Under the pieces are notes generated by a model that was not told where the DNA came from, ran no database searches, and saw only the letters and a program-made list of their open reading frames with translations. From positions 1 through 49,599 of the forward strand of contig NZ_JASJEB010000115.1 of assembly GCF_030064895.1 (NCBI RefSeq): DNA of 49,599 nt, written 5' to 3'. How positions within the stretch are numbered: the stretch's first letter is position 1; each line of letters opens with the position of its first letter. The DNA is from Crocosphaera sp. (GTDB lineage Bacteria; Cyanobacteriota; Cyanobacteriia; Cyanobacteriales; Microcystaceae). A program made the translations under genes and the position numbers. Below are positions 1-49,599 of the stretch, one piece after another.

Positions 1-12
1 ATAATTGAACTA

Positions 13-33
13 CCCCAACTTTAGAAGTTGGGG
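13..33. repeat. Right-end hairpin of the tnpB element
   Basis: Perfect 9-bp stem (CCCCAACTT/AAGTTGGGG) with loop TAG, just after the tnpB stop codon. In this IS family the 3' end of tnpB plus the right end is transcribed as the omega (guide) RNA, and the guide lies beyond the right end. Here that guide would be off the left edge of the window. Confidence 0.7.
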
Positions 34-38
34 ATTCT

Positions 39-1313
39 TTACACGATAAAGTATCGTCTTGGAGCGTCCAAAAGCCCCTCTAATACCTCTCTCTTTTCAA
101 AGAGATTGGCTTTACTTTTACGTCCAATGTTAGCAGAACCATTAATATCTGAGTTGACTAATTTTTTATCCTTACTCCTATACAAACCTCTCTTAATTCT
201 CTTGCCTGAAAATTCGTAGGTTTTTGGATTATCTGCATTATATTCTGGTAGATTATCTAAGTCTAATGCACTAGCTAAACTGGTATAGGATTCTTCTTGT
301 TCAATGTAACTAATCCCATATCTTTTACACAAGTAGGCTAGTTGTTCTCTGAGAGCATGAAAAGGAATTTGAACGAAGTTTTGATTATTGACTTTGCCAA
401 TGTTAATCCTCGTTTTCCACCCTTCATTAACTCCTACAATTAAGGTTCCTAACTTATGCTCTAGACAGTAATTAATCACTAATCTCGCTGTCTTTTTCAA
501 GTAATCATTTACCTGATTAGTTCGCTTTAAGATTAACTTGGCCATTTTATTAGTTAATCTTTTGATACCGTGTAAATCCTTCAGACACTGTAATTTACTT
601 AGCTGCTTATTGTACCATTGGTTCATTGATTTTAGTTTTCGTCCATCCACGAGGAATGACGACCCTTTTGTATCAATTGCTGCTACTAAATTATTCAGTC
701 CTAAGTCTAGGCTTAAGCATTGATTTTTATCTATATTTTCTACTATTTCCTCGGAGATTTCATAAACAAATTGAGCGACAAAATAGCGACCGTTATATTT
801 AGGAATAATCCTAAACTCATGAATCTTTTTCCCCTTTATCATAGGAGGTATTGAGAATTTAAACGCTTTAAAGGTTTTCCCTGTTTCCTCTCTATAGTTT
901 TTTCTAAACTTGTTAGAAACAGAAAATTGTATTGCTCCTTCTTTGATATTGGGTTGAGGATAAACTAAAGGAAAATAACCTTCTTTTTTGAGATAATGAG
1001 GTAAGGATATTCTGGCTGCTAATTTTCCTTCTTTTTTTCTTTCTAGTAGCTTAAAAAACCCTGACATGGCTTCATCAACAGACTTGAGACATTGCTGCGC
1101 TACTTGAGAATATAACAAACCATAATTCTCATTATCTTTGCAATGATGATAATTCGATTCATAAGCCAAGAAACGATTTTCAGCAAAAAAGAACTGTCTA
1201 ACAGTATATAGTCCCACATTATACATATTTTTGGCTAAACGACATTGATAGCGCAGTATTTCATACTGCTCTGCTGTTAAACCTCGAATTTGTATCGATT
1301 GCGTGACTAACAT
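39..1313 (-). CDS. tnpB: RNA-guided endonuclease TnpB, IS200/IS605 family
   Basis: TnpB is a RuvC-fold nuclease guided by an RNA made from the element's own right end. All three RuvC acidic residues are recognisable: D203 in SLDLGLNN, E297 in VGVNEGW and D389 in NSDINGSANI, counted from the chosen ATG. The usual CxxC...CxxC zinc ribbon between motifs II and III is absent; that stretch keeps the ESYTS and SGKRIKRGLY signatures instead, as in a cyanobacterial sub-branch. The reading frame can be opened two codons earlier at a TTG (1319), but the ATG at 1313 is the more likely start. The 424-residue length is normal and there are no stops, so the gene looks intact. Confidence 0.88.
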   Translation of the reverse strand: MLVTQSIQIRGLTAEQYEILRYQCRLAKNMYNVGLYTVRQFFFAENRFLAYESNYHHCKDNENYGLLYSQVAQQCLKSVDEAMSGFFKLLERKKEGKLAARISLPHYLKKEGYFPLVYPQPNIKEGAIQFSVSNKFRKNYREETGKTFKAFKFSIPPMIKGKKIHEFRIIPKYNGRYFVAQFVYEISEEIVENIDKNQCLSLDLGLNNLVAAIDTKGSSFLVDGRKLKSMNQWYNKQLSKLQCLKDLHGIKRLTNKMAKLILKRTNQVNDYLKKTARLVINYCLEHKLGTLIVGVNEGWKTRINIGKVNNQNFVQIPFHALREQLAYLCKRYGISYIEQEESYTSLASALDLDNLPEYNADNPKTYEFSGKRIKRGLYRSKDKKLVNSDINGSANIGRKSKANLFEKREVLEGLLDAPRRYFIV

Positions 1314-1319
1314 CGTCAA

Positions 1320-1646
1320 GATTCATGATACACTCTTGCTCATATTATAACATATCAGTAAGATATAGAACGTGATTATTTTTAATGGACGCTTCGCGGT
1401 TTATATTTTGGTCGGTCATTCATCCCCACCTTATAGAAGGATGGGGTATTCTGCCCGACATTAGGATAAATTAAAAGGTGGAGAGTGGCTAGAGGTCATT
1501 ATCGCTTCAGTGGAGGAAGGAAATTAATAGAAAATGTAATTGTAACCCATAGACTATAATTTATGCTTTAACTTATATTATCCTTAACATAACCATTATG
1601 CTTGTTGCAGCCTGGAAGGCTGTATTACTGTATTTAAGTAAGAACC
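1320..1646. other. Intergenic region containing the IS left end
   Basis: This 327-base gap holds the left-end hairpin of the tnpB element (about 1411-1459). Beyond it is non-coding AT-rich sequence up to rdgB. A small hairpin with arms CAGCC and GGCTG sits about 25 bases before the rdgB start. I see no credible small gene and no transposase-A remnant. Confidence 0.6.
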
Positions 1647-2222
1647 ATGAAGAATTTAATCGTTGCTACCAGTAATCCAGGTAAATTGCAAGAAATGCAA
1701 CAATACTTAACAGGATTAAACTGGAAATTGCAATTAAAACCCCCTCAACTGGAAATTGAAGAAACCGGTCAAACCTTCGGAGAAAATGCTATTCTTAAAG
1801 CCTCCCAAGTAGCCAAAGAATTAGGAGAATGGGCCATTGCCGATGATTCTGGATTAGCTGTTGAAGCTCTTAATGGCGCACCAGGACTTTATTCTGCGCG
1901 ATATGGTACTACAGATGAAGACAGAATTAATAGAGTTTTAAGAGAATTAGGAGACAATGAAAACAGACAGGCCAAGTTTGTTTGTGCCATTGCGATCGCT
2001 CGTCCCGATGGTTCTGTTGCTCTAGAAACCGAAGGTATTTGTACTGGAGAAATCCTAAAAACCACTCAAGGAATCGAAGGGTTTGGTTATGATCCCATTT
2101 TCTATGTTCCTCAATATCAACAAACCTTTGCCCAGATGACACCGAAACTGAAACGAGATATATCCCATCGAGGTCAAGCTTTTGCCCATATTTTACCCCA
2201 ATTAAAAGAATTATCTGCATAA
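1647..2222 (+). CDS. rdgB: XTP/dITP pyrophosphatase (RdgB/HAM1)
   Basis: Cytosolic house-cleaning enzyme that hydrolyses non-canonical purine triphosphates (dITP, XTP, ITP) to monophosphates and pyrophosphate, keeping them out of DNA. Family motifs are all present: SNPGK at 9-13, the metal-binding ADDSGL around 65-70, GFGYDPIF near 147-154 and SHRGQA at 173-178. The 191-residue length is standard. It is convergent with glnB, and a hairpin lies in the 37-base gap between their ends. Nothing unusual is seen. Confidence 0.95.
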   Translation: MKNLIVATSNPGKLQEMQQYLTGLNWKLQLKPPQLEIEETGQTFGENAILKASQVAKELGEWAIADDSGLAVEALNGAPGLYSARYGTTDEDRINRVLRELGDNENRQAKFVCAIAIARPDGSVALETEGICTGEILKTTQGIEGFGYDPIFYVPQYQQTFAQMTPKLKRDISHRGQAFAHILPQLKELSA

Positions 2223-2228
2223 TTCAGA

Positions 2229-2250
2229 GGACTTAGACAAATCCAAGTCC
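2229..2250. terminator. Possible bidirectional terminator between rdgB and glnB
   Basis: Hairpin with arms GGACTT and AAGTCC, two further GA/TC pairs and a CAAA loop, sitting between two convergent stop codons. No strong T-run follows on either side, so termination is only suggested by position. Confidence 0.4.
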
Positions 2251-2259
2251 CCAAACAGT

Positions 2260-2604
<345 letters not shown>

Positions 2605-2693
2605 TTACTCCTCGTAATCTAGGTTTACTCGTGTCTACTATAGATAGAAATTCCCACCCAGTTGCCCATAAACCCTAAGATTTTTAAGCATTG

Positions 2694-3473
2694 ATGAGTA
2701 TTGATCCTCGCAACATAGAAACCCAGTTAAAACACCCATCTTATCCCCTACATATTTTCCATACAGTCACCTCCACCAATCAAGTGGTTTGGGACTTATT
2801 GGCAGAGGGAAACCCTTTCCCTGTGATGGCGATCGCTGCTCAACAAACAGCAGGAAGAGGACAATGGGGTAGAAACTGGGTTTCTGCGGTAGGAGGACTT
2901 TATCTATCCATCGGTCTAAACTTGCAGATAACAGCCCAAAATGCCCCCCATTTAACCCTCTTCAGTGCTTGGGGTATTGCTGAAAATTTACGTAATTATG
3001 GGCTACCTGTAAAATTAAAGTGGCCCAACGACCTTATTTTGCAAGGGAGAAAACTAGGGGGAATTAAAAGCGAAACTCGTATTAAACAAGAGATCATTAC
3101 CAACTGTGTGATTGGTATTGGCATTAATTGGTGTAATCAAGTACCAGATCCAGGGATTACCATCCAATCTTACTCTAAAACCCATTATATAGACAGTTTA
3201 GAAACCTTAGCGGCCATTACCATCAATGGAGTTTTTCGGGGTTATCACTATTATTTGAGCAATGGAATTGATAATTTACTGAGAAATTATATAGAAATCT
3301 TGGATAGTGTCGGGCGTAAAGTTATCATTGAAGGGATGACAGGAACGATCGTCGGTGTTAGCACTCAAGGAGAGTTAAGGGTTTCTTTGCAGGCCCCAGG
3401 GTCCAAAACCACCCTGAAACTACCACCAGGAACCCTATCCCTTGGTTATGGACAAGGGGAGGGAATAACCTAG
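2694..3473 (+). CDS. birA: Biotin-[acetyl-CoA-carboxylase] ligase
   Basis: Makes biotinyl-5'-AMP and transfers biotin to the carrier protein AccB of acetyl-CoA carboxylase. The biotin/ATP-binding loop GRGQWGRNW is at 54-62, KWPNDL at 109-114 and KLGGI from 120. There is no N-terminal winged-helix domain, so it is a monofunctional ligase and not a repressor. The frame opens at a TTG (2691) followed directly by ATG; the ATG at 2694 is preferred, giving 259 residues. The YceD-family gene follows 35 bases downstream on the same strand. Confidence 0.93.
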   Translation: MSIDPRNIETQLKHPSYPLHIFHTVTSTNQVVWDLLAEGNPFPVMAIAAQQTAGRGQWGRNWVSAVGGLYLSIGLNLQITAQNAPHLTLFSAWGIAENLRNYGLPVKLKWPNDLILQGRKLGGIKSETRIKQEIITNCVIGIGINWCNQVPDPGITIQSYSKTHYIDSLETLAAITINGVFRGYHYYLSNGIDNLLRNYIEILDSVGRKVIIEGMTGTIVGVSTQGELRVSLQAPGSKTTLKLPPGTLSLGYGQGEGIT

Positions 3474-3508
3474 CTCAATGACAATTAACAAGAGGAAGGT
3501 GTAAGATT

Positions 3509-4018
3509 ATGCAAATGCAAGCGATTTATATTCCCCACTTACTCAACGCCCCCAATAGAACCCAAACCCTTCTTTTTGATGATTTTATCCCTGAATTGGA
3601 AAGTTTAACTCCCTTTCGTGGAAAAATGACAGTTCGTCACGGAGGAACTTTTTTGGAAGTAGGTGTTAAAGGAGAAACCATTATTACTTTAACCTGCGAT
3701 CGCTGTTTACAACAGTATAATCGTCGTCTTGGTTTAGATACTTCTGAAATTATTTGGTTAGATAAAGATGCAGAGTTACCACAAAATTACCCTCAAGAAA
3801 GGGAAGTTTCTTTGGAAGATTTATCAGAAACTTTGTCGCCAGACGGACATTTTGATCCTCAAGGTTGGCTTTATGAACAATTATCTTTGGCGGTTCCTTT
3901 AAGAAAATTATGTGGCAAAGATTGTCAACCACCAACGATAAAAACAAAGGAAAATAAACCAATAATTGATAGTCGTTGGTCTGGTTTAGAAGCGTTAAAA
4001 CGGCAATTACAAAATTAA
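3509..4018 (+). CDS. YceD/DUF177 family protein
   Basis: Member of the DUF177 (YceD) family, whose bacterial and plastid members are linked to 23S rRNA accumulation and, in many bacteria, sit next to rpmF. The family CxxC is visible in TCDRCLQQY (near residues 61-69), with a second cysteine pair in LCGKDC toward the C-terminus. These four cysteines could bind a metal. The start is well placed behind an AGAGGAAGG ribosome site. Here it follows birA and is not next to rpmF. Its exact molecular role in cyanobacteria is unknown. Confidence 0.8.
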   Translation: MQMQAIYIPHLLNAPNRTQTLLFDDFIPELESLTPFRGKMTVRHGGTFLEVGVKGETIITLTCDRCLQQYNRRLGLDTSEIIWLDKDAELPQNYPQEREVSLEDLSETLSPDGHFDPQGWLYEQLSLAVPLRKLCGKDCQPPTIKTKENKPIIDSRWSGLEALKRQLQN

Positions 4019-4025
4019 GTAATAT

Positions 4026-4043
4026 CCCGTCGTTAGCGACGGG
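4026..4043 (+). terminator. Hairpin after the YceD-family gene
   Basis: Perfect 7-bp stem CCCGTCG/CGACGGG with loop TTAG, followed by TTTAAA. It starts 7 bases after the stop codon. The U-tract is short, so it may be a weak terminator or a processing hairpin. Confidence 0.45.
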
Positions 4044-4092
4044 TTTAAAGTGATTTTACAAAAGTTAAATTAAGGTTAATAATGGAGTATGA

Positions 4093-4971
4093 ATGGTGAA
4101 TAAAATTGATAAAATTGCTCTTTTTGGCGGCACTCATGGTAACGAAATAACAGGGGTTTATTTAGTCAAAAAATTCATTAAAAATCCTGATCTTCTTCAA
4201 CGTTCAAACTTAAAAGTATTACCTTTTTTAGCTAATCTTCAAGCAATTAAATTACAACAAAGATATGTTGAAACCGATCTCAATCGATGTTTTGCACCAG
4301 AAGATTTAGAGAATTTAGATACTATTCTCTACGAACAACTACTAGCGAAAAATATTCATAAAAAAATCCAGGAAAATCAAGTTAATTTTTTAATTGATCT
4401 CCATAGTACAACGGCCAATATGGGGTTAACTATTATTCTTTCTGATACTAACCAGTTTCATCTAGAATTAGGTAGTTATTTAAGTTTAATTGAGCCTGAA
4501 ATTAAAATACTACACTATGCTTCCGCGCAAAAAAATCAATTATTAAGGAGTAATATAAAACTAGGGATAACCCTTGAAGTGGGTTCAGTTCCTCAAAATG
4601 TTTTGAATGCAGACTTATTTATGAAAACCGAAAAAATTATTTATAACTTATTAGATTATTTAGAAAAGTTTAATCAAAATAAAATTGAGAAAAAAAGTCA
4701 TAATTTAGTTTTTTATGAAGTGTTTAAAACCATTGATTATCCAAGGGAAGAAGGTGATATAATAGCTATGATTCATCCTAATTTACAATCTAAAGATTAT
4801 GAACCCCTTCATCCTGGTGATCCTTTATTTATTACTTTTGATGGGGAAACTATTAATTATGAGGGAAATGCTACAGTTTATCCTGTTTTTATTAATGAAG
4901 CAGCTTATTATGAAAAAAGTACCGCTATGTGTTTAACAAGAAAACGAGAGAGTTATGTGACATTTAATTAA
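4093..4971 (+). CDS. Aspartoacylase/succinylglutamate desuccinylase family amidohydrolase
   Basis: Zinc carboxypeptidase-fold enzyme of the AstE/AspA family, which removes the acyl group from N-acyl-aspartate or related N-acyl amino acids. The zinc ligands are seen in FGGTHGNEITG (His and Glu near residues 15 and 18) and in LIDLHST (second His). DLNRCF supplies the substrate-binding Arg, and the C-terminal lobe contains the family's E-G-N segment (INYEGNATVYP). The length of 292 is typical. GGAG precedes the ATG. The physiological substrate in cyanobacteria is not established. A hairpin overlapping the stop codon probably ends transcription. Confidence 0.82.
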   Translation: MVNKIDKIALFGGTHGNEITGVYLVKKFIKNPDLLQRSNLKVLPFLANLQAIKLQQRYVETDLNRCFAPEDLENLDTILYEQLLAKNIHKKIQENQVNFLIDLHSTTANMGLTIILSDTNQFHLELGSYLSLIEPEIKILHYASAQKNQLLRSNIKLGITLEVGSVPQNVLNADLFMKTEKIIYNLLDYLEKFNQNKIEKKSHNLVFYEVFKTIDYPREEGDIIAMIHPNLQSKDYEPLHPGDPLFITFDGETINYEGNATVYPVFINEAAYYEKSTAMCLTRKRESYVTFN

Positions 4972-4986
4972 AGTCACATTTGTTTT
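4956..4986 (+). terminator. Intrinsic terminator overlapping the aspartoacylase stop codon
   Basis: Arms TGTGAC-a-TTT and AAAGTCACA with loop AATT, followed by TTTGTTTTC. The stop codon TAA lies inside the hairpin loop and right arm, so gene end and terminator overlap. Confidence 0.6.
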
Positions 4987-5021
4987 CTTATTTCCCTTGT
5001 ACAATACCGTTCTAACTAAAG

Positions 5022-5093
5022 AGCGGGTGACGCGATTCGAACGCGCGACATTCACCTTGGCAAGGTGACGCTCTACCACTGAGCTACACCCGC
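5022..5093 (-). tRNA. tRNA-Gly (GCC)
   Basis: Complete 72-nt cloverleaf on the minus strand. The acceptor stem is GCGGGTG/CACCCGC with a U discriminator. The D-arm AGCTCAGTGGTAGAGC is standard. The anticodon stem TCACC/GGTGA encloses the loop TTGCCAA with anticodon GCC. The T-arm contains GTTCGAATC. The 3' CCA is not encoded (CTC follows). Confidence 0.97.
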
Positions 5094-5138
5094 ATTTTTC
5101 TATGCTATACTCCAGTATTGCATAGGATTACTACAATG

Positions 5139-5576
5139 TCAACCCTCAATCAAAGAAGCACGACGTTGATCTAACCACTGTTGTAAAATAATGGTAGCAG
5201 CCAGGCGATCGACTAAGCCTTTATTGTGGCGGGAATACTTTTTTTGAGCCTTTAAGTGCGTTTCTGCTTCAACAGATGTCAGTCTTTCATCTATGTATTC
5301 TATGGGCAATTCTAGGGCTTTGGAGATGCGTTTAGCGAACTTTTGGACTTGTTTGGCCTGAAACCCGATGCTTCCATCCATACAGTAAGGAAGACCGATC
5401 ACTAATATTTGTACTTCCCGTTCCTTAACCAATGCTTGTAACTTTTGTACGTCTTGAAGGAAAGATTGACGTTCAATGGTGGTTAACCCTGTAGCAATTA
5501 ATCCTGTTCCGTCGCATCCTGCCACCCCAATGCGTTTTTTACCTACATCTAAACCCAGTGCAGAAATTCGGTGCAT
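5139..5576 (-). CDS. ruvX: RuvX/YqgF Holliday-junction resolvase-like protein
   Basis: RNase H-fold protein of the YqgF family, assigned to Holliday-junction resolution and/or pre-16S rRNA 5' maturation. Catalytic acidic residues are in place: D10 in ALGLDVGKKRIG, the DERLTS motif at 96-101 and D124 in GLVDRLAA. The frame is open 19 codons further upstream, but homology begins at MHRISALGLDVG, so the ATG at 5576 is used, giving 145 residues, the family norm. It lies just downstream of the tRNA-Gly gene on the same strand. Confidence 0.9.
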   Translation of the reverse strand: MHRISALGLDVGKKRIGVAGCDGTGLIATGLTTIERQSFLQDVQKLQALVKEREVQILVIGLPYCMDGSIGFQAKQVQKFAKRISKALELPIEYIDERLTSVEAETHLKAQKKYSRHNKGLVDRLAATIILQQWLDQRRASLIEG

Positions 5577-5722
5577 AGCATAATTAATTAACAATAACAC
5601 TATTTTAATGGTGATATGGAAAGAATTGTTCAAGATACCCCAATAGAAACTTTAAACCAGTCGCTTTTACTGACGTAAACTTTTATGCTGAGCAACTTTT
5701 GCAGATTTAATATCAAAAAAAA

Positions 5723-6388
5723 TCATCCATTTTGACTGTTAACTAAAGCCACTCCATGAGAAGTACCTAAACGGGTTGCACCCGCTTCTATTAAAGCATA
5801 AGCTTGCTCCAAAGTCTTGATTCCTCCTGATGCTTTAATACCCACTTTTCCCTCAACTATTTTACTCAGAAAACGCACATCCGATACTGTTGCACCCCCA
5901 AACCAACCGCTACTGGTTTTTAGATAGTTTACTCCTGCATCCATACAAATTTCTGCTGCTAAACGTTTTTCTGTATCTGTTAATAAATTAGTTTCTAAAA
6001 TAACTTTAATTGTTTGCCCTGTTGCTTCAAAAATAGCAGAAAATTCATTATAAATTGCCTCATAATTTCCTGCTTTTAAAAACCCTAAATTAATCATGAT
6101 ATCCAATTCAGTAGCACCATTTTCTGTAGCTTCTTGGGCTTCATAAAGTTTAGTAGATGAAGTATTTGCCCCTGTTGGAAACCCAATAACACTACAAACA
6201 TTAATCTTTTTATCATAAACTAATTTAACCGCTTGAGAGACAGCACTCGGGTAAACACAAACCGTAGGAAAGCTAAAATATTGTGCTTCTTTACAACATT
6301 GTTCTACATCTTCTGGGGTAGCAGTTGGTTTGAGTAATGAATGATCAATATAAGTAGCAATATCAATGGTTACATCTTTTTCTATCAT
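5723..6388 (-). CDS. deoC: Deoxyribose-phosphate aldolase
   Basis: Class I aldolase that reversibly splits 2-deoxyribose-5-phosphate into acetaldehyde and glyceraldehyde-3-phosphate, the last step of deoxynucleoside salvage. The Schiff-base lysine is K157 in YLKTSSGW; the partner lysine K185 is in [10 protein letters not shown] and D96 in ELDIMIN. The N-terminus [11 protein letters not shown] is the family signature. Length 221 is normal. It stands alone, with no deo operon partners nearby. Confidence 0.95.
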
Positions 6389-6680
6389 CTCAATATTCCA
6401 ATAAGTTACTTAACTTGTCAATTTTAAAACATAAAATACCTAATGATTAAAAATCTTTGTTCTTTTTTTATTTTTAAGAGTAATTGAAACCTAATATTTT
6501 TATTATTTTTAAAACTAAATTTTGGGATTTTTCGGACATCAAAAGTAAAATAATATCTTAACAAAAATCTTAAAAAATATCAAGAATTTATCCTTAATTT
6601 TTGGGAACTCACTATTGATGAATTTCGTCCTTAAGTAGTAACAACAGGCTATTATTAAATTCATTTTATGGAGATAAGCC

Positions 6681-7121
6681 ATGAAATCATCAATTATTGC
6701 CATTTTAGGATTGCTTAGTTCCTTTCTCTTGAACCCGGAAGTTAAAGCAGCTAACCCGGATCATATCCAACAGTTATTATCAACTCGAGAATGTCAAGGT
6801 TGTGACTTATCTGGTGCCGATCTTACCGCCGCTCATTTAATCGGTGTAGACCTCAGAGATGCTAACCTAAAAGGGGCTAATTTAACCGAAGCTAACCTAG
6901 AAGGAGCAGACTTAACAGGAGCTAACCTAGAAGGAGCAAATCTTACTTCTTCTATGTTAACCAATGCTACTCTTAATGATAGCATTCTTGACAGTGTTAA
7001 CCTCACTAAAGCCATAGTATATGATGTTGATGTGTATGGTGCATCTATGATTGCTTTAACAATCGATGAAGCAGAGATTTTTCACACAGGAATTAGTGTG
7101 GGAGGAAAATTACCTGAATAG
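6681..7121 (+). CDS. Exported pentapeptide-repeat protein
   Basis: A signal peptide (residues 1-23, ending VKA-A) precedes an N-terminal segment with two cysteines (ECQGCDLSG) and about ten A(D/N)LxX pentapeptides from residue 40 to about 110. These would form a short right-handed quadrilateral beta-helix, probably in the periplasm or thylakoid lumen. A ribosome site GGAGA lies 8 bases before the ATG. Cyanobacteria have many such proteins; no activity can be assigned. The upstream 292 bases are AT-rich and hold no gene I can see. Confidence 0.82.
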   Translation: MKSSIIAILGLLSSFLLNPEVKAANPDHIQQLLSTRECQGCDLSGADLTAAHLIGVDLRDANLKGANLTEANLEGADLTGANLEGANLTSSMLTNATLNDSILDSVNLTKAIVYDVDVYGASMIALTIDEAEIFHTGISVGGKLPE

Positions 7122-7354
7122 TTTTTCATCTTTCTTTTATCTATTTTTTGCTGTTTCTCTCTAATTAAATACGTATTTAAACTATGTATTGACAAATTCA
7201 AAAAACAGTAATATCTTTTCCTAGTAAGTAATAATTAGTGATTTGGATACTTACAAACTCATCTTAACTTCTCCACACTCTTTAATGGTTTGTTGAAATT
7301 TTAAACAAAATAGTTTACTATCATAGAAGTTTTCAGAATATTATATATTTTCTC

Positions 7355-7819
7355 ATGGCGGTTCAACAAAATCAGACAAATAAAGGATTAAACATCGGAA
7401 CCTTAAAACGAGTACATCATATTGCTTTGAATGTGAAAAACATGACAGTTTCTCGTCACTTTTACGGTGAAATCTTAGGACTACATGAACTAACAGGAGA
7501 TGAAGTTCCTAGTACCCTCAAAAATTTAGTTTCTCAAGGAAAAGTGGCTAATTTTGTAACCCCAGATGGTTTAGTATTAGACTTATTTTGGGAACCCGAT
7601 TTATTGCCACCTAATGCCGATCCTAAACAACAGTTTACCAGAGCGAATCATTTAGCATTTCATATCGATGCTAACTTGTTTGATGAAGCTTTAGAAGTAT
7701 TAAAAAATAACAAGATAACAATTGATCACGGACCAGTGATCCGTCCCACTGGAAGAGGAATTTATTTTTACGATCCCGATGGTTTTATGATAGAAATACG
7801 ATGTGATCCTATACACTAA
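7355..7819 (+). CDS. VOC-family (glyoxalase/dioxygenase-fold) protein
   Basis: Single vicinal-oxygen-chelate protein of 154 residues with two beta-alpha-beta-beta-beta modules. Candidate metal ligands are the His in VHHIALNV, the His in NHLAFHID and the Glu in GFMIEIRCDP; the YFYDPDGFMIE ending is the usual VOC signature. The N-terminal 15 residues are a polar extension. The substrate cannot be read from the sequence. It lacks the duplicated pattern needed to call glyoxalase I with confidence. Confidence 0.8.
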   Translation: MAVQQNQTNKGLNIGTLKRVHHIALNVKNMTVSRHFYGEILGLHELTGDEVPSTLKNLVSQGKVANFVTPDGLVLDLFWEPDLLPPNADPKQQFTRANHLAFHIDANLFDEALEVLKNNKITIDHGPVIRPTGRGIYFYDPDGFMIEIRCDPIH

Positions 7820-7899
7820 TAAATTTATAACTGTCATTCCTAAGTACGAAGAATTTCTTTAACCTTATAATAGTAATTACAACAGCTTTAGTTAACTAT

Positions 7900-8148
7900 T
7901 TAATCCAATCCTAACATAAATTTAAGACACAAACTAATTAAAACTGACTGTAATATTAACAAAAGAAAAATCCCTACTAAACCAAGCAAAAAATAGCGAC
8001 GAATTAAAGCAATTAACCCCTTTACTACTGCGCGAGCAATAGTTTGCTCTAACCCCTCATTCGTCATGACTTTATAGATAATTTTTTCTACTTCATTATC
8101 AACTTTTCTAGCGAGGGAACGTCTGCGTTTTTTGTTGGAAGAGTCCAT
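7900..8148 (-). CDS. Small membrane protein paired with the NYN protein
   Basis: An 82-residue protein with a very basic N-terminus (SNKKRRRSLARK), a helical middle (IIYKVMTNEGLEQTIARAVVKGLIALI) and a strongly hydrophobic C-terminal segment from about residue 53 to 78. It starts 13 bases after the stop of the NYN-domain gene on the same strand, so the two are probably co-transcribed. I do not recognise the family. It may anchor the NYN protein to the membrane; that is inference from adjacency only. Confidence 0.65.
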   Translation of the reverse strand: MDSSNKKRRRSLARKVDNEVEKIIYKVMTNEGLEQTIARAVVKGLIALIRRYFLLGLVGIFLLLILQSVLISLCLKFMLGLD

Positions 8149-8161
8149 AATAATTAGTCAG

Positions 8162-8698
8162 TCAATAGTCTTGCTTTTCTATACTATCTTTGATATCATT
8201 TAAGTCAATATAACGATCCGTTGCATTGCGTAATTCTCTAGCGATCATTCCCTCTGTAGAAACAACAGTAATATGGGTATTTTTAGAGCGTAATAATTCG
8301 ATCGCCCGTTCAAAGTCCCCATCTCCACTAAACAAAATAACCCGATCATACTGATCAACAGTATTAAACATATCGACAACAATTTCAATATCAAGGTTAG
8401 CTTTTTGGGAGTATCTTCCCGAGGTATCATCGTAATATTCTTTTAAAATTTTTGTTCTGACTGTATATCCCAAGCTAATTAAAGCATCACGAAACCCTCT
8501 TTGATCCTGAGAATCTTTTAAACCAGTGTACCAAAAAGCATTAATTAAAGAAACGTGGGGATCATTAGTAAAATAGTCTAAAACTCGTCTAGGATCAAAA
8601 AACCAACCATTTTTTTGCTGAGCATAAAACATATTATTACCGTCAACAAATATAGAAAGACGCTCTTTCTGACACATACAACTATTCGTAGCATCCAT
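8162..8698 (-). CDS. NYN (PIN-like) domain protein, LabA/DUF88 family
   Basis: Single-domain NYN protein with a PIN-like nuclease fold. It shows the acidic motifs expected for a metal site: IFVDGNNMFYA at the N-terminus, KANLDIEIVVDM in the middle and LFSGDGDFERAI after it, ending with LRNATDRYIDL. NYN proteins are predicted or shown RNases; the cyanobacterial homologue LabA acts in circadian output, but this one lacks a C-terminal extension and cannot be equated with LabA. It heads a two-gene unit with the small membrane protein. Confidence 0.85.
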   Translation of the reverse strand: MDATNSCMCQKERLSIFVDGNNMFYAQQKNGWFFDPRRVLDYFTNDPHVSLINAFWYTGLKDSQDQRGFRDALISLGYTVRTKILKEYYDDTSGRYSQKANLDIEIVVDMFNTVDQYDRVILFSGDGDFERAIELLRSKNTHITVVSTEGMIARELRNATDRYIDLNDIKDSIEKQDY

Positions 8699-8840
8699 AA
8701 AATTGAGACCTAAGTATAAATAAAAATAAAGAATAGATAAGCAGCTTAATTGTTTAAATTAGTAAGGTTACTTAACTGAAATTTTACCTTAAAACTTTAC
8801 AACTTTGTAGTAAGGATTATATTTAAGTTAATCTCAGTAA

Positions 8841-9671
8841 TTACCCTTTAACTAAGTAGGAACACCAATCACTCCAACCCCCAGGATACAATTTTGCCCT
8901 CTTTATCCCCACTGATTCCATAGATAAAAGATTGACACAAGCAGTAACCCCAGAACCGCAATAGACAATTATTTCCTCAGACCCCTGAAAATTAGCCCAT
9001 AAGCCTCTTTGTTCCACTTCAGGTAGAATGCAGCCTTCTTCGTTAGTAACACCCTTCCAGGGGGAATTAACCGCGCCTGGAATACTGCCAGCGATAGGAT
9101 CAATGGGTTCTCTTTCTCCTCGATAGCGATCGCTGTCCCGTGAATCGATTACAATAACATTGTCTAAGTCTTTGCGTTGTTTTAGGGTTTCAATATTCAC
9201 CAACCAATCATGACGGGGTTGGGGGAGAAAATTCCCTGATTTTGGCGATGGAGTGGTATTATCCACAGGGTAATTATTGCCTTGCCAACCTGGCCAACCC
9301 CCATCTAAAACAGCTACTTTTTCGTGGCCAAAGTAACGTAATAACCACCATAAACGGGCTGCAAAAGCGAACCGGAGGTCATCGTAAGCAATAACTAAAG
9401 TTTCCCCCAATATAATCCCCATAGACTCTAATTTTTTCGCAAAAGTAGAGGCATCAGGTAAAGGGTGACGGCCACCGTGGGTGGTAACGGGAGAAGATAA
9501 ATCTTGATCTAAGTTTAAATAATAAGCTCCTGGGATATGACTGATCAGATATTGTTCATATCCCCAGTTAGCATTTCCTAGACGGAAGCGACAATCAATA
9601 ATAACAAGGTTAGGGTTAGAGAGTTGACCAGCGAGCAATTCACTGGAAATAATAGGATTAATATTAGACAT
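8841..9671 (-). CDS. Two-domain sulfurtransferase (3-mercaptopyruvate/thiosulfate type)
   Basis: Tandem rhodanese protein of 276 residues. The N-terminal domain is inactive-type (VIIDCRF, HIPGAYYLNLD). The C-terminal domain carries the active-site Cys in VYCGSGVTACV. The loop CGSGVTA is the form found in 3-mercaptopyruvate sulfurtransferases (SseA), as opposed to CRKGVT of thiosulfate sulfurtransferases, so mercaptopyruvate is the likelier donor. It lies 23 bases downstream of the RsbW-like gene on the same strand. Confidence 0.9.
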   Translation of the reverse strand: MSNINPIISSELLAGQLSNPNLVIIDCRFRLGNANWGYEQYLISHIPGAYYLNLDQDLSSPVTTHGGRHPLPDASTFAKKLESMGIILGETLVIAYDDLRFAFAARLWWLLRYFGHEKVAVLDGGWPGWQGNNYPVDNTTPSPKSGNFLPQPRHDWLVNIETLKQRKDLDNVIVIDSRDSDRYRGEREPIDPIAGSIPGAVNSPWKGVTNEEGCILPEVEQRGLWANFQGSEEIIVYCGSGVTACVNLLSMESVGIKRAKLYPGGWSDWCSYLVKG

Positions 9672-9694
9672 GATAATATTGTATCCCGTTGAGC

Positions 9695-10159
9695 TTAGGG
9701 AAGGGAAAATTTTTTGATAATTAATAAGCAGTTGCGCTCATTGTCCTTGCGCTCATAACTTAATTGAGCAGCGATTTTTTGTAAAATAGGAAGTCCTTGG
9801 CCATGACCAGCAAAACGGTTATCCTTATGAGCATTAGCTTCGAGAAATGCTTGTAAGTCAAAAAATGGTCCAAAGTCCCAAATCCTCATTTCTAAGCTCT
9901 CAGGCGTTAGTTTGATTTCAATTTCTACAAAAACATCCCCAGAAACATCCTTATGGGCGTGACGAACTGCATTAGTAAAACCTTCTGCTAGAGCTAGTTG
10001 ACACTGCAACCACTCTTTTTTAGGTATCCACGGTTGATTTATTTTGTCAAAGTAACCTAAAACCTCGTCTAATGCTTTTAGGTCGCTGTTTACTTTAAAA
10101 GAAATCTCTCGGAGGACGCTCAATGATTCAAAGCCTCTAAAATCAACTAAAGTTGACAA
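9695..10159 (-). CDS. RsbW-like anti-sigma/serine kinase (HATPase_c_2)
   Basis: Serine-protein kinase of the GHKL type used in partner-switching. It would phosphorylate a STAS antagonist and bind either it or a target. The N-box is ALAEGFTNAVRHAHK (N63), the G1 box is WDFGPFFD and the G2 loop is GHGQGLPI, all intact, so ATP binding is likely. The start appears to be TTG at 10159; the first in-frame ATG would delete conserved sequence. It is divergent from the response regulator-phosphatase and close to the STAS gene, forming a probable module. Confidence 0.87.
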   Translation of the reverse strand: MSTLVDFRGFESLSVLREISFKVNSDLKALDEVLGYFDKINQPWIPKKEWLQCQLALAEGFTNAVRHAHKDVSGDVFVEIEIKLTPESLEMRIWDFGPFFDLQAFLEANAHKDNRFAGHGQGLPILQKIAAQLSYERKDNERNCLLIIKKFSLP

Positions 10160-10304
10160 ATATAGGTAGGATAGAAATCACATATTCCTATCATAATTAC
10201 TGGCTCTAGTTTACCCCAACTTCTACAATATTAGTTAAGTAGCTTTGAATTGCTCTTAAATTTTTTGGGTCAATTCTTGCTAGAATTCCTCGCATATCTC
10301 AATT
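10160..10304. promoter_or_regulatory. Divergent promoter region of the partner-switching module
   Basis: The 145-base spacer between the divergent RsbW-like and response regulator-PP2C genes must hold the start signals for both. It is AT-rich, and I could not fix a -10/-35 pair with confidence. Confidence 0.4.
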
Positions 10305-11453
10305 ATGGTTCAAATCTTATTGATTGATGATGATCGCACTATTCGCTTACTTTTGGAAAGAACTCTCAAACGTCAGGGTTATGATGTAGTTTGCGCTGAT
10401 GATGGGCAAGAAGGGTTAGTTAAGGCGAAGGAGTTACACCCGGCGATGATTATTTGTGATTGGGTGATGCCCGGCATAAGTGGACTGGAAGTGTGTCGTC
10501 AGGTGAAGAGTCTTCCTGATTTAGCCACCACTTTTTTTATTTTACTGACTTCTTTGGGATCGGTGGAAGATAGGGTTAAGGGTTTGGATGTTGGAGCCGA
10601 TGATTTTCTCTGTAAACCTATCGAAATGAACGAGTTTATTGCTAGGATTAGGGCAGGTTTAAGGTTACATCAATTGAGTCAAGATTTAACGGAACAAAAG
10701 CGACTTTTAGAAGCAGAATTAGCAGAAGCAGCGGAATATTTTAGCTCTATTTTACCAGAACCTCTTCAGCATCCTTGTGTAACTATTGATTCCCGTTTTC
10801 TTCCTTCGAGTCAGTTGGGAGGCGATGGGTTTGACTATTTTTGGCTAGATAATGATCATTTAGCTCTTTATCTTTTGGATGTTTCGGGCCACGGACTTCG
10901 TTCTGCTTTACCGGCTTTAGCTGTTATTAATTTACTCCGTTCTCAAAATTTGAGTCAAGTTGATTATTATCAACCTCATGAAGTTTTAGCTGGACTCAAT
11001 AAAACTTTTCAAATGACTGATATTAATGATAAATATTTTACTATTTGGTATGGGGTTTATAATGGCAAAAGTCGTGAACTTATCTATGCTAGTGCCGGTC
11101 ATCCTCCTGCTATTTTATTAACCCAAAACTCGCAACAAAAACTGACAAAAACTAAACTGAAAACTCGCGGCCTACCAGTGGGAATGTTTCCTGAAGCAAA
11201 ATACGTGAATCAATCAATTAATATTGATAGTTTATCTAAGTTATACGTTTTTAGCGATGGTGTCTATGAAATTGAACAAGAAAACGGGAATATGATAGGG
11301 TTAAGCAATTTTTTGTTCATGCTTGAAGACTATCAAAAAGATAATTCACCTAATTTAGATTGTTTAATCGATTGTCTAAAACGCTCTAACGTCAAGGAAA
11401 AGTTTGATGACGATTTATCTATTATTGAAGTTGGTTTCAATGAGAGTGTTTAG
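10305..11453 (+). CDS. Response regulator with PP2C (RsbU/SpoIIE-type) phosphatase output
   Basis: Receiver domain (1-120) with the acidic pair D9/D10, phosphoacceptor D52, T82/S83 and K104, a short coiled-coil linker (about 122-148), then a PPM/SpoIIE phosphatase domain. Metal-binding motifs are GGDGFD (172-177), DVSGHG (192-197) and a C-terminal FDDDLSI. Thus a two-component phosphorelay is predicted to switch on a serine phosphatase that would dephosphorylate the nearby STAS protein. Length 382 is normal for this architecture. No cognate histidine kinase is adjacent. Confidence 0.92.
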   Translation: MVQILLIDDDRTIRLLLERTLKRQGYDVVCADDGQEGLVKAKELHPAMIICDWVMPGISGLEVCRQVKSLPDLATTFFILLTSLGSVEDRVKGLDVGADDFLCKPIEMNEFIARIRAGLRLHQLSQDLTEQKRLLEAELAEAAEYFSSILPEPLQHPCVTIDSRFLPSSQLGGDGFDYFWLDNDHLALYLLDVSGHGLRSALPALAVINLLRSQNLSQVDYYQPHEVLAGLNKTFQMTDINDKYFTIWYGVYNGKSRELIYASAGHPPAILLTQNSQQKLTKTKLKTRGLPVGMFPEAKYVNQSINIDSLSKLYVFSDGVYEIEQENGNMIGLSNFLFMLEDYQKDNSPNLDCLIDCLKRSNVKEKFDDDLSIIEVGFNESV

Positions 11454-11473
11454 ATAACTAATTTACACATTTC

Positions 11474-11788
11474 TTACATCATTTTCTCAAATTCTTCTCG
11501 ACTTTCAAAAATTTTCAAAATTTTGTCCATATCTGTTAACTGAAGTAGGGTCATTACTTGGTCATTAACAGAACATAAAAATAGTTTGGCTCCTGCAGCA
11601 CGGACTGTTTTTAGTGATAAAACTAATGCTCCTAAACCTGAACTATCCATAAAACTAACATTTTTGAAGTCAATTATAATAACTTTTGGTTTTTCTTCTA
11701 ATAGTTTTCGGATTTGTTGACGAAATTGATACCCTTTTGTTCCATCAATAATCCCAGAAGGTTCATAAACTTGGAAATATTCTGCCAT
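11474..11788 (-). CDS. STAS-domain anti-sigma factor antagonist (RsbV-like)
   Basis: A 104-residue STAS protein with the phosphorylatable serine in SFMDSSGLGAL (S49, preceded by D48). When unphosphorylated such proteins bind the RsbW-like kinase and free its target. Its stop codon is 20 bases from that of the response regulator-phosphatase (convergent), and its presumed kinase is 1.3 kb away. Kinase, phosphatase and substrate are therefore clustered although on different strands. Confidence 0.9.
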   Translation of the reverse strand: MAEYFQVYEPSGIIDGTKGYQFRQQIRKLLEEKPKVIIIDFKNVSFMDSSGLGALVLSLKTVRAAGAKLFLCSVNDQVMTLLQLTDMDKILKIFESREEFEKMM

Positions 11789-11865
11789 TGATAATAAAAC
11801 TAAAGAGTTAGAGTAAAAATTTATCCATACCGATACTCGTTATTTTATCATAGAAAATCAAAAAA

Positions 11866-12039
11866 CTAAAGTATCATGTTGTCAGTATTGTCAACTTTCA
11901 ATAAATAACTGATATCATCTATGGGGGCAGGGGCGGATAAATCTGATGGTAAGAAAGCGCGAGCAGTAACAGCAACCAAAGCTACCAAAAACATTAACAC
12001 AATTAAGAGAGGAGCTATATATTGACGGAAAAATGCCAT
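11866..12039 (-). CDS. Small membrane protein of 57 residues
   Basis: Short gene: an N-terminal MAFFRQYIAP, one hydrophobic segment (about residues 9-30, LLIVLMFLVALVAVTARAFL), then PSDLSAPAPID and a polar tail. The pattern of a basic/aromatic start, one helix and a PSD...APAPI motif resembles small conserved cyanobacterial membrane proteins of unknown role; that resemblance is from memory. A HIP1-free, uninterrupted frame between the STAS gene and rnhB supports it. Confidence 0.65.
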   Translation of the reverse strand: MAFFRQYIAPLLIVLMFLVALVAVTARAFLPSDLSAPAPIDDISYLLKVDNTDNMIL

Positions 12040-12091
12040 AATAAAATTTCTAGAATTTATCTATACCCTCCGATTATATCAAACTAGGTTG

Positions 12092-12688
12092 ATGTCTACT
12101 CAATTATTTTCTGATTCGCAAATTTTAATGGCCGGGGTTGATGAAGTGGGGCGAGGTTGTTTATTTGGTCCAGTGGTTGCTGCTGCGGTTGTGTTTGAAA
12201 AGGCAGCTATTTCTCAACTTGCAGAAATAGGGGTTAAAGATAGTAAACAACTTTCAGCTAAACGTAGGCAAATTTTGGATACAGAGATTAAAAATAGAGC
12301 GATTTCTTATTATATTAGTTATGCTTCTTCTCAAGAAATTGATCGCTTAAATATCCTCAATGCTTCCTTATTAGCGATGCAACGCTCTGTTACTAAACTC
12401 TCGGTTACTCCTGAACTTTGTTTAGTGGATGGTAATAAAGAAATACCTAATCTTACTATTCCTCAAGAAACAATTATTGGAGGCGATCGCACTTCTCCTC
12501 TTATTGCTGCGGCGAGTATTTTAGCTAAGGTTTGGCGAGATACATTAATCATTCGTTTAGCTAGTAAATATCCTCATTATGATTTAGAAAATAATAAAGG
12601 TTATGGCACAAAAAAACATCGACTTGCATTACAAGAATATGGTCCTTGTTTTCATCACCGCCATTCTTTTAAACGGAGTATAATATAA
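12092..12688 (+). CDS. rnhB: Ribonuclease HII
   Basis: Cleaves RNA in RNA-DNA hybrids and excises single ribonucleotides from DNA. The catalytic DEDD set begins in AGVDEVGRG (Asp and Glu) and continues with CLVDGN and a later Asp; the C-terminal GYGTKKHRLAL and FHHRHSF are family signatures. The frame opens at TTG 12089 directly before ATG 12092, and the ATG is chosen, giving 198 residues. It stands as a single gene. Confidence 0.95.
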   Translation: MSTQLFSDSQILMAGVDEVGRGCLFGPVVAAAVVFEKAAISQLAEIGVKDSKQLSAKRRQILDTEIKNRAISYYISYASSQEIDRLNILNASLLAMQRSVTKLSVTPELCLVDGNKEIPNLTIPQETIIGGDRTSPLIAAASILAKVWRDTLIIRLASKYPHYDLENNKGYGTKKHRLALQEYGPCFHHRHSFKRSII

Positions 12689-12728
12689 GGGTTTTATTTG
12701 TTATTTCCGACTCAAAAAGATAAATCAG

Positions 12729-13409
12729 ATGAAATTAGCTACAATAAAAACAATTTCTATCCATGTTAGTGTTGTCATTTGTTCAGCAAGTGCAGCACTG
12801 CTCGCCGGAAGTGGATTCTTTGAGGCACAAGCTGCTCTGATTTCTGGTATTGAAAGCTTTACTGGGATGACTCAAATACCTGATAATAGTGGTAGAGGGT
12901 TTCGCTTTAGGGCAACTGAAAATGCTACTGTTGCCGCTTTAGGGGTTTATGACATCGATGCTGATGGGTTAGTTGCTCCTACTGGCGTAAGGGTTGGTTT
13001 ATGGGACGATATCGGAACCCTTTTAGGTCAAGTTATAGTACAGGGTGGCACTGTTTCCCCATTACAGGATAGTTTTCGCTATGAGAATCTGTCTTCAGGT
13101 ATCGATTTAAACTCAGGATCATTTTACCGAGTCGCTGCCTCAATGGCAGATATTATCGATAACCCCAATTTTATAGCGAATGCTGTCCCAGTAACTGTCA
13201 ATAAAATTGACTCTATTCAAGAAGCAACCTTTGACGGACCTTTTGGATTTCCCGATAGCCTAAACACTCCTGGAGAAGCTCTATTAGGGGGGAATATCTT
13301 TTTTGCAGAAGATACAGCTTCAGTTCCTGAACCTGGTACTTTGTTAGGTTTATTAGCAGTGGGTTCTATGGGTGCATTAGTTCGCAAGGGCAAATCAACA
13401 GATAAATAA
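12729..13409 (+). CDS. PEP-CTERM sorted exported protein
   Basis: Signal peptide (1-35, ending AQAA), a beta-rich body of about 160 residues (FRFRATENATVAALGVYD; VRVGLWDDIGTLLGQV), then the sorting signal SVPEPGTLLGLLAVGSMGAL and the basic tail RKGKS. PEP-CTERM signals are recognised by exosortase and are common in cyanobacteria that make extracellular polysaccharide. An EPS operon is encoded 25 kb away. The function of the body is unknown. A good intrinsic terminator follows. Confidence 0.85.
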   Translation: MKLATIKTISIHVSVVICSASAALLAGSGFFEAQAALISGIESFTGMTQIPDNSGRGFRFRATENATVAALGVYDIDADGLVAPTGVRVGLWDDIGTLLGQVIVQGGTVSPLQDSFRYENLSSGIDLNSGSFYRVAASMADIIDNPNFIANAVPVTVNKIDSIQEATFDGPFGFPDSLNTPGEALLGGNIFFAEDTASVPEPGTLLGLLAVGSMGALVRKGKSTDK

Positions 13410-13432
13410 GATTTACTAAAAAAGTCTTTTTG

Positions 13433-13458
13433 GGGGTGGCAAATGTTACCCCTTTGTT
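13433..13458 (+). terminator. Intrinsic terminator of the PEP-CTERM gene
   Basis: Arms GGGGTGGC and GTTACCCC (8 bp with two G-U pairs), loop AAAT, followed by TTTGTT. It lies 24 bases after the stop codon. Confidence 0.6.
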
Positions 13459-13485
13459 AATGTTTTATAATGAAGATATCATTAA

Positions 13486-14427
13486 TTATTGTTTCTGTCG
13501 TAAATAATTCAATAATTTAATAAATTCATCAGGTAAAGGTGCGATCGCTTCTATTTTTTCTGAGGTGATAGGATGAGTTAATGTTAATTTATGAGCGTGT
13601 AATGCTTGTCCTGATAAATTCATTTTCAAAGAACGATTATTACTATATAAAGGATCACCAACAATAGGATTACCGAAATAACTACTATGGACTCTTATTT
13701 GATGAGTTCTACCAGTTTCTAAGGTAAATTTAACTAAACTATAATTACCTAATCTTTCTATTATTTGCCAATAAGTAACTGCTTCTCTGCCTCGTTTTTC
13801 TATGGGAACAACTGCCATTTTTTTTCTGTCCACAGGATGACGACCAATAGGTAAGTTAATTATTCCTTGCTCGCTATTATTTTCATCTTTTTTATTGTTC
13901 AAAACACCATAAATTATTCCTAAATATTCTCTTTTTGCTGTTTTATTTTTAATTTGTGCTTGTAAGTTTTGATGAGCAAAATCTGTCTTAGCAACTACAA
14001 TTGCTCCCGTGGTATCTTTATCTAAACGGTGAACAATTCCTGGTCTTTGTACCCCACCAATTCCTGCTAAATTAGAACAGTGATATAAGAGGGCATGAAC
14101 TAGGGTTCCTGTTTGGTGACCAGGTGCTGGATGAACTACTAAATTAGCCGATTTATTAATAATAATTAGCTGCTCGTCTTCATATAAAATATCGAGAGGT
14201 ATGGGTTCTGGTTGCAGTTCTAAAGGTTGAGGTTCGGGGATATTTATTTGTAATTTATCGCCTATTTTTACTTTGATTTTTTTGTTGGTACAAACTTCAT
14301 TATTTAAAGTAATATTTCCTTGTTCTATGAGTTTTTGGAGACGGGAACGAGAAATATCTGTAAGCTGATTTGATAACCAAATATCCAAGCGATTGCCTTT
14401 ATTTTCTACAGTTAAATTTATGGTCAT
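13486..14427 (-). CDS. rluD: 23S rRNA pseudouridine synthase, RluA/RluD family
   Basis: Isomerises uridines in 23S rRNA. An N-terminal S4 RNA-binding domain (about 12-75) is followed by the synthase domain with the catalytic aspartate in HRLDKDTTGA and the motifs NKSANLVVHPAPG and LETGRTHQIRVH. Length 313 and the S4 domain fit RluD-type enzymes that modify helix 69 uridines, but the exact target within the family cannot be read from the sequence. Confidence 0.9.
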   Translation of the reverse strand: MTINLTVENKGNRLDIWLSNQLTDISRSRLQKLIEQGNITLNNEVCTNKKIKVKIGDKLQINIPEPQPLELQPEPIPLDILYEDEQLIIINKSANLVVHPAPGHQTGTLVHALLYHCSNLAGIGGVQRPGIVHRLDKDTTGAIVVAKTDFAHQNLQAQIKNKTAKREYLGIIYGVLNNKKDENNSEQGIINLPIGRHPVDRKKMAVVPIEKRGREAVTYWQIIERLGNYSLVKFTLETGRTHQIRVHSSYFGNPIVGDPLYSNNRSLKMNLSGQALHAHKLTLTHPITSEKIEAIAPLPDEFIKLLNYLRQKQ

Positions 14428-14620
14428 ATAACACTATATTACAGTACGGTGGATTAGACAGTTACAATTTAGATTACCATAAGAAAACTCGACCTGCTAT
14501 TGTTATTAATTCCAATTTAACTAAAGGTTGCTCTGGTATTATTGTTGAGTATTGTCAAAATAGAATCGACTAATCATTAGTTAAGCTATAATTTAAGAAC
14601 AATGTACAATAGGTAAAACC

Positions 14621-14941
14621 ATGCAAACTCAAACGAATATTCAAACCTTACAAGCTAAGAAAATAAAAGGAATAATTGATCAAGCTGGTAAACTAATTAT
14701 TACTAATAACTTAAACTTAGAACCTGGGGAAGTTGAAGTTATTATCTTACAAACTAAACCTATCTCAAATGAAGCTAAAACTTCTCCAGATGAACCAAGA
14801 GAAGATACTAAACAATCTAAATCTTTTCCATCAAAAGTTAAAGCCTTTCAAGGACTATTTGATAAGAGTCAACCTGTACCCCCTGATTTTGATGAAGATC
14901 AAGCCAAATGGGAAGCATTAAAAGAAAAACATAACCTATGA
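14621..14941 (+). CDS. Antitoxin of a PIN-type toxin-antitoxin pair
   Basis: Protein of 106 residues: a short beta-rich N-terminal part (GIIDQAGKLIITNNLNLEPGEVEVIILQ) resembling small cyanobacterial antitoxins, then an acidic, proline-rich and probably disordered tail ending in a helix (DEDQAKWEALKEKHNL) that would wrap the toxin. It overlaps the toxin start by four bases (ATGA), the classic translational coupling of such pairs. Antitoxin identity rests on this arrangement more than on the family. Confidence 0.72.
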   Translation: MQTQTNIQTLQAKKIKGIIDQAGKLIITNNLNLEPGEVEVIILQTKPISNEAKTSPDEPREDTKQSKSFPSKVKAFQGLFDKSQPVPPDFDEDQAKWEALKEKHNL

Positions 14942-15342
14942 AAATACTAATTGATACCAATATTATTATTGATGTTGCTCTTCAACGTGAACCTTTTTTA
15001 TTAAACAGTGAAGCTGTTTTAATTCAAGTTGAAGAAAAGCAAGTAGAAGGATATGTTTCTGCTGCAACTTTTAGCGATATTTACTACATTATCAACAAAA
15101 CTAGGGGGAAAGATTGGACATTAACTTTTTTAAATAGATTATATAGTTTTTGTCAGGTTGCTACGGTTAATACTGCTGTGATAGAAATGGCCTTAAATAG
15201 TAACTTTAGGGACTTTGAAGACGCAATACAATATAGTGTTGCTGTCATTAATAATCTGGATGTTATTGTTACCCGTAACCCCAAAGATTTTCCCGTATCT
15301 TATCCACAAATATTAACCCCATCTCAGCTTATTTCAAATTAG
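14938..15342 (+). CDS. PIN-domain ribonuclease toxin
   Basis: PIN-fold toxin of 134 residues. The active-site acids are D6 in LIDTNIIID, the pair E94/D95 in RDFEDAIQ and D117 in VTRNPKDF; the IVTRNPKDF ending is typical of PIN_3-type VapC-like toxins. These enzymes cut RNA (tRNA, rRNA or mRNA depending on the member) when the antitoxin is degraded. All key residues are intact, so the toxin should be active. Confidence 0.85.
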   Translation: MKILIDTNIIIDVALQREPFLLNSEAVLIQVEEKQVEGYVSAATFSDIYYIINKTRGKDWTLTFLNRLYSFCQVATVNTAVIEMALNSNFRDFEDAIQYSVAVINNLDVIVTRNPKDFPVSYPQILTPSQLISN

Positions 15343-15389
15343 AAAGTTTATGAAAAAAATGTAATAAGATTGTTTTTTAAAATAAAAAT

Positions 15390-15457
15390 GGTGGGTTACG
15401 GTGGATAATTAATTAACTAATTAACTTGTCTCAGAAAATATGGCCACCTAACCCACC
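15390..15457. repeat. Inverted-repeat element abutting the pyrB stop codon
   Basis: Left arm GGTGGGTTACGGTGG (15390-15404) and right arm CCACCTAACCCACC (15444-15457) are complementary with one bulged base. The 39-base interior contains the palindrome TTAATTAACTAATTAA. The right arm ends at the base next to the pyrB TAG (15458-15460). It could act as a terminator for pyrB, but the long arms and related repeats elsewhere suggest a small non-autonomous mobile element. Confidence 0.65.
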
Positions 15458-16450
15458 CTACAGACTCTTTTCAGAACTTGTTCCAATTAAAAATAATAAA
15501 GCCATTCTCACAGCAATACCGCTTGTAACTTGTTGTTGAATTAAACTAAAATTAGGATCATCCATTAATTCGGAACTAATTTCTACCCCACGGTTAACGG
15601 GTCCAGGATGCAATATTTTAACATCAGAATTACATAATTCTAAACGACTATGAGTAATACCATACTGTTGATTATATTCTCTTAAACTGGGTAATAAATA
15701 ATTAGTCATTCTTTCCTTTTGCAAGCGCAAAGTCATTACAAAATCAGCCTTTTCTAAAGCAGGTTTAAGTTCCCAATGTAAATATAATTTACCCTCATGG
15801 GACTCATTTTGCATCCCTTTAAACCATTCAGGAACTAACGTCGGGGGCCCAACTAAATGGACATCAGCACCAGAAGCTGTTAAACTCCAAATATTAGAAC
15901 GAGCTACCCTAGAATGTAAAATATCCCCAACAATAGCAATTTTCTTGCCCTTTAATAAAGATAATTTTGGGTTATCAAAATCTAATAAACAACACAAAGT
16001 AAATAAATCTAATAAACCTTGGGAGGGATGTTCGTGTTGTCCATCTCCTGCATTGAGAACACCAACCCCAGTTTGCAAACGATCCATTTCTTGTGCGATC
16101 GCATGGGGAACCCCTGCTTGTTTATGACGAATAACCATGAGGTTTGTTCCCATAGCGAGATAGGTTTTAGCTGTGTCTAAAATGGTCTCTCCCTTGGTCA
16201 AAGAGGAGGTTCCTGGGGCAAAATTCAAAATATCGGCTGAAAGACGTTTGGCCGCCAATTCAAAGCTGCTACGGGTACGGGTAGAAGGTTCAAAAAACAT
16301 ATTGGTTACTACCAACCCTTGAAGTGCAGGAACCTTTTTTGTGCGGCTAGATAACACTTCACGGAAACTAGAAGCCGTTTGTAATAGGGTATCATACTCA
16401 TCAACAGTCCAATCCTTTAACCCTAAAACATGATGGCGAGTCCAAGTCAT
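15458..16450 (-). CDS. pyrB: Aspartate carbamoyltransferase catalytic subunit
   Basis: Condenses carbamoyl phosphate with aspartate in the second step of pyrimidine synthesis. The carbamoyl-phosphate loop STRTRSSFE is at 56-64, followed by [10 protein letters not shown]-type ([13 protein letters not shown]), MTLRLQKER and HPGPVNRG near the C-terminus. The 330-residue length is standard for the stand-alone cyanobacterial form; no pyrI is adjacent. The final TAG directly touches an inverted-repeat element. Confidence 0.96.
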
Positions 16451-16598
16451 AAAATAATCCTAACAAGGTTTGTGTTTAAGTCAAACGAAGCAGATAACAC
16501 TGATTCATTTTATCTTAACCAAGGGTATCAGTTTATTAGAATGTTTTGATAGTTTTGATGTTAGTTTAATTGAAAATGCTCGAAAATTTTAAAAGTTA

Positions 16599-18137
16599 TT
16601 AGCGGTTAATAATATTTTTTATCAATTGGTTGCTCATCAAAATTGCTTTTTTTTCATCTATTGTAGCAACCTTGATGATTTCCCTTATTTCTTGTTGTTG
16701 AATAGAATTAAATTGCTCCATATTAGGACAATAACTATTATTTAAGTCTCTCGGTTCAAATTTATCTAAGTTATTTCCATAGCTTCTTTTATTCATTTTA
16801 ATAATTTCTTGTCCGAGATCACTAATTAAATAAATAAACAATTTATCAATTAAATTATGTCCTAATATATTAGGATAAAAACCATGATAACAAGTAAAAT
16901 TTATCGCTGTGGTAAAATTACGAATTACTTTAAGTCTTCCACGATTAAAAACACCGAATAAAATGGGTGCAGGTTCACGTTTTTCTAGTTTATACCAAGG
17001 GTTTCTACTTTTGGTTAAATATCTTTGATTATATCCTTTTTCTTCTCCTAATTTCAGATAATTTATAACTGTTTTGTCGTTACTTTTTTTAACATCTAAA
17101 CAGTAAATATTTTTATCCTGTTTAATCAGTAATTCTAATTCATTATCGGTAAAAATAGCTTCTTTAATTAAATTACTTTTAGTGATACATAGACAGACAT
17201 TTTTATCACTAATTTGTAACTGTTCAATTTTACTCTTATTCAAAGCAAAGAAATCATTAGCACCGGTGGCAATACCTCGCTTAAATGTACCATATTCTGA
17301 TAATTTACAGAAACCTTCGGGAATTTTTTGTGGAGATACTAAAGATAAAATAATCGGTGTCCATTTTTGATTATGGGGTAATTGACTATTAGTTAATTTA
17401 TGATGATAATAATTACTAATATTAGATATATCTTTTATTTCTTGAGTTGTCTTAATCTTAGTGATTTTGATGTCTTGTTTAAGTTGATTATTTTCACATA
17501 ATAAAATACAAATAGTAGTAGTTGCATCAGGAAAAATATCTTTTTCGTTGTCAAAAATAATTATCTGTTTTAATAAATGTTGTTCAATCAGTGTTTTTTT
17601 TATTTCTTTTCCATATCCTGTATTAAAAAATTCAAAGGGAAGAATAAAAGCAAGTCTCCCATTATTATTAAGCTGTTGTAATGCTTTAATTAGAAAAATA
17701 GAAGCAATATTAGAGTAACCTACTAATTTTTTGCCGATTTGTTGTTCTATTTTTGGAAGTACGTTATGTCTATTAATAAATTTCTGAAACCGCAGATAAG
17801 GAGGATTACAAATAATAGCATCATAATAATTAATATCTGAGTCTAAATAATCTTGATTAAGAATATTTAGATTTTTTTTATTGCTAATATCATCTAAATA
17901 ACTAAGAATATTCTCATCAATTTCATAAGCAGTCAAATGCCATTGATATTGTAAATTTATTTTGTTTATTTCTTTATAAAATACTCCTAAACCAAAAGCA
18001 GGATCTAGAATTTTTTTCGGTTTATTTTCTATCAACCATTTTGCCATAATAGAAGCAACTATAGATGGTGTAAAAAACTGTCCATAGTCTTTTCTATAAC
18101 TAATAGAAGTGTTAGAAATATAATCAGATTCACGCAT
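16599..18137 (-). CDS. Solitary N6-adenine DNA methyltransferase (Eco57I/TaqI type)
   Basis: Gamma-class N6-adenine methylase of 512 residues. GQFFTPSIVASIMAKWL (19-35) precedes the SAM motif DPAFGLGVF (45-53) and the catalytic NPPY is at 111-114. The C-terminal half has a TaqI-like target-recognition part (FKRGIATGANDFFAL, LKVIRNFTTAINFTCYHG). No restriction nuclease gene is adjacent, and none of the fusion domains of type IIG enzymes is present. It may therefore be an orphan methylase with a regulatory or protective role, or the partner nuclease may be elsewhere. The recognition site is unknown. The base composition is more AT-rich than its pyrB neighbour. Confidence 0.85.
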   Translation of the reverse strand: MRESDYISNTSISYRKDYGQFFTPSIVASIMAKWLIENKPKKILDPAFGLGVFYKEINKINLQYQWHLTAYEIDENILSYLDDISNKKNLNILNQDYLDSDINYYDAIICNPPYLRFQKFINRHNVLPKIEQQIGKKLVGYSNIASIFLIKALQQLNNNGRLAFILPFEFFNTGYGKEIKKTLIEQHLLKQIIIFDNEKDIFPDATTTICILLCENNQLKQDIKITKIKTTQEIKDISNISNYYHHKLTNSQLPHNQKWTPIILSLVSPQKIPEGFCKLSEYGTFKRGIATGANDFFALNKSKIEQLQISDKNVCLCITKSNLIKEAIFTDNELELLIKQDKNIYCLDVKKSNDKTVINYLKLGEEKGYNQRYLTKSRNPWYKLEKREPAPILFGVFNRGRLKVIRNFTTAINFTCYHGFYPNILGHNLIDKLFIYLISDLGQEIIKMNKRSYGNNLDKFEPRDLNNSYCPNMEQFNSIQQQEIREIIKVATIDEKKAILMSNQLIKNIINR

Positions 18138-18205
18138 TTAATTAGGAGTAAAAATAAACTTAAAATAGGGTAAAGGAAACCCCATTAGTCTTATAGTTAT
18201 GCAGT

Positions 18206-19114
18206 TTATGACGCAACTTTATAAACTAAATTACCACCATCATAAACAGGTTGATAACGAACACCTCCATATTGATAATAAGTTGTACCTCTAATAAGAG
18301 TTTTCTCATATCCATCAGGAATAAAAGGCACTACAGCACCCACAGGTGCTTGTACAACAACATAACCTCCCGAAGATGCTTGATAAAATGCCCCACCATA
18401 ATAATAATAGTTTAAATTATTAACAGAAACAGGTATATAACCTTCCGGAAGAGTCGATATAACTACACCGATAGGAGCAGGAACTACTACATAAGAATTG
18501 CCTTGAGACTGCATATAAACCCCCTCATTATAATAATAGTCTTGGTTAGCAGAAGAAACAGCGATCGCAGTAGCAGGAATCGCTAATAAAGATACTCCTA
18601 AACCAACCCAGTATCTAGTATTTACCCAGTCATTCCAATCGTTCCAATAATCCCAGCGATCGTTACGCCAATCATTAACATCATCCCAGCGATCGTCCCT
18701 AAAATCTTGTCGATTATCAATATTTTCTTGACGGTTTTGTTGACGATTATCAATATTTTCTTGTCGATTTTGTTGACGATCATTAATATTACCTTGACGG
18801 GTTTCTCGACGCTCATCAAAGTTTCCTTGACGATCATTAATATTACCTTGACGATTTTCTTGACGATATCCGCGATCAAAGTCCCGGCCATCACGATTAA
18901 TTTGACGGTTATTTTGACGATATCCACGATCAAAGTCCCGATATCCTTGTCGGCCACCACGATTAATCTGTCGACCACCACCACGAGTTCCACCCCTTCT
19001 AAATCCTCTGGCCTCTACTTCAATAAAATTGCTTGGCAGACAATAACTAAAAATTAATACAAAGGTAAAAATAACAGAAAAAAATGGTGATTTTTGGGGT
19101 ATTAATTGTTTCAT
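18206..19114 (-). CDS. Exported Arg/Asn/Gln-repeat protein, DUF6515-like
   Basis: A signal-peptide-like N-terminus (1-35) leads to a Gly/Arg-rich stretch (GGTRGGGRQINRGGRQ), then a low-complexity repeat region with an 11-residue period (QNRQENIDNRQ and variants, about 80-145), a Trp/Asp-rich segment, one hydrophobic helix (WVGLGVSLLAIPATAIAVSS), and a C-terminal domain of three repeats with YYYGGxxYQ and PxGxVxxxLPxGY motifs. The latter matches the DUF6515 family. It probably acts in the cell envelope. It lies 69 bases downstream of the DUF2092 gene on the same strand. Confidence 0.7.
   Translation of the reverse strand: MKQLIPQKSPFFSVIFTFVLIFSYCLPSNFIEVEARGFRRGGTRGGGRQINRGGRQGYRDFDRGYRQNNRQINRDGRDFDRGYRQENRQGNINDRQGNFDERRETRQGNINDRQQNRQENIDNRQQNRQENIDNRQDFRDDRWDDVNDWRNDRWDYWNDWNDWVNTRYWVGLGVSLLAIPATAIAVSSANQDYYYNEGVYMQSQGNSYVVVPAPIGVVISTLPEGYIPVSVNNLNYYYYGGAFYQASSGGYVVVQAPVGAVVPFIPDGYEKTLIRGTTYYQYGGVRYQPVYDGGNLVYKVAS
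18715..18850. repeat. 33-bp coding tandem repeat
   Basis: DNA repeat underlying the 11-residue peptide repeat of the exported protein. Successive units share CGATTATCAATATTTTCTTG and close variants. Expansion or contraction in steps of 33 bp would keep the frame. Confidence 0.6.
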
Positions 19115-19183
19115 AATCTTGTTTACTAATTTAATACAATGAACTTTTATTTGAGAAATGATACTTAAATTATAGTTTGATTT

Positions 19184-19951
19184 TCAAGGTTGTATAATCA
19201 AAAAATCGATTTTGTCAGCATCATTTGCAGGTTGAAAAGAAAAGACGGGATCTTGTTCTGAAATGGGTTCAAAATTCCAATCAGATAATATAGCAGAATA
19301 TTGAGGAGAAGAAGGATCTTGTTTATAGGTAATCACTAACTTTCTAGGAAGGGGTTTGTCTCCTTTTTCGATCCAAATTTGCCAATCAAGATTATCTTGA
19401 GTAAAAGCTAAATGATGTGAAATAACTCCATTAACTTGACTTTCTCCCACATAAATACCACTGTTTATCCTATTTTTTATGCTTTCTAAATCATTATCTG
19501 TGGCGATAATTTCTCCCAAGGGTAAAGTGATATTTAGTCTTTCTCCTATTCGCCTAACTAAAGCATTAATATTATCAACCTCGGAAGGATCTAAAAAGTT
19601 AGCATAAACATTATTAGTTAACCCCTCCATAGTAAAAGTTTTGCCATCAAAATAAAAGCGAATATGATTGCGATCGCCTTGATAATCAATATTAAGCTTA
19701 TCGGGACGGCGTACTTTAACATTAACTATGGCACCAACTTGAATTTTTTGACCATTACTAAAAACCAAATCTTGAGCAACATCTGCTTTAAATTTTAAAG
19801 AGGATTGATCTTTAAGATAGTTAAGCATTTCTTGCAGAGTATTTTCTGCTTTAACTTCAATTAGTGGTGTTTCAGCTAAACTAGGAGTTAAATATAGTAA
19901 ACCCATCAGAGAAACACTGATGCTTGTTGCCATTTTCTTAATTAATCCCAT
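19184..19951 (-). CDS. Exported DUF2092 family protein
   Basis: Signal peptide (1-26, ending SLA-E) followed by a beta-rich domain typical of DUF2092, a predicted periplasmic family with a LolA/LppX-like fold. Characteristic segments are KFKADVAQDLVFSNGQKIQ, RRPDKLNIDYQGDRN and WQIWIEKGDKPLPRKLVITYK. The fold suggests binding of a lipid or hydrophobic ligand, but no ligand is known. It is placed just upstream of the DUF6515-like gene, a pairing consistent with a shared envelope role. Confidence 0.78.
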   Translation of the reverse strand: MGLIKKMATSISVSLMGLLYLTPSLAETPLIEVKAENTLQEMLNYLKDQSSLKFKADVAQDLVFSNGQKIQVGAIVNVKVRRPDKLNIDYQGDRNHIRFYFDGKTFTMEGLTNNVYANFLDPSEVDNINALVRRIGERLNITLPLGEIIATDNDLESIKNRINSGIYVGESQVNGVISHHLAFTQDNLDWQIWIEKGDKPLPRKLVITYKQDPSSPQYSAILSDWNFEPISEQDPVFSFQPANDADKIDFLIIQP

Positions 19952-19988
19952 AGTTTTTATTCCTCCATTTTTTCAGTTTATATTGTAT

Positions 19989-20813
19989 CTAATTTATGCG
20001 GTAAGCTTTTGGAGTCATACCAGTTACTTGTCTAAACTGTTTACTTAAATGACTGTGACTATTATATCCACAATTTAAAGCAATATCGAGAATAGATTGA
20101 TTAGTTTCTTTTAATAATTGTTTAGCCCGTTCTATGCGTTGTTCGATCAAATATTGATAAGGAGATAAACCCAGAGACTGCTTAAATAAACGACTAAAAT
20201 GAAATTGACTTATATCAAGCAATTTTGCTAAGTCTTCTAGTTTAAGATTTTGGTCAAGATGAGCATCAACATAATCAAAAACTTGCCTGAGTTGATAGGG
20301 TGATAAACCTCCTTGATAAACCGGTACAACTGGCTTAGTTGTGCCATGATGTCGCACTAGATTAACAGCTAAAATATTAGCTAAAGAATCTAGATAAAGT
20401 TGATTATTGGAAACTTCTTGTTGGCACTCTTCAAAAACCATCTTAGTTATCCCTTGAAGACGAGCATCATTAATCTGAAATTGGGGCATTAGTTGAAACA
20501 AGTTACTATCGACATTAATAGTTTCTTGAGCAATATTATCCAAAAACTCAGTCTTGATTTGAATCTGTAAACAATTTTCTTGACCCTTCCATCTAACAAA
20601 TAAAGGGACATTAGCAGGAGTAATCAATATCTCCCCAGGACGATATAAACCGTTGTAGGTAACACCATCTTGAATCTGCAAATACTCAAGGGGACGCTGG
20701 GAGAGAGTGATAAACACGGTATGTCTATCCTCACAAAGATAGTTGCCTTCTCCAGGGGGGTTTTGCAGGTGTTCAACTCGGATGTTTTCCACTGTTGTCT
20801 CTGTTTTATTCAC
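19989..20813 (-). CDS. AraC/XylS-family transcriptional regulator
   Basis: The N-terminal cupin-like sensing domain (1-165) has GEILITPANVPLFVRWKG. The C-terminal part holds two helix-turn-helix motifs (about 175-274): LEDLAKLLDISQFHFSRLFK and ILDIALNCGYNSHSHLSKQF, with the closing TGMTPKAYR. The start is a GTG at 20813. It is divergent from an NAD(P)-binding protein and a DUF1772 protein, which it most likely controls; the ligand is unknown. Confidence 0.9.
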   Translation of the reverse strand: MNKTETTVENIRVEHLQNPPGEGNYLCEDRHTVFITLSQRPLEYLQIQDGVTYNGLYRPGEILITPANVPLFVRWKGQENCLQIQIKTEFLDNIAQETINVDSNLFQLMPQFQINDARLQGITKMVFEECQQEVSNNQLYLDSLANILAVNLVRHHGTTKPVVPVYQGGLSPYQLRQVFDYVDAHLDQNLKLEDLAKLLDISQFHFSRLFKQSLGLSPYQYLIEQRIERAKQLLKETNQSILDIALNCGYNSHSHLSKQFRQVTGMTPKAYRIN

Positions 20814-20958
20814 AGTTAACTTTTTAAGGTTTTTGCTAAATTATATGCACAAAATGAAAACTGACAGCAAGATTGTTCAAGTAAAGCAAGAATGAGATAG
20901 TTTCCTAACTGGAAAATTCCTAAGCTAAGAGTGTTGTTACGAAATGATAAATTAAATT
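20814..20958. promoter_or_regulatory. Divergent control region of the AraC regulator and its neighbour
   Basis: A 145-base spacer between divergent genes and the expected operator for the AraC protein. I could not define direct repeats of the usual half-site type with confidence. Confidence 0.4.
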
Positions 20959-21588
20959 ATGAAACTCGTAGTATTTGGCGCAACTGGCAATATCGGTCAA
21001 CAAGTGGTCAAACAGGCACTAGAACAAGGTCATGAGGTGACAGCTTTTGCTCGTAACCCCCTAAAACTCGATATTAAACACCCTAAACTCCAGCTATTTC
21101 AAGGAGATGTCATGGACAATGCAAGGGTAGAACAGGCACTACAAGGACAAGAAATAGTAGTTTGTACCTTGGGTTCTGGAAAAAATTTAAGTGGGAACGT
21201 GCGCTCAAAAGGAAGTGAAAATATTATTAAAGCTATGAAAAAATGTGGAATAAAACGCTTTATTTGTCAAAGCACTTTAGGAGTAGGTGAGAGTTGGGAA
21301 AATCTCAATTTTTACTGGAAATATATTATGTTTGGCTTCATTTTACGTAAGGTATTTGCAGACCATGAACGACAAGAAGATATGGTGCAAAATAGTGGTT
21401 TAGATTGGACAATTATTCGCCCCGGAGCTTTTATAGAAGGTGAACTTACAGGTCAATACCGTCACGGTTTTCCAGGAACAGATAAGACATCAAAACTAAC
21501 AATTACTCATGCTGATGTAGCTGATTTCATCTTGAAACAATTTGCTGATGATTTCTATCTCTATCAAGCACCGAGTTTATCTTACTAA
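20959..21588 (+). CDS. NAD(P)-binding atypical SDR (NmrA-like) protein
   Basis: Rossmann-fold protein with the N-terminal dinucleotide motif VFGATGNIGQQVVKQAL, then GDVMD and a Tyr-free active site (QSTLGVG; DWTIIRPGAF), as in atypical short-chain dehydrogenases of the NAD(P)H-binding PF13460 type. At 209 residues it is one domain. Such proteins act as reductases (biliverdin- or flavin-reductase-like) or redox sensors. It is followed 47 bases later by the DUF1772 gene, and both face away from the AraC regulator. Confidence 0.85.
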   Translation: MKLVVFGATGNIGQQVVKQALEQGHEVTAFARNPLKLDIKHPKLQLFQGDVMDNARVEQALQGQEIVVCTLGSGKNLSGNVRSKGSENIIKAMKKCGIKRFICQSTLGVGESWENLNFYWKYIMFGFILRKVFADHERQEDMVQNSGLDWTIIRPGAFIEGELTGQYRHGFPGTDKTSKLTITHADVADFILKQFADDFYLYQAPSLSY

Positions 21589-21635
21589 ATTTATGAGCCA
21601 AATATTTGAAAAATAATTGATAAAAGGAGTGTTTC

Positions 21636-22136
21636 ATGTCAACAGAAATAATTTTGCCAATTTCGTTAACTATAGCCACACTTTTCTGTTCTTTGGTCGC
21701 TGGATTTTTGTTTGCTTTTGTCTTAGTAGTCATGCCAGGAATACAACGTTTAAATGACGGAGAGTTTATTCGTGCTTTCCAAGTTATAGATGGTATTATT
21801 CAGAACAATCAACCAATTTTTGTCTTTGTTTGGGTTGGTTCGGTAATATTTTTAATAACTTCTGCCATCCTTGGTATTGGACAATTAAATGAATTTTTGC
21901 CTCTGCTGATTGCTGGTACGATTATTTACATTTTTGGTGTTCAATTACCTACTTTCACTATTAATGTCCCCTTAAATAATAAATTACAAACTTGGGATGT
22001 TATGGATATGAATGAAAGCACATTAAAAGCAGCACGTTTAAACTTTGAATACCGTTGGAATCGATGGAATGTAATCAGGACATTTTTTGCCTGTTTAACA
22101 TCTACTTTGTTAATAATTCTACTACTAGAAATTTGA
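21636..22136 (+). CDS. DUF1772 family integral membrane protein
   Basis: A 166-residue protein with four predicted membrane helices (about 8-32, 58-80, 84-104, 143-163). Family features include the early LVAGFLFAFVLVVMPG and the late RWNRWNVIRTFFACLTS. DUF1772 proteins often accompany SDR-type redox genes under AraC or TetR control, which fits here. An AAAGGAG ribosome site is 7 bases before the ATG. The function is unknown. Confidence 0.85.
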   Translation: MSTEIILPISLTIATLFCSLVAGFLFAFVLVVMPGIQRLNDGEFIRAFQVIDGIIQNNQPIFVFVWVGSVIFLITSAILGIGQLNEFLPLLIAGTIIYIFGVQLPTFTINVPLNNKLQTWDVMDMNESTLKAARLNFEYRWNRWNVIRTFFACLTSTLLIILLLEI

Positions 22137-22195
22137 ACCAAATTATCCCGAAAATAATTCACTTAAACGCAAATAAATTATAAATTGAGGTGTGA

Positions 22196-22219
22196 GGAAG
22201 GTTTAAAACCCTTCCTTTT
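22196..22219 (+). terminator. Intrinsic terminator of the SDR-DUF1772 unit
   Basis: Stem GGAAGG/CCTTCC with loop TTTAAAAC, followed by TTTTCTTAT. It lies 60 bases after the DUF1772 stop codon. Confidence 0.65.
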
Positions 22220-22246
22220 CTTATCTGATAGCAATTTTCATTTGCA

Positions 22247-22381
22247 TATAGAAATCAGGTTTCAGTTGTGAGAAAATGTTGAGCAGGGTTTAACACTGTT
22301 AAACCCCTACAAGAGTTATTTGTAGGGACATAATATTATTATGTCCTGAGCAATTCTCATAAATCATTACTGATTGCTATA
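22247..22381. repeat. MITE-like element with nested hairpins
   Basis: The outer ends are imperfect inverted repeats starting TATAGAAATCAG and ending CTGATTGCTATA, about 27 bases each. Inside are three consecutive hairpins: GGGTTTAAC/GTTAAACCC, CCCTACAA/TTGTAGGG and GGACATAATA/TATTATGTCC. The first 30 bases recur with one mismatch at 45994-46023. This fits a small non-autonomous transposable element. Confidence 0.7.
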
Positions 22382-22406
22382 GATTACAAACTCAAAGAAA
22401 AATACT

Positions 22407-22460
22407 CCCCACACTCCCCACACTCCCCGTCTCCCCGTCTCCCCATCTCCCCACACCTCC
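22407..22460. repeat. CTCCCC low-complexity tandem tract
   Basis: Repeats of CACTCCC, then CGTCTCCC and CATCTCCC. Similar pyrimidine- or purine-skewed tracts are common in cyanobacterial spacers, and a complementary-strand counterpart (GGGGAGAC units) occurs at 35811-35840. Confidence 0.65.
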
Positions 22461-22612
22461 CAAACCGAAATATTGATACACCTAACGAAAAACTGCTATG
22501 AAGCGATCGCAATATCATAATTTGCGTTTTGCAAACTTATCTCCCCTAACGGTCAACTATCCACTACAATAGAGACAACAGATAAGTAAATGTACTAGCG
22601 CAACAAATACCT

Positions 22613-22885
22613 ATGACCAGTGCCAAGTCTCAAAACCCTGTGTCTCTGTCTGGCCGAGAAATGCAAATTCTGGATCTCGTTTCAACTGGTTTGACCAATC
22701 TGCAAATTGCCCAGAAATTGGAGATTAGTAAGCGTACCGTTGATAATCACATCAGCAACATTTTGACCAAAACCAAAACAGACAATCGTGTAGAATTAGT
22801 TCGTTGGGGATTGCAATGGGGTAAAGTTTGCCTTGATGATGTCAATTGCTGCGTTCTTCCACCTGATGAAGAAGTTGCGTCCTAA
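22613..22885 (+). CDS. pedR: Small LuxR-type regulator, PedR-like
   Basis: The 90-residue protein is essentially one LuxR/GerE helix-turn-helix: LSGREMQILDLVSTGLTN, then QIAQKLEISKRTVDNHISNI. It has no receiver domain. The C-terminus has C73, C79 and C80. The size, motif and cysteine-containing tail fit Synechocystis PedR (Ssl0564), which senses photosynthetic electron transport through thioredoxin; assignment is from memory of that family. Its last 20 bases overlap the start of the TolB-like gene, suggesting translational coupling. Confidence 0.78.
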   Translation: MTSAKSQNPVSLSGREMQILDLVSTGLTNLQIAQKLEISKRTVDNHISNILTKTKTDNRVELVRWGLQWGKVCLDDVNCCVLPPDEEVAS

Positions 22886-23423
22886 AAGGTTCAAAGGTTA
22901 CGTCAAGCTTTTAGGCAGTAGTCTTCTGATTAGTTTAGTGAGTTGTAGTGATTCTGGGTTTATTACCCCTCCAACTCAACCATTGGGAAACGTCTTAAAT
23001 ACTCGTTCTTCTGAACAACATCCGCGTTTTTCTTACGAGGGTAGATACTTGGTGTTTGCCTCTGATCGTCAAGGAAAGCGTAGCATTTGGCTGTACGATC
23101 AAATAAATGCCCGTTTGTTGCCCTTACCTGGGTTAAATCAACTTGGCAGCGTACAGGATCAACCCGATATTAGTGCAGACGGACGTTACATTGTTTATGT
23201 TTCCGAACAAGAGGGAAAACAAGATATTTTTGTTTACGATCGCCAAACGTCACGGGCTGATAACATTACAAAAAACATACTAGGAGAAGTGCGTCATCCC
23301 ACCATTAGCGGTAATGGACGTTTAGTTGCTTTTGAGTCCAACCGTTCGGGACAATGGGATATCATTATCTATGATCGAGGTTTAAATGCACCCTTATCTT
23401 TGCCTTCCCAATTAAACAATTGA
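22866..23423 (+). CDS. TolB-like beta-propeller lipoprotein
   Basis: A basic N-terminus and a lipoprotein-type signal (LLISLVSC) are followed by three WD40-like/TolB repeats: HPRFSYEGRYLVFASDRQGK, then QPDISADGRYIVYVSEQEGK, then HPTISGNGRLVAFESNRSGQ. Only half a propeller is present in 185 residues, so it probably dimerises or adds blades. The start is taken as ATG 22866, which overlaps pedR by 20 bases; an earlier in-frame ATG would add residues deep inside pedR. The MscS-type gene begins 4 bases after its stop. Confidence 0.8.
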   Translation: MKKLRPKRFKGYVKLLGSSLLISLVSCSDSGFITPPTQPLGNVLNTRSSEQHPRFSYEGRYLVFASDRQGKRSIWLYDQINARLLPLPGLNQLGSVQDQPDISADGRYIVYVSEQEGKQDIFVYDRQTSRADNITKNILGEVRHPTISGNGRLVAFESNRSGQWDIIIYDRGLNAPLSLPSQLNN

Positions 23424-23426
23424 CCT

Positions 23427-25214
23427 ATGCTTAAATTATATTGGAAATATTTTAGGATAACCATTATTGGTCTCATAGTCTCTTTTTTAACGGTTATCAT
23501 CGTCCCTAGTTTTCATTCATACACCCTTGCTTTTAACTATTTAAGTTATACCATAACGCCATCTTCATCAATTATTGTTGCTCAATCTTCAGAAAAAGAT
23601 GAGGAAAAAACGGCGGAGGAAGAAGAAAAAAATGCCGAAGAAGTTGAAGAAGCTGATGTTTTAGTGGATGGAAAAGCTATTTTTACTATTAAAACTTTTT
23701 TAGGTGAACTTTCTCCAGAAGTTAGAGCAAAAACAGCAATGAGTAACCTGGAAGATGTAGCTCAAAATACGGCTATTAGTCCTGAAGAGATTAAGATCGT
23801 TAATGTTAAAGAATTAGGATTGATTCAAGGTGGTGACACTATTATAATAACCTTTGCAGAAGAAGATGCAGAAGCAGAAAATTTAACTTTTTTGGAATTT
23901 GTTAATGATCGTCTTGAAGATATAGAAACTGCTATTATTGACTATCGAAAAGCCCGAACTAAAACATCAATTTTTCAAGGAGTAATTAAAGCTATAATTG
24001 CTACAATTATCGCAATTTTTAGTTTGTATTTATTAAGAAAAGTTCTCCCTTCTTTGTTTGATCGTATGCGAGCTTGGCAAAGAGAAAGACTGGAATCAGT
24101 GGAATTTCAAGGACTACAATTTATATCGGGTCGCCAAGTTGCCCAGTTTATTTCTTTTCTGTTTACAGTTACTCGGATCTTTTTAGTTTTTCTAGTTTTC
24201 TATATCTATGTTCCCCTAGTTTTAAGTTATTTTCCTTGGACTCAACCCATTGGAATTAAGTTATTAACTAATTTTTGGGATACAATTAATTTAGTTATTA
24301 GTGGCATCCTTTCTTATTTACCGAATCTATTTATTATTGTAGTTATTGGAATGATTGCCTATTATTCTATTAGGTTTGCTCATATATTTTTTAATGCTAT
24401 TGGAGACGAACGAATTCGTATTAATGGTTTTTATCCAGAGTGGGCAGAACCTACCTATAACCTGATAATGTTCTTTATTGTTGGATTAGCAGGGGTTCTA
24501 ATTTTTCCTTATTTACCGGCATCTAATTCGGCTGGATTTCAAGGAATTTCTATTTTTGCTGGAGCTTTATTTACTTTAGGTTCAACCGCTATTGTTGGTA
24601 ACATTGTTAGTGGAATTGTTCTTATTTATACACGCTCATTCCAAGTAGGAGACGTGATTACAGCTAATGATAAAACTGGTCGTGTGCTGGAAAAAAGTAT
24701 GCTAACAACACGAATTATGACACCAGATAATGAGGTAATTACTATTCCTAATGCAACACTTCTTGCGAGTGATATTACTAATTATACTGCTTCGATTCGA
24801 GATCAAAAACGACCATTGGTTTTAAAAACAACGGTTACATTAGGTTATGATGTTCCTTGGAGAAAAGTACATGAAGTCCTCATCAATGCAGCTAAAGATA
24901 GCGAAGGAATCCTAGAAAATCCAGAACCTTTTGTCTTACAAACCAGTTTAGATGACTTTTATGTTGCCTATACTATAAAAGCGTTTACTAATATTCCCGA
25001 AAAAATGGCATTAACTTATTCAACACTGCATCAAAGTATTCAAGATAAATGTAATGAAGCAGATATTGAAATTCTCTCACCTCATTACTCAGCTATCAGA
25101 GACGGACATCAAATTACTATTCCTGAAAATTATCTTCCCTCCGATTATCAAGCACCAAGATTTCGGGTTGAATCTTTAGGAGGTGTTCCGAAGAAAAATA
25201 ATCATAATCAATAA
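23427..25214 (+). CDS. MscS-family mechanosensitive channel with long N-terminal domain
   Basis: 595 residues. An N-terminal hydrophobic segment (about 10-30) precedes an acidic linker (EEKTAEEEEKNAEEVEEAD) and an extracytoplasmic domain. Further helices lie at about 185-205, 235-265, 285-315, 340-365 and the pore-lining region TLGSTAIVGNIVSGIVLIYT. The MscS beta domain is marked by FQVGDVITANDKTGRV and IPNATLLASDITNYT. It would release solutes upon hypo-osmotic shock or take part in envelope signalling. Tight spacing makes it the third gene of the pedR unit. Confidence 0.88.
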   Translation: MLKLYWKYFRITIIGLIVSFLTVIIVPSFHSYTLAFNYLSYTITPSSSIIVAQSSEKDEEKTAEEEEKNAEEVEEADVLVDGKAIFTIKTFLGELSPEVRAKTAMSNLEDVAQNTAISPEEIKIVNVKELGLIQGGDTIIITFAEEDAEAENLTFLEFVNDRLEDIETAIIDYRKARTKTSIFQGVIKAIIATIIAIFSLYLLRKVLPSLFDRMRAWQRERLESVEFQGLQFISGRQVAQFISFLFTVTRIFLVFLVFYIYVPLVLSYFPWTQPIGIKLLTNFWDTINLVISGILSYLPNLFIIVVIGMIAYYSIRFAHIFFNAIGDERIRINGFYPEWAEPTYNLIMFFIVGLAGVLIFPYLPASNSAGFQGISIFAGALFTLGSTAIVGNIVSGIVLIYTRSFQVGDVITANDKTGRVLEKSMLTTRIMTPDNEVITIPNATLLASDITNYTASIRDQKRPLVLKTTVTLGYDVPWRKVHEVLINAAKDSEGILENPEPFVLQTSLDDFYVAYTIKAFTNIPEKMALTYSTLHQSIQDKCNEADIEILSPHYSAIRDGHQITIPENYLPSDYQAPRFRVESLGGVPKKNNHNQ

Positions 25215-25223
25215 AAACTCTTA

Positions 25224-25327
25224 TATAGCGTTTCTCGGACTCATGAGGTACACCTAACTCCTAACTCCTAACTCCTAACTCGTAAAACTAGAAAACTGTG
25301 TACCTCACAAGTATGGGAACTGCTATA
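25224..25327. repeat. MITE-like element overlapping the AI-2E transporter stop codon
   Basis: About 30-base imperfect inverted ends: TATAGCGTTTCTCGGACTC and ATGAGGTACAC at the left, GTGTACCTCAC and GGGAACTGCTATA at the right. The centre holds four copies of the octamer CTAACTCC. The right-hand CTATA contains the stop codon (25323-25325) of the gene on the minus strand. Confidence 0.7.
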
Positions 25328-26420
25328 ATTCTATTTCTTTTGTCGATGAAAGTTGAGAAAAAGGATTATAAAAAAGACTGCCGGTTTGGGGTGGTAAGGT
25401 AGGGTCCCCGATAATTTCTGTTACCCCTTTAATTACTCCAGTTAAAGGGATAGCTAAAATTACCCCCAATAAACCACCAATTTTTGCTCCAAGTAACAAA
25501 GCAATAAAAATTATAACTGGAGGAAGTCCTGTTAAATTTCCCATAATTCGTGGGGCAATTAAATTATCTTTTATTTGTTGAATTATCACGGATATTATTA
25601 ATACTTGTATAGCTAACCACCAATTAATAAAAATCAAAATAATGGTAACAGTTCCGATACCCAAAGTTGCCCCAATAAATGGCAATATTTCCATTACTCC
25701 AATGAACACAGCAAAAAGAAGAAAGAAGGGAATTCCTAATAGTCTAAAAGCAATAGTTAAACTCACTGCCATGAATAAACCTAAGATTAACTGACCTGTC
25801 AAAAATCGCTGTAAATTCTTTTCTAATGTGGTGGTTAAAACCCCACGTATTTGAGGAGAAAAAAAGCTAATTATTCCTTTCCAAAGTTTTTCACCGTCTA
25901 ATAACATATAAAAAGAAACAACAATAACAACAATTAGGTCAATAAACCAGTTAAAAGTTCCCACCACTAAACCGAAGCTAGTGGAAGCAATTCCTTCTGT
26001 TTGTTCCTGTATTTTTGTTAATATTTGAGATGCTAAAAATTCAAGATTTATAGGAAAGTTTTTATCATCAATTAAACCTTGTAATGTTATTAATTGTTGT
26101 TGTCCTTGTTCTAGTAAAATTGGTAATTTTGTAATTAACTGTCTTGCTTGATTAACTACAGGAGGCAGCAAAGTAATTCCTAAAAAACTGATAATTAGAA
26201 TCGCTCCTAAATAAACTAATATAGCAGCTAAAGAACGGGGTAAAATTGCTTTTAGACCGCGTACTGGATAGTTTAATAAAAAAGCAATTAACGAAGCAGT
26301 GAGAATCAAACTAATTAAACCACCAATATAAGTTAAGGTCTTGACTGTTAACCAACCTGTGACTAAAATGAGTAGCCAAGTAAAAAGAATTTTTTGAGGG
26401 CGAGAAAACCAAGCATTCAT
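25323..26420 (-). CDS. AI-2E family transporter (PerM/UPF0118)
   Basis: Integral membrane protein of 365 residues with about eight helices in the AI-2E/PerM arrangement: two at the N-terminus, a helical extramembrane segment (about 85-140), then the C-terminal block with LLGIPFFLLFAVFIGVMEILPFIGATLG and GLPPVIIFIALLLGAKIGGLLGVILAIPLTG. Members export autoinducer-2 or act as Na+/H+ antiporters, so the substrate is open. The last residues and stop codon are at the end of an inserted repeat, so the native C-terminus may have been altered. Confidence 0.88.
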   Translation of the reverse strand: MNAWFSRPQKILFTWLLILVTGWLTVKTLTYIGGLISLILTASLIAFLLNYPVRGLKAILPRSLAAILVYLGAILIISFLGITLLPPVVNQARQLITKLPILLEQGQQQLITLQGLIDDKNFPINLEFLASQILTKIQEQTEGIASTSFGLVVGTFNWFIDLIVVIVVSFYMLLDGEKLWKGIISFFSPQIRGVLTTTLEKNLQRFLTGQLILGLFMAVSLTIAFRLLGIPFFLLFAVFIGVMEILPFIGATLGIGTVTIILIFINWWLAIQVLIISVIIQQIKDNLIAPRIMGNLTGLPPVIIFIALLLGAKIGGLLGVILAIPLTGVIKGVTEIIGDPTLPPQTGSLFYNPFSQLSSTKEIEL

Positions 26421-26459
26421 GAGTTATTTATGATTTTTGATAAGGTATAATAAACAAAT

Positions 26460-27818
26460 TTATGATGATAAATTACTCACTAAGGGAGTAGGATAAGCAT
26501 TAAAATTAGCTTTTTTGAGAGCTTCGACCACTGATTTATCATTGTTTACCCAGTAATCTTCACCTAAGCGAACTAACTGCCGATTTTCTCCATTACCAAT
26601 GATAGCAATTACTGGAATTTTTGCCTGATTTTTGTTCCCAGAATATGTTTGCAGAATTCCTTTTAAATTATGATAAGAAACTTGATCAACTGCTTGTTCA
26701 ATACTCAAGTTAACCATCAACATTTTTACTGTTTCTACTGGCTCAGCATCGTTAACAATTAGTTGAACTTTATCATCTCTATAATCAACTTTTCCCCAAA
26801 CAATGAGGCGAGAATCTTCGGTTAAAATCTCTCGAATTTTTTTATAAGTTTCAGGAAAACAAACGCCTTCTACTTGTGCTGAACCGTCTTCTAAGACTAA
26901 AAAGGCCATTGGATCTCCTTTTTTTGTTGTGTATTGTTTGACTTCATTAACCATAATGACAGCACTAACTTTTGTGTGTTTTTTCTGTTCTGGGATTTCA
27001 TTTAAGTTAATTGGTGATAATATCTTAGCTGCTTTTTTAACCGCCGTTAAAGGATGTTCTGAAACATAAAATCCTAAATGTTCTTTTTCTAATTTTAGTT
27101 TGTCTTGTAGGGAATAATCTTCCACAGATGATGCACTGGGAGCCTGTTTAAATTCATTATTTGATTCTGTTTTTTCTGTATTATCTGTATTCATTAAATC
27201 AAAAATATTTAGTTGTCCACTTTCTTTTTCTTTGGTTCTTTTTTGCGCCCAAGGTATTACTAATTCTAAATCATTAATCAATTGTTTACGGTTGGAATTA
27301 ATTGCATCAAATGCTCCAGCATAAATTAAAGTTTCTAATGCTCTTTTATTCACTGAACGTAAGTCAACACGACAACAAAAATCTGCTAAAGATTCAAAGT
27401 TTCCTTCTGCTTCTTCCCGTGCTTTTAAAATATTCTCGATCGCACCTTCTCCTAAATTTCTAACTGCCGATAAACCAAAAAGAATTTGTTTATCTATGGG
27501 GGTAAAATCTTTCTCTGAGCGATTGATATCTGGTGGCAAAACATCAATACCCATTTTTTGACAGTTTTCCCGATATTTTTCTACTTTATCTTGACTATCA
27601 CTACTAGCTGTTAACAAAGCAGTCATATATTCAACGGGATAATTAGCTTTTAAATAAGCAGTTTGATAGGTAACATAAGCATAAGCTGTGGAATGAGATT
27701 TATTGAAACAGTTAGAAGCAATTAAACCGTTAGCTAATAAAAAATTATGATCTTTTTCTACTCCAATATCGTAAACTTTTTCTGTGCTTAAAGAACGACG
27801 ACTAATAATTTTAACCAT
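26460..27818 (-). CDS. dnaE: DNA polymerase III alpha subunit, C-terminal half with C-terminal split intein
   Basis: The first 36 residues are the C-terminal half of the cyanobacterial DnaE split intein: [10 protein letters not shown], the block-F-like [21 protein letters not shown] and the terminal Asn36. The C-extein begins with the required Cys37 in [13 protein letters not shown]. The extein of about 416 residues is the C-terminal part of DnaE ([14 protein letters not shown]-type segment, HhH region and OB domain [20 protein letters not shown]). It must trans-splice with the DnaE-N half encoded elsewhere. The start at ATG 27818 has AGGAG 10 bases upstream; the frame runs 18 codons further through tandem repeats and is not coding there. 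Confidence 0.95.
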
Positions 27819-27840
27819 AATGTTTTCTCCTAATGACCAA

Positions 27841-27973
27841 ACATTGAACATTGAACATTGAACATTGAACATTTTGGTTTCAAGCCTCTCCCTTTAGGGA
27901 GAAAGAAGTTTGGGAGAGGTTTCAAGCCTACTTCCAAACGAATGATAAATGATAAATGTTAAATGATAAATGA
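27841..27973. repeat. Tandem heptamers and nested repeat upstream of dnaE-C
   Basis: Nearly five copies of the heptamer ACATTGA (27841-27873), then a direct repeat GGTTTCAAGCCT (27876-27887 and 27918-27929) that overlaps the inverted pair CCTCTCCC/GGGAGAGG, then AATGATA heptamers (27941-27973). Tandem heptamers are the known short tandemly repeated repetitive type of cyanobacteria. They occupy the spacer between the rlmL stop codon and dnaE-C, including the likely dnaE-C promoter. Confidence 0.75.
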
Positions 27974-27993
27974 AATTACACCTTAAGATTGAC

Positions 27994-29121
27994 TTAATAT
28001 AACTCGTATTTAAGCAAGGTACAGGGTAGAGTACCATTATACACAGGAATACGTCCTGATGTTCTTAAACCAATTTTTTTGGTTAGTTCTTTATTTCCAC
28101 TTAAAATGTATGCTGTCCAACCCTTAAAACGCTGTTTAAATATATCTCCTAATAGTTTATATAATGCTCCTAATTCTTCAGACTTACCTAACCTTTTACC
28201 GTAGGGAGGATTACAAATTATAATGCCATTATCTGTGGGTGGTTCAAGATTTTCTAAAGCTACTTGTGTTAGTTTAAGATGGTGATTAACATCGCATTTT
28301 TTGGCGTTTATTGTTGCTTGTCTCACCATTTCCATGTTGCGATCGCTACCAAAAATTGGTGCATCTAATTGGTGTTTTTGTTGTTGTATTGCTTCATCTA
28401 TTATTCCATCACATAAATCTGCATCAAAGTCTGACCACTGTTCAAAATTAAAACGATTTCTTGATAAACCTGGAGCAATATTTAAGCTTTTTGAGGCAGC
28501 TTCAATGGGTAAAATTCCTGAACCACACATAGGGTCTAAAAAGGGTATTTCTGGTGTCCAGTTTGCCATCTCTAATAGTGCAGCAGCTAAACTTTCTTTG
28601 AGGGGTGCAAGTCCCATTGCTGGCCGATATCCTCTTCTATGTAAACTGTCTCCAGAACTGTCTAAACTGAGTATACATTGATCATAATAAATATGAGCAT
28701 TGATTAATATATCGGGGTTTTTGACATCAATATTTGAGCGTCTATTATAACGATCTCTTTGTTGGTCAACTATAGCATTTTTTATCTGTAAGGCAGTGAA
28801 ATGACTATGGTTTAATTGGGAATTTTTACCCGTACAATTAATTGCAAAAGTTTGGTCAATTTGTAGATGTTCAGACCAATCTATTTTTTTAACATTCTTG
28901 TATAATTCTTCTGCATTTTTACTGTTAATGGTGTTAATAGGAACCAAAACACGGAAGATAATTCTTGACCAGATATTGACTTTATATAATAAGGCTTTAT
29001 CTCCTTGGAAATAAACCCCTGTAAAGTCAGGTTTAACGTTATTTGCTCCTAAGTTTTCTAACTCTTTAGCAGCAATTTCTTCTAACCCTCTGGCAACCGT
29101 AGCAAAGTATTGATTATTCAT
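27994..29121 (-). CDS. rlmL: THUMP-domain rRNA methyltransferase, RlmL N-terminal type
   Basis: The N-terminal ferredoxin-like and THUMP RNA-binding region (1-160) is followed by a class I SAM-dependent methylase: LDPMCGSGILPIEAA (motif I), GSDRNMEMVRQA and the N2-guanine signature IICNPPYGKRLG. At 375 residues it equals the RlmL half of E. coli RlmKL, which makes m2G2445 in 23S rRNA; the RlmK half is absent. The family and guanine-N2 chemistry are firm, the exact site is inferred. Confidence 0.88.
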   Translation of the reverse strand: MNNQYFATVARGLEEIAAKELENLGANNVKPDFTGVYFQGDKALLYKVNIWSRIIFRVLVPINTINSKNAEELYKNVKKIDWSEHLQIDQTFAINCTGKNSQLNHSHFTALQIKNAIVDQQRDRYNRRSNIDVKNPDILINAHIYYDQCILSLDSSGDSLHRRGYRPAMGLAPLKESLAAALLEMANWTPEIPFLDPMCGSGILPIEAASKSLNIAPGLSRNRFNFEQWSDFDADLCDGIIDEAIQQQKHQLDAPIFGSDRNMEMVRQATINAKKCDVNHHLKLTQVALENLEPPTDNGIIICNPPYGKRLGKSEELGALYKLLGDIFKQRFKGWTAYILSGNKELTKKIGLRTSGRIPVYNGTLPCTLLKYELY

Positions 29122-29323
29122 TAATAATAGTAATTGTTTGGATTTGATTGTTAGATATAGTAGATTGAAATAGTTAATTTATTATATTAAATTTCAAGTA
29201 GTTCGAGAATCTTACTCGCTAGTTTTTTAGTTAGTAGCAATAGTCGTTTTTAATACAATACTAATTTTTTGTGGGCTTTTCATTCATTTTAGCATATTAT
29301 TTTGATTCAATAATAAACTCTTT

Positions 29324-32300
29324 CTAATTATTTTGATTTTCATCTGTTTTCTGTCTAACCCGTATTTGTTCAATTAATATATAAAGTTCGTCTAAAAATT
29401 CACTTCCTAACTTAACTAATCGATATTTATCTTTACGAGTATATTCTTTTAACCAATTAGTAAAAACTTCTGACCCTGAATAAGTTTCTATCATTCTTCC
29501 TACTGGACTACGTTTTGAACGTTTAGAACCTTTAAATAGACTTATTAAAACTTTAACAATATTACTAGGCTTTTTAAAACTATTTTTGAAAAGTTTTTGT
29601 TTTTGTTTTTTACGTCTCATTCTTTCATGTACTTCTATATTTCGATTACGTTGTTGCTCTTGTAAGAATAATGAATTTTCTATTACCATAGCTAGTTCAC
29701 TTAAAATTTTTTCTGTATTTTTATTTACGATAATAAGCTCACGTTCACGACTAATAGTTATTAGTTGCTTACTAAAGTCTTCAGTTCGATATGAATTGAT
29801 TAATCTTAGCAATTCTTGAATATCTATAGTATTTGGGTATTTGTTTTGTTTTACCCATTTTCTCCACTGATTCCAGTCTCGTAACCATTTGGTTACAAAT
29901 TGGTACAAAAATCTTAAATACAACAAGATAAAAAAAATCATAAAAGTAATACAAATACCGATTAATATTTTAGCCAAAATATTCTCGGTATTTTCAGTAC
30001 TCCACCATATTAAATACAGTAATAATGTATAAAACACAAGTATTATATAACTCCAAACATTACCTACAATAGATTTACAAAATTTCAAGAATTTTCTCAG
30101 ATTACAAAAAAAATAAAATAACGGAAAGAAAAGTAAAAAAAGCCACCACCACCATTCAGTAAACTTTCCTGTATTAGCAGCTAAAATGGCAAAAATGGAC
30201 CATAGAAGAGGAAAAAGAAAGAAACGTACGTAAGGTGATATAATAAATCTGGGTGAAAAGAATACTCCTCCTGCTAATTTGTTGTTATAAACATTATTGG
30301 ATGAGATCTCTAAGGAAGATAGCTGTAAACTGAAATAAGAAACAATTAGAAAGATAAAACCTAGAATGGTTAATTGTATTTTGTATGGAAAAGTATAGCA
30401 GATATAGAGTAAAAAAATAAGAACGAAAAAATGCAAAATAAGATCAATAGGTCTAATCCATCTTAAAAGTCTCAAACTATTAAGATACTGCTTTGAATTA
30501 TCAAGTCGAGATAAATGTGCTTCAGTGGTAAAATATTCCTTATATAAACGCCCCGTAGAAAATAAATGTAACAATGTTGTACGAATACCAGCCGCAATAT
30601 CATCAGGAGTTTTTCTTTTTCCTAGTCTAGCAGTCTGTCGATAAGCCACCTCTTTTAACCATTGACTATCACTCGCAAAAGCATCACGAAGTAACCAAAC
30701 TAAAATAGGTTGAGAAGTAATCCCCGCAACTTCTAAACCCCATTTGCGATCCTGAAGTGTTCCTTTAACGGTTGCAGATAATAACAAACGTTCTGCTTGA
30801 TCTTGAATATTATCCCCTAAATCTTCGAGACGACCTCTAAAACCATCTTGTAAAAGTCCCAATAAATGAATAACACCATCCGGCCAAGAAAATGTTTGAA
30901 GAGATGAATTTTTTTTCTGTTGTGACTCATCATTAACATATCCTTTCGGATCATCAATTAATTCTGAGACATTTCCTACCATCTCGGTCAAAATATTATC
31001 TGCTTCTGTCAAAATAGCGGTAAACTTTTCTGAAGGTTGAGTCTGAAAAATAACAACCGTTGTTTCTCTCCAACGACCATCTTTTAATAACTCTGGGGGA
31101 CTAACGCGATCAGTCTCTTTAAGAACTACACAAGTCGCAAAATATTCCTGAAAACGACGATGAGAAAAGGTGAATTTTTTATCTTTTTCAATCGTTGCAT
31201 CTTCAGAACGGGCTAATTTTAGATATACTAAAGCATCTAAAAGCTTATCAAAATGGCCGGGAACCCTAAACTTAGCATTCTCCATTCCCTGACGAATAGC
31301 GTCACGAGTGGGACTTAGACCTAAATTTTGATCTAGGGTCATACAAAAAGCAACCTGTTCTGCGATCGCCCTTATTTCAGTGGGTTCGAGATTAAAACGC
31401 TTTTTGAGACGTTCTTGGTCACGGTTTAATCGTTGTTGTAAGTAAATTTCAAATACACTATGAGTATTCTTAGGAAAAGGAATCCCATTTCGCATATTCT
31501 CACAGAGAATACTTAAAAACATGGGATTTTTAGTCATCTCTTGAATTTCTGGAGACGAATTTCTCCACTCGTTAATTAATTTCTTTTCAATAGAAGAATC
31601 AAGTTTTGTATTAGAAGAATCAAGTTTTGCGTTACGGATAAGTTCCAAACGGCGATTTTCTAGGGGTAAAATACTAAAGCGAGGCCATCTTAAATGTTTT
31701 GGACCACGAAACTTACGAGACGCTATAATACCCCGACATTGATTAAAACCTCCCAGAAAATTATCGATGGCTTCAGCGTAATTTCTGATAATTTCATCAG
31801 ATTCAACAGAGCTTAATATCTCTGGCAATTCATCAAAAGAGTCAAATAAAAATAACCAAATTCCCTCCTGAATACCTCTCTTAAATTCATCATCCAAAAA
31901 CCTTTCAATATAACTGTCATTAATTCGATTTAATTCTTGTTTAACAAAATTCTCAATCAAATTTCTATCAATAGGTTGAGAATCTCTTTCTAGTTTTTTT
32001 AAATTAATATAAAGAGGAATCAAACTTTTAACATTATTACTATATCTAGCACGTTCGGCTAAGTTTTCAGCAAGATGACGCAAAGCTACACTTTTCCCTG
32101 ATCCGGGTTCTCCCTCAATCAAAATAAGTCTTTCAGTGCTAAATTTTAAAGCTTTAGAAAGGGATTTTTCACGGCGTAATCCTTTCTGATCTAATTGAAC
32201 AAAAGGAATTAAATCCCATACTTTTCTTTTTCCTTCAGCTTCAATTTCGGCTTCTAATTCAGTAAAACGTTCATCTCTCCACTCTTCATCAAGATTTAAA

Positions 32301-32587
32301 GCATCAATCTCACGAACAATATGTTTAGCAAATATTTGTCTTTCCTCTCTTCGCTTTTGTTGTTTTTTATTATAAAATAACGGCAAAAATTCTTCTATCA
32401 ATATTTTTTTTATTTTACTGACTACAAATAAAATTCCCCAAATACCTAATAAAACTAGCACAATTAGTAAAATGTAGTTAATTAGGTGAGATAACCATGT
32501 TGGTGCTTGTCCTTCAAAAAATATATTTGATATTAGCTCGTTCAACTGTTCAGCTATCTTGAACAAATCCAAGGGACCAATTTTCAT
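29324..32587 (-). CDS. Membrane-embedded NACHT-domain NTPase
   Basis: A 1087-residue STAND-type NTPase. There is one N-terminal membrane helix (about 35-57), a charged linker, then the NACHT core with Walker A GEPGSGKS (159-166) and Walker B/NACHT motif WLFLFDSFDELPE (244-256). After it come the winged-helix-like region (FSHRRFQEYFATCVVLKE) and a helical region. A block of about six membrane helices follows (roughly 705-895), including EWWWWLFLLFFPLFYFF, then a basic and coiled C-terminus. Bacterial NACHT proteins include antiphage effectors; the C-terminal membrane block could be sensor or effector. It stands alone, with a decayed gene upstream. Defence is inference. Confidence 0.85.
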   Translation of the reverse strand: MKIGPLDLFKIAEQLNELISNIFFEGQAPTWLSHLINYILLIVLVLLGIWGILFVVSKIKKILIEEFLPLFYNKKQQKRREERQIFAKHIVREIDALNLDEEWRDERFTELEAEIEAEGKRKVWDLIPFVQLDQKGLRREKSLSKALKFSTERLILIEGEPGSGKSVALRHLAENLAERARYSNNVKSLIPLYINLKKLERDSQPIDRNLIENFVKQELNRINDSYIERFLDDEFKRGIQEGIWLFLFDSFDELPEILSSVESDEIIRNYAEAIDNFLGGFNQCRGIIASRKFRGPKHLRWPRFSILPLENRRLELIRNAKLDSSNTKLDSSIEKKLINEWRNSSPEIQEMTKNPMFLSILCENMRNGIPFPKNTHSVFEIYLQQRLNRDQERLKKRFNLEPTEIRAIAEQVAFCMTLDQNLGLSPTRDAIRQGMENAKFRVPGHFDKLLDALVYLKLARSEDATIEKDKKFTFSHRRFQEYFATCVVLKETDRVSPPELLKDGRWRETTVVIFQTQPSEKFTAILTEADNILTEMVGNVSELIDDPKGYVNDESQQKKNSSLQTFSWPDGVIHLLGLLQDGFRGRLEDLGDNIQDQAERLLLSATVKGTLQDRKWGLEVAGITSQPILVWLLRDAFASDSQWLKEVAYRQTARLGKRKTPDDIAAGIRTTLLHLFSTGRLYKEYFTTEAHLSRLDNSKQYLNSLRLLRWIRPIDLILHFFVLIFLLYICYTFPYKIQLTILGFIFLIVSYFSLQLSSLEISSNNVYNNKLAGGVFFSPRFIISPYVRFFLFPLLWSIFAILAANTGKFTEWWWWLFLLFFPLFYFFCNLRKFLKFCKSIVGNVWSYIILVFYTLLLYLIWWSTENTENILAKILIGICITFMIFFILLYLRFLYQFVTKWLRDWNQWRKWVKQNKYPNTIDIQELLRLINSYRTEDFSKQLITISRERELIIVNKNTEKILSELAMVIENSLFLQEQQRNRNIEVHERMRRKKQKQKLFKNSFKKPSNIVKVLISLFKGSKRSKRSPVGRMIETYSGSEVFTNWLKEYTRKDKYRLVKLGSEFLDELYILIEQIRVRQKTDENQNN

Positions 32588-32831
32588 ATTAATTTTTACC
32601 TAGGTGTTTACTTAGATACTCGATATCTTGCTTAAAAACGTATAAGTATAAAAATAGATATCGGGTAATTAAGCATCTTTATTCCAGTTATATAATACCA
32701 TAATATAGCTAATTTGTAATTTTAAAAGTATGGTCATTTTTAACAACTGATATAAAATTGCTAACTTTTGTTGAACTTACAGACAATTTTTGGGAACTCT
32801 TATAATAATAGACAAAAAGAAATGATAAATC

Positions 32832-33193
32832 ATGCTACGAAAAACAACAAAATTATTCCTCACCACTATCTTAGCGATCGCCACTATAAACACTATTGAA
32901 ACACACACAAATACCCAACACTTCTCATAGTTGGTTAACACCTCAACCAGAAGCGCAAGCAAGAAGCAGTGGGGGACGTAGTGGGGGAGGATCATTTAAT
33001 AAGGGTTCCTCTAGTTCTATTTGAAAATATTAGAACACCAGATGACCTCAAACAAACTTTAAATAGTCTAGGTTCTATACCTTCTGATTATTTACTTAAA
33101 TTTGAACTAATTTGGAGTCCACAAACAGAAAAGGATAGTTTAACTTATGATGAATTTATCCTTGAATATACTAATATGATGGAATTAATATAA
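32832..33193 (+). pseudogene. Decayed DUF1517-family gene
   Basis: Pieces of one protein lie in three frames. Frame 1 (32832-32930) gives a signal-like start MLRKTTKLFLTTILAIATI and stops. The next frame (from 32932) gives PEAQARSSGGRSGGGSF, the hallmark Gly/Ser/Arg segment after the signal of DUF1517 proteins, and stops. The third frame (about 33026-33193) gives the C-terminus RTPDDLKQTLNSLGSIPSDY and DSLTYDEFILEY. The middle 200 or so residues of the family are missing. Hence a frameshift plus a large internal deletion. Confidence 0.75.
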
Positions 33194-33328
33194 GGGGTTG
33201 ATAATGAACAATGAATAATGGATAATGATAAGAAAAATTTACACCAAGTCTTTAACAATAGGGTATAATTAGGAATAAACAAGATATTACTACAAACTTT
33301 ATTGTTTTAGTTTCAAACAAAAAAATCT

Positions 33329-34132
33329 ATGATTCAATCTCTCTTAAATAGTTTTCGAGGTATTTTATTAGGACCTGTTATTGCTAAGCAAATTATAGCT
33401 CAAAAGCAAACTGAATTAAATTGGGAAATAACTAATGAGAAAATTATCATAGATTTGATTCAAAAAGAAACAATATCTCCAGAAACTTGTCAAACAATTA
33501 TCTCAAAAGATGAGGAAATTATTTCTGGAGAATTCATCTTAAAAATATTACCTTTAATCCTCTTTTTTCATGAAACAGAATATCTATTATCCGAACAGTT
33601 AGCAACAATATCAAAACATATAAATTTAACTGAAGAAGTAATCCAAGAAGTAGTATTATTTAGGCAAATCATTAACTTGATTTTGGAAAACAAAGAAAAC
33701 TTATTACAAAATATCTGTAATCTATCCCAATCTCTAGAAAAAGTACAAAATTTGTTAAATAATCAAACACCATTAACAGAAATAAAGCGACAGTTTCGAG
33801 AAAAAAAAGTTTTAAATAGTAACTATTTATTATTATCTTTATATTGTTTTGCTCGAACTCCAGACAACTTTAAATTGAGTATTTTACAAGCATCTCAATT
33901 TAACCATCCCCTAATTCTTGGCATTACAGCAGCCCTATCTGGGGGTTATAACGGTTATTCTGGTATTAGTATACCTTGGCGTTTAACTATGAGTTTAGAC
34001 AACGAAAATAACTTAAGAGAACAACAAATTACTCAATTATGGAAAAAATGGGTTGGTGTAGATGATCCCTTCAAGATAATTAGACCCGTAAAAAATCAGG
34101 TTATTAACCCAGTCAAGATCAATAACCGTTAA
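33329..34132 (+). CDS. ADP-ribosylglycohydrolase-like protein (divergent)
   Basis: All-helical protein of 267 residues. The N-terminus SLLNSFRGILLG and the C-terminal SLYCFARTPDNFKLSILQAS plus ILGITAALSGGYNGYSGI resemble the start and end of ADP-ribosylglycohydrolase (DraG-like) proteins. The metal-binding Asp clusters typical of active DraG are not evident: the N-terminal acidic loop is absent, and TAALSGGYNGYSGI replaces the usual G-D-x-D-T-x-A. It is therefore likely a catalytically inactive relative. It sits between the DUF1517 remnant and mgdA. Confidence 0.6.
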   Translation: MIQSLLNSFRGILLGPVIAKQIIAQKQTELNWEITNEKIIIDLIQKETISPETCQTIISKDEEIISGEFILKILPLILFFHETEYLLSEQLATISKHINLTEEVIQEVVLFRQIINLILENKENLLQNICNLSQSLEKVQNLLNNQTPLTEIKRQFREKKVLNSNYLLLSLYCFARTPDNFKLSILQASQFNHPLILGITAALSGGYNGYSGISIPWRLTMSLDNENNLREQQITQLWKKWVGVDDPFKIIRPVKNQVINPVKINNR

Positions 34133-34260
34133 TTCCTAGTAAAACAAGTCACATTTTTGGTTAGAATATGGAATAAACGATATTAACAAACACAGGGGAT
34201 CAAAAATCATCCTCCCCCGCTCTTAGTAGAAAAAAACAAAATTAAACTAACCCTTGAATT

Positions 34261-35691
34261 ATGGCAAAAAATTACTGGATAGATAAAGACGAACAAGACA
34301 ACTTAGACCCCATCACTTCCCTCTTATCAGAATGGTCTGACCCAGAAGAGGAAGAAGAAGAGTTTAGAAGCGATTTTTTTCAGGGGTTATCAGGAAGACG
34401 CAAAAAAGCGGCCTTTGTCTTGATGGGAGTTTGGGGTATTGTGATGACTCTCCATGTAGTCGCTTGGGGAACAGCAATTATTATTGCTTTAACCACAGTT
34501 TTTACCTTACAAGCTTTTCGTCTTATTTTTGCTCAACCCGATCCCATTCCCGAACCCTTATCCGGGGAAAGTTTACAACAGGCCCCTTCCGTTTCCTTAT
34601 TAGTGGCAGCTAAAAACGAAGAAGCGGTTATCGGCAAATTAGTACAGCAATTGTGCAATCTAGACTATCCTAGGGAAAAATACGATTTGTGGATTGTTGA
34701 CGATCATAGTACGGATCAAACCCCTGAAATACTCGATCGCTTGAGCAAAGACTATCCCCAACTCAATGTTATTCATCGTGGGGCCGGGGCCCAAGGGGGT
34801 AAGTCTGGGGCCCTAAATGGTGTCTTTCCCCAAACCAAAGGAGACATTATCGCTGTCTTTGATGCAGATGCAAAAGTAACACCAGACCTATTAAAACGGG
34901 TAGTTCCCCTATTTAATCAAGAAAACATTGGGGCCGTTCAAGTGAGAAAACAGATCGCCAATGAACCCCTCAACTTCTGGACGAAAGGACAAGCAGCAGA
35001 AATGGCGTTAGACAGCTTTTTTCAACAAAAACGCATAGCCCTCGGTGGTATTGGCGAATTACGAGGTAACGGTCAATTTGTGCGCCGTACAGCCTTAATT
35101 AACTGCGGGGGATGGAACGAACAAACAATCACCGATGATCTAGATTTAACCATGCGTTTACACTTGGATGATTGGAAAATTGGCTTTTTAAACCATCCGG
35201 CGGTTCAAGAAGAAGGAGTGACCACTGCTAAAGCATTATGGCACCAAAGAAACCGTTGGGCCGAAGGTGGTTATCAACGCTATTTAGATTATTGGCGGTT
35301 TATTTTTAATCAACCTATGGGGTTAGGGAAAAAATTTGACCTGATCTCCTTTATTTTGATGCAATATCTTCTCCCTAGCGCAGCTATTCCCGATCTAATG
35401 ATGGTGGTTACTCGTCATCGTTTACCTGTATTGGGGCCATTGACTGGGTTAATGTTATCCCTTTCTTTTTGGGGAATGTTCACAGGGTTACGTCGGATCA
35501 AAAATCAAGAGACGTTTCAGTTTATGGATATCTTTGGTTTGGGGTGGCAAACTTTACGAGGAATGGTGTATATGATGCACTGGTTAATTATTATGCCCTG
35601 TGTCACTGCGCGGATGTCCTTTCGTCCCAAACGCTTAAAATGGGTGAAAACTGTTCATGAAGGAACCCCAGAAGAAAGTTATCAAGTTTAG
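34261..35691 (+). CDS. mgdA: Monoglucosyldiacylglycerol synthase, Sll1377-like GT2 enzyme
   Basis: Processive-type family 2 glycosyltransferase of 476 residues. An acidic N-terminus and two membrane helices (about 45-90) precede the GT2 core with VDDHSTD, the metal-binding FDADAKV, GNGQFVRR, TDDLDLTMRL and QRNRWAEGG (QxxRW). More helices follow at the C-terminus. Length and layout match cyanobacterial Sll1377, which transfers glucose to diacylglycerol to make MGlcDG, the precursor of the galactolipids of thylakoid membranes. Assignment is from family memory. Confidence 0.85.
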   Translation: MAKNYWIDKDEQDNLDPITSLLSEWSDPEEEEEEFRSDFFQGLSGRRKKAAFVLMGVWGIVMTLHVVAWGTAIIIALTTVFTLQAFRLIFAQPDPIPEPLSGESLQQAPSVSLLVAAKNEEAVIGKLVQQLCNLDYPREKYDLWIVDDHSTDQTPEILDRLSKDYPQLNVIHRGAGAQGGKSGALNGVFPQTKGDIIAVFDADAKVTPDLLKRVVPLFNQENIGAVQVRKQIANEPLNFWTKGQAAEMALDSFFQQKRIALGGIGELRGNGQFVRRTALINCGGWNEQTITDDLDLTMRLHLDDWKIGFLNHPAVQEEGVTTAKALWHQRNRWAEGGYQRYLDYWRFIFNQPMGLGKKFDLISFILMQYLLPSAAIPDLMMVVTRHRLPVLGPLTGLMLSLSFWGMFTGLRRIKNQETFQFMDIFGLGWQTLRGMVYMMHWLIIMPCVTARMSFRPKRLKWVKTVHEGTPEESYQV

Positions 35692-35703
35692 GCTGAGCAA
35701 TAA

Positions 35704-35726
35704 GGATGCGATCGCATCCCTATTTT
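35704..35726 (+). terminator. HIP1-centred palindrome after mgdA
   Basis: Perfect 16-base palindrome GGATGCGATCGCATCC built around a HIP1 octamer, followed by CTATTTT, 12 bases after the mgdA stop. It can fold to a 6-bp stem with a 4-base loop and so may terminate mgdA transcription. Confidence 0.5.
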
Positions 35727-35743
35727 AAAACACACATTGACGT

Positions 35744-35894
35744 AGGGGTCAAGAACCGTTGACCCCTAAGCTGTTAAGCATCTAAATTACTATACTAGAC
35801 AGACGGGGAGACGGGGGGAAAGGGAGACGGGGAGAGGGGAAAGCTAATTTGTTGCTTAACCTCATGATGTGCGGTTTAAATGCACAACAGCTTA
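35744..35894. repeat. Composite inverted-repeat element between mgdA and the kinase-like gene
   Basis: A perfect hairpin AGGGGTCAA/TTGACCCCT (35744-35767, loop of six) leads into an element with inverted ends: TAAGCTGTTAAGCATCTAAA at 35767 and GTTTAAATGCACAACAGCTTA at 35874-35894. Inside are purine-rich units of GACGGGGA. The convergent position suggests it may also separate transcription. Confidence 0.7.
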
Positions 35895-35907
35895 CAATAA
35901 AGATTTT

Positions 35908-37362
35908 CTAATTTAACGGTAAGAAAATAGTAAAAATCTCACCTTGTTGCGATCGCTGACGAACAATTAATTTACCCCCTAAACGGTTAAATAAGTTTTT
36001 TGTCACATCTAAATTTAAACTAACACTGCCGGTTTCTGGTTGTAATAATAATAGTTGTCCTAAAGCTTTGAAAGGGTTATGTTTTCGGTGAGATTCTGTT
36101 TCAAATTGTAGTTTTAATTGATGACCTGCTGTTGTTACTTGTACCTTAATTTCTCCACCACCTGCAAGACTACGGGTACATTTTTCCATCAACCCCGTTA
36201 ACACTTGATCTAACATTCCTGCATCACTGACCACTTGCGGTAATTTTTTAGGAAGTCCGATTTCTAAATCAACGTTTCGTCTTTGTGCTTGTCTTTTCCA
36301 ACGGGGAATAGACTGACGAAATAGACTATCTAACGGTGTTTTAACCAATTCTATAGAACAATCTTGATAACTTTTACTTTTCAATTCTGTTGCCCGAAAA
36401 ATCAACTCCATGCGGTTAATTTGTTCACTACATTCTTGATCAATATTTTCTAATAAGCGTCTCATTTTTTGCTCTAAGTCCTTATTCCTCAACAGTAAGC
36501 GAGTCATGGTACGAATACTGGTTAAAGGCGTACGAATTTCGTGACTTAAGGCTTGCAGTAAAGCAACATCGGTGGTTTCTTCAACCTTAGAACCCTTTAC
36601 TGGTTTCTGTTGACGTGAATGGGATTGATGATGGTTTTTTTCTAAGTCTTGAAGATAAGAATTTTTGCCGCTAATAATAGGGGGAATTTGCGGAAAATAA
36701 TTAAGTAATAAGCGAGTAAACTCTGTAACCACTTCATAGCTAGGAGTTACAGGTGTAAATTGTTTAACTAATTGATCTAAATAAGCAAGTTGGGGATGGC
36801 TAACTAATTTGAGACGCGATCGCAAACTTAACCACCCTTGAGTAACCACCTGGGGAGCAAAAGAAAATTGAAAAGCCGGCAGTCCTAAGCTATCTTCCCC
36901 TAGTACCATCAACAAAGGAAATTTCGGGGTTAAAACAAGGCAAAATTGCTCTGTTGCCAGGGGATCTTGGGGAAAAATTGGCAATTCGGTTAAATTGGAA
37001 GTATTCCTATCCTCAGCGTCCTCAGATACCCCAGGAAGTTGAAATTGTTGATAACTATGATGAGGATGTTGTAGGGTAAAAATCCCTGTGTGCAGTGTTT
37101 TCGTTAGATGGGGATGGCATAAAATAGGGGTTGGGGCAGATATAATCAGTCCTTGAGGAGTTTTCTTTGGAGTGCCTTCTCCGTCTGATAATAAGAGGGT
37201 TTCTAGAGAGGCGATCGCACTAACCCATTGTCCTTGAGCTTTCAGTCGTTGTTGCTCAACTTCTGTCTGGGTAGGTTGAGGGGGAGAGGGTATCAAGTTG
37301 ACCCCTCGATCGCGGTTGAGAATATCGCTTAATTTTTCTGATAACGCCTCGGAAACCATCAT
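35908..37362 (-). CDS. Histidine-kinase-like protein with degenerate ATP-binding domain
   Basis: The N-terminal 240 residues form an unrecognised sensory region with no membrane helix, so it is probably cytosolic. It is followed by a good HisKA helix with the phospho-acceptor His in ALSHEIRTPLTSIRTM. The HATPase part is poor: the N-box reads LTGLMEKCTRSLAGGG without the essential Asn, the D-x-G-x-G motif is replaced by TESHRKHNP, and the G2 loop reads ETGSVSLNLDV. It ends with IFTIFLPLN as usual. It may accept but not make phosphate. It follows ndhS and the HAS-barrel gene on the same strand. Confidence 0.8.
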   Translation of the reverse strand: MMVSEALSEKLSDILNRDRGVNLIPSPPQPTQTEVEQQRLKAQGQWVSAIASLETLLLSDGEGTPKKTPQGLIISAPTPILCHPHLTKTLHTGIFTLQHPHHSYQQFQLPGVSEDAEDRNTSNLTELPIFPQDPLATEQFCLVLTPKFPLLMVLGEDSLGLPAFQFSFAPQVVTQGWLSLRSRLKLVSHPQLAYLDQLVKQFTPVTPSYEVVTEFTRLLLNYFPQIPPIISGKNSYLQDLEKNHHQSHSRQQKPVKGSKVEETTDVALLQALSHEIRTPLTSIRTMTRLLLRNKDLEQKMRRLLENIDQECSEQINRMELIFRATELKSKSYQDCSIELVKTPLDSLFRQSIPRWKRQAQRRNVDLEIGLPKKLPQVVSDAGMLDQVLTGLMEKCTRSLAGGGEIKVQVTTAGHQLKLQFETESHRKHNPFKALGQLLLLQPETGSVSLNLDVTKNLFNRLGGKLIVRQRSQQGEIFTIFLPLN

Positions 37363-37476
37363 AAATCTTTCTCAGTCTGCCACTGACTTCTAACTTCTTT
37401 GATGATAAACTGATTAACTCATTTAAAACAGTGGTGGAACCGAACCGAAAAAGTGGCAATTTCCTGCTAGGCTTTT

Positions 37477-38145
37477 TTACAAAGTAACTTGACTGAGAAT
37501 GTATTGTAGGCGATCGTAATCATCTCGTAATAAAATGCTGAGGGTTCTTCCCACTTTTACTAACCAATCTTTATCACCTTTTCTCAAGAGATAAATATCT
37601 CGAATAGCAGCGGCCATTAGAGCATCTACTGGTGCATCTCTAACCTGTAATAAGATACGTAAAAATTCAACTTGCTCACTAAAATTCAGAATTTCTGCCG
37701 CTTCACAACGATAAACTCCTTGATGAATTTGAGGGGGACGGGGAGGCAAGTATTGATAAACTTTACCTAAGTTATGACCATTGCCATTTGCTGCATTTTG
37801 ATAAGTTTCAAAGCCAACAATAGTGGCTTTAAATTCTGTTTTCAACATAGCAAAAATTTGGGGTTGTTGTTCTCTTAACTCGCTTAAGGACAACCCTAAT
37901 GCTCTGGCACGATGTACAGAATCAATGGGAGTAGTGGTAGCATAGGTGACAACAGCTATTATTTTATTACCTGATTCTTCATCTAAAGATTTCAGCCAAC
38001 TGCCAAAGGGTGGCATCACCGGAAAACTTAGGTCTTCTGGTTCCAAACATTGGGCTAAAAATTGCGTGCTTGATGTTTCTATAACCTCGGCAATATGATC
38101 AGGGTGATGATCATCCGTGGCAAACTGAGGTAAAGGCAGTCTCAT
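37477..38145 (-). CDS. Conserved cyanobacterial HAS-barrel protein
   Basis: Protein of 222 residues with an N-terminal beta-barrel segment (HIAEVIETSSTQFLAQC; FGSWLKSL; NKIIAVVTYATTTPIDSVHRARALGLSLSELREQQPQI is too long to be a motif but shows the barrel-to-helix turn) and a helical C-terminus (EQVEFLRILLQV; DAPVDALMAAAIRDIYLL). HAS barrels occur in HerA and ATP-synthase subunits. Its start is one base after the ndhS stop codon, so the two are co-transcribed. A role with NDH-1 is inference. Confidence 0.7.
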   Translation of the reverse strand: MRLPLPQFATDDHHPDHIAEVIETSSTQFLAQCLEPEDLSFPVMPPFGSWLKSLDEESGNKIIAVVTYATTTPIDSVHRARALGLSLSELREQQPQIFAMLKTEFKATIVGFETYQNAANGNGHNLGKVYQYLPPRPPQIHQGVYRCEAAEILNFSEQVEFLRILLQVRDAPVDALMAAAIRDIYLLRKGDKDWLVKVGRTLSILLRDDYDRLQYILSQVTL

Positions 38146-38146
38146 A

Positions 38147-38317
38147 CTAAACAGGTTCGATTTCAGAAAGTTGAAAAGTAATTAATTTATCCCAGTTACC
38201 TCCTTCAAATAAGACAGCGGCCTTGCCATCACTGACTCGTTGTACTAAGCCTTCAAACTTATAATAGGTATCATTAGGGTTTGTTACTTTAACAGTGGTT
38301 CCTGGTAAAATTAGCAT
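38147..38317 (-). CDS. ndhS: NAD(P)H dehydrogenase (NDH-1) subunit S
   Basis: A 56-residue SH3-like protein: [20 protein letters not shown], the core YEGLVQRV-type [20 protein letters not shown] and the ending [16 protein letters not shown]. This matches NdhS (Ssl0352), the subunit that helps form the ferredoxin-binding site of photosynthetic NDH-1 (homologue of plant CRR31) and so supports cyclic electron flow. All conserved segments are intact. It is the promoter-proximal gene of a unit with the HAS-barrel gene one base downstream. Confidence 0.88.
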
Positions 38318-38493
38318 AATTTTTTGTAAGTATATACTGGGTTAAGTATAGCATATTATTTCTGTTGAATTCACCATTAATAATAAGCTTACTATTATTC
38401 CCTATTCCTAGATACCTGAGTTCTATATAAGTAAATTGATAGATAACTTGTCAAAATCGGAAATTTCAAACATTGATTATTTCCTTAACAAAG

Positions 38494-38534
38494 TTGCAAC
38501 CCCGAACTCCTAACTCAGGTTTAGATGTGCAACC
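38494..38534. repeat. Small inverted repeat at the end of the GT-like gene
   Basis: Ends GTTGCAAC and GTGCAAC flank CGAACTCCTAACTCAGG. The segment GGTTTAGATGTGCAAC matches 13 of 16 bases of the inverted end near 35876-35891, so it may be a shortened relative. The stop codon of the minus-strand gene (38521-38523) lies inside it. Confidence 0.45.
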
Positions 38535-39366
38535 AAGGAAGCAGTTGACGAGTAGTGGATCTGAACTTATACTTTAGTTGTTCACTGAAACTATTATAGT
38601 CCTTACCTCCATATTTTTTTCCTCCTGAATGACCAGAAACTCCGCAAAATTTTGGCTCATTTTTAAATCTTTTGATAATCTTTGCTTCTTTTTCTAGTGA
38701 GTGGATTATCCGATAATATTCAGGTTCGATGAAAAATCCCTTATTAGGATGTTTTTCAATAAACTGTAAATGTAAAGACTCAATGTACTTGCTATAAAAT
38801 TTCCAGCTAAATGCAATAAATCTGGTATCACAAAAAGGAGTAATATTATTTTGTTTAGATAAAGCATTTTTAAATTTATAACCTTGATCTTTATAATCGC
38901 AAATACAGTCAAAATTAGCAGGACAGGTTTCTAAAATTTGGGTAATATTCTCAAGATAAATGCGCCCTGTTAATTTCCCAAAGTGAGTTACAGTTTGAAT
39001 TAGCTTTGATTCTTTTAAGCCTTCTTGAATCAGCAAACATTCTCCAAATCCTTTTCCTTTAAAACCGTAACTGAGGTTATTATTGAGAGAAATAAAATCC
39101 ACTTGCTTTTGATAGGGATTATTTTTAGTTGCTTGTTCTAAAGCATTTAAGGAACTTCCAGAATTTTCAATAAAAATAATTTTTTTTAGTCTGGGATGAT
39201 TATGGAGATAATAATTTAAAGTATTCAAGTATTGCTGTTCTCTCACTGATTTCTCAGCAGGATAGACTCTTGGTAAATTATCCACACAGATGGTAGCTGT
39301 TAAAATCAAGGCAAAGTTGTTTTCTATATCTAATGGTTCATTAGCTTTTGAAGTAGAGTCTAACAT
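38521..39366 (-). CDS. Uncharacterised protein of the exopolysaccharide operon
   Basis: Protein of 281 residues that I do not recognise. An N-terminal segment LILTATICVD and the following alternation of strands and helices (KKIIFIENSGSSL; KQVDFISLNNNLSYGFKGKGFGE) resemble a GT-A type nucleotide-sugar fold, with later CDTRFIAFSWKFYSKYI. No D-x-D metal motif is clear. It is the last gene of a co-directional run with GT4, GT2 and polymerase genes and is likely a glycosyltransferase-like enzyme. Its last codons and stop codon lie in a repeat. Confidence 0.6.
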   Translation of the reverse strand: MLDSTSKANEPLDIENNFALILTATICVDNLPRVYPAEKSVREQQYLNTLNYYLHNHPRLKKIIFIENSGSSLNALEQATKNNPYQKQVDFISLNNNLSYGFKGKGFGECLLIQEGLKESKLIQTVTHFGKLTGRIYLENITQILETCPANFDCICDYKDQGYKFKNALSKQNNITPFCDTRFIAFSWKFYSKYIESLHLQFIEKHPNKGFFIEPEYYRIIHSLEKEAKIIKRFKNEPKFCGVSGHSGGKKYGGKDYNSFSEQLKYKFRSTTRQLLPWLHI

Positions 39367-39427
39367 TTTTACATCTCAGGATTTAATGGAAAATAACAAA
39401 TAATAGTGTAGCAGATTTTTGTTTTAT

Positions 39428-40603
39428 TTAGGTGATTTTAGCAAGGCTTTCATAAAAACTGAGTGATTTTTGTGCTAGGGCTTTATTTGTATAATAATTT
39501 AAAATTCTTTTATAGCCTTTTTCCGACAATTCACCAGCTAACTTTTTATTTAACATTAATCGAGTTAAACAATTTTGTAAAGCGTGATCATCTCCTTCAG
39601 GAAATATCAAACCGGCCTTTCCAATAACATTAGGAATTTCCCCAGAATTTGAACCAATCACAGGAACTTTACAAGCCATTGCTTCGATTAAAACATGACC
39701 AAACTGTTCTTTCCAACCCACAGCAGTTAAGGTTTTGAACTTATAAGTTGTTTCTGAAGGTAAGACTAAAACATTCATTAAGTTAATATATTTAGCAACT
39801 TGATCGTGAGCAACACTTTCCACAATTATTATTTGCTTGTTAATGCCATTTTTTTGACCTTCTTGAATAATTTTTTCTTTCAGTTCTCCTCTTCCTAATA
39901 AAAGAAATTTCCATTTTTTTTCTGGTAAAGATTGAATAGCTTTTAATAAAGTTAAAACACCTTTTTCTTCCACAAATCTTCCTACAAAACCAATGACAAA
40001 ATCTTCTTCTTTAATACCTAATTGATGAGATAAATCTGGTTGTTTTTGGGGACAAAATAAGTCTTCATTAACTCCCAATTGTGGCATAACTACGACATCT
40101 TGATCATAACCATGATCTCGAAGGATATCGGCTGCATCCTGATTTCCTGCCACTAAACCATCTGTATTACTTAAATTGTATCTTTCTAAATAAGAAACAG
40201 GAAATTTCGATTTATAGGGAAGATTCCACCAGGTGAAAAATACATTTTTTGCTTGCAAATTTAACCATTTATTCAGTGTTATTAATTGAGCATAAGCAAA
40301 AGATTTAACACCTTGTTCTACCTGGATAATGTGGGGTCTAAAATCATTCAATATTTTAATAATATCACTTCCAAAAGTCAGTAATCCCTGATTATTCTGA
40401 CTAAAATTGGAGATAGGAACAACTCGAAAATTGCCTTTATTCTGGGGTTTAGTCTCAATAATTTTATTTTGAACTCCTCCAGGTTTCCATTTTTTAGGAA
40501 CAATAATAGTAACTTCAATATCAGGATGAAGTTTTGCTAAAGTTTCAAATTTTTCACAATTAAGGTCAACAATATAAGTGTGACTAGCAACTAAGATTTT
40601 CAT
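39428..40603 (-). CDS. Family 4 glycosyltransferase
   Basis: GT-B enzyme of 391 residues. The N-terminal domain begins KILVASHTYIVDL; the C-terminal nucleotide-sugar domain has FVIGFVGRFVEEKGVLTLLK and the E-x7-E motif in EQFGHVLIEAMACKVPVIGS, followed by GEIPNVIG. These retain GT4 catalysis. It transfers a sugar onto a growing saccharide, donor unknown. It lies 29 bases after the GT2 gene in the same operon. Confidence 0.88.
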   Translation of the reverse strand: MKILVASHTYIVDLNCEKFETLAKLHPDIEVTIIVPKKWKPGGVQNKIIETKPQNKGNFRVVPISNFSQNNQGLLTFGSDIIKILNDFRPHIIQVEQGVKSFAYAQLITLNKWLNLQAKNVFFTWWNLPYKSKFPVSYLERYNLSNTDGLVAGNQDAADILRDHGYDQDVVVMPQLGVNEDLFCPQKQPDLSHQLGIKEEDFVIGFVGRFVEEKGVLTLLKAIQSLPEKKWKFLLLGRGELKEKIIQEGQKNGINKQIIIVESVAHDQVAKYINLMNVLVLPSETTYKFKTLTAVGWKEQFGHVLIEAMACKVPVIGSNSGEIPNVIGKAGLIFPEGDDHALQNCLTRLMLNKKLAGELSEKGYKRILNYYTNKALAQKSLSFYESLAKIT

Positions 40604-40632
40604 GAGCTTTTCGTGTTTTTTATTATTAAAAC

Positions 40633-41667
40633 TTAAGATACAGATTCAAGAGAATTATTAGGTTTTAATTGCTGATTGTAGCTATCATTTTTACTGTATA
40701 TTTGTCCATCGTCCCAGCGAGATAGAAAGGTAGTTTTAACAGCATCTATAAATCCCAAAATGTAAAAGAAGAAACGTACTATAATCTTAAGAGGAGATCC
40801 CCCTTTATTACAAGGAGGGTTCCCCAATACATGGCAGTCAAAAAGTTTTGTGTATAAACGGAATTGTTGTGGCGAATTTAAGTTTTTTAGTGCCATTAAA
40901 AAATGGTTGTGATAGAAAGTTATTTGATAGGAAAAAGAACGGGTACTTAGATCGTGACAACCACCAGTTTCTTCCCCTAAGTGAACCAAGTAAGCATCAG
41001 GTTCATACCAAATTTTATAACCTGTTTGACGTAAACGTAAACAAAAATCTGATTCTTCTCTAACAGCGTTTCCTCTAAATCTTTCATCGAACCAAATATT
41101 ATACTTAGTAAAAATTTCTCGTCTAAATGACATATTGCAACCGCGAGTTGAAATAACTTCTTGAGGTTTTGTAGTATGAACTAGATCGATATGATACCAA
41201 GCAATACCAGGGTCCATTGCTTCTGGGGGTAATAGTTCTATGGTATAAGGATTTTGAGAATCATTAATTTTTTCAGAATCAGCCAATTTCATTCTATCTA
41301 AAACCCTTCCAGCTACCGCTCCAACTTCTAAATTTTGTTGATAAACCTTTGCATGAGTATATAAGTAATTTTTGGGTAGTTCAACATCATCATCGATAAA
41401 GATAATAATCTCACCTTGAGAACGACGAACCCCATAATTTCTAGCTGCTGGTAAACTTGCCCAACTAACAGAAAACAACTTTATTTTATCAGTCTTAGCT
41501 AGGTTTTCTAGATAAGTTTGAATCTTAGGAGCATGGTTTTCTGTTTGATCAATTACCAAAATTTCCAGATGAGGATAATCCTGTTTAAGAACATCCTCTA
41601 AGGTATCTTTTAAAATTTGTTCTCGTCTATAGGTTGGGATAATCAGGGAAATGGAAGGATAAGACAT
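40633..41667 (-). CDS. Family 2 glycosyltransferase with an in-frame repeat insertion
   Basis: GT-A enzyme of 344 residues: ISLIIPTYRREQILKDTL at the N-terminus, the metal motif in IIIFIDDDVELP, the acceptor region TRGCNMSFRREIF and ESDFCLRLRQTGYKI. Near the C-terminus the peptide GNPPCNKGGSPL is encoded by an inverted repeat, a sign of a small palindrome inserted in frame. The extra residues follow the catalytic core, so activity is probably kept. It is preceded 19 bases upstream by the polymerase gene. Confidence 0.87.
   Translation of the reverse strand: MSYPSISLIIPTYRREQILKDTLEDVLKQDYPHLEILVIDQTENHAPKIQTYLENLAKTDKIKLFSVSWASLPAARNYGVRRSQGEIIIFIDDDVELPKNYLYTHAKVYQQNLEVGAVAGRVLDRMKLADSEKINDSQNPYTIELLPPEAMDPGIAWYHIDLVHTTKPQEVISTRGCNMSFRREIFTKYNIWFDERFRGNAVREESDFCLRLRQTGYKIWYEPDAYLVHLGEETGGCHDLSTRSFSYQITFYHNHFLMALKNLNSPQQFRLYTKLFDCHVLGNPPCNKGGSPLKIIVRFFFYILGFIDAVKTTFLSRWDDGQIYSKNDSYNQQLKPNNSLESVS
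40799..40819. repeat. Palindromic insertion inside the GT2 gene
   Basis: Arms CCCCCTT and AAGG-A-GGG around a TATTAC centre. It encodes NPPCNKGGSP on the minus strand. Short GC-rich palindromes of the form CCCCCTT...AAGGGGG are dispersed in cyanobacterial genomes and are known to sit inside genes in frame. Confidence 0.6.
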
Positions 41668-41686
41668 GATTTTTAAGGTTTATAAA

Positions 41687-43432
41687 TTAAATGGCGGATG
41701 GTTTTTTTCTATGAATTTTAACACGCTTTTTAAGTGCATCTTCGGCTGCTTTTTGGGCTTTAAGTTTAGCTTGTTCTTCTTTATCTATTACAGGAAGTTT
41801 CAAAAGAACTCCAGCAAACAACCAAAAATAAACACAGACTGGATCTGTATCCAGAGGATACCAGTAAGGAAAATAACTAATGATTAATAGAAATACCCAA
41901 AAACCAGAGGCAAAGCTTTTTAGACATTCATCTTTTAAACCACGGTATTCTTTGAAGGTTAAAAAACATAAATGACTGACAAAAATCATAAAAGCTATCA
42001 AACCAACAGGACCAATTTCAAAGAAAAGTTTAGGATGATAAGTTTCTACGAGAGAAACTTTTCCAAATATTCGGGTTGAGTTGGTAGCTGAACCTAAGCC
42101 ATGTCCTAAAATACCTCGTTGAGTTCTGAATGCAAAATCAAATTGTTCTTGAATGAATAGGTAAGGGGGAGAGGCATTCCATCGCCCGACAAAACTATCA
42201 ATTCGCTCTTGAATAAAGTCAGGATTGAAAAAAGAAAATCCTAGAAATAAGACCACAGATAAACCGACAGCAATGGGAATAAATCGTTTAAAATCAGCAA
42301 TTTTTCCAGTTAAAACTAGCATAATAATTAGCACAGCTGGAACCACAGCTAAGGCCAATCTTTGACCACAAATAACAGCATTAATAAAGACCATGGCCAT
42401 GCCAACCAAACCACAATTTCTCCAAAAGAATGCAGTATCACTAAAAGCAACCGAAAAACAAATAGCAGCATTTGCCACTAAAAACCACCCCCAGTGCCAA
42501 GGAGAAACAAAAGTTCCAGGCATACGTATTTGCCCCTGACTTGGAGAGTATAAAGCAGCACCTCCAACTAAACATTTTGCGTCTAGGTTTGGTTTAAACA
42601 ATTGTGATCCGCCTAAATGATTTGTGCCTTGACATCTTCCAGTTTTAAACATCCAAAATTGTATCAGTGCCAAGCCACAACAAATAATTGCCAACAACAC
42701 TAATAAACGGCCTAGAAACAATAACTGTTTTTTATCTTTGACTAAGTAATAACCACAAAAAATTAGAGGGATGTAACCAGCTAAAACTTTTAACCCTAAA
42801 AGTCCTTGGGCAAAGGGAATTGACTCTTTACAAGGGGTTACAATGACTCTTCCCTGCGCATTTAAAATAGGTTCTCCATTAGCATCACGCAATAATCTGT
42901 CGAACTCGGGAAGAGAATCACAAGTGGGTAAAAATTGCTTGAATCCATTAACTAAAAATAAAGTTAATAAGGCACAAGTAATTAGTAGTATCAAGGTAGT
43001 CAGAAGTGGTTTATAGACAATAATGCTTTGTCGTTTGCTTCTACAATACTGCATCAAACCCAAAAGTCCAGGAATATAAAAAGCATCTTTAGAAAGCTGG
43101 AATAGGGCATTACCACCACCAATCCAATAGGTTACAGTCCCACTAAATGGCATATAAATTAGAAAAGCCCACAAAGCTGTGCGGGGGTAATTGTAACACA
43201 TTACAAACAAAGGAATTAGTAACCCCACAGCGCCACCAATTTTAGGACTTACAGTAAAAGTCAGGGGAACACCAACAAGAATGGCAAAGAATAGGGAAAA
43301 GCCAATTAACCCCATTAGTTTTCTTCGACTTTCTCTAGCTTTACGTTTTTGTGCGAGTTTATCTTTGATGTCAACAGATGAATTATCTGGTTTCCGTTTT
43401 CTTGATTGTCTTTTTCTTAGAGAACGCGTCAT
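41687..43432 (-). CDS. O-antigen ligase/polymerase-like membrane protein (Wzy/WaaL type)
   Basis: Polytopic protein of 581 residues with about ten to twelve predicted helices and a large loop between residues about 270 and 330 (GRCQGTNHLGGSQLFKPN). Near the C-terminus, RTQRGILGHGLGSATNS and HPKLFFEIGPVGLIAFMIF match the O-antigen ligase family (Wzy_C). It starts with a very basic tail (RSLRKRQSRKRK). It probably polymerises or ligates the saccharide made by the downstream glycosyltransferases. First gene of the operon. Confidence 0.83.
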   Translation of the reverse strand: MTRSLRKRQSRKRKPDNSSVDIKDKLAQKRKARESRRKLMGLIGFSLFFAILVGVPLTFTVSPKIGGAVGLLIPLFVMCYNYPRTALWAFLIYMPFSGTVTYWIGGGNALFQLSKDAFYIPGLLGLMQYCRSKRQSIIVYKPLLTTLILLITCALLTLFLVNGFKQFLPTCDSLPEFDRLLRDANGEPILNAQGRVIVTPCKESIPFAQGLLGLKVLAGYIPLIFCGYYLVKDKKQLLFLGRLLVLLAIICCGLALIQFWMFKTGRCQGTNHLGGSQLFKPNLDAKCLVGGAALYSPSQGQIRMPGTFVSPWHWGWFLVANAAICFSVAFSDTAFFWRNCGLVGMAMVFINAVICGQRLALAVVPAVLIIMLVLTGKIADFKRFIPIAVGLSVVLFLGFSFFNPDFIQERIDSFVGRWNASPPYLFIQEQFDFAFRTQRGILGHGLGSATNSTRIFGKVSLVETYHPKLFFEIGPVGLIAFMIFVSHLCFLTFKEYRGLKDECLKSFASGFWVFLLIISYFPYWYPLDTDPVCVYFWLFAGVLLKLPVIDKEEQAKLKAQKAAEDALKKRVKIHRKKPSAI

Positions 43433-43593
43433 TAGATATGCAAAAGTTTCGACTGTCTTTATAAATTATACCCACTTATTTTAAAAATTCTTCTCTTTTT
43501 TCTGAGGATTTGAGATCACCTTATTTCGCGTCGAAGGATTACACTGATCTTATGATATGATGGTTAATTCTAAAGAGATTAAATTTTCTTGTT

Positions 43594-45393
43594 ATGTCTA
43601 TTTCACCCATTATTTTAACCTTAATTATTGTAGTATTAGCTTTAATTAGCTTTGTTTGTGAATTTTTTCCTGTGGATACTACAGCGATTGGCATTACAGT
43701 TTTATTGATATTATGTAAATTAGTTACCCCAGAAGAGGGAATTTCTGGATTTAGTAATTCAGCGACCATCACAGTGATGGCTATGTTTATTTTAAGTGCA
43801 GGAATTACAAGAACAGGGGGCTTACAAATTGTTAGAGATTTACTGTTTCAATTGGGGGGAAAAAGTTTAAAAAAGCAAATTGCGGCTCTGGGTATTATCG
43901 TGGGATTTATCAGTGCTTTTATTAATAATACTGCTGTTGTTGCTGTCTTTTTACCTATCATAGAAGGTTGGGGTAAAAAGCGTCAAATATCTTTATCTAA
44001 ATTACTAATTCCACTTTCTTATACGGCAATTTTAGGGGGAGTTCTTACTATTATTGGAACTTCTACTAATATTTTAGCTAGTGGTTTATCAGAAAAATTA
44101 GGTTATGGGGAATTTAGTATTTTTTTGATAACACCCATTGGCATTCCTGTATTTTTTATTGGCTTAATTTATTTAACTTTTATTGCTCCGAAAATTTTAC
44201 CCGATCGCAAATCTGTTAATAACAATGGTTTGGATGTTGATTATGAAATGAAAGACTATGTGAGTGAGATTATTATTACTCCTCGTTCTAGTTTAATTGG
44301 ACAAACTTTAAGAAAAAGTGGCATACAAAGAAAATTTGATGTTGATGTTCTAGAAATCATCCATAATGATATTCATTTTCCTCAACCTTTAGCCGATAAA
44401 ATTTTATCTTTGGGCGATATTTTATTAGTAAGAGGAAGAAAAGAAGATTTATTACAAATTAGAGATGAAAGGGGGGTGGATATTTTGGCAGATGTACAAT
44501 TTGATCAAGAAAAAATTGAAGAAGAACTAACTTTTGGAGAGGATAAAGTAGCTGAAGTTTTGATATTATCTAATTCTCGTTTAATTGGTTCTACTCTCAA
44601 AGATTTACGCTTTAGACAAAGATATAATGCGACAGTTATTGCTATTCGTCGAGGGGAAGAATTATTACGAGAAAGACTGGGAAAAGTACGCTTAAAATTT
44701 GGTGATTTATTGTTAGTACAAGGACCAAGAGAAAGCTTTATTGGATTACAAACAACCAGGGAATTATTGGTATTAGAAGAAAGAGACGTTGAAACTTTAA
44801 GACAAAATAAATCTTATATTGCGATCGCTATTGTTTTGGGGGTTGTTATTCTAGCTGCTTTGAAAATTTTACCTATTTTGGTCAGTAGTTTAGTGGGGGT
44901 AATGTTGATGATATTTACAGGATGTTTAAAACCAGGAGAAATTTATGGAGCAGTCCGTTGGGATATTATTTTTCTTTTAGCAGGATTAATTCCTTTAGGT
45001 ATTGCTATGGATACATCAGGAACTAATCAATTAATTGCTGAGTATATTGTCAATTTAGCTTCTTATTTACCTAACTATTTAGTTCTAGTTATTTTCTATT
45101 TGTTGACAGCTTTATTAACTGAAATTATCTCTAATAATGCTGCTGTTTTATTGATGTTACCTGTAGCTGCTGAAGTTGCTAAAAATCTCAATCTTAATCC
45201 TATCGCTTTCATATTAGCGGTTATGTTTGCTGCTTCCAACAGTTATATAACCCCCATTGGTTATCAAACAAATACAATGGTTTATGGACCAGGAGGTTAT
45301 CGCTTTTTAGACTTTACCCGTGTAGGACTTCCCCTAACCCTAATGTTTACTTTTATTGTTCCTTTATTAATTATTATTGTTTACGGACTGTGA
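43594..45393 (+). CDS. SLC13-family permease with two RCK_C (TrkA-C) domains
   Basis: Anion/sodium symporter-type protein of 599 residues. The first membrane block (1-205) includes AFINNTAVVAVFLPII and GTSTNILASG. Two TrkA_C domains follow (about 215-295 and 300-385; SLIGQTLRKSGIQRKFDVDV and RLIGSTLKDLRFRQRYNATV). A second membrane block (about 405-599) repeats the SNNAAVLLMLP and SNSYITPIGYQTN motifs. Such proteins carry sulfate, dicarboxylates or similar ions; the substrate is open. Confidence 0.88.
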   Translation: MSISPIILTLIIVVLALISFVCEFFPVDTTAIGITVLLILCKLVTPEEGISGFSNSATITVMAMFILSAGITRTGGLQIVRDLLFQLGGKSLKKQIAALGIIVGFISAFINNTAVVAVFLPIIEGWGKKRQISLSKLLIPLSYTAILGGVLTIIGTSTNILASGLSEKLGYGEFSIFLITPIGIPVFFIGLIYLTFIAPKILPDRKSVNNNGLDVDYEMKDYVSEIIITPRSSLIGQTLRKSGIQRKFDVDVLEIIHNDIHFPQPLADKILSLGDILLVRGRKEDLLQIRDERGVDILADVQFDQEKIEEELTFGEDKVAEVLILSNSRLIGSTLKDLRFRQRYNATVIAIRRGEELLRERLGKVRLKFGDLLLVQGPRESFIGLQTTRELLVLEERDVETLRQNKSYIAIAIVLGVVILAALKILPILVSSLVGVMLMIFTGCLKPGEIYGAVRWDIIFLLAGLIPLGIAMDTSGTNQLIAEYIVNLASYLPNYLVLVIFYLLTALLTEIISNNAAVLLMLPVAAEVAKNLNLNPIAFILAVMFAASNSYITPIGYQTNTMVYGPGGYRFLDFTRVGLPLTLMFTFIVPLLIIIVYGL

Positions 45394-45412
45394 GTTAATT
45401 TATAACCATTTG

Positions 45413-45512
45413 GTATTCAGCTAAGAGATAAAAAAGCAGCATTTGTATAATTCCAGTTACTTTCTAGAAACATATAAAATAAGCTAATATCTAATACCTG
45501 ATAGCTGAATAC
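45413..45512. repeat. Inverted repeat between the permease and the small exported gene
   Basis: Perfect 11-bp arms GTATTCAGCTA (45413-45423) and TAGCTGAATAC (45502-45512), 78 bases apart. It lies between convergent genes and could be either a remnant mobile element or part of a long-range transcript structure. Confidence 0.55.
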
Positions 45513-45522
45513 TGACATGAAT

Positions 45523-45888
45523 TTACCTATAATAACGATAGTATTGGGAATTAGGAACAACATGACGATTACGACCACGACCACGACCACGACCACGATA
45601 ACTTTGGTAGGGATTATAGTTATTATAGTAACCGCAATTGTAACAAGAACCCCGTTGATTTCTTTGAATGACAACTCTTTCTCGGAAGGGATAATTTCCC
45701 CTACCTCTATAATAAGAATTACCTCGAGAATAATTATTGCCTATTCTTCTATTTGGGGCAGTAATTGTGCGATGAATTCCAGGACTAGGACTGACACGCG
45801 TTCGGCGAGGATAAGCTAAGGTTTCTGTAGCTAAAACACCTAAAGATAGAGTAATTCCTAGAAATAAACTTAATGATTTATTGATCAT
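45523..45888 (-). CDS. Small exported Arg/Tyr/Gly-rich protein
   Basis: 121 residues: a signal peptide (MINKSLSLFLGITLSLGVLA, cleaved near ETLA-Y) and a mature part rich in Arg, Tyr, Asn and Gly, with CYNCGYY and the hexamer-encoded RGRGRGRGRN. The frame opens earlier at a TTG (45903), but ATG 45888 fits the signal peptide better. Strongly basic and probably disordered in the envelope. No family is recognised. The DNA carries CGACCA hexamer repeats at 45571-45598. Confidence 0.65.
   Translation of the reverse strand: MINKSLSLFLGITLSLGVLATETLAYPRRTRVSPSPGIHRTITAPNRRIGNNYSRGNSYYRGRGNYPFRERVVIQRNQRGSCYNCGYYNNYNPYQSYRGRGRGRGRNRHVVPNSQYYRYYR
45571..45598. repeat. CGACCA hexamer repeats
   Basis: Four to five tandem copies of CGACCA in the coding region of the small exported protein, encoding Arg-Gly pairs on the minus strand. 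A candidate length-variable tract that would keep the frame. Confidence 0.65.
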
Positions 45889-45993
45889 TGGTCTTGGCCT
45901 CAACTCTAATGAGAGAATCTTAATTTTTTTCCTAGATTCTTCTATCTCTATTTTACACCTTTTATTGCTAGGAGTTAAGAAAAAATTTACTCC

Positions 45994-46023
45994 TATAGCA
46001 ATCAGGTTTCAGTTGTGAGAAAA
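45994..46023. repeat. Second copy of the 30-base MITE terminus
   Basis: Matches 22247-22276 at 29 of 30 bases (begins TATAGCAATCAGGTTTCAGT and ends GAGAAAA). The other end and centre of the element are not found here, so this is a solo terminus or remnant upstream of cimA. Confidence 0.65.
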
Positions 46024-46168
46024 CCAGAAGGAGGATAAAACGAGTAACTTGTTCAATTATTTTAACCTATCTATAGAAATAATTAATCAGCCCGATCGCT
46101 TATCATGAGGTAATCTAGAAAATAGGACAAACTATCTTTCAACTATTTCATCAAACCAAAGTAATTCT

Positions 46169-47797
46169 ATGGGGACTGATAAGCGCATTTGGCTATACGA
46201 TACCACCCTCAGAGATGGGGCCCAACGGGAAGGAATATCCTTATCCTTAGAAGATAAACTGAAAATTGCCCGTCAACTGGATAAAATGGGTATTCCCTTC
46301 ATTGAAGGGGGTTGGCCAGGTGCAAACCCCAAAGATGTGCAGTTTTTCTGGAAATTACAAGAAGAACCTCTTACACAAGCAGAAGTTGTGGCCTTTTGTT
46401 CCACCCGTCGCCCCAATAAACTAGCAGCAGAAGACCCCCTCTTAAAAGCGATTTTAGCCGCCGGAACCCGTTGGGTGACCATTTTTGGTAAATCTTGGGA
46501 TTTGCACGTCACAGAAGGGCTTAAAACCACCCTAGAAGAAAATTTAAACATGATTGCCGATACCATTGAATATCTCCGCAGTCAGGGACGGCGTGTAATT
46601 TACGATGCAGAACATTGGTTTGATGGTTATCTGAATAACCCTGAATATGCCCTAAAAACACTAAAAACCGCCAAAGAAGCCGGTGCAGAATGGTTAGTGT
46701 TATGCGACACCAACGGGGGAACCTTACCCCACGATGTCACCCGTATTGTTAAAGATGTGGTGGTGGCCTTAGACATTCAACCCGACAATGATAGCCCCCA
46801 GTTAGGCATTCATACTCATAATGATTCAGGAACCGCCGTAGCCAACGGGTTAGCCGGTGTGGTAGAAGGGGTGAGAATGATCCAGGGAACCATCAACGGT
46901 TACGGAGAAAGGTGTGGTAATGCTAACTTATGCACTTTAATTCCTAATTTACAGTTAAAAATGGGTTATCACTGTTTAGCAGAAACCGAGTTAACCCAAC
47001 TGACAAAAACGAGCCGTTTGATCAGCGAAATGGTTAATTTAGCCCCGAATGATCACGCGCCTTTTGTGGGACGTTCTGCCTTTGCCCATAAGGGAGGTAT
47101 TCATGTGTCTGCGGTGCAGAAAAATCCTTTAACTTATGAACATATTAAACCAGAAAATATTGGCAATGAAAGGCGCATTGTTATCTCAGAAATGGCGGGT
47201 TTAAGTAATGTTTTATCTAAGGCCAAAACCTTCGGGATTGAGTTAAAGAAAGAAGATCCTGCTTGTCGGGAAATTTTGGCAAAAATTAAAGAATTAGAAC
47301 ACAAAGGCTATCAATTTGAAGTAGCAGAAGCGAGTTTTGAGCTATTAATGCGTCAAGCTTTAGGGCAAACAAAAAGCTTTTTTCAGTTACAAGGATTTCA
47401 AGTTCATTGTGATATGTTATATGGGGAAGGAATGCCTTACAGTAATGCTTTAGCTACTATTAAAGTAACGGTTAATGGGGAAGATAGATTAGAAGTAGCA
47501 GAAGGTAACGGGCCTGTTTCCGCTTTAGATAGTGCATTACGCAAAGCTTTAGTTAATTTTTACCCGGAAATTGCAAAATTTCATCTCACTGATTATAAGG
47601 TTAGAATTTTAGATGGAGGTGCCGGAACTTCAGCTAATACTCGGGTTTTAATTGAGTCTAGTAATGGTAATGAACGCTGGACAACTGTTGGGGTTTCTCC
47701 TAACATTTTAGAAGCTTCTTATCAAGCAGTGGTAGAAGGTATTGAATACGGTTTATTGTTAAAATCTAATGTTAAAAACATAGTTAATTCACTGTGA
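46169..47797 (+). CDS. cimA: Citramalate synthase (CimA type)
   Basis: Condenses acetyl-CoA and pyruvate to citramalate, feeding a threonine-independent isoleucine route known in Cyanothece. The DRE-TIM barrel begins WLYDTTLRDGAQREG with the metal-binding Asp; GIHTHNDSGTAVANGL and GYGERCGNANL supply the His ligands and the conserved cysteine. The C-terminal regulatory LeuA-dimer-type domain (about 395-535) has VHCDMLYGEGMPYSN. The 542-residue length matches the CimA subtype and not LeuA. It is the most GC-rich gene on the right side. Confidence 0.93.
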   Translation: MGTDKRIWLYDTTLRDGAQREGISLSLEDKLKIARQLDKMGIPFIEGGWPGANPKDVQFFWKLQEEPLTQAEVVAFCSTRRPNKLAAEDPLLKAILAAGTRWVTIFGKSWDLHVTEGLKTTLEENLNMIADTIEYLRSQGRRVIYDAEHWFDGYLNNPEYALKTLKTAKEAGAEWLVLCDTNGGTLPHDVTRIVKDVVVALDIQPDNDSPQLGIHTHNDSGTAVANGLAGVVEGVRMIQGTINGYGERCGNANLCTLIPNLQLKMGYHCLAETELTQLTKTSRLISEMVNLAPNDHAPFVGRSAFAHKGGIHVSAVQKNPLTYEHIKPENIGNERRIVISEMAGLSNVLSKAKTFGIELKKEDPACREILAKIKELEHKGYQFEVAEASFELLMRQALGQTKSFFQLQGFQVHCDMLYGEGMPYSNALATIKVTVNGEDRLEVAEGNGPVSALDSALRKALVNFYPEIAKFHLTDYKVRILDGGAGTSANTRVLIESSNGNERWTTVGVSPNILEASYQAVVEGIEYGLLLKSNVKNIVNSL

Positions 47798-47861
47798 ATA
47801 AAAACATAGATAATATTCTCGATTCAATGGTTCTGATAGCAACATATATCGCTTATGAAAC

Positions 47862-49599
47862 ATGAATGATCCTATTGATGAGTTAAGAGAAATCGCTCAA
47901 AAATATCAACTACAAGAACCTGAATTTCAGTATCAATGGAAGGAGGGTAAATGGCAGTGTACTTGTGTTATTATTTTTGAAGAGACTATAATAACAAAAA
48001 CCAAACTTGGACAAAAGAAAAATGAAGCCAGAAGAAAAGCAGTAAATTCTGTTTTACCTATTATTAGGAAACTTGTAACAATAGAAGAAGTTAATCAATC
48101 TGACTCATTACAGTCTAGAATCAAACAATGGTTCAAAGATTTTAGGCGAGATTGGAATCAAAAATCTAATATTGAAAATGCTGAAGCTATTGTCAATATA
48201 TTCGTTGGATTCATCGCACTAATCACAGCGATAAATGCGGCTAGTGTATATATTGATTCCCAAAGCAGACAAGATGAAATTGCCACAAGAAGAGATTTAT
48301 CAACTTATAAAGATTATGGGGAATATTTGACAACTTATCATGAGATTATTCAACCTAATATCAGTCAATTTTTGAATGATTTTGAGATTAACTATATTAG
48401 AATACCAGGTACAGAACATTCACCACAAAAAATTATTAGGTTAGGGAATATTAATGGAGAAAAAGAAGCAATTAAAATCAAAGAAAGTGAAAAAAATAAA
48501 TCAACTGAATTAAAAATATCTGAGGTAAAAAAATTGTCTATTGAAGAACAAATAAACATAATTAATAGCCAACTTAAGAAAGAATGTCAGGACACAAAGG
48601 AGCAAAAAAAATTTTGTTTTAAGATTATTCACAATAGTCTATCTAGCTCAATAGAACTTAAATATTATAATAATATTGAAAATGAAATTGATGAGAAGCA
48701 AATGGCTAAAATTGTTACGATTCATTTTGTAAATGATGAAGAACAATGTCAAAAACTACAAAAACCTATTCAAACACCTATTCAAACACAGGAAACTCAG
48801 TGTTTTCTTTTATATAAGGAAGCTGACAATTGTTTCTATGATGAACAAACAGGAGGTTATAGAAATAATGAGCAAAGAATAAAGATGATGAGGAAAATGA
48901 TAAATAAACCAAAAAATAAAGAAGGTTTATATCAATACGAAAGCTGTAAAATACCAAAAAGCAAAGAAGTGAAAACAGAAATAGATCGAATAGAAAAAAC
49001 TCAGAAAAGATACACTAATGCTTGTAAAGCACTCTTACCATATACAAAAACCAGAACTGGAATCGAAGTTTTTTATTCAGATATATTTCAAGATTATAGA
49101 GCAATTCATCTGTTTTATGAATCTTTAGGTTTGGGAATTAAAAATGATTTGATCCAATTTGATACAATTTTTAGTTTATTTACTTATCCTGCACTTTGGG
49201 AAGATGATAAGGTAACAGTTTGGGCTTCTTTTGATCCTTTTTTTGAACTAGAGAATTGTTTAAGAAATAATTGGTTTGAAGAGGATAAACCATTATTAGA
49301 TTTTTCAAGTCACTTTATTCAATTAGGTGCTAATTATCATTATGCTAGAGTTTTTAATAAATATAAAGAACTAAATTGTAGAAGATGGTGGCAATTTTGG
49401 AGATTTTTTATATTGCATGAAGGAGACACAAATAAATGTAGAAACTTACGAGAAAAGATACATTTAATAGAACATTTCGCCTTAAACAAGGGGTCTTCTT
49501 TTGAGTTATATAATGATCCGAGTATCTCGTTTAAAACAAAAAAACTATTGTCATTTATGAAAAAGAATTCTGCTGAAATTATTATTTTATTTTCAGTTA
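47862..49599 (+). CDS. dsRNA-binding-domain membrane protein, partial (3' end missing)
   Basis: Open frame from ATG 47862 to the window edge, at least 579 residues. Residues 1-70 fit a double-stranded-RNA-binding domain: DPIDELREIAQKYQLQEPEF, then KWQCTCVIIFEE and the RNA-contacting GQKKNEARRKAVNSVLPII. A basic linker (about 83-100) precedes one membrane helix (about 105-128, IVNIFVGFIALITAINAASV). The remainder is lysine-rich and cysteine-bearing, with a direct repeat PIQTPIQTQ and a later helical part YRAIHLFYESLGLGIKNDLI resembling DUF4760-type segments. The function is unknown. No good ribosome site is seen; cimA ends 64 bases upstream. Confidence 0.7.
   Translation, partial: MNDPIDELREIAQKYQLQEPEFQYQWKEGKWQCTCVIIFEETIITKTKLGQKKNEARRKAVNSVLPIIRKLVTIEEVNQSDSLQSRIKQWFKDFRRDWNQKSNIENAEAIVNIFVGFIALITAINAASVYIDSQSRQDEIATRRDLSTYKDYGEYLTTYHEIIQPNISQFLNDFEINYIRIPGTEHSPQKIIRLGNINGEKEAIKIKESEKNKSTELKISEVKKLSIEEQINIINSQLKKECQDTKEQKKFCFKIIHNSLSSSIELKYYNNIENEIDEKQMAKIVTIHFVNDEEQCQKLQKPIQTPIQTQETQCFLLYKEADNCFYDEQTGGYRNNEQRIKMMRKMINKPKNKEGLYQYESCKIPKSKEVKTEIDRIEKTQKRYTNACKALLPYTKTRTGIEVFYSDIFQDYRAIHLFYESLGLGIKNDLIQFDTIFSLFTYPALWEDDKVTVWASFDPFFELENCLRNNWFEEDKPLLDFSSHFIQLGANYHYARVFNKYKELNCRRWWQFWRFFILHEGDTNKCRNLREKIHLIEHFALNKGSSFELYNDPSISFKTKKLLSFMKKNSAEIIILFSV

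Follow-up and report, generated by a model that had tools for sequence, protein, structure and literature searches.

A gene at the right-hand end of a Crocosphaera contig encodes a membrane protein whose first 75 residues, as a structural model supports, form a domain of the double-stranded-RNA-binding (dsRBD) type. Behind it come two membrane helices with a large outer domain between them, whereas elsewhere in its branch the domain was found either stand-alone or C-terminal to an RNB domain. The source genome belongs to the genus of the marine cyanobacterium Crocosphaera watsonii WH 8501, and the gene is rare, chromosomal and lineage-restricted. Judged by its sequence, the product is a lineage-restricted protein built from a known domain, with a putative function. 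The window, meaning the whole 49,599-nucleotide stretch of DNA that we analysed, holds the features listed in Table 1.

Table 1. Features of the dsRBD membrane-protein gene and its upstream neighbour in the window
Feature	Coordinates	Strand	Evidence or remark
Whole gene in window	47862..49599	+	579 codons, without stop
dsRBD-type domain, residues 1–75	47862..48086	+	AlphaFold2; Foldseek against the PDB; profiles; alignments A1 and A8
Basic linker, residues 76–102, adjoining the membrane helix	48087..48167	+	Sequence
First membrane helix, residues 103–133	48168..48260	+	Kyte–Doolittle peak 2.17
Residues 134–570, probably outside the cytoplasm, ten cysteines	48261..49571	+	Cysteine positions; conserved core in alignment A3
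Second membrane helix, start only, cut by contig end	49572..49599	+	C96 continuation; WH 8501 hydrophobic peak
Upstream neighbour, HMGL-like/LeuA_dimer protein	46169..47797	+	Stop 64 bases before the dsRBD membrane-protein gene

Gene extent and membrane topology

The window is the whole of one contig (C184) of a 5.5-Mb genome in 188 contigs, and it is therefore the contig end that truncates the gene. The first-pass annotation had described a gene cut by the window edge, and we found a single frame that stays open from its ATG to the last base. We found the last 27 bases of C184 again at C96:5684–5710, and this overlap between the two contigs ruled out a gene that stops at the window edge. The frame goes on into C96 (L023, plus strand, from 5710) for 24 further codons, reading IVLLLMRFKIIRESLKKHLFFRKY, to a TAA stop, for a total of about 603 amino acids. 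The only relative in the named genome collection came from C. watsonii WH 8501 (contig NZ_AADV02000002.1), where the copy is broken and reads as two frames, one of 272 and one of 254 amino acids; the C96 continuation is similar to the C terminus of the second frame. The end of C96 (L023:5591–5800) contains a 99-base perfect inverted repeat with a 12-base loop, lying within the end of the dsRBD membrane-protein gene, which we took provisionally as an amplification or assembly fold-back. On the other strand of C96, the same gene tail is followed by 157 bases and then by a protein with an MS_channel_2nd domain (MscS-like). Extension to the right, which the annotation had proposed, yielded the stop and, if the fold-back is an artefact, the next gene.

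The annotation had also counted one membrane helix. This count holds inside the window, where hydrophobicity peaks once, but a second helix lies just past the edge, in the C96 continuation, and hydrophobicity in the second WH 8501 frame likewise peaks, at 2.53, in the equivalent position. Under the positive-inside rule, the basic flank of a membrane helix lies on the cytoplasmic side. Six lysines or arginines lie between residues 86 and 101, ahead of the first helix, and this linker suggests that the N terminus faces the cytoplasm. Together with basic residues after the second helix, the sequence suggests that both protein ends are cytoplasmic and that the approximately 435 residues between the two helices are probably outside. 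A relative of the outer part in another genome of the genus (G014) has four cysteines that align with cysteines of the window protein, which fits an oxidised outer domain. A structure model of the full-length protein, made from three rows, reached a pLDDT of 33 and was unusable, so we took nothing on the outer domain from it. The best PDB match of the outer-domain core (alignment A3) was Syn-F4-Link (9ugr, a form of a de novo protein; E 5.7e-4), which we rejected as compositional. We also rejected a Pfam match of the window protein to Auxin_canalis (E 1.4).

Fold and likeness of the head domain

AlphaFold2 modelling of residues 1–76 from two sequences gave a mean pLDDT of 88.3 and a pTM of 0.71. 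The predicted elements, a helix (4–14), three strands (21–27, 30–39 and 42–50) and a second helix (53–74), have the α-β-β-β-α order of a dsRBD. This is the fold for which the first-pass annotation had proposed structure prediction as a check, and the model bore out the helix 1, strands and KKNEAR segment that it had read from the letters. Foldseek against the PDB returned one match at E 0.001 or better, plant Dicer-like 4 (TM 0.86); other top matches were Loquacious-PD, the dsRBD–dsRNA complex 1di2 and Aquifex RNase III. YfiA-type ribosome factors and YcaO rank lower among the best 50 Foldseek matches listed.

Sequence profiles gave a more divided picture. Against Pfam dsrm (PF00035), which has a curated cut-off of 23 bits, the window protein alone gave no match. 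A scan of its genome with PF00035 at E 0.01 likewise gave none at this gene and matched two other places, a 284-amino-acid RNase III-like frame and a 625-amino-acid RNB-like frame. The WH 8501 orthologue, whose domain is 73% identical to that of the window protein, passed with 26.4 bits when its genome was scanned but, run as a single protein, fell narrowly short at 22.7; two stand-alone relatives fell over (L007, 23.9) and under (L019, 20.3) the cut-off. The dsrm search that the annotation had proposed was therefore negative for the window protein itself and positive for its orthologue in the genome scan. With the predicted fold, the orthologue's genome-scan score supports the annotation's claim of a membrane protein with a dsRBD at its N terminus. 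Compared with the dsrm family, the fold, the helix 1 Pro/Leu and the basic start of helix 2 are alike, whereas the window copy is below detection alone, has a short β1–β2 turn and sits N-terminal to a membrane protein.

Profiles built from cyanobacterial relatives did detect the domain. A profile of 13 RNB-labelled C-terminal dsRBD rows, built without membrane-protein rows and including two (L083, a 183-amino-acid frame, and L081) labelled RNB by similarity and frame only, scored the window protein at 34.7 bits, against 15.1 for the best of 5,000 shuffles. Profiles of three divergent RNB rows and of three stand-alone rows scored the domain at 26.4 and 67.7 bits, respectively, and none of 5,000 shuffles equalled either score. 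On these sequence comparisons, the RNB-derived profiles place the dsRBD likeness of the window protein beyond chance. A profile of eight RNase III dsRBDs alone missed the domain (5.7 bits, equalled by 24 of 5,000 shuffles); hhalign to RNase III dsRBDs gave probabilities of 94% with a wide family alignment and 84% with a narrow one. The family profile matched PDB sequences weakly (best E 0.031), and 10 of its 14 matches up to E 10, including the first eight, were dsRBD proteins (Staufen, TARBP2, HYL1 type and others); the other four were unrelated.

Canonical dsRBDs have a long β1–β2 loop with a GPxH motif that enters the minor groove, and a KKxAK motif at the start of helix 2. In the AlphaFold2 model the turn between strands 1 and 2 has two residues, so the long minor-groove loop is absent, and GPxH-type letters between these strands are absent from all 11 rows of alignment A1. 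We therefore filed the domain as a dsRBD-fold domain and not as a canonical RNA-binding dsRBD; loss of the loop weakens the case for RNA binding. At the KKxAK site, WH 8501 has KKEAK and the window protein KNEAR, which retains two of the three basic positions, plus an extra K52. The basic stretch at the start of helix 2 reads K52 K53 N54 E55 A56 R57 R58 K59; on the window side, K54 was lost, K52 was gained and K57 was replaced by arginine.

From these features we infer, tentatively and with rather less than even confidence, a membrane protein with both ends cytoplasmic whose dsRBD-type head tethers structured RNA, or a partner in RNA processing, to the membrane. The two-helix anchor would present the dsRBD-fold head to the cytoplasm, where the basic residues that open helix 2 (K52, K53, R57, R58 and K59) would hold structured RNA or the RNA-processing partner. 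Alternatively, a protein face of the head may hold another dsRBD protein. The large outer domain possibly controls the head. One serious rival, which we consider somewhat unlikely, is that the dsRBD fold was kept for protein–protein contact and docks an RNB exonuclease, RNase III or another copy of the protein itself to the membrane with no RNA contact. The two-residue turn and missing GPxH loop of the model agree with such docking, as do the loss of one canonical lysine in the window species and the fold matches, which include the interaction domains of DRB7.2:DRB4 (8igd, TM 0.81) and DHX29 on ribosomal complexes. However, helix 2 has kept its basic beginning, and among the adjoining genes inspected we recognised no dsRBD partner.

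Membrane anchoring of structured RNA is usually discussed in connection with enzymes of RNA decay, such as RNase E and RNase Y. If the domain binds RNA, this bacterial protein would have such an anchoring role. A more elaborate form of the tether, in our view quite unlikely, is a transmembrane receptor in which a signal read by the outer domain makes a dsRNA-binding cytoplasmic head take up or let go of structured RNA at the membrane. By analogy, and with equally low confidence, such a receptor would do with RNA what membrane-bound DNA-binding regulators do with DNA. Among the literature matches listed, we found no bacterial membrane protein with a dsRBD in titles and abstract openings; the matches mention a cyanobacterial HEPN–RNase III–dsRBD fusion (PMC3710099) and a membrane role for an RNA-decay enzyme, E. 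coli RNase E (PMC10989914).

Relatives and rate of change

In a tree of 29 domains, rooted at the midpoint and flagged by the program for long branches, the domains of the two membrane proteins form a pair (98/93), with which three stand-alone dsRBDs group (88/80, a value under the starred level). A branch with 96/93 support places the membrane-protein, stand-alone and 13 RNB domains on one side and eight RNase III domains with three divergent RNB rows on the other. The domain's nearest relatives are not in RNase III but among stand-alone dsRBD proteins and at the C terminus of RNB exoribonucleases. The stand-alone proteins, of 76–82 amino acids and from the same cyanobacterial family, are closest after the orthologue (38–41% identity) but have no membrane part; their genes were found in 2 of 50 family genomes, twice in G048 and once in G017. 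The cyanobacterial RNB domains share the same W-x-C-x-C strand. In RNB exoribonucleases, however, the dsRBD follows a catalytic RNB domain, and Pfam and NCBIfam recognised neither an RNB domain nor an RNase III catalytic domain in the window protein. With bacterial RNase III, the window protein has the dsRBD fold in common but not the catalytic domain.

The annotation had held that bacterial dsRBDs are nearly confined to RNase III, which is not so in this lineage. With the domain profile, we found RNB-type frames of 625–656 amino acids ending in a dsRBD in eight of the nine genus genomes, the RNB assignment by Pfam being limited to two proteins, L010 (G011) and L008 (another genus), with PF00773 in both. 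Profile A1 also matched the end of frames that look RNase III-like by eye in two distant genomes (L031 and L032). By eye, three RNB-like proteins from other cyanobacteria (L026, L027 on the minus strand, and L028; each at about positions 1–1728 of its locus) seem to have extra KK-A-K repeats of dsRBD-like character ahead of the dsRBD at their C terminus. In G018, an incomplete RNB-like stretch appears, also by eye, to be fused directly to a dsRBD in a 356-amino-acid frame (L101:1465–2535, minus strand).

At two separate places in G048 (L059:6606–7298 and L060:1145–1858), a DUF123 (PF01986) gene begins directly after a gene for a stand-alone 76-amino-acid dsRBD protein, which makes a two-gene unit possible. 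The WH 8501 stand-alone copy (L061) has, by eye, no adjoining DUF123 open reading frame on its 3.5-kb contig. Approximately 1.3 kb downstream of the second pair, a 1,764-amino-acid frame (L060:3182–8476) with a PNP_UDP_1 domain and an AAA_22/STAND-like NTPase region matches PADLOC candidate models.

The domains of the window protein and WH 8501 differ at 19 of 73 positions. Polarised with the three stand-alone rows as outgroup, 10 changes fall on the window side, three on the WH 8501 side and six are unassigned. Because the WH 8501 gene is split, the more canonical domain lies in the broken gene and the faster-changing one in the open gene. The dN/dS between the two species was 0.89 for the dsRBD (bootstrap 0.38–2.6), 0.17 for residues 76–140, spanning the linker and helix (0.04–0.68; the lowest of the parts measured), 0.55 for residues 141–275 (0.28–1.22) and 0.42 for residues 371–579 (0.24–0.80). 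Two neighbouring genes gave 0.09 and 0.11. Fast change of the head weakens the case for any conserved function, and neutral drift of the dsRBD is possible. A second serious rival to an RNA tether, which we regard as unlikely, is accordingly a decaying accessory gene that was functional in an ancestor, broke in WH 8501 and is drifting in the window species. The broken WH 8501 copy, the excess of window-side changes with a dN/dS near 1, and the presence of the membrane part in just three of the nine genus genomes speak for decay. By contrast, the window frame is open over its 579 codons plus the 24 on C96, and the values for residues 76–140 and 371–579 speak against decay.

Distribution and genomic site

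We detected the membrane part with a profile of the helix and the region after it (A4). The outer-part relative in G014 is a shorter frame without a dsRBD or a second helix, lying between AIM24 and Peptidase_S49 genes. In 386 genomes of the phylum, a sample without G014 and G017, profiles A3 and A4 matched nine and six genomes, respectively, at E 0.01 or better. We rejected these matches as chance because all but the window's own had E values of 9e-4 or weaker and five places had internal stops, leaving no convincing match beyond the genus genomes. In the searches made, the only other instance of a dsRBD with this membrane protein was the broken WH 8501 copy. A PF00035 census gave a match in 381 of the 386 genomes, and further cyanobacterial membrane proteins with a dsRBD may be among these matches.

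The upstream neighbour, which we take to be of the citramalate-synthase type, served to compare the site. This HMGL-like gene is present in eight of the nine genus genomes at 11 places, of which we compared 10, leaving out one partial copy in G011. Directly after it lies the dsRBD membrane-protein gene in the window genome and the broken version in WH 8501. In G014 it is followed immediately by the MscS-like gene (Pfam). A different open reading frame, with a hydrophobic N terminus by eye and no Pfam family over its cut-off, lies between the HMGL-like and MscS-like genes in G015 and G016, and other genes follow by eye in G010, G011 and G012. The slot after the HMGL-like gene is thus variable. 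The right flank aligned with the region before the MscS-like gene in G014, G015 and G016 with scores of 76, 83 and 83; the best of 200 shuffles reached 53, a control that refers to the G014 interval only, the G015 and G016 intervals being longer. The left flank (64 bases) aligned with WH 8501 with a score of 96, and with G014, G015 and G016 it scored 21, 29 and 20, within the value of up to 30 that 95% of shuffles reach. If the C96 fold-back is an artefact, these alignments give the order HMGL-like gene, dsRBD membrane-protein gene, MscS-like gene.

A variable slot between two conserved genes, filled in G015 and G016 by another frame with a hydrophobic N terminus, is also what an anti-phage membrane effector that senses phage double-stranded RNA might occupy, and the gene's patchy presence and the speed at which the putative sensor domain changes point the same way. 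The annotation had thought detection of phage double-stranded RNA conceivable; we consider it very improbable. PADLOC gave just Csm3 at E 0.035, with no stretch passing and thus no match beyond chance, and we found no match in phage, plasmid or viral-contig collections. A search of viral contigs with the dsRBD alignment gave 433 pattern matches, none of which was confirmed. By eye, the open reading frames of positions 38000–49599 and of C96 include no recognisable defence gene, and the immediate neighbours encode a metabolic protein on one side and a channel protein on the other.

The HMGL-like gene itself was matched four times, whole or in part, in G011 (L052, L056, L057 and L058). The same transposase-like open reading frame, recognised by eye, follows the match at three of these four places.
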